31,393 bases of DNA from a virus. Position 1 is the first letter of the stretch. The number at the start of each line of letters is the position of its first letter. Positions 1 to 31,393 of this stretch are shown here, in pieces. The stretch covers positions 1 to 31,393 of IMG/VR virus record IMGVR_UViG_3300045999_002100; one strand, 5' to 3'. The translations under genes and the position numbers were made by a program. The notes beneath the pieces are model-generated. The model was not told the origin of the DNA, did not search any database, and saw nothing but the letters and a program-made list of their open reading frames with translations.

Positions 1-127
1 AAAAGATAATAAGCAACTGCACTCAATGACAAAGCGAATAGGCTAAACCTTTCTAACCTTTTAGAAGATATAAGGCTTTTTTGCTCGCTAAAAGTTAATA
101 GCAATTCTTTGATTATTCTTTTCATTT
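1..127. repeat. Terminal direct repeat, left copy (circular contig overlap)
   Basis: Bases 1-127 are identical to 31267-31393. The length is a k-mer size commonly used by de Bruijn assemblers, so the repeat is best read as the overlap left when a circular graph is written linearly, not as a biological terminal repeat. The unique genome is then 31,266 bp. The repeat lies inside the holin-like gene, and joining the ends restores the overlap between that gene and the 122-523 gene. Confidence 0.95.
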
Positions 128-523
128 TTCTACCAATTGATATTTTTTGAAAAAATCTAAAATGTTATTATCGTACTTAGCAAACTTGTCATCGTGCTTG
201 TCAATTATCTTAACCATTCTGTCTATGTTTAAGGTGTTCTGCTGGCTTATCTCAAACAACTTATTGACATTCCCCATATACTGCTTGAGATTGCCGTTCA
301 TATGGCTTAAATCATTCTGCACTACTTCAAGTTTAGAGTTTGTAATCTCTGACAAGTGTTTCATTTCTTCTCGAGTTTGTTGTTCGATTAGGCTTAGTCT
401 GCTTTCGATAGAGGTTGTCTTTTCTCGGTTATTATTTAAGTCCTTTAGATTTTGCTTAAGGTAGTAGCTAATTATCCCAACTCCAGAACCGATGCACCCT
501 AATATTATTTGGTCTATTGTCAT
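122..523 (-). CDS. Membrane-anchored coiled-coil protein at head of lysis cassette
   Basis: This 133-residue protein has one hydrophobic N-terminal segment (about residues 5-22, IILGCIGSGVGIISYY) followed by a long polar, heptad-like region (about 30-125) that should form a coiled coil. That architecture resembles the small membrane/coiled-coil proteins next to phage holins (XhlA has similar parts in the opposite order), but I do not recognise the family with certainty. Its TGA stop overlaps the ATG of the holin-like gene as ATGA once the circle is closed (bases 122-125), so the two are probably translationally coupled. A role in lysis or in organising the holin at the inner membrane is inferred from position. 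A virion or superinfection role is also possible. Confidence 0.75.
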   Translation of the reverse strand: MTIDQIILGCIGSGVGIISYYLKQNLKDLNNNREKTTSIESRLSLIEQQTREEMKHLSEITNSKLEVVQNDLSHMNGNLKQYMGNVNKLFEISQQNTLNIDRMVKIIDKHDDKFAKYDNNILDFFKKYQLVEK

Positions 524-539
524 AAGATTTGATATTATA

Positions 540-572
540 CGCCAATACTCACAAGTTTATTATGTATTGGCG
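540..572 (-). terminator. Hairpin between structural operon and lysis cassette
   Basis: CGCCAATAC at 540-548 is the exact reverse complement of GTATTGGCG at 564-572, giving a 9-bp stem and a 15-base loop. It lies in the only gap (524-602) between the last virion gene and the first lysis gene. In the leftward transcript it is not followed by a clean U-run, so it may be a weak or factor-assisted terminator, a processing site or an RNA stabiliser rather than a standard intrinsic terminator. Confidence 0.45.
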
Positions 573-602
573 AAAGATAAACGATAGTGTACTTCTCTTT
601 CA

Positions 603-827
603 TTATCCTATCTTATTTGGGAAAGGTGGTGATGGCTTTGGTTCAAAATCTATTTGCGGTAAATCTTTCACCCACATAAATTCATCTACTACACAATCAT
701 CCATTTCTTGAGTGCTTATTACCCAATTATTATTTAAATCTTGTATTGGGTTAAAATAGCTATCAGGTGCATATAATTGCCCTGCGATAGCTTGCTTTTG
801 TTCTAAAGTTAAAAGTCCTACTTTCAT
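603..827 (-). CDS. Small conserved protein at end of virion operon
   Basis: A 74-residue acidic protein rich in aromatic and proline residues near the end (WVKDLP, PKPSPPFP). It resembles a small protein I associate with the 3' end of structural modules in Bacteroidota phages and prophages, with the pattern LTxEQKxxxAGxxYxxDSYFNPIxDxNNNWVIS. No function is known to me. Its ATG shares a base with the TAA stop of the lectin-like gene upstream (TAATG), so the two are probably co-translated. The position suggests a virion accessory or chaperone role for the preceding protein, which is inference only. Confidence 0.8.
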   Translation of the reverse strand: MKVGLLTLEQKQAIAGQLYAPDSYFNPIQDLNNNWVISTQEMDDCVVDEFMWVKDLPQIDFEPKPSPPFPNKIG

Positions 828-1678
828 TATACAGCCCTCCCTAATGTTGTTTGCAAATCTACTACTGCCGAATTAAGTGCTGCAAATTCCGCATCACTTA
901 GACCTTCCCCAATGTGAGCAAAACATAAATTTCTTGAAGAATTTAATATTGGGCTTCCTCCTGCGCTCGCTCTATATGCGCATAATACTATTTCGGTTGT
1001 CATTGTTGTTATGTCTAATGAATTTGAGGCTGTTTGAGTTGTGCCTATTTGAACTCCATCTCTATAAGCCTTGTGCGTGGTGCTGTTTGTTCTACTTGCT
1101 CCTATTAGTTTAGTACTTGCGGCAATAGATGGTACTTCTAATCTTGTTGCAGTTTGATATAAATTTGAAATAAATCCGCCATTCCCTACCGTTCTTTTGG
1201 TAAAACAATAAACACCGTCACCCGTACCATTTGCGCCTCCTAAATCAACAGTGTCGTTTGTTAAATCTGTGCGACTATAAAAACTCCAACTTGTAGAATT
1301 GTTTGTAAGATTTGCCCCACTTACAAAAGTTTCGCAAAATGCGTTAATTCCGTTTGGAGTTATACCGTTTGAATTATGCGTAAATCCACCGTTAAACACT
1401 ATTCTATTTGCTGCGTTTGTGTCCAATGGATTAACAAAGTTATATTTGTGCGTTGTTGCGCTTCCTCCAACAAAAACATAAACCACTTTTAACTTCCCTG
1501 CACCCGTTCCCGCTGGCAATAAACCTGCACTAATTAGACTTGTGTCCATTGCGTTTAATGCGCTTATAATTGTTTGGTCTGTTATGCCCGTAGCGGTTAA
1601 AAAGGCTTGCGTTCTTGCCGTGTTAGCCGCACCTCCTCCCATTCTTCTAAAAGGTATGCCTATGCCTAAATTTATCAT
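827..1678 (-). CDS. Lectin-like virion protein, possible receptor-binding or head/tail fibre
   Basis: A 283-residue protein of low charge, rich in Gly, Thr, Ser and Asn, as expected for a beta-sandwich surface protein. The middle and C-terminal parts (about 85-283) look like the concanavalin-A/LamG-like proteins of Bacteroidota phages that end with a motif such as HIGxGLSDAEFxxLxxAV and TLGR, seen here near residues 253-281. The short N-terminal segment (AFLTATGITDQTIISALNAMD, from about residue 25) resembles an attachment region. It begins with ATG overlapping the TGA of the preceding gene (ATGA at 1675-1678). Being last but one in the virion operon fits a surface fibre or decoration protein. 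Carbohydrate binding is inferred from fold resemblance only. Confidence 0.7.
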   Translation of the reverse strand: MINLGIGIPFRRMGGGAANTARTQAFLTATGITDQTIISALNAMDTSLISAGLLPAGTGAGKLKVVYVFVGGSATTHKYNFVNPLDTNAANRIVFNGGFTHNSNGITPNGINAFCETFVSGANLTNNSTSWSFYSRTDLTNDTVDLGGANGTGDGVYCFTKRTVGNGGFISNLYQTATRLEVPSIAASTKLIGASRTNSTTHKAYRDGVQIGTTQTASNSLDITTMTTEIVLCAYRASAGGSPILNSSRNLCFAHIGEGLSDAEFAALNSAVVDLQTTLGRAV

Positions 1679-1950
1679 AGTGCTGATTCTTGTCCGTAAC
1701 CGATTAAGCTACCACTTGAAGGAGTAACCGCTGCGATTGGGTCACCATCAAACATTGGAATCAAAGCACCCGCTTTTAAAGTCTTACCACTTAAACCATA
1801 TTGAGTAAGCAAGTTTTGACCTCCTGCCGTTGTTAAGGTAGTTAATACGCAATCGTCATTTACTACAAGAGCGTAGAATCTGCGACCCGTAACTGCTGCA
1901 TCAATGAATAAACATCCTTGACCGCCTAAAATTTTTTCTAAAAGTATCAT
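1675..1950 (-). CDS. Small virion-module protein
   Basis: A 91-residue Gly-rich protein. The open frame extends to 2022, but the extra codons are hydrophobic low-complexity sequence inside the preceding gene, so I choose the ATG at 1950, which gives the start MILLEKILGGQGCLFID. It resembles a small protein often found next to the lectin-like protein in Bacteroidota phages, with an FIDxxxxTGxxYxAxVVxxD pattern. No enzymatic motif is visible. It ends in ATGA overlap with the lectin-like gene, which suggests stoichiometric co-expression. A structural or attachment role is likely but unproven. Confidence 0.7.
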   Translation of the reverse strand: MILLEKILGGQGCLFIDAAVTGRRFYALVVNDDCVLTTLTTAGGQNLLTQYGLSGKTLKAGALIPMFDGDPIAAVTPSSGSLIGYGQESAL

Positions 1951-1975
1951 AATTGTAAATATTATTTTTTTAAGT

Positions 1976-2413
1976 TTAAGTAATTGGTACTGCGCATCTA
2001 TTATAAGGATTTGCAATGTCAAGTGAAATCAAACAATTCCAACCCGCTACTTCATCTTGATAACTATCCTTGATAGGAGTCGCAGTTATTGAATCAGAGA
2101 TTATAAACTCATCCTCACTCGGGTTTCTTAACTCGTTCACTACGTCTGAAATAATTTGCAAGCAATCACTCAAGACATCTCGCTCGTTACTCAAGTCTTT
2201 TAGAACGATGTCTAAGACACTAATTTGAATAGATAGAGTTACTACCTTAGTCGCAAATGAAGAAGGTCTTACGTCACACCATAGCAACGGATAAAGTAAA
2301 CTACTCTCCGCTTCTAAGTCGGCAACATCACAAAACTTAAACCCCTTTATCTGGAGATGGTTTTGCGCTATACCCTCTAACTTTTTTACTACCTGATTTA
2401 GACTTGTATTCAT
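1976..2413 (-). CDS. Putative neck/tail completion protein
   Basis: A 145-residue protein starting MNTSLNQVVKKLEGIAQNH. The layout (an initial helix with an NHxQI-type motif, a YPLLW strand, beta-strands with a TLSIQISVLD pattern, a helix with repeated Asp/Leu, and a final WNCLISLDIANPYN strand) matches the small tail-completion or tail-terminator proteins that follow the connector in Bacteroidota siphophages. It lies just downstream of the portal and connector genes, where such proteins are expected. The assignment rests on remembered family resemblance and context, not on a catalytic motif. Its first 78 bases overlap the small gene 2337-2480 in another frame. Confidence 0.55.
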   Translation of the reverse strand: MNTSLNQVVKKLEGIAQNHLQIKGFKFCDVADLEAESSLLYPLLWCDVRPSSFATKVVTLSIQISVLDIVLKDLSNERDVLSDCLQIISDVVNELRNPSEDEFIISDSITATPIKDSYQDEVAGWNCLISLDIANPYNRCAVPIT

Positions 2414-2480
2414 TTTTACTTAAGTAAATTCTTAATAACTCTTCGTTTTTCTTGTTTGCACTACCTTTTAATCTTGCCAT
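2337..2480 (-). CDS. Small basic protein overlapping its neighbour
   Basis: A 47-residue basic frame that starts at the ATG at 2480 (MARLKGSANKKNEELLRIYL). The longer open frame up to 2549 lies inside the connector gene and is rejected. The start has the ARxKGSxNKK pattern of small basic phage proteins placed near terminases and connectors. It starts five bases after the connector gene ends and overlaps the next gene by 77 bases, unusually long for this genome, where overlaps are normally 1-23 bases and two others reach 37. The gene may be real and truncated in function, or a remnant. Nucleic-acid contact is suggested only by charge. Confidence 0.45.
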   Translation of the reverse strand: MARLKGSANKKNEELLRIYLSKNEYKSKSGSKKVRGYSAKPSPDKGV

Positions 2481-2484
2481 ATTT

Positions 2485-3075
2485 TTAACATCTAAAAGTG
2501 TTACCTGAATATTTGATTCTTGCCGGTATATTATCGCAATCACAATCATCGCCTAAGAACATCCCGTTGGTGTAGTTGTTTTTATTAGGAAATATAGTTG
2601 CAATATTAGCGTTTTCTTGCGTTAAATACTTCGGATAAGTAGCGTTATTAGCTAAAAGGAAGTTACTCAATCTTTCAGCGTAAACTTCTGCATCGTTTAA
2701 ACTCTGTTCCTTTAACTTAGTTAAGTCAGAATAACCCGCTTGTTGGCTAAATTCGCTCGATTTAACACCTACGTTTTTGTTCTGAAACTTATAACTTAAC
2801 GTGATAACCATTCTAAACAAAGAATACTTAACTAAACAAGGTCTAATATAGGTATCAAGTAAGGTCTGATAAGGTACTGAAATCGGAGTTCCAGATACTG
2901 CAAACCCACTCACACTTGTAACTAAATCATTGTATAAATTAGTTCCCAAGATAGGCAGTAAATACATATCTTGAGCGTCTGCAATTGCCGACCTAAATAA
3001 CTTTGGGTCAACATTCGCACTTACTACGCTATTCTCTTTAAGAGTTTCTTCGGATATAAATAAAACTTGTGCCAT
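2485..3075 (-). CDS. Head-tail connector (adaptor) protein
   Basis: A 196-residue mostly helical protein placed one base after the portal gene. The opening (FISEETLKENSVVSANVDP) followed by DAQDMYLLPILGTNLYNDL fits the gp6-like adaptor family of Bacteroidota phages (the DUF6712-like group), in which an early helix carries a DAQ..L.P.LG..LY motif. The C-terminus holds a short Cys cluster (GDDCDCDN and a final Cys) of unknown role. The adaptor normally sits as a ring beneath the portal and joins head to tail. Function comes from family resemblance and adjacency to the portal. Confidence 0.65.
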   Translation of the reverse strand: MAQVLFISEETLKENSVVSANVDPKLFRSAIADAQDMYLLPILGTNLYNDLVTSVSGFAVSGTPISVPYQTLLDTYIRPCLVKYSLFRMVITLSYKFQNKNVGVKSSEFSQQAGYSDLTKLKEQSLNDAEVYAERLSNFLLANNATYPKYLTQENANIATIFPNKNNYTNGMFLGDDCDCDNIPARIKYSGNTFRC

Positions 3076-4947
3076 TTATCTTTTCTTTTTCTGTGTTAAA
3101 ACCGAGTTCCAAGTATGTCTGCAAAATGGAAGATGAATATCAGTCCCTTTTATCGTTTGCCATCCTCCACGTTTATTCCAAACATTGTAGCCTACTCTTT
3201 TAGAAATAGTATCAATCTCTTTTCTGGTATAAACTTTATTGAGGTCTAAAAGTGCTGCGCAAAATTCTCTGTTTTTAGAATCTTTCGGACCAGTATACTT
3301 GTACTTTACTTCAAGACTTTTTATCTCATCAGCTATCCTATCGACTAATGCCTTAGAAGGTCTTTTATTATTAATACTCCAAGCACCTTCAACTAATGAT
3401 AGAACTGATGCCGCTCTTAAAGAATTGATAATAGTTTCAACTTGACTCTCTGTTAATCCTGTTTCTCTTGCTATGTTAGCTTTGGTAGAGATAGGGTTCT
3501 TTTTAACGTACTCTAAGACTTTGTTTTCTTCTGGAGTGTTCGCTTCGATTTCTGCAAACTTTTGTCTTCCCTCGTCTAACATTTGCAACTCTCCTGCTTC
3601 AAGTTGTCTTTCGAATAGTTCAGCATCCTCAAATAAATGAACTTGTGTTGAAGTTATTTCAATGTAATCATCTGCACTCTCGCCAAATTGAGCAAAGACT
3701 TCGATGTCCTTTGTCCACTCTTTTGCAAAGGTTTGCTTCTCTTCAACTACTACTTCATTTGTTGGTTTTTCAGCAGGTAAGCCTAACATTATTCTCAACT
3801 CAGATTCAGTCGCAACCTTAACTAATGTATCTTCGCTCAAGGTTGGAGAAGGTAAATCTAAAGGCAAAATTTCGTAAGCATCTCTCGCACCATTTATCGC
3901 AGCAAAGTAATTAAACAATTCTTCAAAGTGTTGTTGGTCTGGCTTAATTTCATTCAAGTCGAATAGTTTGTAAGCATCTACCATCTCGGTTCTTCCTCCA
4001 AGTTGACCTTCAGTTTTTATTCCTAAAAGCATCGGAGAAGTAACTCGATGCGCTACAAACAATTCTTCTTGAACCGTCTTATTAAGTATATCAAATTGCT
4101 TATCTAAGTCATTAGGTTGAATAGGAATCACATTCGGTGCTTTGTCCGCTCCGTCTGAAAAGTTTATAATCCACCTTCCTGCATTGTTAGTGCCTTGATG
4201 TTTGCGATTGATTCTTCTTACTAAATCTTTTTGTTCTTCATCTGTTGGAACTCCGTTATTAAAATTAAGAATACCTCCAAAGAAAAACTCGTTCTGAATG
4301 TTTGCTCTGTGGTAGTTTGCAATCTCTACGTCAACTTCAATATAAGGAACGGCTGCAATGTAATCAGGCAAAGGGTAAGTCTTAAGTGTTGGTCTATAAT
4401 CCTTACAATAGTAGAGTTGTAAACCTTTTCTTCTGTCTGGGTTAAAAGCGTTAAACTCTAATATGGTTTCTTTTTTATCTGCCCAATTATTTGAGTAGAA
4501 GAATTTAGAATTATCTACCGAACTACGAACCTTAGAAAAGTCAACGTGAAATATCTTAGCAATCTTTTGACCGCCTCTATCCCAAATTATCTGAAGAGCG
4601 TAACCTCCGTACAATCTCTTATCTAAAGCTAATTTTTTAAAGATGTCATTCAAACTTTCAAATTGATTTGGCTTAGATAAAAGTTGTTGAGCCTTTATCA
4701 TTGAATCTAAGTTCTCGTCCTTACGAACCTTTAATCCTTTTCCATAAGTCCACTTTTGTTTAGCGGTCAAGATAGCGTTATGCTTTGCCGAACGATTAAA
4801 TAAATCACATAGATATTGAGGATAGTTATTATCCTCGCCATAATTAACGTATTCGTTCCTTCTATCTTTAGTAAACAAAGGTATCTGGTACGAACTCAAA
4901 GGTTCAGCACTAAATCCGATTCGTTGACTTGTACTATAATCAGCCAT
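3076..4947 (-). CDS. Portal protein with C-terminal winged-helix and Mu-F-like extension
   Basis: A 623-residue protein. Residues about 25-400 have portal features seen in Bacteroidota phages: the NNYPQYLCDLFNRSAKHNAI opening region, a long helical middle and GGRTEMVDAYKLFDLNEI. The remainder is unusual. Residues about 478-527 (PISTKANIARETGLTESQVE, then LSLVEGAWSI) read as a winged helix-turn-helix. Residues about 548-620 have NREFC (C563), YTRKEID and LPFCRHTWN (C609), a pattern I associate with the C-terminal domain of Mu gpF/minor head proteins. The portal dodecamer forms the DNA entry ring and docks terminase. It overlaps the preceding gene by 8 bases. The portal call is confident, and the domain calls on the tail part are moderate. 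Confidence 0.82.
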   Translation of the reverse strand: MADYSTSQRIGFSAEPLSSYQIPLFTKDRRNEYVNYGEDNNYPQYLCDLFNRSAKHNAILTAKQKWTYGKGLKVRKDENLDSMIKAQQLLSKPNQFESLNDIFKKLALDKRLYGGYALQIIWDRGGQKIAKIFHVDFSKVRSSVDNSKFFYSNNWADKKETILEFNAFNPDRRKGLQLYYCKDYRPTLKTYPLPDYIAAVPYIEVDVEIANYHRANIQNEFFFGGILNFNNGVPTDEEQKDLVRRINRKHQGTNNAGRWIINFSDGADKAPNVIPIQPNDLDKQFDILNKTVQEELFVAHRVTSPMLLGIKTEGQLGGRTEMVDAYKLFDLNEIKPDQQHFEELFNYFAAINGARDAYEILPLDLPSPTLSEDTLVKVATESELRIMLGLPAEKPTNEVVVEEKQTFAKEWTKDIEVFAQFGESADDYIEITSTQVHLFEDAELFERQLEAGELQMLDEGRQKFAEIEANTPEENKVLEYVKKNPISTKANIARETGLTESQVETIINSLRAASVLSLVEGAWSINNKRPSKALVDRIADEIKSLEVKYKYTGPKDSKNREFCAALLDLNKVYTRKEIDTISKRVGYNVWNKRGGWQTIKGTDIHLPFCRHTWNSVLTQKKKR

Positions 4948-5332
4948 AAATTATCACTTTATTATCTTGTTCGAGTTCTATTGTATCGTCTTGAGTAAAA
5001 TTGTATAGGACTTTTCCTGTTTCAACTAAAGCCCCTGTAAGTTCTAAGTTTAAATTAGTAGGACTTGCTTGCTGATAGACGTTATAAGTCCAATAACCAT
5101 TATCGTTTAGGTAAATTTGCCCATTAAGCAAGTTAATAGCGTTTTTTGCAACCAATTGGATGACGAATAAGTTATATCTATCCTTAAAATTTGATGTATC
5201 AGAGGCAATAAAAACCACTTCCTCAAGTGAAGTAGCATTGATAAACTGAAATAAATAATTAGGATTTGATATTGTAGTGCTTTCTTTTAGCGTCAAAGCC
5301 ACATTATTGTTCCCAAAATTAAGGTTAATCAT
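4940..5332 (-). CDS. Conserved beta-rich virion-module protein
   Basis: A 130-residue protein. The open frame reaches a GTG at 5374, but those codons overlap the terminator hairpin, and the ATG at 5332 gives the family-like start MINLNFGNNNVALTLKES. The alternating pattern (TTISNPNYLFQFINATS, DRYNLFVIQL, GYWTYNVYQQAS) predicts an all-beta fold and matches a family common between capsid and portal genes in Bacteroidota phages, of unknown function. It may be a head decoration, stopper or fibre-base protein. It overlaps the portal start by 8 bases. Because it follows a terminator, its expression depends on readthrough or on an unrecognised promoter between 5365 and 5332. Confidence 0.7.
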   Translation of the reverse strand: MINLNFGNNNVALTLKESTTISNPNYLFQFINATSLEEVVFIASDTSNFKDRYNLFVIQLVAKNAINLLNGQIYLNDNGYWTYNVYQQASPTNLNLELTGALVETGKVLYNFTQDDTIELEQDNKVIIYG

Positions 5333-5364
5333 ATCATTAAATATAAATAAGTCCTTTGATAGTA

Positions 5365-5399
5365 AAAAAGCCACTCAGATTTTACTCCAAGTGGCTTTT
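5365..5399 (-). terminator. Intrinsic (bidirectional-looking) terminator after the capsid block
   Basis: AAAAGCCACT (5366-5375) pairs with AGTGGCTTTT (5390-5399), a 10-bp stem with a 14-base loop. On the minus strand the hairpin ends in TTTTTT, a normal intrinsic terminator for leftward transcription, and the plus strand also ends in T residues. It lies just after the 5426-5935 gene. A partial terminator here would give high capsid and tail-tube mRNA with less portal mRNA, which fits the needed protein ratios. Confidence 0.8.
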
Positions 5400-5425
5400 C
5401 TAACAACTAAAATATGAAAAAACAA

Positions 5426-5935
5426 CTAAACTCCGATTGTAATTGCACTTATTGAGGTCAATTGTTGCGCAGGGTTGGCTTCGTTACCTACTAAAGTAAG
5501 TGTTTGCCCATTAAAATCTCCCATTGCTGAACCTGATAAATGACTTCCTGCCGTAACTTCACATCCATAAACTTGTCCAAGTAACCAATAAGTTCCGTCC
5601 TTTTTCTCAATTACAACTAAAGGCTTAGTTTGTGCAATTGCTTGAAACTTATTTCTACTTGTTTGACTCATCTTAGGGAAGTTACCTACTACCGTTTGTT
5701 GGTAGAAGATTGTTCCATTGGCAGGATTAGATTGTATAGCTTCTTCAAATGAATCTGCACCTTGAGGCATTAATTCATACTTGTAAAAGGTTACACCACT
5801 AACTAAACTTACTCCACCACTTACGCTTGAGGTAATTGTTGAACCACTTACGCCTGTCGCTAAGTAAATGTTTTTAAGACCACCGACTGCATCCTTGCAA
5901 TCGATGGTAAATCCTGATGTTATTGCGCAAGGCAT
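5426..5935 (-). CDS. Abundant virion protein, possibly major tail (tube) protein
   Basis: A 169-residue protein of low charge rich in Gly, Ser, Thr and Val. The start (CAITSGFTIDCKDAVGGLKN) and the end (YWLLGQVYGCEVTAGSHLSG, then GDFNGQTLTLVGNE) match a family present beside the major capsid gene in many Bacteroidota phages. The final GDxNGxxLTLxGxE element resembles the last strands of tail-tube proteins, so tail tube is my preferred reading, while a head decoration protein is the alternative. It starts 6 bases after the capsid gene ends and precedes a strong terminator, consistent with high expression. Confidence 0.6.
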   Translation of the reverse strand: MPCAITSGFTIDCKDAVGGLKNIYLATGVSGSTITSSVSGGVSLVSGVTFYKYELMPQGADSFEEAIQSNPANGTIFYQQTVVGNFPKMSQTSRNKFQAIAQTKPLVVIEKKDGTYWLLGQVYGCEVTAGSHLSGSAMGDFNGQTLTLVGNEANPAQQLTSISAITIGV

Positions 5936-5941
5936 ATACTA

Positions 5942-6895
5942 CTAAGCTAAAGTGAATTTAACAATCTCGTTTGGTAAAGCAATCTGAACACCCGCTTTGA
6001 ACTCTACGTTCCAACGTACTTCCATAGCTTCAACGGCATAGAACATTTCCCACTTGTATTCCTCGTCAGCGATGTCGCAACCAAAGAATAAGTTAGAAGT
6101 TCTCATAGCGATGATTCTGTTAGTTCCGTTCAAACCATTTACACCTACTACGGTCAAGTTAGTTCCCGGTATAACGATTTCAAAACTACCATTGCTTGCA
6201 TCAGTATTATAGTGAAACAAGTTAGCGTTTGTTAACGCCATTTGGTAGGCTCTAAAAGTGTTCATTCCTACGAAGATTCTTAAATCTTCTTTACCTAACA
6301 ACTCAACAGGAATCGCTCTGTAAATACCTTGCATAATTGCGATGGCATTTGAAGGAGTAATTCCACCTGATACGCTATAAGGCGCACCCGTCATAAATCC
6401 TGATACGTTAGCTTCGATAACTCCACTTGCTGCATCAATGATTTTTAAAGCACCATCGAACTTGTTTAAGTTTCCGTTACCAGATGAAGTGTTACCTTGC
6501 CAAAAAGCAGTTTCTAATTGCTCAGCGATTAAGCCTGTCTTCAAAGTAGCATATTGCTCTTCGAATGGTACGGTCTTAGGATTTGAACCCGAAGGTAATA
6601 ACAACTGAAGATACTTTGTTTCTAAGTCTTTAGGGCATAATGCCTCTTGAACTTTAATAGGAGCAACGGTCATAGTTCTGTTTGAGAACACGGTTGTACC
6701 ACTTGCATTCCATCCGCAAGATGCACCCGCTTGAAATACTGCATCAGTATCCATCACGTTTACTTGCATTGTAGATTTCACGTTTGGCATCTTAGTTGCC
6801 AACTGAATAGATTTAGCTGTGAATAATGATTGAATCATTAGTTCACGCTCGTTTGGTTTGGTGTAGGCTAATAAGCCTGTTACATTAAATGCCAT
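5942..6895 (-). CDS. Major capsid protein (HK97-type fold expected)
   Basis: A 317-residue protein beginning MAFNVTGLLAYTKPNERELM, with a mid-section of EALCPKDLETKYLQLLLPSG and EEQYATLKTGLIAEQLETAF. This is the organisation of major capsid proteins in Bacteroidota siphophages: short N-arm, long spine helix (about 130-155, with WQGN following), then a P-domain and A-domain with IPVELLGKEDLRIFVGMNTF (about 195-215). It directly follows the scaffold and protease genes. No long N-terminal delta domain is visible, and the separate scaffold gene would replace it. The fold is inferred from family and context. Confidence 0.85.
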   Translation of the reverse strand: MAFNVTGLLAYTKPNERELMIQSLFTAKSIQLATKMPNVKSTMQVNVMDTDAVFQAGASCGWNASGTTVFSNRTMTVAPIKVQEALCPKDLETKYLQLLLPSGSNPKTVPFEEQYATLKTGLIAEQLETAFWQGNTSSGNGNLNKFDGALKIIDAASGVIEANVSGFMTGAPYSVSGGITPSNAIAIMQGIYRAIPVELLGKEDLRIFVGMNTFRAYQMALTNANLFHYNTDASNGSFEIVIPGTNLTVVGVNGLNGTNRIIAMRTSNLFFGCDIADEEYKWEMFYAVEAMEVRWNVEFKAGVQIALPNEIVKFTLA

Positions 6896-6902
6896 AATTT
6901 TT

Positions 6903-7490
6903 TTATTTTTTGTTTAAAATTTTCGATACTTGTTCGATTGAATTAAATAAGTCAAGTTTTTTCTTATCCTTATTCTCTGGCTCAATCACTTCCACTTCTT
7001 CTGGTTCTCCGCTGATTTTCTCTACAACTTCGAACATTAATTTAAGACTTGTTCTCAAGGTGTCATTCTCTGCTTTCAAGGATTCAAACTTAGCAACTAA
7101 AGTCTTAAGAGTACTATCTGCTTCAATAGCTGCAAGTCTTACCTCGATGCTTTTAACATCTTCTACTTTTGCAAAGTTCTCAATCTCGATTTCAGTTTCT
7201 CCCTCGTCTTCTGCTTCTTCTTCTTTAGTCTTAACCTCAGTAATTAGTCCGTCTTGAGATACAATCACTCTGCCATCTTCAAGTTCGTGAGTTCCATCTG
7301 GTGCAGGAGTTACGCCTTCTTCTGAAATCACATACAAAGGTGAACCCATTGCAAGTTCTCCTTCCCATTTAACTATGGTAACGCCATCACTTAGTTTGGC
7401 TTCATCCATCTTTACCTCAACTTTTTCTTCTTCGAAAAGAATCTTTTTCAAAGCGGGTAGGTTTTTTTTGATTAGGTCTTTTAATTCCAT
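6903..7490 (-). CDS. Capsid scaffolding protein
   Basis: A 195-residue, very acidic protein. The N-terminal part holds a small beta domain with the pattern GELAMGSPLYVISEEGVTPA and DGTHELEDGRVI (about 44-78), typical of scaffold-like proteins encoded ahead of the capsid gene in this phage group. Residues about 95-165 are Glu/Lys-rich with heptads and predicted to form a coiled coil, and the C-terminus is basic (KKKLDLFNSIEQVSKILNKK), suited to bind the capsid shell. Scaffolds assemble the procapsid and are then expelled or cleaved, here presumably by the adjacent XkdF-like protease. Confidence 0.75.
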   Translation of the reverse strand: MELKDLIKKNLPALKKILFEEEKVEVKMDEAKLSDGVTIVKWEGELAMGSPLYVISEEGVTPAPDGTHELEDGRVIVSQDGLITEVKTKEEEAEDEGETEIEIENFAKVEDVKSIEVRLAAIEADSTLKTLVAKFESLKAENDTLRTSLKLMFEVVEKISGEPEEVEVIEPENKDKKKLDLFNSIEQVSKILNKK

Positions 7491-7512
7491 AACGTATAAT
7501 ATTTATTTTTTT

Positions 7513-8616
7513 TTAATTAGTAATTAATTCAAGTAACGCCTCAACAATTTCATCGTCTTGCGACTTGCTATGTTTAAAGATTCCCTCGACCGAAAATCCT
7601 TTAAATTCGCCTGTCTTAATGAAGTCTTGCCAAATTTCTTCGTTCTCAACTTTGCAGCTAATCCACCAAGTTCCGTCAGGTACTTTATCATAACCTTTAG
7701 GAGTCATTATCCCTCTTTCAGAATTGATAATAAAAGATTCTATCAAGTAAACTCCTTCTGCTATCTCGGAACTATGCGACTTGTTAAAGTTCTTTGTATA
7801 GTCGTGTTTAAAGAATCTCTCAACTATTTTTTCAATCGTTTCGGGTTTAAAGAATACGTTGTAAAGTGAGCCATCTTCACGCTTCCTAAGGATAGGAATG
7901 TTTGGAATCATTGCCGCCCCACTTATGATTTTCTTTTCCTTATCTGCTTTGAACGCAAACTTAGATTCTTTATCTATGCTTTTTAATTTTCTTGAAGCCC
8001 ATTCAACCCCTGCATCTCCTCCCCACGCTAACCACATCAATCTCCCGCATCCATCTCCTAATTCTTTTTGTGAGTTTTGTCTATGGCGTTCAAATGCTGC
8101 CATTCGTGCGATGGTTTCTCTACTTATCGGTTCGCCTTTTGCCAATTGATTTGCTCTTGCTTTCCCGACTTCAGTTCCACAATCTCCCCATCCATTCTCC
8201 TCTGCATATCTTAGGGCAATTTTAGCGTTCTCCTTAGCTTGTTCTGGATAGTCTGAATAACTATCGAACTTATCCTTATTTAGTTTTGAATAACAAATTG
8301 CTGCGGCTTGGTCTTGACTATATCCATTGTCGATTTCAGTCGCTATACAACGGCTCATAAAATCATTTGAACTTTCGTTGGGTTTTGGTTCTATAACAAA
8401 TTCTTCATTGTCAGTTCCGCACTTACACATATAAGGTTTATCTTTCCCTTCTGCGATGTCCCAACTATGCCCGCAATTCTTACATACTATAATTTTAACT
8501 TCCGCATTAAACGCTTGCCACTCTAATTCGATAGCAGGACTTTTTACCAATGCGATAAAATCTACTCCGCTCTCTTCGTTATCGTCTATTGTTAATTCAA
8601 ACAATGGTAAATTCAT
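7513..8616 (-). CDS. XkdF-like prohead protease with zinc ribbon and extra internal domains
   Basis: A 367-residue protein. The C-terminal half (about 225-355) shows the XkdF-type phage serine protease pattern: KKIISGAAMIPNIPILRK, YNVFFKPETIEKIVERFF, NKSHSS, GVYLIESFI, DGTWWISCKV and EFKGFSVEGIF. The N-terminal part carries a zinc-ribbon-like Cys set (C45, C48, C64, C66). Between them lie a segment with SRCIATEIDNGYSQDQAAAI and one with ARMAAFERHRQN and GCGRLMWLAWGGDAGVEWA, both of which recur in phage head proteins. It should mature the prohead, acting on scaffold and capsid. The extra domains make it longer than a bare XkdF protease, and their role is unknown. Confidence 0.8.
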   Translation of the reverse strand: MNLPLFELTIDDNEESGVDFIALVKSPAIELEWQAFNAEVKIIVCKNCGHSWDIAEGKDKPYMCKCGTDNEEFVIEPKPNESSNDFMSRCIATEIDNGYSQDQAAAICYSKLNKDKFDSYSDYPEQAKENAKIALRYAEENGWGDCGTEVGKARANQLAKGEPISRETIARMAAFERHRQNSQKELGDGCGRLMWLAWGGDAGVEWASRKLKSIDKESKFAFKADKEKKIISGAAMIPNIPILRKREDGSLYNVFFKPETIEKIVERFFKHDYTKNFNKSHSSEIAEGVYLIESFIINSERGIMTPKGYDKVPDGTWWISCKVENEEIWQDFIKTGEFKGFSVEGIFKHSKSQDDEIVEALLELITN

Positions 8617-8647
8617 AACCTTAAATATAAAATATTGAGTTTTAGTA

Positions 8648-10339
8648 TTATTGAATTGTCGCTTTAGTCTTGATGCTATTTACCTTCTCTTGAGCGTTCG
8701 TGATGTCTGATTCAGTTACAAACACTCTTACCTTCCCACCTTCGTTAGTTGTTCTTATTGGCTCTTCATTACCTAATCTGGTAAATGAAGATGAAGGTCT
8801 GATAACAGGAGGAAGACTTGGAGTTCCACCGCCACTTCCACCACCACCATTATTTCCGGGAACTCTAACCGCTAAGATATTTTTAACCGCTGCAATCCCC
8901 GCCACCCCTGTCGCTATTGATTGGGCTATTGCATAACCCGGAATTGGAACTCCAGAAAATGCTGCTAATGTTTTAGCTATTGCAGTATAGGTTGAAATAG
9001 TAGCTGATGCAACTGCTAACGCTTTACCTGCTGCCGTATCTCTGCCCGCCATCTCTGATGCTGAATTTAATATTTGACTATAAGCATCTAATGTGGCTAT
9101 CTTGGCATTAGCCTCTGCCTCTGCTATTTTTTTTCTCGCATCCGCTGCACCTTGTTCTATGTTCGTCCTTCGGTCTTCAATGCTTTTTATTTCTGCAAGT
9201 TTTTGTTCCCTTGTTAATCTTTCGTCTTCTGCAATGGCTTTTAAATCTTCTAAATCCTGCGCACGTTGTTCACGCTCTGATTCATTTAAAGATTTTCTTC
9301 TTTCTCTATCGTTTTCCTCTTGCTTCTTTTCTTTTTCTCTTAGTTGTTTAGCCCGCTCTTCGTTGTCTTTGTCGAAGATTTCTTTTTTCTTTTTCGCTTC
9401 CTCTTCTGCTTTTAACGCATCCTCTTTTTTCTTTTGTAAGTCGGCTATTGCTTTCTCTTCTTTAGCTTTTCTCTTTTCATCTATGACTGCGCTTGCGTTG
9501 TTTATCTTTTCTCTCTTCTCCTCCAAGTTACCTAACGCCTGAACTCGCTTAGTGTAGTTTTCTTGAAGTGCCTTAAGTTCATCGTCTGCCGCATCATTTA
9601 CGTTATTTAAACTTTCAATAGTTGCACCTTTTTGAATAGCCAAGATTTGTTGATAAGTTGCCCCTGCCGCTTTTGCTTTTTCAACTAAGATTGCAGTTTC
9701 CTCCCTCTGGTTTTTCTTTAAGTCTTCTATTTGAAGGTTCTGTAAACGAGTAGCTTCTTTTATTAATTCATTTGCCTCCTTCTCGCTGATAGATTTGTTC
9801 TTAGCTTGCTTTAATAACTTGTCAATTTGAGCCTCATATTGGGCTTGCTTTAAACTAAATGCGCTAAGATTGTCCTCATAATCTCTTAACATCTTAGACG
9901 CTTGCTCTGCTGCTGCTGCTTGTTCACCTATTGCCTTTGTGCTGAAACCTAAACCTTGAGTAAAGTTATAAACCGCAGTTTGTAAGCCTCTAAAAGCACC
10001 TCCTAACATTGCAAATTTATCAGTAATCAAATCAGTTAATGGAGCGAAGTCTTTGAAGATAGCATACAAAGCACCTAACGCTGCTACTACTGCGGTAATA
10101 GCTATCCCGATAGGCGTTGCAATTAGTATTTTAAAACTATTGAATAAGTCTTTTACTCCTTTTGCCGCTTGCCCTGCGCTGCCCGGAATATTATCTATTG
10201 ACTTATCAAAGTCGTTTACTTGCTTTTTAGCTTCTTTAGCACTCTTGCCTGTGTTATCTAAACCCTTTTGAAGGTCTTTAAGTTCGGCTTCGGAATTTCC
10301 TGTTTTGAGTCCTATCGCAATTAATATGTTATTTATCAT
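8648..10339 (-). CDS. Tail tape measure protein
   Basis: A 563-residue protein with the usual tape-measure layout: helical N-terminus (about 1-60), a hydrophobic membrane-like segment (about 70-95, ILIATPIGIAITAVVAALGA), a long Lys/Glu/Ala coiled coil (about 170-420), a second hydrophobic stretch (about 440-495), a Gly/Pro linker (GGGGSGGGTPSLPP) and a short end domain (KVRVFVTESDITNAQEKVNS). The protein sets tail length and helps DNA enter the cell. At about 1.5 angstrom per residue a fully helical ruler would give at most roughly 85 nm, so the tail should be short for a siphovirus. Its ATG overlaps the stop of the 32-codon gene before it. Confidence 0.88.
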   Translation of the reverse strand: MINNILIAIGLKTGNSEAELKDLQKGLDNTGKSAKEAKKQVNDFDKSIDNIPGSAGQAAKGVKDLFNSFKILIATPIGIAITAVVAALGALYAIFKDFAPLTDLITDKFAMLGGAFRGLQTAVYNFTQGLGFSTKAIGEQAAAAEQASKMLRDYEDNLSAFSLKQAQYEAQIDKLLKQAKNKSISEKEANELIKEATRLQNLQIEDLKKNQREETAILVEKAKAAGATYQQILAIQKGATIESLNNVNDAADDELKALQENYTKRVQALGNLEEKREKINNASAVIDEKRKAKEEKAIADLQKKKEDALKAEEEAKKKKEIFDKDNEERAKQLREKEKKQEENDRERRKSLNESEREQRAQDLEDLKAIAEDERLTREQKLAEIKSIEDRRTNIEQGAADARKKIAEAEANAKIATLDAYSQILNSASEMAGRDTAAGKALAVASATISTYTAIAKTLAAFSGVPIPGYAIAQSIATGVAGIAAVKNILAVRVPGNNGGGGSGGGTPSLPPVIRPSSSFTRLGNEEPIRTTNEGGKVRVFVTESDITNAQEKVNSIKTKATIQ

Positions 10340-10434
10340 TTCTCAATTTCTTTAAGTATATCTATAAAATCTGAATCACTTAGTAATTCTTTAATGTGTC
10401 TAATCTCGCTAAAATTCTTTATTAGTTCGTTCAT
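10336..10434 (-). CDS. Tiny coupled gene before the tape measure
   Basis: A 32-codon frame running from the ATG at 10434 to the TGA at 10336, encoding a charged helix (MNELIKNFSEIRHIKELLSD and a short end IDILKEIEK). It fills the whole gap between the large tail protein and the tape measure gene, begins directly at the end of the former and overlaps the ATG of the latter as ATGA. Such tight packing argues that it is translated, at least to couple translation. Tail assembly chaperones normally occupy this slot, but 32 residues is far too short for one, and the candidate chaperone-like gene lies at 14883-15553. Confidence 0.6.
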   Translation of the reverse strand: MNELIKNFSEIRHIKELLSDSDFIDILKEIEK

Positions 10435-13083
10435 TTATGACCCTCCTGTGTTTACATCCAACATTACTTGCCACTTACCTTTATACGCCATTAATTCAAT
10501 TGTATGATGGTTTTGTAAGGTAAAGCTATTTGAACTATTTATAGTTTGTCCTACTTTGATTGGGTACAATTTAACCGACCCTCCATTGATGTTCTTGATT
10601 CTTATAATGGGCTGAACTCCATCCAATAGTTGTTGGTCTGCATCTGGCAGAATAACATCCTCGCTATCTTCTATAAATGCGACCTCTTCGCTAAAAGGTA
10701 AGAAATGAGTATTGCCGTCATCATAGCCTTGAACGGTTGTCTGTCTTCTTTTCTCGTCTGTAAAGATTAATCCATTGTCCTTAGTTGTGAACATCGGCAT
10801 ATCTTCGTTGTCGATAACTGCACCGCCTCCACCATTGCCACTACCTGATTGAAGGATAAACGGAGGTGCTACTTTTAATTTTAAGAACTCAAGTCTGCAA
10901 GGCTCGTTATTTGTAAGGTCATTTTCAATAGTGTAAAGTCGGTAGAATTGTTTGTCAATTTGATAGAATTTTCTAAAGTCTAAGTTTGCAAATTGATTCT
11001 CTGTCAAGTGAAAATATCCTCCTACTAACTTTGAGTCTTTGTCGGTTATCTCTTCAATGGTCTTGCGCCAGAATCTATTGTACAAATTGCCATTCGTGTA
11101 AGTAGTATTTCCTAATCCGTAATTAATCGCCTTAGGCATTGCCCATCCCAAGTCAAGTTGAGGTGTTGCTAAACTATCAAGCATTCCAGCATAAGGAAAG
11201 TCTACATAGTTATTTAATCCTGCGTTATCTTTTAATGTCCACCCTGTCGAAGTTGCGACTAAACCACCATAGTATAGGATGCGAATATTAAACGAAGGTA
11301 AGTCTGCATCTTGTTTAGGTGGGTCTTCCATTCGAATCTTAGAGTAGATTCTATCGTGTGAACTTGGTGTGTTTGATAAAGGCGTTGCACTAAACCCAAC
11401 TTCAACCTTTTTAGTCTGCGTTAAGAAGTCATTATTAACTTGAACTAATTTAGTCGAGTAAGGCTCTCTAAATAAGTCCTGATACTTCTTGTTGTATTCA
11501 TCATTATCAGACTTGTAAAGCATCTCTAACTTACGGAAGTCGAGTACTCCCATAGGTTTAATAAGCAACTCTCGTGAAGTATCTAAGAAGTTAGTGAGGT
11601 CTACTACATCGTTAGTGTAGAAGGTATCTCTCGGTTCAATTATTAACTTCTTAGGGTCTATCTTATCTGGTACTATGTAAAGATTAAACATCTTAAATAG
11701 ATAGCTTAAGAAGTCTGCTTGCTTTACTTCTTGTGGAAGTGCTGCGTTTATTGATATAGTTTGCCCTTCGTTGTAGGTTGATGAAGGAGAGGAATAAAAT
11801 CCAAACCCGCTTAAAATATCTAGCTCAAAATCAAAGGCATTTCTAGCACCATAACTTCCCCATAATACTTCAACATAAACTTTATCACTTGTTATTACTT
11901 CAAATTCTATTGAACTAAAATTCACGTCTTTTGTTATTCCCGTTCCTGTTGGAGTTGAGTTATAAATAAATTCCGTAACACTAGTTCCGATTGTTGTTAA
12001 TACCCCAGACCTATTACGAATTATTGTAAAGGTTACAAAACAAGATTGCGATAAGGTTAATCCGCTTTCATTATTTAAAGTTATTTGACCTTGTAAACCT
12101 ACTCTATACCTCCCATTATTCCCGCTTGCAATCAATACCCAGTCATTTGCTAAATCTACTCCAGTCGGTGAAGTGTCTTGAGTTATTGTGTCAAAATCAT
12201 ATATAAATGTTTCAGAAACTCTAGGATTAGAACCAGCACCTAAAGTTGTAACTAAATTAATATCTGCACTATTCGTTACTTCCCAAGTTCTATCGTCAAC
12301 TTCTTGCTCGGTCATTATGAACTTGCCGCTCGTGAAAGGAACGATTAACCTCTTGAACTCAATTGAATTAAAGAAGTCTGATTGATACCGGTACCCTTGA
12401 CTTGCAAAGATTGAATCGACTATTTGTTTAACGTAGATTGCAGGGTACATAGCCTTCTCTAAGGTGTATTCTATTTCTTGATTTGCCGTGCTGCTTCCGT
12501 TATCAATAAGTGGGTAAACATATCCCTCGCCTTTTGGATTGCCGCTTACATCAAAGTTTGTGTAGGCGTTGCCGTTTTTTCTAATATCGGTTGCCCAACT
12601 ATTAGAAATCCAAAAGGTAGTCCACGGATGGTCGAATTGGCTAAGGTCTAAGTCGGTCAATAAAGATTCTCCTAAATCTTGAAATAAATTAGCCAATTTG
12701 CCAATGATGATTATCTCGTACTCAATATCTCTATCGTTAATAGGAACTTCAGTAAGTTGCAAGTAACCTCGCATCTGCTCAACTCCGTTATTGAGAATGA
12801 TTGCTTCCGCTTTTAAATTAGCATTAAAGTCTGGAGTGAAGTTAGTTGTGCTTGTATTTATAGTCGCTCGGTTTAGATTATCAATGTCCGAAAAGATGCT
12901 TCTATTCTTAGCCGTTGCAGGGATGCGAATTGAAAGCGAGTAGTCTGACTTTCTTTGTTCGGGTTCTTTAATGTCAACAATCGACTTATTCACAGGCATT
13001 GGAACATTATCGTAAAGGTCAACATCAAATGCGCTAACTACCGCACCGCTTACGTTGTACTGATATATCTTTAGTTCTATCAT
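10435..13083 (-). CDS. Large tail-tip/baseplate-like protein
   Basis: An 882-residue protein. Its N-terminal region (DVDLYDNVPMPVNKSIVDIK, then a SDYSLSIRIPATAKNRSIFS motif at about 46-65) is a hallmark I associate with the large tail proteins of Bacteroidota phages, where a short strand, a TKxFxxPAT-type motif and a KAEAIILNNG-like segment follow one another. A later part (TFYTNDVVDLTNFLDTSREL) and a Gly-rich linker (SGSGNGGGGAV, about 760) separate modules, and the C-terminal 120 residues look like a small beta domain. It likely forms the tail tip that contacts the host. Function is inferred from position between the Dit-like gene and the tape measure gene. Confidence 0.65.
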   Translation of the reverse strand: MIELKIYQYNVSGAVVSAFDVDLYDNVPMPVNKSIVDIKEPEQRKSDYSLSIRIPATAKNRSIFSDIDNLNRATINTSTTNFTPDFNANLKAEAIILNNGVEQMRGYLQLTEVPINDRDIEYEIIIIGKLANLFQDLGESLLTDLDLSQFDHPWTTFWISNSWATDIRKNGNAYTNFDVSGNPKGEGYVYPLIDNGSSTANQEIEYTLEKAMYPAIYVKQIVDSIFASQGYRYQSDFFNSIEFKRLIVPFTSGKFIMTEQEVDDRTWEVTNSADINLVTTLGAGSNPRVSETFIYDFDTITQDTSPTGVDLANDWVLIASGNNGRYRVGLQGQITLNNESGLTLSQSCFVTFTIIRNRSGVLTTIGTSVTEFIYNSTPTGTGITKDVNFSSIEFEVITSDKVYVEVLWGSYGARNAFDFELDILSGFGFYSSPSSTYNEGQTISINAALPQEVKQADFLSYLFKMFNLYIVPDKIDPKKLIIEPRDTFYTNDVVDLTNFLDTSRELLIKPMGVLDFRKLEMLYKSDNDEYNKKYQDLFREPYSTKLVQVNNDFLTQTKKVEVGFSATPLSNTPSSHDRIYSKIRMEDPPKQDADLPSFNIRILYYGGLVATSTGWTLKDNAGLNNYVDFPYAGMLDSLATPQLDLGWAMPKAINYGLGNTTYTNGNLYNRFWRKTIEEITDKDSKLVGGYFHLTENQFANLDFRKFYQIDKQFYRLYTIENDLTNNEPCRLEFLKLKVAPPFILQSGSGNGGGGAVIDNEDMPMFTTKDNGLIFTDEKRRQTTVQGYDDGNTHFLPFSEEVAFIEDSEDVILPDADQQLLDGVQPIIRIKNINGGSVKLYPIKVGQTINSSNSFTLQNHHTIELMAYKGKWQVMLDVNTGGS

Positions 13084-14276
13084 AATGACTGCCTGTAATT
13101 ATCAAAGGTGTATTGAATGTTAATCACTAATGAAGTAGGTCGAGTTTCGTTTACGACCTTATTGATATTGTAGTTTGTTTCCAAAATGTTCACAGGATAG
13201 TAAGTGTCCTTGTCTACTTCTAAAATAACGATAGGACTAAGCATCAATTCTCTTAACCCTTCCCACTCTGCATCAGTAAGTAGGTCGGAGTTCAACTCGA
13301 TGTTATCGCTAAACTTTGTAAAGTAGTTTGTCTTTAGTCTGTCGGTCTTAGCGTAGTTGAGTTGTTGGAACTTCTTAAACTGCTTCCTCTCTATCTCGAC
13401 TGATTCCTTGCTAACCTTAGTAAAGTTAAACGAATCAAACCCTCCTAAGTTGTTCAACCAATGAAGTCTATAAACTTGGTACTTAGTGCAAGTCTGGTCT
13501 ATGTTTATCCTCTTAGTAAAGAGTGTATCATCTCCGTTATCTTTAAACTTAACCTCATAGTATGCTGCATTTGGGTTAGTCATATAACCACTTGCGTTCA
13601 TAAATTCTAAGAATTCGAACCCTGTATTAATTGATACCATTCCCGCAACTATTGCAGGATAACTGAAAGAATTAGCAAATAAACTTATTCCTTGAGCGGT
13701 GAAAACTGCTATGTCAACTATTGCAATCGTTCCGTTAAGGTCAAAGAAACTATGCCACATTTGCTGATTAGCCCTCAATGAAGGTGTATAAGTAGTCTGA
13801 TTTAGGCTAACTTGGTTAGAAGTGCTTAGTAATTTGGCAGGGTTAAACGCTGATTTGCTCCAATCTAAGAAGTCATACACCGCATTAGAACTACTCTTAG
13901 GACTTCCACTCGCCCCATAAGCGGTCAAGTTAGGGTAAATTATAGGCACTCCGCTCACGTTATCGTATATCTCCCCGAATTCGAGCCAGAATTTTGCTAC
14001 TGAATTAGTGTTACGAATGATCCCATTTACGTTGAATGAGCCTAAGTCATAGGTAACGTAGTCTTTTACCACGTTCGCCACGTCCAAATTAATCGTACCT
14101 ACTCCTACTTGCTTAGGGTATGTCAACCTTGCAACAGGATTAGTCTGCCCGCTCACGTTTACATCCACCAAAAACTGAAAGTTAGGTTGCGTTGAGTTGC
14201 TCGAACTCACGTTAAAGACGATTTCATTATAGGCGTTCTGCCAATCGTTCGGACTTGTTATAAGTGTTATTGCCAT
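13080..14276 (-). CDS. Distal-tail-like protein
   Basis: A 398-residue mostly beta protein. The start (MAITLITSPNDWQNAYNEIV) and the signature YRLHWLNNLGGFDSFNF (about 265-285), followed by a LLTDAEWEGLRELMLSP stretch (about 330-346) and a final strand-rich YTFDNYRQSL, match a family in Bacteroidota siphophages that precedes the large tail-tip gene and is usually taken as the distal tail component. Four bases overlap with the next gene (ATGA) and ten with the previous one. The specific Dit role is inferred from order and family resemblance. Confidence 0.6.
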   Translation of the reverse strand: MAITLITSPNDWQNAYNEIVFNVSSSNSTQPNFQFLVDVNVSGQTNPVARLTYPKQVGVGTINLDVANVVKDYVTYDLGSFNVNGIIRNTNSVAKFWLEFGEIYDNVSGVPIIYPNLTAYGASGSPKSSSNAVYDFLDWSKSAFNPAKLLSTSNQVSLNQTTYTPSLRANQQMWHSFFDLNGTIAIVDIAVFTAQGISLFANSFSYPAIVAGMVSINTGFEFLEFMNASGYMTNPNAAYYEVKFKDNGDDTLFTKRINIDQTCTKYQVYRLHWLNNLGGFDSFNFTKVSKESVEIERKQFKKFQQLNYAKTDRLKTNYFTKFSDNIELNSDLLTDAEWEGLRELMLSPIVILEVDKDTYYPVNILETNYNINKVVNETRPTSLVINIQYTFDNYRQSL

Positions 14277-14893
14277 TGTTTAATATTATTTGTCATTACC
14301 GTTGTAATCTGTTTACCTAATGCCTTACTTAGTGCTTGTGCGTAATCGTTTACTACTTGCTCCGATATTGCGTTCTGAATAAATAAAGTCGGCTTGATAC
14401 CTTTGCGCTTAATCCCCACTCCCATTGCATAAGCCATTTTACTCTTCTCGTCTATCTGGGCTTTTTTTCTTTGAGTCTTAGTCAAGTCTTTTGTCTGTGA
14501 ATATCTCGATTGGATTGGAACTCCTACCTTGCTAATCCACTTCATCAATGACTTTTGAAAAGCAGGGCTAACGGTTTCTTTTTTAAACGAGAATGGAGAG
14601 TTGTACTTTCTTCTTGTTCCACTTACCCCTCTATCCACAAAGGCAGCGTAGTTGTTACCATTGATAACCACCAAATAATCCTTGCCCCGTTTTGTCGTTG
14701 GAACTGCGATAATAGATTGAAGGAGTGAACTGCTTGCGTTACTTGAGTTAGCCTCGATTAAGTTAGACTTCATTATCTGACTTATGTTGGTAGCCAACTC
14801 GTAGAGGCTCTGACCTATTGGAGTATCAAAGCTAATCTCTTGCAAGCTACTCGCATCCGTTCCTAAGTCCCCAAGTAGTGATTTATAGTCCAT
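14267..14893 (-). CDS. HK97 gp10-like tail completion protein
   Basis: A 208-residue basic protein. The core (NNYAAFVDRGVSGTRRKYNS, then PFSFKKE) and the end (YAMGVGIKRKGIKPTLFIQNA) match the gp10-like family: a YAxFVxxGVxG strand, then a conserved GIKPTxFI motif in the last helix. These proteins lie at the head-tail joint and help close the connector or finish the tail. Here the gene lies in the tail block, after the frameshifted gene, with an 11-base overlap. Assignment is moderate, since only the motifs and the basic pI support it. Confidence 0.6.
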   Translation of the reverse strand: MDYKSLLGDLGTDASSLQEISFDTPIGQSLYELATNISQIMKSNLIEANSSNASSSLLQSIIAVPTTKRGKDYLVVINGNNYAAFVDRGVSGTRRKYNSPFSFKKETVSPAFQKSLMKWISKVGVPIQSRYSQTKDLTKTQRKKAQIDEKSKMAYAMGVGIKRKGIKPTLFIQNAISEQVVNDYAQALSKALGKQITTVMTNNIKQWQ

Positions 14894-15553
14894 CTGCTTC
14901 GTCTATTTGAAATGTTACAAGGTTTAAAAACTCAACAACTCCCATCTTAAAAAAGTAATCCCATTTAGTTTTATCTCCTCCTGCTAAATTATTTATGGTT
15001 GCAATCCATCCCCACTTCTTGTAGAAAGGTTTAACCTCGCCAACTTGCCCATTAAATAGGTTGGGATAGCCTCCGATAATTTCTCTAAATAATTGCAAAA
15101 AAAAACCATTATAGGAGTAGCATCTTTTAACTTCATCTTTAAGAGGTCATTAGCCACTTCTTTATGGATTGAGCCATTGTATAGCCATTCGCCAAAAAAC
15201 GATTTAACAGGGATGAGGAAAATAGCTAAGATGTTATGTATCTCGTCTGCGGGTTCATCCTTACCGGCAAAGTGGGCAAGGTCAATAAATTGGTCTGCTC
15301 TTATTGAACTTAATCTGGTGTTTAGATAGTACCAATTCCACCCCACTCGGTAGAACTTTGATAGCTTTGCTCTTGGTATTGAATTTTCAGCGTCTAACAA
15401 TTCTTGATAAAGTTCCCCTAAGTCCCTTACCTTTTCGCTCGATGCGTTCGGGTAAACAAACATTAGCCTTTCAAGCCAATCTTCTTTGGGAATTTGGTTT
15501 AACTCGATGAACTTCCGTAAGGTTAAATTAAAGTAAGCCTGTTTAATTCGCAT
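14883..15553 (-). CDS. Tail assembly chaperone-like protein made by -1 ribosomal frameshift
   Basis: Two overlapping frames form one gene. Frame one starts at the ATG at 15553 and continues to 14993 (186 residues). Frame two begins in the run of nine T residues (15105-15097 on the minus strand) and ends at 14883. A -1 slip after codon 152 would give a 223-residue product: ...TPIMVFF followed by LQLFREIIGGYP and then KKWGWIATINNLAGGDKTKW and VEFLNLVTFQIDE. The end in frame two matches family proteins (a WGW..I..LA.....KWD motif), whereas the alternative end in frame one (after VFFC) does not look conserved. It lies after the large terminase. A tail assembly chaperone role is inferred from expression mode and position in the tail block. 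Confidence 0.72.
15098..15104 (-). promoter_or_regulatory. Slippery heptamer T TTT TTT (-1 frameshift site)
   Basis: The frame-one codons here are GTT TTT TTT TGC. The seven T residues 15104-15098 fit the X XXY YYZ rule, and a one-base slip back puts the ribosome on TTG CAA TTA, which is open to the stop at 14883. The run of T residues is nine long (plus-strand A run 15097-15105). No strong downstream pseudoknot was obvious to me by eye. Confidence 0.7.
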
Positions 15554-15569
15554 AATCTAAAATATAAAA

Positions 15570-16730
15570 CTACCCTCTCATAGTAACATACTTGCCTTTC
15601 CTATTCTCGTTTAGCTTCATTAGTGCAAGGTAGCGTAGTGAGTCTATCAAGTGATTGTTAAAGTCTATTGGCTCGTTAATTAACTTTCCTGCCTTATCTT
15701 GTTTCCATTTGTAGGTCTTGAACTCCCTTGTAAGATTTGAGCCAATTAAAACTATCTTAAACCTTCGTAAGATGTCTATTGAGTTTAAGATTGAGTCCTT
15801 GCCCTTTTGCGTAGGTTTGATGTTCCACCCCATTCGATAGACTTCCTCGATTGATTTAGGTTCGGCACTATCGGCAAAGAACTCATCTCTATTTGTGGCA
15901 AAGTCTTTTAGTCTTGAACTTATATCTTGGTTTGTTAGCCCTCGTTCGTAAAGGTGTTCTTTGACGTACAAAGTGTCATCTCTCTTCCAAACTCCTACTA
16001 CTGCACTTGGGTCATTCGTGAATCCCCAATCCAATCCAAACCCGATAAACTTTGCACCTTCTGGAATTACAACTCCCTCACTCCAATTATTGAAGACTAA
16101 ACCAACCAACTGCCCTCTTTGACCTAAGCCAAATATCTTCCAATACTCAGGGTCTGCACTTGCTAAGTTTTCAATCTCCCTCTTAAGTGAATCGGGTAAG
16201 TGTGGGTTGTCCTTGTAGGTCGTGATTAATAATGCTGCATCCTCTCTTGGAATTACTTGGTCATAAATCCAATGTTCGAAGTCTGAGGGATTGTAGTCGA
16301 TAATTATCTTGCCCGTAGTTCTTAGAACTAATTGCCTCCAATCTTCTAATTCCAACTCGTTTCCTTCGTTGCAAAATAGCACGTTCCTCTTCCGACCTCG
16401 TATCTTTTGAGCGTCATCCGTACTGAAGAACTCGATTAGATTCCCATTAAGTGTATAGGTGTTCTCGCTTTTGTTGTGGTACTTTTCTTCGTACAAACCC
16501 ACCTCTTTAAGTATCTCAAAGAAGTCCCTCATTGCACTTGTCTTAAGGGCAGGTAAAGTCTTACGGACTATCGAATAGGTCAAACCCTTGTAAGTGGTTG
16601 CAGTTCTGATTATCCATTGAAGAGCAGAAAAAGTCTTGCCCGACCTTGCACCGCCTTGTAAGACTGCAATACGTTTGCCTTGATTCTTAAAGCTATCTTC
16701 TATGAATATTAAGTTAGGGTTGAACTTCAT
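15570..16730 (-). CDS. terL: Terminase large subunit
   Basis: The start at 16730 (ATG, MKFNPNLIFIED) is preferred over the TTG two codons upstream, giving 386 residues. The ATPase domain shows Walker A GGARSGKT (about 26-33) and Walker B NVLFCNEGNE (about 116-125). The RNase-H-like nuclease shows D234 in FGLDWGFTNDPSA, D287 in FFADSAEPKS and D363 in NHLIDSLRYL. The pattern is that of the PBSX/SPP1-like Terminase_3 type. It packages DNA through the portal. It overlaps the preceding lipoprotein gene by 17 bases. The small subunit gene is not adjacent because that gene intervenes. Confidence 0.92.
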   Translation of the reverse strand: MKFNPNLIFIEDSFKNQGKRIAVLQGGARSGKTFSALQWIIRTATTYKGLTYSIVRKTLPALKTSAMRDFFEILKEVGLYEEKYHNKSENTYTLNGNLIEFFSTDDAQKIRGRKRNVLFCNEGNELELEDWRQLVLRTTGKIIIDYNPSDFEHWIYDQVIPREDAALLITTYKDNPHLPDSLKREIENLASADPEYWKIFGLGQRGQLVGLVFNNWSEGVVIPEGAKFIGFGLDWGFTNDPSAVVGVWKRDDTLYVKEHLYERGLTNQDISSRLKDFATNRDEFFADSAEPKSIEEVYRMGWNIKPTQKGKDSILNSIDILRRFKIVLIGSNLTREFKTYKWKQDKAGKLINEPIDFNNHLIDSLRYLALMKLNENRKGKYVTMRG

Positions 16731-17031
16731 AAGCAACTTTCACTTGCCCAAAATTTTCAAAGGTTGTGTCTTTAATCAATTCTTTAAAAACAGATATTTT
16801 AACCAAGTCGCCTGTCCACGAACCTAATGTGCTTAACTCAACCTTTTTACCTACTTCCCAATAAAACAAAGCAGGAGTTGAAACTTGCACATTGTCAACT
16901 AAGACGTAATTGCGTGATGAGAATATCTCAACCCTGACCATATTGCAATGTTCTTCATCTGTTTTTTTGCAGGCGAAATTTATTTGAATGGCGGCAAGTA
17001 GGATTAAAACCCTTAGTAATTGGTTATTCAT
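16714..17031 (-). CDS. Putative lipoprotein inserted between the terminase genes
   Basis: A 105-residue protein with a hydrophobic N-terminus (LLRVLILLAAIQINFACKK) and a Cys at 21 that could be lipidated. The -3 position is Asn, so the lipobox is imperfect. The rest is a small soluble beta-rich domain with a second Cys at 29 (HC). No known family is recognised. It is encoded between small and large terminase genes, a place where lipoproteins are not expected, and overlaps the start of the large terminase gene by 17 bases. A surface or periplasmic role such as superinfection exclusion, as for phage lipoproteins like T5 Llp, is inference only. Confidence 0.65.
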   Translation of the reverse strand: MNNQLLRVLILLAAIQINFACKKTDEEHCNMVRVEIFSSRNYVLVDNVQVSTPALFYWEVGKKVELSTLGSWTGDLVKISVFKELIKDTTFENFGQVKVAYEVQP

Positions 17032-17050
17032 TTTATTTGAGTTGTTGTTT

Positions 17051-17470
17051 TTATTTAATTTCGCCCTTCAACCAATCTGGCGCATCACTTATCTCAACTT
17101 TGGTTTCGGTCTTCTCGGTTAGTCCGTTAAGGCGTTGAGTGATAGATGGATTGTAAATGCCAAGCATACCTCCTAAGATTTGATTATCTCTTATTTGTTT
17201 CCTTATATGCGAACAGATAGCAACGAAGTCCGCATAAAGCCCATCTTTATTATCAAAATATTGGCTAACACATCCGTATTTATTATAGCAAAATATTTCA
17301 AACCCTTCTAAAGTGTAAGGTAGCTTGTACTTATCTGTAACTCTTTCGCCTTCTTTGCCTACATATTGAATTTTAAGCCATTTCCCAGCCTCTAACTCTA
17401 AATGCGTCTTGTACTCTTCAAATGCTTTGAATAACTCTTCAGGTGTTTTAAATATCCTTGTCGGGTGCAT
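17051..17470 (-). CDS. terS: Terminase small subunit (P22 gp3-like family)
   Basis: A 139-residue protein. The segments KLPYTLEGFEIFCYNKYGCV (about 49-68), DFVAICSHIRKQIRDNQI (about 81-98) and GGMLGIYNPSITQRLNGLTE (about 99-118) match the P22 gp3-type DNA-packaging family (TLEGFxxF, YxDFxxICSRIxxEIRxDQIxGGMxGxYNPSITQRLNGL). It recognises the packaging site and regulates the large subunit. It lies three bases after the glycosyltransferase gene. A P22-like small subunit is compatible with a headful mechanism, which would fit a circularly assembled genome, but I cannot tell cos from pac from the sequence. Confidence 0.8.
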   Translation of the reverse strand: MHPTRIFKTPEELFKAFEEYKTHLELEAGKWLKIQYVGKEGERVTDKYKLPYTLEGFEIFCYNKYGCVSQYFDNKDGLYADFVAICSHIRKQIRDNQILGGMLGIYNPSITQRLNGLTEKTETKVEISDAPDWLKGEIK

Positions 17471-17473
17471 AAC

Positions 17474-18523
17474 TTACTTTAATAGGTTTTTATAAACTTC
17501 GGTTCTTTTAATGTTCAACTTCTCGATGTTCCAATTGTCTTTTACTTCATTGTAGAGATTAGTAGATAGTTCGGTTCTTAGTTCCTCATTATTAATAAGT
17601 TTCTTCATCGCCTTGTACCAATCCTTCTTGTCTACAAATATACAATTTTTGTTATTTAGTCCTATATTTTCGTAAACAGGGTTTTGACTTACGATAACTG
17701 CCAAACCTTTTGCCCCCATTTCTAACATCTTGAGGTTTGATTTACAAATGTTAAATTCGGTATGTCTTAAAGGAATTAGACCGATGTCCATAGCATCGTA
17801 AGCACTTGCATAGGTGTTTACATCCATTGCGTTTATTCTTGCGTATTGGTTTACGTCTATCTTCCAATTTGAGGTAAATACTTTTTCGTAATAGCCCCAA
17901 GTCGGGTCTTTTTCCACATACCCCGATAAGATTAATCTGTACTTATCTATTAAGTCTTGGTCGTGATATAGTTCGTAAAATGGAGTATCTAATAACTCAA
18001 CGTCTTGTTTGTGGGTTATTGAGCCACTCCAACCTATGTGAACCATATCTGCGGATTTTAACTCCCTTACCTTTTCGTCAACTTTAAATTGAGGTTGTTC
18101 AAAGTCTATTCCGTTAGGTAACACTTCTACTTTTTTGTTAAAGTTCCCGATTATGTTAGCCAAGTAGTCGGTAGTAGTAGTTACTAAGGTAGCTTGTCTT
18201 AGGTTGTAAATGATTTGCTCGGCTCTTCGCCCTCTTTTCCATTCGTTAAACATCGGATGTGAGTGAGGTAGCTGCCAAGTGTCATCTCTATCTATTACTA
18301 CCGGTATGCCGATTCTTTTAAGTTGCTTCCAAAGTAGTTCTTGGTTTCCTAACTTACTGATGACTGAACTTGAAACGATAAGGTCGTAATCGTGGAAGAA
18401 CGAATCTGGCTGATGGTCTATTGAAGGTATGGCGGTTACTTCGTCATATTGTGAATGAGGGATGAGAATTCTGTGATACTCAACCCCTGTTACGTTTTGA
18501 GGACAAACTAAAAGTATTCTCAT
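17474..18523 (-). CDS. Glycosyltransferase, GT-B fold (GT4-like)
   Basis: A 349-residue protein with a two-domain layout. The first half (MRILLVCPQNVTGVEYHRIL) is a Rossmann-like domain with VIDRDDTWQLP and LVTTTTDYLAN, followed by the interdomain VEVLPNGIDFEQ. The second half has HIGWSGSITHKQD and the LKMLEMGAKGLAVIVS segment (about 285-295), the GT4-type nucleotide-sugar binding region, here KMLEMGA with E288 as likely donor ligand. It probably transfers a sugar from a nucleotide donor in the cytoplasm. It follows the DUF5672 gene by a 4-base overlap and precedes the small terminase by three bases, so it is expressed with late genes. Confidence 0.8.
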   Translation of the reverse strand: MRILLVCPQNVTGVEYHRILIPHSQYDEVTAIPSIDHQPDSFFHDYDLIVSSSVISKLGNQELLWKQLKRIGIPVVIDRDDTWQLPHSHPMFNEWKRGRRAEQIIYNLRQATLVTTTTDYLANIIGNFNKKVEVLPNGIDFEQPQFKVDEKVRELKSADMVHIGWSGSITHKQDVELLDTPFYELYHDQDLIDKYRLILSGYVEKDPTWGYYEKVFTSNWKIDVNQYARINAMDVNTYASAYDAMDIGLIPLRHTEFNICKSNLKMLEMGAKGLAVIVSQNPVYENIGLNNKNCIFVDKKDWYKAMKKLINNEELRTELSTNLYNEVKDNWNIEKLNIKRTEVYKNLLK

Positions 18524-19128
18524 TGGAAGTGTTCTGATTTAAAGTGTTTTGCAAACGATTTACTTCTATCCCATTCGATTTCGATAGGGTTTTCAAAGCT
18601 AAATCTCAAAGCGGTTTCTATGTCCGCATAAGTAAATCCTTCCGCCTCTGCTTTTGGTTTTAGGTGCTGACAAATAAAAACATCGCCTGCCATTCCGTTG
18701 TATTCTTGAACCGAAATCCAATCAATAAACCTTTTTGATATAATTGAGCATCCCATATTCCCGACTCTGCCTCCGTTAATTAAGTTCCAATCCTTATTCC
18801 AAACTGCGCCTATGTAATCAAACTTCATAAAGTCATAACTCCACAAGTCAAAGTTTATCGGGTATCCGTCTGTTTCTAAAAACATCACATACTTAGTGCT
18901 GAAGTATTTGCTTAACCCTTTAACTTGAAACCTCATAGCCTCCTCATAAGTTAAAGGGTCAATCTTGTGCCATAACCCTACATAGTTTTGAGGTTCGTAA
19001 GGGGATATTATTCGAATAGGATTGTCAAGGTTAGCACATAAGTAAATAGATAGCCTTCCTGCTATGTCCGCTCTTGCGTGAGAATTATCCCCACTAAAAA
19101 TAATAATCGTTAAGTCTTTTATCGTCAT
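18520..19128 (-). CDS. DUF5672-like glycosyltransferase
   Basis: A 202-residue protein. The pattern KYVMFLETDGYPINFDLWSY (about 79-98), FDYIGAVWNKDW, GGRVGNMGCSIISKRFIDW, GMAGDVFICQ and YADIETALRFSFE matches the DUF5672 family, in which the ETDG element resembles the DxD-type metal and nucleotide-sugar site of GT-A enzymes. The protein is thus a likely cytoplasmic sugar transferase. Four-base overlaps on both sides (19125-19128 and 18520-18523) show it is a member of a tight three-gene glycosyltransferase block. The acceptor is unknown: a virion protein, a host glycan or DNA are all possible. Confidence 0.75.
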   Translation of the reverse strand: MTIKDLTIIIFSGDNSHARADIAGRLSIYLCANLDNPIRIISPYEPQNYVGLWHKIDPLTYEEAMRFQVKGLSKYFSTKYVMFLETDGYPINFDLWSYDFMKFDYIGAVWNKDWNLINGGRVGNMGCSIISKRFIDWISVQEYNGMAGDVFICQHLKPKAEAEGFTYADIETALRFSFENPIEIEWDRSKSFAKHFKSEHFQ

Positions 19129-19886
19129 ATTAAATTATTTTGTTTTAAAGCGTATTCAAAGCCTTCTTGGTTAAACATCTCAAATCCTTTTGTAATTACA
19201 TTTGGACATCCATAGTAAACTTCTAACAATCTATTTGCACCGCATTGCTCGGCTATTGAGTAGCACATTGATTGATTGCCGATAAATAGTGTCGAGTCTG
19301 CAATAAAGTCTTTTAACTCTAAAAAGTTCAGATGCTTAACGTATTCTAACTTTTCTACTTTTGATTTTAATAGGGCATATTCGATTTCCGTGCCTACAAA
19401 GTAAATCGGGCAATTAACTTGGTTGAGAATCGAATAATCTAATTGTCCATTATTATATCTTTCTGAACGATTTACCACAATATAATTGTCGATGTCGGGA
19501 TATCGAGAATTAAAAATAGTATCAGCATCAAAATGTTCCTGCAATTCTGGGAAGGCGTACAAGTACCACTTCTTAATATCTCCCGCACCTAAATTTAAAC
19601 CAACCCCTCTAAACTTGTCAAAGTCGTAATCTACTTTTTGGTTCGTGTAAGGTAAGACATCGTAGATAAATTCGCACTCAAGTAGTAAAGGCTTCAAATT
19701 ATCAAACATATACTTGTTGAGCATAACCCCTCCGAGCGGATGTTTGAAACTTGGATGAAGTTGGATTGGCACATCTAACTTTAGAAACAAAACTACTTGA
19801 GTATCGTGTAGTAAACTTACCGACCTGACCGCATTTAACGAGTAGATAATATCTCCCGCATTACCAGAGTGTTTGATTTTAATCAT
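19125..19886 (-). CDS. GT9/heptosyltransferase-like protein
   Basis: A 253-residue protein. The start (IKHSGNAGDIIYSLNAVRSV, about 3-22) has the GDIIYSLPAV-type motif of GT9-like glycosyltransferases, the middle holds NYIVVNRSERYNN (about 153-165), and the end has STLFIGNQSMCYSIAEQCGA (about 203-222), the segment that closes over the nucleotide sugar (FIGNxS..xxxAE..G). It most likely transfers a sugar, but it is short for a GT9 enzyme. It opens the glycosyltransferase block and follows a small basic protein with a 4-base overlap. Confidence 0.7.
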   Translation of the reverse strand: MIKIKHSGNAGDIIYSLNAVRSVSLLHDTQVVLFLKLDVPIQLHPSFKHPLGGVMLNKYMFDNLKPLLLECEFIYDVLPYTNQKVDYDFDKFRGVGLNLGAGDIKKWYLYAFPELQEHFDADTIFNSRYPDIDNYIVVNRSERYNNGQLDYSILNQVNCPIYFVGTEIEYALLKSKVEKLEYVKHLNFLELKDFIADSTLFIGNQSMCYSIAEQCGANRLLEVYYGCPNVITKGFEMFNQEGFEYALKQNNLI

Positions 19887-20137
19887 TTTCTTCTTCTCCT
19901 ATGCTTTATTGTTGGTTGGGTTGTAGTTTCTATTGGTTTGGGTTGGTTGCATTGCTCATAATGCCTAAAAACGCTTTTTATCAATTCGTTAATGCAAGAT
20001 GCGCAACCCATATTTCTGAAAGCAAACCCAAAGTGTTTAGCGTGGTACTCCTTAAGAACTTCCAAGTCTAAGTTCGTGAATTGAGAATAGTGGTCTGTCT
20101 TATACACCTCCCACTTTTGTAGTAAATCTTCTATCAT
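19883..20137 (-). CDS. Small basic protein with CxxC pair
   Basis: An 84-residue protein with GCASCINELIKSVFRHYE (C45 and C48 region) and a strongly basic tail (TIKHRRRRK). I recall related small proteins next to the sigma-like and membrane genes in Bacteroidota phages, without known function. The basic tail suggests nucleic-acid binding and the CxxC a metal site, although two Cys alone cannot complete a classical zinc site in a monomer. It overlaps both neighbours by four bases. Confidence 0.65.
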   Translation of the reverse strand: MIEDLLQKWEVYKTDHYSQFTNLDLEVLKEYHAKHFGFAFRNMGCASCINELIKSVFRHYEQCNQPKPIETTTQPTIKHRRRRK

Positions 20138-20373
20138 TTGTTTAGTTGTTTGAAGATAAATGAGTTAATTACCGCACAAAGGCAAGCAAGTAGAAAGCAG
20201 TTGTAGGTAGGTTCGAAGAAAACTACTAACCCTATCCAAAAGCTAAGACAATAACCACATCCAAGTGGTTTAGTAGGCATCTCTTTAAAGAGTTTTAACC
20301 ATATCGCTATGAATAACTCGCTGATAACAAACCCTGCGGCACTAATCGAAGATATTAAAATAATCTGTTCCAT
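20134..20373 (-). CDS. Small membrane protein, DUF1360-like
   Basis: A 79-residue hydrophobic protein with segments at about 4-28, 43-58 and 57-72, so two or three membrane passes are likely. A GCGYCLSFWIGL motif (C39, C42) recalls the CxxCxxFWxG motif of DUF1360-type membrane proteins. The gene starts inside the preceding sigma-like gene (32-base overlap), and ends overlapping the next. It might act at the inner membrane during late infection, but no direct evidence gives a function. Confidence 0.65.
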   Translation of the reverse strand: MEQIILISSISAAGFVISELFIAIWLKLFKEMPTKPLGCGYCLSFWIGLVVFFEPTYNCFLLACLCAVINSFIFKQLNK

Positions 20374-20878
20374 ATTTTTCTGCTAATTCTTTTCTGATTT
20401 TTAGTATTTTTTTACTTACGTTCTGTTGGTCGATTCCTGTTGCCCGACTTACCTCTGCGCTACTTAACCCAAGATTCAACCAGACGCCAAATAAATTCTT
20501 GTCGTAGTCGTTTAGCGTGTTTAGGTGGGATGTTATGTCTTGGATAAGGTCATTGAACCCCTCCTCACTTAGATTCTTCTCATCCTCACATTCAAAATCT
20601 GTTAACTCGGTAGTTTTTAGTAAGCCTCTGTATTTTTTATGAAAGTAGGATGTCTTGCTCCGATATTGGTTATTGCTAATTCTGACGAAAAGAAACTTTA
20701 TAAACTTAGCCTCGTATGCGGTTACTATCTCTTGGTCTGGCTTTTCAAGTAAAATCAAAATAACTTCGTGAAATAAATCTGAATAATCATAGTAGTTACC
20801 TGTGCTACAAATCTGCTTACAAATGTTTATGTATGATTTGTCTAAGTAGATAGCTTCTATGATTTGACTTTTCTTCAT
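20342..20878 (-). CDS. Sigma-70-like RNA polymerase factor, probable late regulator
   Basis: A 178-residue protein. Residues about 29-75 (YYDYSDLFHEVILILLEKP) resemble a diverged sigma region 2, and about 138-165 (LSSAEVSRATGIDQQNVSKK) form a helix-turn-helix like sigma region 4. This is the pattern of the small sigma-like factors common in Bacteroidota phages. Located as the second gene of the late operon, it is a likely activator of late transcription, possibly with its own promoter specificity. The promoter candidate upstream of 21063 is a mismatch to the host consensus, which would agree with use of a phage factor. Confidence 0.7.
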   Translation of the reverse strand: MKKSQIIEAIYLDKSYINICKQICSTGNYYDYSDLFHEVILILLEKPDQEIVTAYEAKFIKFLFVRISNNQYRSKTSYFHKKYRGLLKTTELTDFECEDEKNLSEEGFNDLIQDITSHLNTLNDYDKNLFGVWLNLGLSSAEVSRATGIDQQNVSKKILKIRKELAEKYGTDYFNIFD

Positions 20879-21063
20879 TAGTTACCTCCGTATGTCTGTT
20901 CGTAGTATTGTTCGCCATTGACAAGTTGTATATCGCCTTGGTCATAAGCATCAATTATCTGCTGCTTCTCCATTTCTTTGGCTTTGTCATATACTTCCCA
21001 ACTGTAATTGCCTTGAGTATATTGTTCAACTAACCATTCTACTGCTGTTTGTTTTTTCCCCAT
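20878..21063 (-). CDS. Conserved small protein, first gene of late operon
   Basis: A 61-residue protein rich in charged residues with the signature KQTAVEWLVEQYTQG and AKEMEKQQIIDAYDQGDIQL and a YYEQTYG end. I know this pattern as a widespread small protein of Bacteroidota phages whose function is unestablished. Its TAA stop shares one base with the ATG of the sigma-like gene. The 94-base region upstream has operator-like repeats. Confidence 0.8.
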   Translation of the reverse strand: MGKKQTAVEWLVEQYTQGNYSWEVYDKAKEMEKQQIIDAYDQGDIQLVNGEQYYEQTYGGN

Positions 21064-21093
21064 AATTTTTTATTTTATTTAAATGCTTTAAAA

Positions 21094-21148
21094 TACCTTA
21101 TAGGGTACAATTATACTTAATAAGCGACATATCATACCACTTAGGGTA
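21094..21148 (-). promoter_or_regulatory. Late control region: two operator-like sites around a near-consensus promoter
   Basis: Plus-strand TACCTTATAGGGTA (21094-21107) and TACCACTTAGGGTA (21135-21148) share 11 of 14 bases, both with TACC and GGTA arms, and are spaced 41 bp centre to centre, near four helical turns. On the minus strand TATAATTG (21108-21115), one mismatch from TAnnTTTG, lies directly upstream of the first site, so a bound protein would cover the start of transcription; the second site would cover the -33 region. The ribbon-helix-helix-like protein of 21158-21298 is a natural candidate for the binder. Confidence 0.55.
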
Positions 21149-21157
21149 TAAAGTAAT

Positions 21158-21298
21158 CTATTCTTCATTCTTAGCCGCTTTAATCAAAACCTCCTCCAGA
21201 ATCTTCTTTACTGATTTATCTTGCTCAATAGCTTTTAGTTGGTAAAACTTGACTACTTCAGTTGGTAGGTCGAGTGCTTTTCTTTTTGTGTTTGTCAT
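21158..21298 (-). CDS. Ribbon-helix-helix-like small DNA-binding protein
   Basis: A 46-residue protein running from the ATG at 21298 to the TAG at 21158: MTNTKRKALDLPTEVVKFYQ followed by a helical LKAIEQDKSVKKILEEVL. A basic strand (KRKALDLP) followed by two amphipathic helices is the plan of Arc/CopG proteins. It is the last gene before the late control region and would be made from the early promoter at 21306-21313. Autoregulation or late repression is inferred from the neighbouring repeats. Confidence 0.65.
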   Translation of the reverse strand: MTNTKRKALDLPTEVVKFYQLKAIEQDKSVKKILEEVLIKAAKNEE

Positions 21299-21305
21299 AA
21301 TGCAA

Positions 21306-21313
21306 CAAAATTA
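21306..21313 (-). promoter_or_regulatory. Promoter -7 box for the ribbon-helix-helix gene
   Basis: On the minus strand TAATTTTG (plus-strand CAAAATTA) fits TAnnTTTG exactly and lies eight bases before the ATG at 21298, so the transcript would be leaderless or nearly so. The -33 region is T-rich without a clean TTG. Confidence 0.5.
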
Positions 21314-21341
21314 TAATAATATTCTTGATAAAAAAATATAT

Positions 21342-21578
21342 TTATTCTGATTTTGAAACATAAGCCTCAAACCCAAGTTTTTTCAATTCTTCAATTCTAA
21401 ATGCTTGCAATGGCTTCAGCGTGTCTAATTTTTCCTTACATTCAATAAAAACCGCTTTACCATCCTTAAGACAAAGTAAGTCTGGGATGCCATTCTTATT
21501 AGTTTTTATAAGGTTAATAACATAATAACCTTTAGCCTCCATTAGCTTAATAGTTCTGGATTGGTGCTTGCTTGCCAT
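21342..21578 (-). CDS. VRR-NUC nuclease
   Basis: A 78-residue protein, nearly all a VRR-NUC domain: KNGIPDLLCLKDGKAVFIEC with D33, E46 and K48 in the PD-(D/E)xK arrangement, then LDTLKPLQAFRIEELKKLGF. These small domains are Holliday-junction or branched-DNA nucleases in some phages, and they are often encoded next to an SF2 helicase, as here (37-base overlap with the helicase gene). Probable role: resolving or cutting branched DNA during replication and recombination. Confidence 0.85.
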   Translation of the reverse strand: MASKHQSRTIKLMEAKGYYVINLIKTNKNGIPDLLCLKDGKAVFIECKEKLDTLKPLQAFRIEELKKLGFEAYVSKSE

Positions 21579-22780
21579 TTTTTAAATGTTTGTAAAACGA
21601 AATCTTTTTTATTTGAAACTGCTTTATAAATCTGAGATTCAATGCCGCCTTTAGCAAATATCCAATAAACATCACTTAATCTTCTATTGATGGTTGTCAT
21701 TCTATCTCTTGACTGCCAATAGCTTACTGCGCTAAAGTCTATATTATAATACACAATAGCTTCCGCAGCACTAAGATTAATCCCTTCTCTGCCAGAAACA
21801 ATCTGGAGTGCAATGTTTTTATCGGTAGTGTTAAACTCTTCAATGTTATCAGTAACATCGTTATGCTTTTTAATTGCTTCAAGTTCTGCTATAAATTTAT
21901 AGAATATAGCTATCTTTTTACCTCTAAATTTCTCTGCTATTGCCTTACTTTTAGTAAAATCAAATGCTTTTCTGCTTCCATCCTCGAACTTGATTGTGCC
22001 ACTATAAAGTTGATGAACCTTTTGCATCTCCTTTACTGCGGTATCCGCCAAAACTACTCCAGACTTACCCTCAATAACTTTATCTTTTCTAAGTAGTTTA
22101 ATGGCGTTCTTAGTAGTTTGCTCAATATCCACATAAATAAAATGTTCTTTAATCTCACTAACAAATCCTGCCTCCGCTTGAGTGTAAGACAGGATGTATG
22201 GTTCAATAATATCTTTAATGTTTGAGTAATTTACATCACTATAATCTTGACAAGTTCCGTAAGATGTGTATTTTAATTTAGGTTTACCGTACTGCCTATG
22301 CCATTGGTAAAAGTTAGGTGTAAATGGAGAGTATGCACTAACCCACATTTGAAAAAATATTTGTGAATTACTTTCTGGTAATAGCGTTCCTGTCATCAAT
22401 ATTACCCTACAACCGTTCTTACATATCCTCTTTGCCTCTTTTGCTCTATTTGAGGGTTTAGGAAATGCACTAAGGCTATGGCTCTCATCAAATACAACAA
22501 GGTCATAATCTGAACCGTACTTATGCAGTTGTTCGTAGTTTATAACCTCAATGCTATTTGAGTAGTTAGCTGCATTGTAATCGTTTTCAATACTGCTAAT
22601 AGCTTTCTTTTTAGTTACAAACAAAGTCCTCTCAAAATTAGTAGCAATGTTTAAGGCTATGTGAGTTTTGCCTGTCCTAACTTCGTAATTTAGTATTAAA
22701 ATACCTTTTTTTGAAAGTATCTCAATACCCTTACTAACCGCATCTAATTGGTAGTGTCTAAGAGTAAATTGTGGTTGCAT
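21542..22780 (-). CDS. SF2 helicase (DExH, SNF2-like)
   Basis: A 412-residue protein. Motif I is YEVRTGKTHIAL (34-39), motif II DESH (98-101), motif III LMTGT (129-132), and the second RecA lobe carries IVSGREGINLSAAEAIVYYN and the motif VI-like YWQSRDRMTTINRR. The layout (short, DESH box) is that of phage SNF2-like helicases such as those near VRR-NUC genes. It translocates on duplex or branched DNA using ATP. It begins inside the small gene 22744-22920. Confidence 0.88.
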   Translation of the reverse strand: MQPQFTLRHYQLDAVSKGIEILSKKGILILNYEVRTGKTHIALNIATNFERTLFVTKKKAISSIENDYNAANYSNSIEVINYEQLHKYGSDYDLVVFDESHSLSAFPKPSNRAKEAKRICKNGCRVILMTGTLLPESNSQIFFQMWVSAYSPFTPNFYQWHRQYGKPKLKYTSYGTCQDYSDVNYSNIKDIIEPYILSYTQAEAGFVSEIKEHFIYVDIEQTTKNAIKLLRKDKVIEGKSGVVLADTAVKEMQKVHQLYSGTIKFEDGSRKAFDFTKSKAIAEKFRGKKIAIFYKFIAELEAIKKHNDVTDNIEEFNTTDKNIALQIVSGREGINLSAAEAIVYYNIDFSAVSYWQSRDRMTTINRRLSDVYWIFAKGGIESQIYKAVSNKKDFVLQTFKKWQASTNPELLS

Positions 22781-22920
22781 AGTTCTTCTATTACCTTATC
22801 GTTAAGTTTTACCCACCTGATAAACTTGCCATCATTTTCGTAAAGCCCAATCATAGATATTCTAATATGATGACCGAATTGGTCTGGTACTAATACTGCT
22901 TTTTTGATTTTGATATACAT
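22744..22920 (-). CDS. Small protein between helicase and primase genes
   Basis: A 58-residue frame from the ATG at 22920 to the TAG at 22744: MYIKIKKAVLVPDQFGHHIR, then ISMIGLYENDGKFIRWVKLN. It starts two bases after the primase gene stop and overlaps the SF2 helicase start by 37 bases. The alternation of charge and hydrophobicity suggests a small beta fold. I do not recognise the family. The tight spacing makes translation likely, and a helper role for the replication proteins is inference from context. Confidence 0.6.
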   Translation of the reverse strand: MYIKIKKAVLVPDQFGHHIRISMIGLYENDGKFIRWVKLNDKVIEELCNHNLLLDTTN

Positions 22921-22922
22921 AG

Positions 22923-25286
22923 TTAAAAGTTTTCTTCATTATCTAATCCATCTTTATTTATCTGAAACCAACGCCCATCTACGCTATTGCCATCGGTATA
23001 GTTGGCATTAATAAATGTAGCATAAAGTTCAAGCCACTTCTTGAATTTCTTTTGACTTAAAAACTTCTTGTAATCTGGAAATTCATTTACAAAATCTTCA
23101 AAAATTTTGCCTTTATACAATCTTTGGTTGCATTTAATATTACCCTCATTTGTCCAATCGTAGAACTCGTGTGCGGTTTCTTTAATAAACTTTCTGGTAA
23201 GTAAATTTCCAAACTCGTTGTTGACTAATCCGTGCTGAAGATAGAATTGAGTGCAATTAATCATATAACTATCAAACCTCGCCCATTCATTTGCATCCCA
23301 TTCATCAAATAATAAATGATTAAAATAGTCAAGTGGAGTGTTGTTTGCATTAAAAAAACTACTCATTTCAACTTCAAATTTCCTTCGCTCAAATGACCCA
23401 CCTACGCCTCCAACGGTGTAATTGGTTGTAATTAATATTTTTGGACTCTTCTGGATGGGTAATTTTATGGCATCCTGACCTTTGTACTCCAGAGTTATAC
23501 CTTCTGTGATTAAACTAAATAAACTTTCAAAGTTAAAGTTCTTTTTTACGTCATCAAAAACAAGCACTTGACAATCTGAACTTACCGTCTGGTAAGGAAA
23601 AGACTTAGTAAATTCAAATGACTTACCGTCAATCATACTTACCTTTTTCATTTTAGATATAGCGTTCCAAAATACTCCCTTACCGCTACCACCATTTGGG
23701 TTCTCGCTTATTGTTTCATCATTAAATATTACTGCTCTATTATTAGCTGATGTCTTAAATGTATGCAAAAGGTATCCAATAACTGATTTAAAAGTGTTAT
23801 ATCTGGCTACATTTTTACCGCTAATTAGCCAAATAAATTCTCTAAATACGCTTTTGTGATGGTCTTTCTTAATATACTCTCTGTCAATTATTTGATTCTT
23901 CCAAACATAGCCATCTAAATTAAAATAGTCAATTTTAACTACTCCTTTTGCAGTTATTTTTAAAGCACAATTTGAATAATAAATAAAGCATTCTGTTGGA
24001 GTGTCTTCTTTTAAAATAATATCAGCAGAACGTAGGAAACTTAAGTAATTAGGGCTAAAAAATTGAGGATTACCTGCAATATAATCATAAGGCTTGACCC
24101 CAATATTGTCATTTGTAAGCAAGTAATCTAATACAAAATCTTTTATTCTCTTTTCGTTAGTTTCTTCTATAAAATTTTGCTCTTTTTTAATAAAAGTATA
24201 GGTACTTCCCTTTGATGGATAATACTTCATAAAGTTATTCTGCTCAAGCCACTTCTTGAATTTGAGAGGACTTAAACTAATTTTACCTGTCTTGCCGATA
24301 TTCCAAAACTCATCTGCTTCCATTGATTCCTTGACACGCTCAATAGTATCTAAATCGTGTTGTATAGAATCAGCCTCTAATGTAGCCTTAATATTTTCAG
24401 CAGTTTTGCCAGATAGTAACTGCTTCTGAATGTTTTTCCTTGTGTTATTATCTTCAAAAAACTTAGTATTAAATGTGTTTTTACCTCTTTTGTAGGCACT
24501 ATTAATTACATCTTGAATCTCACGCTCATTGAATCCTTTTTCTGCATATTTATGCAAAATACTAAGCGCAGTATGTTGGCTAATTCCAAAGTCATTGTAT
24601 GCGCTTGCTAATTTAAATAGGTTATTATTCCTATTTCCGCTGCCCATTGAATATCTGTTATTAAACCAAACTGCAAGTTTTTCAATTATCTGGCTTTCTG
24701 ATTTAAGAGGAACTACAACCTCATTATAATTCTTACCAATATTGAATATCTCTTCTTCTTCAATATTATCAAACTCTATTGCATCTGGGTTATAGTATAA
24801 ATCTGGGTCATAACTTTCGTAACATAGCCTACTTATATCACTCGTAGCCTCATCAAAATATATTGAGTTAATTTCAGTTCTAAAGGCATTAAAGTAACCT
24901 TTGAAGTTATCTTTATCTTTAGGTATTCTTATAATTGCTTTTAGCCCTAAACCAGATGGACTTACAAATACAGAAAAGACATAAGGCTTAGATATTAGTT
25001 CGGCTTTAGTTTCTTGTAATACCTCATCATTTGGAAATTTGTCAAAGTCAACCACCATAAGTCCAGATGGCTCAATCAATCCATTAATTGACCTATGTTT
25101 AAAAGTCCCATTAAAACAAACTCCAGGAAGTTGTTTCTTGTACTTTTCTTCTTTTGTTGCCCTAAACTGTTCAACAAGTTCTTTTGAGTTACCTTCAATA
25201 ATTCTTTGCAAGCATATCTCAACCATTCTGTTAAATGGATTCGATACATCCTTAGCATTTTTAAAAATAGATACGTAAATTGTCAT
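22923..25286 (-). CDS. Primase-helicase: VirE-N/BT4734-like primase domain plus SF3 helicase
   Basis: A 787-residue protein. Residues about 50-170 contain GLMVVDFDKF (75-84) and VSPSGLGLKAIIRI (109-121), typical of the BT4734-like/primase-polymerase N-terminus. About 252-270 (FNEREIQDVINSAYKRGKN) is a primase-C-terminal-like helix. The SF3 helicase holds NGGSGKG (531-537, Walker A), LVFDDV (575-580, Walker B) and LITTNY (618-623, sensor). It should synthesise primers and unwind DNA at the origin, and lies directly downstream of the iterons. No phage DNA polymerase gene was found, so host replisome parts must be used. Confidence 0.88.
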   Translation of the reverse strand: MTIYVSIFKNAKDVSNPFNRMVEICLQRIIEGNSKELVEQFRATKEEKYKKQLPGVCFNGTFKHRSINGLIEPSGLMVVDFDKFPNDEVLQETKAELISKPYVFSVFVSPSGLGLKAIIRIPKDKDNFKGYFNAFRTEINSIYFDEATSDISRLCYESYDPDLYYNPDAIEFDNIEEEEIFNIGKNYNEVVVPLKSESQIIEKLAVWFNNRYSMGSGNRNNNLFKLASAYNDFGISQHTALSILHKYAEKGFNEREIQDVINSAYKRGKNTFNTKFFEDNNTRKNIQKQLLSGKTAENIKATLEADSIQHDLDTIERVKESMEADEFWNIGKTGKISLSPLKFKKWLEQNNFMKYYPSKGSTYTFIKKEQNFIEETNEKRIKDFVLDYLLTNDNIGVKPYDYIAGNPQFFSPNYLSFLRSADIILKEDTPTECFIYYSNCALKITAKGVVKIDYFNLDGYVWKNQIIDREYIKKDHHKSVFREFIWLISGKNVARYNTFKSVIGYLLHTFKTSANNRAVIFNDETISENPNGGSGKGVFWNAISKMKKVSMIDGKSFEFTKSFPYQTVSSDCQVLVFDDVKKNFNFESLFSLITEGITLEYKGQDAIKLPIQKSPKILITTNYTVGGVGGSFERRKFEVEMSSFFNANNTPLDYFNHLLFDEWDANEWARFDSYMINCTQFYLQHGLVNNEFGNLLTRKFIKETAHEFYDWTNEGNIKCNQRLYKGKIFEDFVNEFPDYKKFLSQKKFKKWLELYATFINANYTDGNSVDGRWFQINKDGLDNEENF

Positions 25287-25342
25287 AATATTGGGTTTAG
25301 TTATGGGTTAAAAAAAGCAGGAAAGTACCCATATAACTTTTA

Positions 25343-25376
25343 TGTGTATGCCTACACAACCTGCATAGCAAAAATA
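25343..25376 (-). promoter_or_regulatory. Primase promoter -7 box and hairpin with iteron half-sites
   Basis: Minus-strand TATTTTTG (plus-strand CAAAAATA, 25369-25376) is an exact TAnnTTTG. About ten bases into the leader, TGTGTATGCCTACACA (25343-25358) forms a 6-bp stem and contains the core (TACACA/TGTGTA) of the iterons in inverted pairing. A protein that binds iterons could therefore also repress the primase operon, which is inference. Confidence 0.55.
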
Positions 25377-25423
25377 AATATAAATACAATTAAAAAATAA
25401 ATAGTCAATAACTTGTGAATAAA

Positions 25424-25671
25424 TGATACACATTGAGCCAAATAATACACTTGTGATACACATTTATGACACATTGAAAGTCTGCCAACCCCAGCAAAAT
25501 GGACATTCGATACAGATGATACACATTTTTGCCATTTCCAGACTTTTTTTGAAAAAACATTTGTATAAAATATATTTATAGGATTAAGGTGCATTTCAAT
25601 GTGTCAATGTGTATTATTTCCTTATTTTATTGAGGTTTTCAGTTATTCAATGTGTATTTCAATGTGTATTT
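25424..25671. other. Candidate replication origin: iterons around an AT-rich core
   Basis: The gap 25287-25671 holds no credible gene. Three exact TGATACACATT copies occur on the plus strand (25424-25434, 25454-25464, 25517-25527), with degenerate copies near 25443 and 25469. On the minus strand ATACACATT is present three times (25606-25614, 25649-25657, 25661-25669), with a partial copy at 25598-25604. The arrays face each other around an AT-rich core, TTTGTATAAAATATATTTAT at 25559-25578. TGATACACA differs from the DnaA box TTATNCACA at one base. The adjacent gene encodes a DnaA domain IV protein. Confidence 0.72.
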
Positions 25672-25812
25672 TTACTGTTTTAAACCTGTATTTTTCTCTT
25701 TAGAACGCATAATTGCCTCATAAGAGCAGTTATTTGAGCAAGTATTTTGATACTTAGACTTAGGTTCAAACGGCTTAGCGCATACTTTACAAGGTTTCTT
25801 CTTTTTCGGCAT
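25672..25812 (-). CDS. Tiny zinc-finger-like protein
   Basis: A 46-residue protein: MPKKKKPCKVCAKPFEPKSK, then YQNTCSNNCSYEAIMRSKEK. Two Cys pairs (C8, C11 and C25, C29) form a CxxC..CxxxC pattern that can bind zinc, as in NinG-like or related phage proteins. Its first 26 bases overlap the end of the DnaA-like gene, and it ends against the last iteron, so it is likely co-transcribed with the DnaA-like gene. The highly basic first residues suggest DNA contact. The gene falls below usual length cutoffs but its overlap supports it. Confidence 0.6.
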   Translation of the reverse strand: MPKKKKPCKVCAKPFEPKSKYQNTCSNNCSYEAIMRSKEKNTGLKQ

Positions 25813-26206
25813 CGGTTATTGTGTTAAGGTACTTGTCAAATCTTTCCGCTATCCCTAAAGTTTGCTTGTCTTTTATTTGAAGTCTATCGGCTATCTTATT
25901 TTTTGCATACAAAATAGTTGAATGGTCACGACTTCCAAAGTGCTTTGATATTTCTATTAGCGTCATAACTTCTTTTTGGTGTATAAGATAGATAATATAA
26001 TGCCTAACCATAACTATATCGTGCTTTCTGCAGGAACTTGCTAACTTTGCCTTAGTTAAACCAAACTCCATAAGAGCAATGTCGAAGAGTTCATTTACAT
26101 AGTCGGTGTCTACGGTTTCAGTTTTCCAGATTCTAAGTTCTTCTTTGAAGTTTATCGAATACTTAGCACTTAGCCATTCGATAAATGCTTTTTTTTGCGT
26201 TGTCAT
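25787..26206 (-). CDS. Free-standing DnaA domain IV protein (origin-binding candidate)
   Basis: A 139-residue protein. Residues about 58-108 (CRKHDIVMVRHYIIYLIHQK, then LIEISKHFGSRDHSTILYAK) carry the DnaA C-terminal signature: a basic loop, a helix, and GSRDHST (91-97), which matches the DnaA signature GxRDHSTV. The AAA+ and domain I parts of host DnaA are absent; the N-terminal 50 residues are not recognised. It should bind DnaA-box-like DNA, and nine such sites lie 120-780 bases downstream. It has no Walker motif, so opening of the origin must come from host DnaA or the phage helicase. Confidence 0.8.
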   Translation of the reverse strand: MTTQKKAFIEWLSAKYSINFKEELRIWKTETVDTDYVNELFDIALMEFGLTKAKLASSCRKHDIVMVRHYIIYLIHQKEVMTLIEISKHFGSRDHSTILYAKNKIADRLQIKDKQTLGIAERFDKYLNTITDAEKEETL

Positions 26207-26278
26207 TTTTTTTATTCGTTTATTTGTTGTTTTAAGGATGCTTTACGAAGTGAGTTGCGTCAAGCGAATTGTTAGCTG

Positions 26279-26440
26279 CTATTTTACCGACCATTCCGAA
26301 AGTTTAGACTTAACAACTAATTTTAGTTCATCAACTTTTGACAATGGGCAGCGAAAAGCAATAGTTTTAGTCGGTTCATTGTATTTAGGTTTAGCACCCG
26401 ACCCTTGCCGAGTGCCTCCCCTTGTTTCTTTTTTATACAT
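26279..26440 (-). CDS. Small basic DNA-binding-like protein
   Basis: A 53-residue protein from the ATG at 26440 to the TAG at 26279: MYKKETRGGTRQGSGAKPKY, then NEPTKTIAFRCPLSKVDELK. The start resembles RGGKRxGAGRKPKYxEPTKTI, the opening of a family of small ribbon-helix-helix-like proteins in Bacteroidota mobile elements. The strand TIAFRCPL and following helix fit that fold. The gene follows the zinc-finger protein without spacing. A regulatory role is inferred. Confidence 0.6.
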   Translation of the reverse strand: MYKKETRGGTRQGSGAKPKYNEPTKTIAFRCPLSKVDELKLVVKSKLSEWSVK

Positions 26441-27028
26441 TTAATCTATCTTTATAGCGTTATTAATAAATAACTTTAAAGCACCTCTATTAATTCCTGA
26501 ACCACCACAATCAAAACAAATACCATTTGCATAGTAACTAAAAGCAGGTATTATACCAACACCATTACATTTACCACAAGAACAATCGCCTTTTGCAGCA
26601 AATAACGTAGGAGCAAAAAAATCTTTATCTTCACGAATAATAGTTAATAATTGAGCAACACGAGTTTGAATTTCGCTTATTGAAATAGATGTATTATCAT
26701 AATACTCAGTATTGGTTGCATACTCCCAAGTATAATCCATATGCTGAATATGCTTAAATTTTGTGGTAAGACTTTTTTGCATATAATGACCATAGTATGT
26801 TTTGCCATACAAGGTAACTTTATAGGCAGTTGGTCTTTTTTTACCGTCTTTACACGTCATCCAAAAACCTCTACCATTTTCTTTGGCATTGTATGCTTCT
26901 GATGGGATTAATGTAAGGCTCATAATACCACTATCTATTAGTAGGTTCATATTTCTTACTGCTCTTTCTCTGTTAGTGTTGCTGTTTTTGTAACCTGCTT
27001 CGTTTAATAATTGGATGATAGTATTCAT
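26441..27028 (-). CDS. Protein with DnaJ-type zinc finger repeats
   Basis: A 195-residue protein. The C-terminal part holds two exact CxxCxGxG units, CGKCNGVG (151-158) and CFDCGGSG (171-178), as in the DnaJ cysteine-rich region, with 12 residues between. No J-domain HPD motif is seen. The N-terminal 110 residues (start MNTIIQLLNEAGYKNSNTNR) carry a helical opening and a beta-rich part and are not recognised. It has its own promoter candidate at 27052-27059. Zinc binding is likely. Whether it binds protein or nucleic acid cannot be told from the sequence. Confidence 0.65.
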   Translation of the reverse strand: MNTIIQLLNEAGYKNSNTNRERAVRNMNLLIDSGIMSLTLIPSEAYNAKENGRGFWMTCKDGKKRPTAYKVTLYGKTYYGHYMQKSLTTKFKHIQHMDYTWEYATNTEYYDNTSISISEIQTRVAQLLTIIREDKDFFAPTLFAAKGDCSCGKCNGVGIIPAFSYYANGICFDCGGSGINRGALKLFINNAIKID

Positions 27029-27051
27029 ATATTTTGTTTTTAATTACCCTA

Positions 27052-27059
27052 CAAATATA
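27052..27059 (-). promoter_or_regulatory. Promoter -7 box before the zinc-finger gene
   Basis: Minus-strand TATATTTG is an exact TAnnTTTG in the 27029-27148 gap, about 23 bases before the ATG at 27028. The -33 region shows TTTA 20 bases upstream rather than TTG. A TACCCTA half-site (plus strand 27045-27051) abuts the box, like half of the late operators. Confidence 0.6.
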
Positions 27060-27148
27060 CAACGCTTATTTTGAATCTGTAAACTTTTTCAAAGATATTT
27101 TAAAATTATTTTCTAAAGTGCTAATAATCAAAGAGAAAAAATACAAAA

Positions 27149-27424
27149 CTACCCTAAAACTACCTTCCAAACATTGACCGAATTAAACCACTTGCCGTTA
27201 AACTCTCGGCTTTCAAGATTTATTGATGCGGTTATTGAATCGCCTTGCTTAAGGTTTTGAAGGGTTTTAATTAACTCTTCCTTAGTTGCTGATAGTGCTA
27301 ACTTCTTTTGATAGTTGCCTTCGCTAAACTCGATAACAATAGTGAGTTTTTGCCAATCTTTGCCCGCTTTTGTGATTCCTTGTTCTAAAGGTAGAATTGC
27401 TACCAATGTTCCTTTAACATCCAT
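27149..27424 (-). CDS. DUF3127 OB-fold-like protein (candidate ssDNA-binding protein)
   Basis: A 91-residue protein: MDVKGTLVAILPLEQGITKA, then KDWQKLTIVIEFSEGNYQ and a final INLESREFNGKWFNSVNVWK. This is the DUF3127 pattern (GxxxxILPxxxGxxKxGxWxKQxxxxE, then SREWNGRWY.DVRAWK), an OB-fold family of Bacteroidota often placed in phage recombination/replication modules. It likely binds single-stranded DNA and supplies SSB-like support to the annealing protein and exonuclease. It overlaps the exonuclease stop by one base. Confidence 0.8.
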   Translation of the reverse strand: MDVKGTLVAILPLEQGITKAGKDWQKLTIVIEFSEGNYQKKLALSATKEELIKTLQNLKQGDSITASINLESREFNGKWFNSVNVWKVVLG

Positions 27425-28092
27425 TATAATATATTTTTTAATTTGTTCATTAATTCAGTTGCAATTTCTACTTTTTCGAGAATAGCGTTTATCCTCTCTT
27501 GGTTGCGTTCAATTTCAAGAAGGTGTATTTGTCTACTCTCAATCTTAAATCGTGGGTCGTAGCTTAAAAAAAAGCACTTATCACGCTCACATAAGTACAT
27601 ATTAGCTTGCATCTGGTCGTAATACTTTGGCAATTGGTCTTGGAAGTTAGCCTCGTTTACAAACGCCTTGTAGTATAGATGAGTGTCCGAGTTTGGACAT
27701 TTGATTTCTGCGATTGCATCGGGAAGAATAAGGTCTGGAGTTCCGCCTAATTTACCATCACTAAACAAAACCGTTCCACCTTCACTTGTGTAAATCACTT
27801 CATCACTTTGTGGGTCTAAATCTAAGACCTCGCACAATCTAAGTGCTGCGCTTGGTTCGTTATCTTTTCCGTGCTGCATCTCTGCACTATAAAACTGAAT
27901 TTTTGGAGAATCAAATTGTGCTGCTATCTTCTCCATTATGTAGGTTATAGCACCTTCGCTAAGTAGTTTTCCTGCCTCCTTAGCTTTTTTTGTTGGTTCA
28001 GCCATTAGACGGTTGACTTCGCTTGAAGTAAATAAGCCTGTTCGCCAATTTAGCCAATCTGTTTCTGTTTCGAATACGAATCTTGTTATCAT
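27424..28092 (-). CDS. YqaJ/lambda-type 5'-3' exonuclease
   Basis: A 222-residue protein. WLNWRTGLFTSSEVNRLM (13-30) is the opening motif, then HGKDNEPSA (74-82), GGTPDLIL (116-123, D120), AEIKCP (128-133, E129 and K131) and DQMQANMYL (159-167). D120, E129 and K131 form the PD-(D/E)xK metal site of lambda Exo/YqaJ. It resects duplex ends to leave 3' strands for annealing. It overlaps the Rad52-like gene by four bases, the classical exonuclease/annealing pair. Confidence 0.9.
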   Translation of the reverse strand: MITRFVFETETDWLNWRTGLFTSSEVNRLMAEPTKKAKEAGKLLSEGAITYIMEKIAAQFDSPKIQFYSAEMQHGKDNEPSAALRLCEVLDLDPQSDEVIYTSEGGTVLFSDGKLGGTPDLILPDAIAEIKCPNSDTHLYYKAFVNEANFQDQLPKYYDQMQANMYLCERDKCFFLSYDPRFKIESRQIHLLEIERNQERINAILEKVEIATELMNKLKNIL

Positions 28093-28637
28093 TGTAGTTT
28101 TTGTTTGTTGTTACCGAATTTTGATACTAAATTTCCGTCAGGTGCAAATCCCATAGTGTCTTTGCGGTTTAAATCCCTACCAAATAACTTACCTATTTTC
28201 TCACTTGCATCTTTTATAGCGTATGATTCTGCAATAGGTAAAGCCATCATAACTGCGCCTTTGTTTATTGCTGCTAAGTCTGCCGCACTTGCACCCGCTT
28301 TAGTTTGTAACTCTTGCGCTCCTAATCCGTCTTGAAACTCCCATTGACCGCTTGCAGGGTTGCAATAATGTAATCTAATGCAAACATAAACCGCATTAAA
28401 CATTACACCTTCTCTTAATACTTCTACTCTTGGGTTCTTAAATATCTTCTGCAATAAGGTTTCTACAATCCCAATGGGGATGTATTTTGAGTTACCAGCA
28501 TACTTGTTTTCTTTAACCCAATCTTTCTTAGGTTCTTGGTTCATAAGCCAATTAAACGAATCCTGTTTAAAGGCTTTTTCGGCTGCATCTACTTCGTAAA
28601 GTTCTGCAATCGTTGGTAGTGTTATTTTTTCTGTCAT
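28089..28637 (-). CDS. Single-strand annealing protein, Rad52-like
   Basis: A 182-residue protein. The body (NSKYIPIGIVETLLQKIFKN, about 49-68; RLHYCNPASGQWEFQDGLGA, about 88-107; AIKDASEKIGKLFGRDLNRK, about 140-159) matches the fold plan of Rad52-type phage annealing proteins, in which a DGxGA element is followed by an AxxxAxKNAxKxLGxxFGxxLNR helix. It promotes annealing of complementary strands made by the exonuclease. The pairing with YqaJ and DUF3127 supports the assignment more than any single motif. Confidence 0.72.
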   Translation of the reverse strand: MTEKITLPTIAELYEVDAAEKAFKQDSFNWLMNQEPKKDWVKENKYAGNSKYIPIGIVETLLQKIFKNPRVEVLREGVMFNAVYVCIRLHYCNPASGQWEFQDGLGAQELQTKAGASAADLAAINKGAVMMALPIAESYAIKDASEKIGKLFGRDLNRKDTMGFAPDGNLVSKFGNNKQKLQ

Positions 28638-28876
28638 AATTGATAATCTTCGTTGTTGTTAAGTTGGTCGGGTTCGGTCAAACCGATAGCCCCAAGTGAG
28701 TAGGTAGCGTTAATTCGTTTAAGCCTTACAATCTCTCTGTCGGTCATCTTAATTTGCTCCTCTAATGCTGCGATTAAAGCAAGGTTGTCAAGGCGTTCTT
28801 TAATGAACTCCTTTGAGTAGGAATTGTCCGCAAATAATTCGGATAGTTCTGCGATTAGTTTGTCAGTTTGTAACAT
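28634..28876 (-). CDS. Small helical early protein
   Basis: An 80-residue protein. The longer open frame to 28936 lies over the preceding gene, and the ATG at 28876 gives MLQTDKLIAELSELFADNSY directly after that gene ends. Two amphipathic helices (about 1-40 with EERLDNLALIAALEEQ-like character, 45-60) could form a coiled coil. It overlaps the annealing gene by four bases. No function is recognised. Confidence 0.65.
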   Translation of the reverse strand: MLQTDKLIAELSELFADNSYSKEFIKERLDNLALIAALEEQIKMTDREIVRLKRINATYSLGAIGLTEPDQLNNNEDYQL

Positions 28877-28877
28877 A

Positions 28878-29102
28878 TTAAAATTTATTAAGTTTTTCGT
28901 AATAATCTCTCGGTTGCGGTTCTGGCTTTGGTTCAAAAGTCTTTTGTTCGTCTAAAAACATTTGCCAAAATCTATTGGCTTGCTCATCACAATTTGCAAG
29001 TCTTAAACGCTCGATAAAGTGAGCCACGTCATTTAGTGAGTTGGCTGATTCGTATTTTGCCAAAGCCCATTCTTCTACTATTGCTTCTAAATGTTCGTTC
29101 AT
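28878..29102 (-). CDS. Small acidic early protein
   Basis: A 74-residue protein, MNEHLEAIVEEWALAKYESA at the start and a proline-rich PKPEPQPRDYY near the end. It is helical for about 55 residues with no catalytic motif. It lies between two other small early genes in a tight operon behind the 29773-29802 promoter. Function is unknown; small host-takeover or regulatory roles are typical of such early genes. Confidence 0.65.
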   Translation of the reverse strand: MNEHLEAIVEEWALAKYESANSLNDVAHFIERLRLANCDEQANRFWQMFLDEQKTFEPKPEPQPRDYYEKLNKF

Positions 29103-29106
29103 AGTT

Positions 29107-29316
29107 TTAGTTGTTTAAGGCGATTGAGTAGCGTTTGTTAAGTTCCTTAGTAGTAGCTTGAATAAGTCGGTTACATTGCCAAACTTTACTTATGTTCTTG
29201 TCATCCATAGCAATCTGTCTAAGGCGTTGTAGCTTTTCAAATCTTGCAATCAATTGCTCGGTTGACCTTTGCTCGGCAATATGCTCGGCAAATAGTAAGT
29301 TAAGTAATCTTCTCAT
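29107..29316 (-). CDS. Small early protein, helical
   Basis: A 69-residue basic helical protein (MRRLLNLLFAEHIAEQRSTE, ending NKRYSIALNN). Its ATG overlaps the TGA of the ribbon-helix-helix gene by four bases (ATGA at 29313-29316). No family is recognised. The heptad-like Leu/Gln pattern over residues 20-50 suggests a coiled coil. Confidence 0.65.
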   Translation of the reverse strand: MRRLLNLLFAEHIAEQRSTEQLIARFEKLQRLRQIAMDDKNISKVWQCNRLIQATTKELNKRYSIALNN

Positions 29317-29486
29317 TTCTTTGCCTCCTTTGCTAACTTTTCTTTGATTGCTTGATTGACAAAGTCGCTGATTGATGTGTAAGTTACTTTGTTTTTGACT
29401 CTTGCATTAGCTAAGAGTAGTTGAATTTCTGCGCCCAAATTGGTATCTACCATAAATGTCTGCGCTTTTGTTTTGTGAATTGTCAT
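29313..29486 (-). CDS. Ribbon-helix-helix (CopG/Arc-like) early regulator
   Basis: A 57-residue protein from the ATG at 29486 to the TGA at 29313: MTIHKTKAQTFMVDTNLGAE, then IQLLLANARVKNKVTYTSIS and DFVNQAIKEKLAKEAKK. A basic N-terminal strand, a helix, then a TxSISDFVNQAIKEKL helix is the RHH fold plan. It is the second gene behind the early promoter and is preceded by a stable hairpin. Regulation of the early operon is inferred. It ends coupled with the next gene (ATGA). Confidence 0.72.
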   Translation of the reverse strand: MTIHKTKAQTFMVDTNLGAEIQLLLANARVKNKVTYTSISDFVNQAIKEKLAKEAKK

Positions 29487-29502
29487 TGTTATTTGATTTA
29501 GT

Positions 29503-29518
29503 GGGGGATTGCTCCCCC
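29503..29518 (-). ncRNA. GC-rich hairpin with GCAA tetraloop in the early leader
   Basis: On the minus strand GGGGGA-GCAA-TCCCCC forms a 6-bp stem with a GNRA-type tetraloop, in otherwise AT-rich DNA, 17 bases upstream of the ribbon-helix-helix start codon and 8 bases after the preceding gene. There is no U-run after it. It may act as RNA stabiliser, processing site, attenuator or protein-binding site. Confidence 0.55.
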
Positions 29519-29525
29519 TTGTTAT

Positions 29526-29747
29526 TTAGTTTTGATAAACGTGAATAGTGCTGTATGAATAAGGTAAGGTAAAGTGCTTGCTATTATCATTAAAATTCCT
29601 GTCAAATATTACTCCTAAATGATTACCTGCCATTTTAAAATACTTTTGCTTTACAGCCTCAATTGGTGCATTTTCTAAGACTACCTCTTTAGTGATATTA
29701 TTACCATAAGATGATACTGATACCATTCTGTAAGTTGAATTTTCCAT
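29526..29747 (-). CDS. Small early protein
   Basis: A 73-residue protein (MENSTYRMVSVSSYGNNITK, ending YSYSTIHVYQN) rich in Ser, Asn and aromatic residues, with a mixed helix/strand pattern. It is the first gene behind the promoter at 29773-29802. Nothing in the sequence gives its function. First early genes of phages often act on the host, but this is inference. Confidence 0.65.
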   Translation of the reverse strand: MENSTYRMVSVSSYGNNITKEVVLENAPIEAVKQKYFKMAGNHLGVIFDRNFNDNSKHFTLPYSYSTIHVYQN

Positions 29748-29772
29748 ATTGTTTTTGTTCTTAATTGTAGGA

Positions 29773-29802
29773 CAAAAATAATTGTTTATTTATTATTTAC
29801 AA
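29773..29802 (-). promoter_or_regulatory. Strong early promoter, TTG-N19-TATTTTTG
   Basis: Minus-strand TTG (plus CAA, 29800-29802), a 19-base spacer and TATTTTTG (plus CAAAAATA, 29773-29780) match the Bacteroidota consensus TTG..TAnnTTTG. It is 25 bases upstream of the ATG at 29747, in the 29748-29884 gap. This is the best promoter match in the window and would drive the early operon. Confidence 0.7.
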
Positions 29803-29850
29803 TAGCACTAATAAATATTAATAGAAATATTGCACAAGTTTATCCTAACT

Positions 29851-29865
29851 GCTTGATTTTCAAGC
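29851..29865 (-). terminator. Hairpin after the spanin gene
   Basis: GCTTGA (29851-29856) pairs with TCAAGC (29860-29865) across a 3-base loop, 20 bases after the spanin stop in the leftward direction. No clean U-run follows, so it might end the lysis transcript weakly or be a protein-binding dyad. Confidence 0.35.
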
Positions 29866-29884
29866 CGCCTAATTTTAGTAAATT

Positions 29885-30259
29885 TTATTTTTTAGTAACA
29901 AACAGGGCGAAAAAAGTACCCGAAAAGAAGATAATAAGGTAGATCCACCACTTAAATTCAAATGGTTTTTCGATAATGTGAGGCACTTCAATAGTTTTAG
30001 TGTAATAAATTGTATCTTGAATGCACTCGCCTTCTATTGTGATAATAGAGTCTTTTTTTTTATAAATAATTCTAAGCCTATCTTTTTCAATATAGATACT
30101 ATCTACCCTTTCACTAAAGGTTGTATCATATTTTACCCTTTCGGTGTAGATAGTATCTCTTACCACTATTGTAGTAGTGTCGCTTTGGCAAAACTTTTCA
30201 ATAGCTTTTTTCTTTGTGTAGCACGAGGTAAATAGTAGTATGATAAGTAAATATCTCAT
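29885..30259 (-). CDS. Unimolecular spanin (lipoprotein with C-terminal membrane anchor)
   Basis: A 124-residue protein. The N-terminus (MRYLLIILLFTSCYTKKK) is a lipoprotein signal with likely lipidated C13, the middle (about 20-100) is a beta-rich periplasmic stretch of repeated charged Thr/Ile segments, and the C-terminus (FKWWIYLIIFFSGTFFALFV) is a membrane segment at about 103-121 with a TKK end. Lipid in the outer membrane and helix in the inner membrane is the u-spanin topology (phage T1 gp11 type), so it should fuse the two membranes in the last lysis step. It overlaps the preceding membrane protein gene by four bases. Confidence 0.75.
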   Translation of the reverse strand: MRYLLIILLFTSCYTKKKAIEKFCQSDTTTIVVRDTIYTERVKYDTTFSERVDSIYIEKDRLRIIYKKKDSIITIEGECIQDTIYYTKTIEVPHIIEKPFEFKWWIYLIIFFSGTFFALFVTKK

Positions 30260-30576
30260 TTGAATTTGATATAAGGTAATAAAGTGTAAAAGATAGCGAA
30301 TGTTGCACTATAAATAGTAAACGAATAATACCAATCTAAGCCACCTATTTGAATCGCAAAAGCCATAGTTATAACCCAGCACGTTTTAAAGAAGTGAAAA
30401 GCATCTGTAAAAATGATAAAAGGCCAATACCTCCAAAGTGGATAGGGTTTCCATTTGTTTTTATTTTCCCACGCTTGTATACTCCACCATTGACCCCAAT
30501 GATTTATCTTGCCGTGATTCGATAGTTCACTAATGGCGTTGAAAATTCCTATTAAAACAAGTAAAGTGTAGATCAT
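30256..30576 (-). CDS. Trp-rich membrane protein of lysis cassette
   Basis: A 106-residue hydrophobic protein with an N-terminal segment (MIYTLLVLIGIFNAI), a Trp/Tyr-rich loop (KWKPYPLWRYWPFIIFTDAF) and two further segments (about 66-84 and 86-103). It has ATGA overlaps with both the 46-codon gene and the spanin gene. It may be a second holin, an antiholin or a membrane factor for lysis. No recognised family name applies, and the lysis role rests on position. Confidence 0.65.
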   Translation of the reverse strand: MIYTLLVLIGIFNAISELSNHGKINHWGQWWSIQAWENKNKWKPYPLWRYWPFIIFTDAFHFFKTCWVITMAFAIQIGGLDWYYSFTIYSATFAIFYTLLPYIKFK

Positions 30577-30713
30577 AATTTCTTGCGTTTATTGTACGGT
30601 CTTGACTGATGTTCTTCCTCAACTAATTTAATCAGTCGGGTTCGGTTTTCTTCGTGTTTTTTAATGCCCTCTTTTTGTTGTTCGGTAAGAGGTTTCAATT
30701 CTCCGTGCTTCAT
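30573..30713 (-). CDS. Small basic protein in lysis cassette
   Basis: A 46-residue frame from the ATG at 30713 to the TGA at 30573: MKHGELKPLTEQQKEGIKKH, then EENRTRLIKLVEEEHQSRPY and NKRKKL. It is strongly charged and helical with no membrane segment. Both ends overlap neighbours as ATGA (the endolysin stop and the next gene start), which argues for real translation. No function is recognised; a regulatory or coupling role in lysis timing is inference only. Confidence 0.65.
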   Translation of the reverse strand: MKHGELKPLTEQQKEGIKKHEENRTRLIKLVEEEHQSRPYNKRKKL

Positions 30714-31165
30714 TTGAAATACAAAGCAGCTTCAGCCTCACGTCTTCTCGTTAAACCTGCTAAAACTTTACCTCCCGCTTTGTTCCACTTAAGAAACTCG
30801 GCTTTTATAGTAGGGTCATTTGGGTTTAAATTAACTTTCTTAAGCAAGGTGCTTGACTTTAGATTGCCTCCCCCAAGATTATAGCAGAACGATGTAAGGG
30901 CATCAAATTGACTTTGGGTTAAGTCATCCCTTGTGAATGAATCTACTTGTTTACCGAACTTGTTTAGTTCTTCGTGCAAGTAAAGTTCTGCTTCTTTTTC
31001 TGAAATAGGTTTATCGGTCATTCTTACTCTGCTTCCGTTTGGATACATAGTTAAACCAAATCCAATAGTAGGAACTTGAGCAGGGCATAGATAAGGCTTA
31101 AGGCTTAAACCTTCAAACTCTTTTACTAAGTCAATACACGACTGACTAACTTTCTGTATTCTCAT
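30710..31165 (-). CDS. Endolysin, GH24 phage lysozyme
   Basis: A 151-residue protein. LVKEFEGLSLKPYLCPAQVP (13-32) and TIGFG (33-37) form the T4-lysozyme-type catalytic region: E18, C27 and T33 have the same spacing as T4 E11, D20 and T26. Cys in the Asp position occurs in other GH24 enzymes such as phage P21. QSQFDALTSFCYNLG (about 104-118) and TRRREAEAALY (about 139-149) are conserved helices. It cuts peptidoglycan glycan strands. There is no signal peptide or strong N-terminal membrane segment, so holin-dependent release is expected. It overlaps the holin-like gene by 20 bases. Confidence 0.9.
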   Translation of the reverse strand: MRIQKVSQSCIDLVKEFEGLSLKPYLCPAQVPTIGFGLTMYPNGSRVRMTDKPISEKEAELYLHEELNKFGKQVDSFTRDDLTQSQFDALTSFCYNLGGGNLKSSTLLKKVNLNPNDPTIKAEFLKWNKAGGKVLAGLTRRREAEAALYFK

Positions 31166-31391
31166 TTTTTTTAGCTATTACGGTGTTAAATCCTGCATAA
31201 CCTAATAAAGTGGCTATGATAATAAGTAAATCACTTGAACCAATCTCCCAATTATAAATACCTTTGAAAAGATAATAAGCAACTGCACTCAATGACAAAG
31301 CGAATAGGCTAAACCTTTCTAACCTTTTAGAAGATATAAGGCTTTTTTGCTCGCTAAAAGTTAATAGCAATTCTTTGATTATTCTTTTCAT
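31146..31391 (-). CDS. Holin-like small membrane protein (spans contig junction)
   Basis: An 81-residue protein with two hydrophobic segments (LERFSLFALSLSAVAYYLFK, about 24-43, and LLIIIATLLGYAGFNTVIAK, about 55-74), a basic N-terminus (MKRIIKELLL) and a polar end (KNENTES), the plan of a two-segment holin. It precedes the endolysin with a 20-base overlap. Its start codon lies in the 127-base terminal repeat (31391 equals base 125), so the gene is complete here and its first 125 bases also appear at the left end. Holin function is inferred from topology and the neighbour. Confidence 0.7.
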   Translation of the reverse strand: MKRIIKELLLTFSEQKSLISSKRLERFSLFALSLSAVAYYLFKGIYNWEIGSSDLLIIIATLLGYAGFNTVIAKKNENTES

Positions 31392-31393
31392 TT
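31267..31393. repeat. Terminal direct repeat, right copy
   Basis: Identical to bases 1-127. Merging the two copies closes the circle at a site within the holin-like gene, and it restores an intact ATGA overlap with the gene at 122-523. Confidence 0.95.

Follow-up and report, generated by a model that had tools for sequence, protein, structure and literature searches.

When considering the possibility that a virus starts its replication at a cluster of short repeats, a central question is which protein reads them. In the virus record analysed here (G000, 31,393 bases, the whole of which is referred to below as the window; being classed linear, it may be a fragment), repeats that resemble DnaA boxes lie next to a gene for a protein consisting of DnaA domain IV. 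The original prediction was that this protein binds the repeats, or iterons, and so defines the origin. Here we argue that replication of a Bacteroidota virus very probably begins at this array and that, with a probability of about 0.8, the array is a phage origin paired with the primase-helicase encoded just downstream and read by the C-terminal winged helix of that enzyme.

The repeat array and its surroundings

In the 31-kb window, the exact word ATACACATT occurs six times, three times on each strand, against 0.44 occurrences expected; all six copies lie inside 25426-25669, none was found elsewhere in the window, and no shuffle of the window reached this number. When one mismatch is tolerated, the window as a whole no longer shows an excess, so that the signal of the array resides in the exact word and its clustering. 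Word counts and coordinates thus bear out the arrangement read earlier from the letters, namely, three exact copies per strand in facing sets around an AT-rich core (Table 1), and the view of the array as phage-owned and origin-like is supported. The core is presumably the melting region; in many relatives, the same place holds a stretch rich in AT and, after it, one that resembles TTTTTTCAAAAAA. The inflection of GC skew that had been expected at the array was not seen at 25.5 kb, and GC skew was dropped as evidence for an origin.

Table 1. Coordinates of the features at and around the repeat array of the window
Feature	Position	Strand	Description
Primase-helicase, 787 aa	22923..25286	-	BT4734-like/AEP primase N-terminus, PriCT-1, SF3/D5 helicase, predicted C-terminal winged helix ~720-778
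Structured leader, array to primase-helicase start	25310..25371	-	Terminator-like hairpin GCAGG/CCTGC and T-run, overlapping alternative hairpin TATGGGT/ACCCATA
Exact DnaA-box consensus TTATTCACA	25414..25422	-	Single; touches array edge; present in L004 too
Iteron set	25424..25527	+	TGATACACATT starting 25424, 25454, 25517; degenerate copies 25445, 25467, 25509; same array in L004
Degenerate iteron ATACACTTG	25445
Degenerate iteron TGACACATTGA	25467	+
Degenerate iteron GATACAGA	25509
AT-rich core	25528..25595	.	~20% GC between arrays; TATAAATATATTTTATACAAATGTTTTTTCAAAAAAA on - strand
Facing iteron set	25596..25669	-	ATACACATT 25606-25614, 25649-25657, 25661-25669; plus TGACACATTGA 25596-25606
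Degenerate iteron TCAATGTGTCA	25596		Reads as TGACACATTGA word on -
NinG remnant, ~45 aa	25683..25812	-	N-terminal zinc-finger part; ends at array edge
DnaA-domain-IV-only protein, 139 aa	25787..26206	-	Bac_DnaA_C 3e-15, nothing else; residues 1-49 identical among close relatives

The leader has counterparts in several clades (L014, L033, L041, L054, L074, L084 and others). Among 14 sequences, seven of the 12 predicted base pairs show changes on both sides, with a small covariation energy term, and an Rfam search with the leader returned no match; judging from its sequence, it is a possible attenuator. Elsewhere in the window (17474-19128), a glycosyltransferase-like gene and a DUF5672 gene adjoin the terminase region.

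Likeness of the repeats to DnaA boxes

The repeats had been described as lying one mismatch from the DnaA box TTATNCACA. This holds for the three plus-strand copies and for one minus-strand copy (TAATACACA), but not for the other two minus-strand copies, which read AAATACACA and carry two mismatches. There is no enrichment of exact TTATNCACA boxes (three in the window vs 1.55 expected, one of the three being at the array), so that the above-chance cluster of such boxes by which a DnaA-box origin would be recognized was not found. The single TTATTCACA box at the array edge was not seen in the inspected clades other than that of the window and L004. Since the comparisons with relatives described below point to the primase-helicase as the reader, the resemblance between the repeats and host DnaA boxes is probably fortuitous, these iterons being one member of a family of diverging repeats.

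The stand-alone domain IV and its distribution

The recognition of the 139-aa protein as a lone DnaA domain IV is confirmed by profile and by fold: it scores 56.4 bits against Bac_DnaA_C (cut-off 31.5), its predicted model matches DnaA domain IV, with structure matches to 1j1v and 3pvp, and the AAA+ domain is absent. Equivalents of R399, R407, D433 and H434, which we take to be the main DnaA-box-reading residues of DnaA, are retained in the protein, with serine replacing T435; this conservation makes binding of the window domain IV to DnaA-box-like DNA plausible. Among the close relatives, which were drawn from ten contigs, the gene is a mosaic: in the window and L001-L008, residues 1-49 vary little or not at all, and the DNA-binding part is swapped among at least three alleles. 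Divergence can be considerable also at otherwise similar loci: L074 and L084 belong to one repeat class and are 97% identical in the primase-helicase, yet their domain IVs are only 44% identical.

Of 50 records of primase-helicase relatives, 32 have a domain IV. In seven clades (about half), such a gene is situated upstream of the array, and in several of these it ends right at the array; in others with at least 1.5 kb of upstream sequence, domain IV was not detected, although, as most records are fragments, such absence is weaker evidence than presence. Thus, of the original idea, the recurrent adjacency of domain-IV genes to the module in other phages has held up, whereas the dependence of the repeats on domain IV has not. 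Domain-IV-only genes, deposited as 'DnaA' or 'replication initiation protein', are also present in the Polaribacter phages P12002L and P12002S (2015) and in ctfjg026 (MW202828.1). In P12002L, NinG and a replication protein of another kind are located near the gene, which does not adjoin this primase-helicase. The presence of domain IV beside quite different modules, including those of the published Polaribacter phages, suggests that its role is not tied to these iterons. The complete phage genome MW202828.1 (L305), with a primase-helicase that is 43% identical, carries two separate domain-IV genes (1812-2114 and 10886-11394).

We propose, from these comparisons, that the domain-IV protein is a fast-evolving neighbour of the array that may have a separate or accessory role. 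A more specific idea, which we regard as doubtful, if worth entertaining, is that a stand-alone, hypervariable domain IV is maintained by Bacteroidota phages as a dedicated partner of phage replication modules, acting at the phage origin or at host DnaA boxes, its DNA-binding part being exchanged as a cassette and diverging far faster than the adjacent initiator.

The primase-helicase and the arrays of its relatives

The protein encoded on the other side of the array has an AEP-type primase N-terminus (Pfam BT4734-like_N, 5e-20, plus PriCT_1), for which the fold matches are modest (RepB' primase 3h20, E 1e-3; S-2L PrimPol 6zp9, 1e-2). The SF3/D5 motifs NPNGGSGKG, FDD and TTN, as read by eye, are invariant in 38 relatives, and the presence of an SF3 helicase gene alongside the array, also part of the original prediction, is supported; the fold matches of the helicase (D5/E5, AsfvPrimPol) are weak, and the helicase core of the predicted model is of low confidence. 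A sequence search of the PDB with the primase-helicase returned nothing meaningful. The C-terminus is predicted, with pLDDT of ~84-90, to form a winged helix (H725-735, H739-742, H745-758, E762-768, E771-777), the putative reader of the iterons. The locus thus combines the marks of an AEP primase-SF3/D5 replicon: an AEP primase, helicase motifs, a predicted winged helix, and an AT-rich region with an iteron set on either side. An iteron plasmid replicon of the Rep_3 kind and a lambda O-type origin were rejected, as neither the Rep_3 (PF01051) nor the Phage_rep_O (PF04492) initiator profile has a match in the window.

Most of the about 80 primase-helicase relatives examined have repeated words upstream of the gene, mostly ~145-390 bp from its start and sometimes further away, where extra sequence intervenes; an array was not seen at every locus (e.g. 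L085, L302). The repeats differ between clades, namely, ATACACATT, TGACACATT, GGTACACATT, AGTACACTTT, TAGGTACTTA, GGGCACATT, GCGGCACG and TTGGCGCAAA, and distant relatives in Bacteroidota assemblies have others, such as TGTCCAATTT, arranged at L298 as two sets of four that face each other, and GTTGTCACGG (L301). In a scan of viral contigs for ATACACATT pairs, 79 loci were checked, of which only two, both from the L014 clade, encode the primase-helicase and domain IV; most of the others contain just an isolated pair, which tells little.

Association of the repeat class with the two proteins

Pairs of loci of the same repeat class show excess identity chiefly at the primase-helicase C-terminus, with the peak of the sliding window at residues 725-787. 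With repeat classes assigned by hand, labels permuted without regard to the tree, and relatedness corrected solely by regressing on the remainder of the primase-helicase, residues 700-775 are associated with the repeat class (p = 0.0018, 26 loci); in the same kind of test, the 15 representative loci that have a domain IV gave p = 0.0016 for the primase-helicase C-terminus and p = 0.23 for domain IV. On these sequence comparisons, the repeat class appears to track the primase-helicase C-terminus and not domain IV.

A switch of iterons within one clade points the same way. In the L014 clade, the iterons are either of the ATACACATT or of the TGACACATT type, and no fixed domain-IV difference between the two types was found in eight sequences. 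The sole fixed and checkable differences in the primase-helicase are N767R and S768G (three vs two sequences), at the wing tip of the predicted winged helix; the window, which has ATACACATT, carries N-S at these positions. Residues 728 and 736 were withdrawn as fixed differences because the tail of L020 past a contig-end frameshift carries the residues of the other group. There are counter-examples: the wing residues of L021-L024 differ from those of L026, although the repeats are the same; L044 and L060 differ in three tandem copies, the other repeats being largely unchanged, although their C-termini are identical; and GGGCACATT is common to two clades with only ~45% C-terminal identity.

The most direct comparison is with L004, which has a near-identical array and a primase-helicase 100% identical to that of the window, but another domain-IV allele (56% identity in the core). 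This allele is 100% identical in L001, L002, L003 and L005, where neither ATACACATT nor an array nor a primase-helicase relative was found, several of these records being short fragments. Because L004 shares both array and primase-helicase with the window, while its domain-IV allele occurs without either, the array moves with the primase-helicase. The same domain IV thus occurs with and without ATACACATT, and arrays without a detected domain IV exist as well (e.g. L069, L070, L077, L021-L026, L298). Together with the lack of association noted above, this leaves without support the claim that the domain-IV protein defines the iterons: co-occurrence and co-variation of the repeats with its gene were not found, and the kind of observation named in advance as speaking against the claim was made.

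The edge of the array likely preserves a trace of how the module arrived. The NinG gene, a remnant in the window, is full length (205 aa) in L003 and L005-L010, and relatives whose contigs reach far enough have the full NinG and, after it, a replication module of another type that includes DUF1376- or Lin1244-like proteins; the remnant likely marks the junction of a module swap. In L005, L008 and L009, short repeats such as GGAATTGCA or TGAACAGCA are found within, or close to, genes of the alternative module that are predicted to function in replication, which recalls the in-gene origins of the lambda O type.

Other readings of the array

Could the array be read or used in another way? The domain-IV protein might read the iterons as variant DnaA boxes, recruiting host DnaA or the phage helicase, or might co-bind them as an accessory factor or regulator. 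We consider this unlikely: the closeness of TGATACACA to TTATNCACA, the retained box-reading residues, and the position of domain-IV genes on the upstream side of the array in seven clades are in its favour, but identical domain IVs come with and without the array, arrays come without a detected domain IV, the iterons can switch while domain IV shows no fixed difference, the repeat class is not associated with domain IV, and the D433 equivalent varies between D, G and N inside one repeat class. It is about equally unlikely that the array is not an origin but an operator controlling transcription of the primase-helicase operon. It does lie in the region upstream of that gene, by a TAnnTTTG promoter-like box and the attenuator-like leader, and an origin can double as an operator; however, two facing sets with a very AT-rich core, recurrent in relatives, fit the known rep-ori origins better (PMC6092414), and an autoregulating initiator would satisfy both readings. 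The idea that the array depends on host DnaA as an origin, or serves as a trap that titrates host DnaA, can draw on the exact box that touches the array and on the iterons that are one base off the consensus; given that exact boxes are not enriched and that the TTGGCGCAAA, TAGGTACTTA and TGTCCAATTT repeats of related arrays do not resemble DnaA boxes, we regard it as highly improbable.

A probable origin served by the primase-helicase

We therefore favour the reading in which the array is an origin served by the primase-helicase. The array is linked to this gene across relatives, its repeats differ between clades, and the differences are associated with the primase-helicase C-terminus. As an active origin, it would function as follows: the C-terminal winged helix would bind both of the facing iteron sets and probably form two assemblies in doing so; the AT-rich core would melt; the SF3/D5 helicase ring would load itself; and the N-terminal AEP domain would prime.

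By analogy, such an origin would be of an ordinary phage kind, similar to those of P4 alpha and of the SaPI-PICI Rep proteins, newly seen here with its family. The P4 alpha protein unites primase, SF3 helicase and C-terminal origin-binding parts and acts at repeated short sites (ori/crr). By description, the likeness extends to all of these, namely, a single primase and SF3 helicase protein, a putative C-terminal origin-binding part and repeated short sites, but P4 has two separated sites, whereas here there is one compact array. The C-terminal domains of SaPI Rep and of Cch2 bind iterons (PMC7581432), and in PICI origins an AT-rich region is always flanked by two iteron sets (PMC6092414). The SaPI/PICI pri-rep-ori systems and SCCmec Cch2 are thus alike in the self-loading helicase, in the C-terminal domain that, there, reads short iterons, and, for PICI, in the two iteron sets. 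In contrast, SaPI origins lie just downstream of rep, whereas here the array precedes the primase-helicase gene on its upstream side; the host group here is Bacteroidota, and no sequence-level match to a solved primase-helicase was found. With DnaA-box origins, the locus shares a genuine domain IV in the neighbouring 139-aa protein, but it differs from them in that this protein has no AAA+ domain, TTATNCACA is not enriched and the repeats do not track domain IV.

Taken together, these comparisons offer an origin-initiator pair of Bacteroidota phages that is compact and testable, and the many natural variants of the repeats could show which residues of the primase-helicase choose the origin. 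More generally, a DnaA-like gene beside repeats that resemble DnaA boxes need not be their reader.
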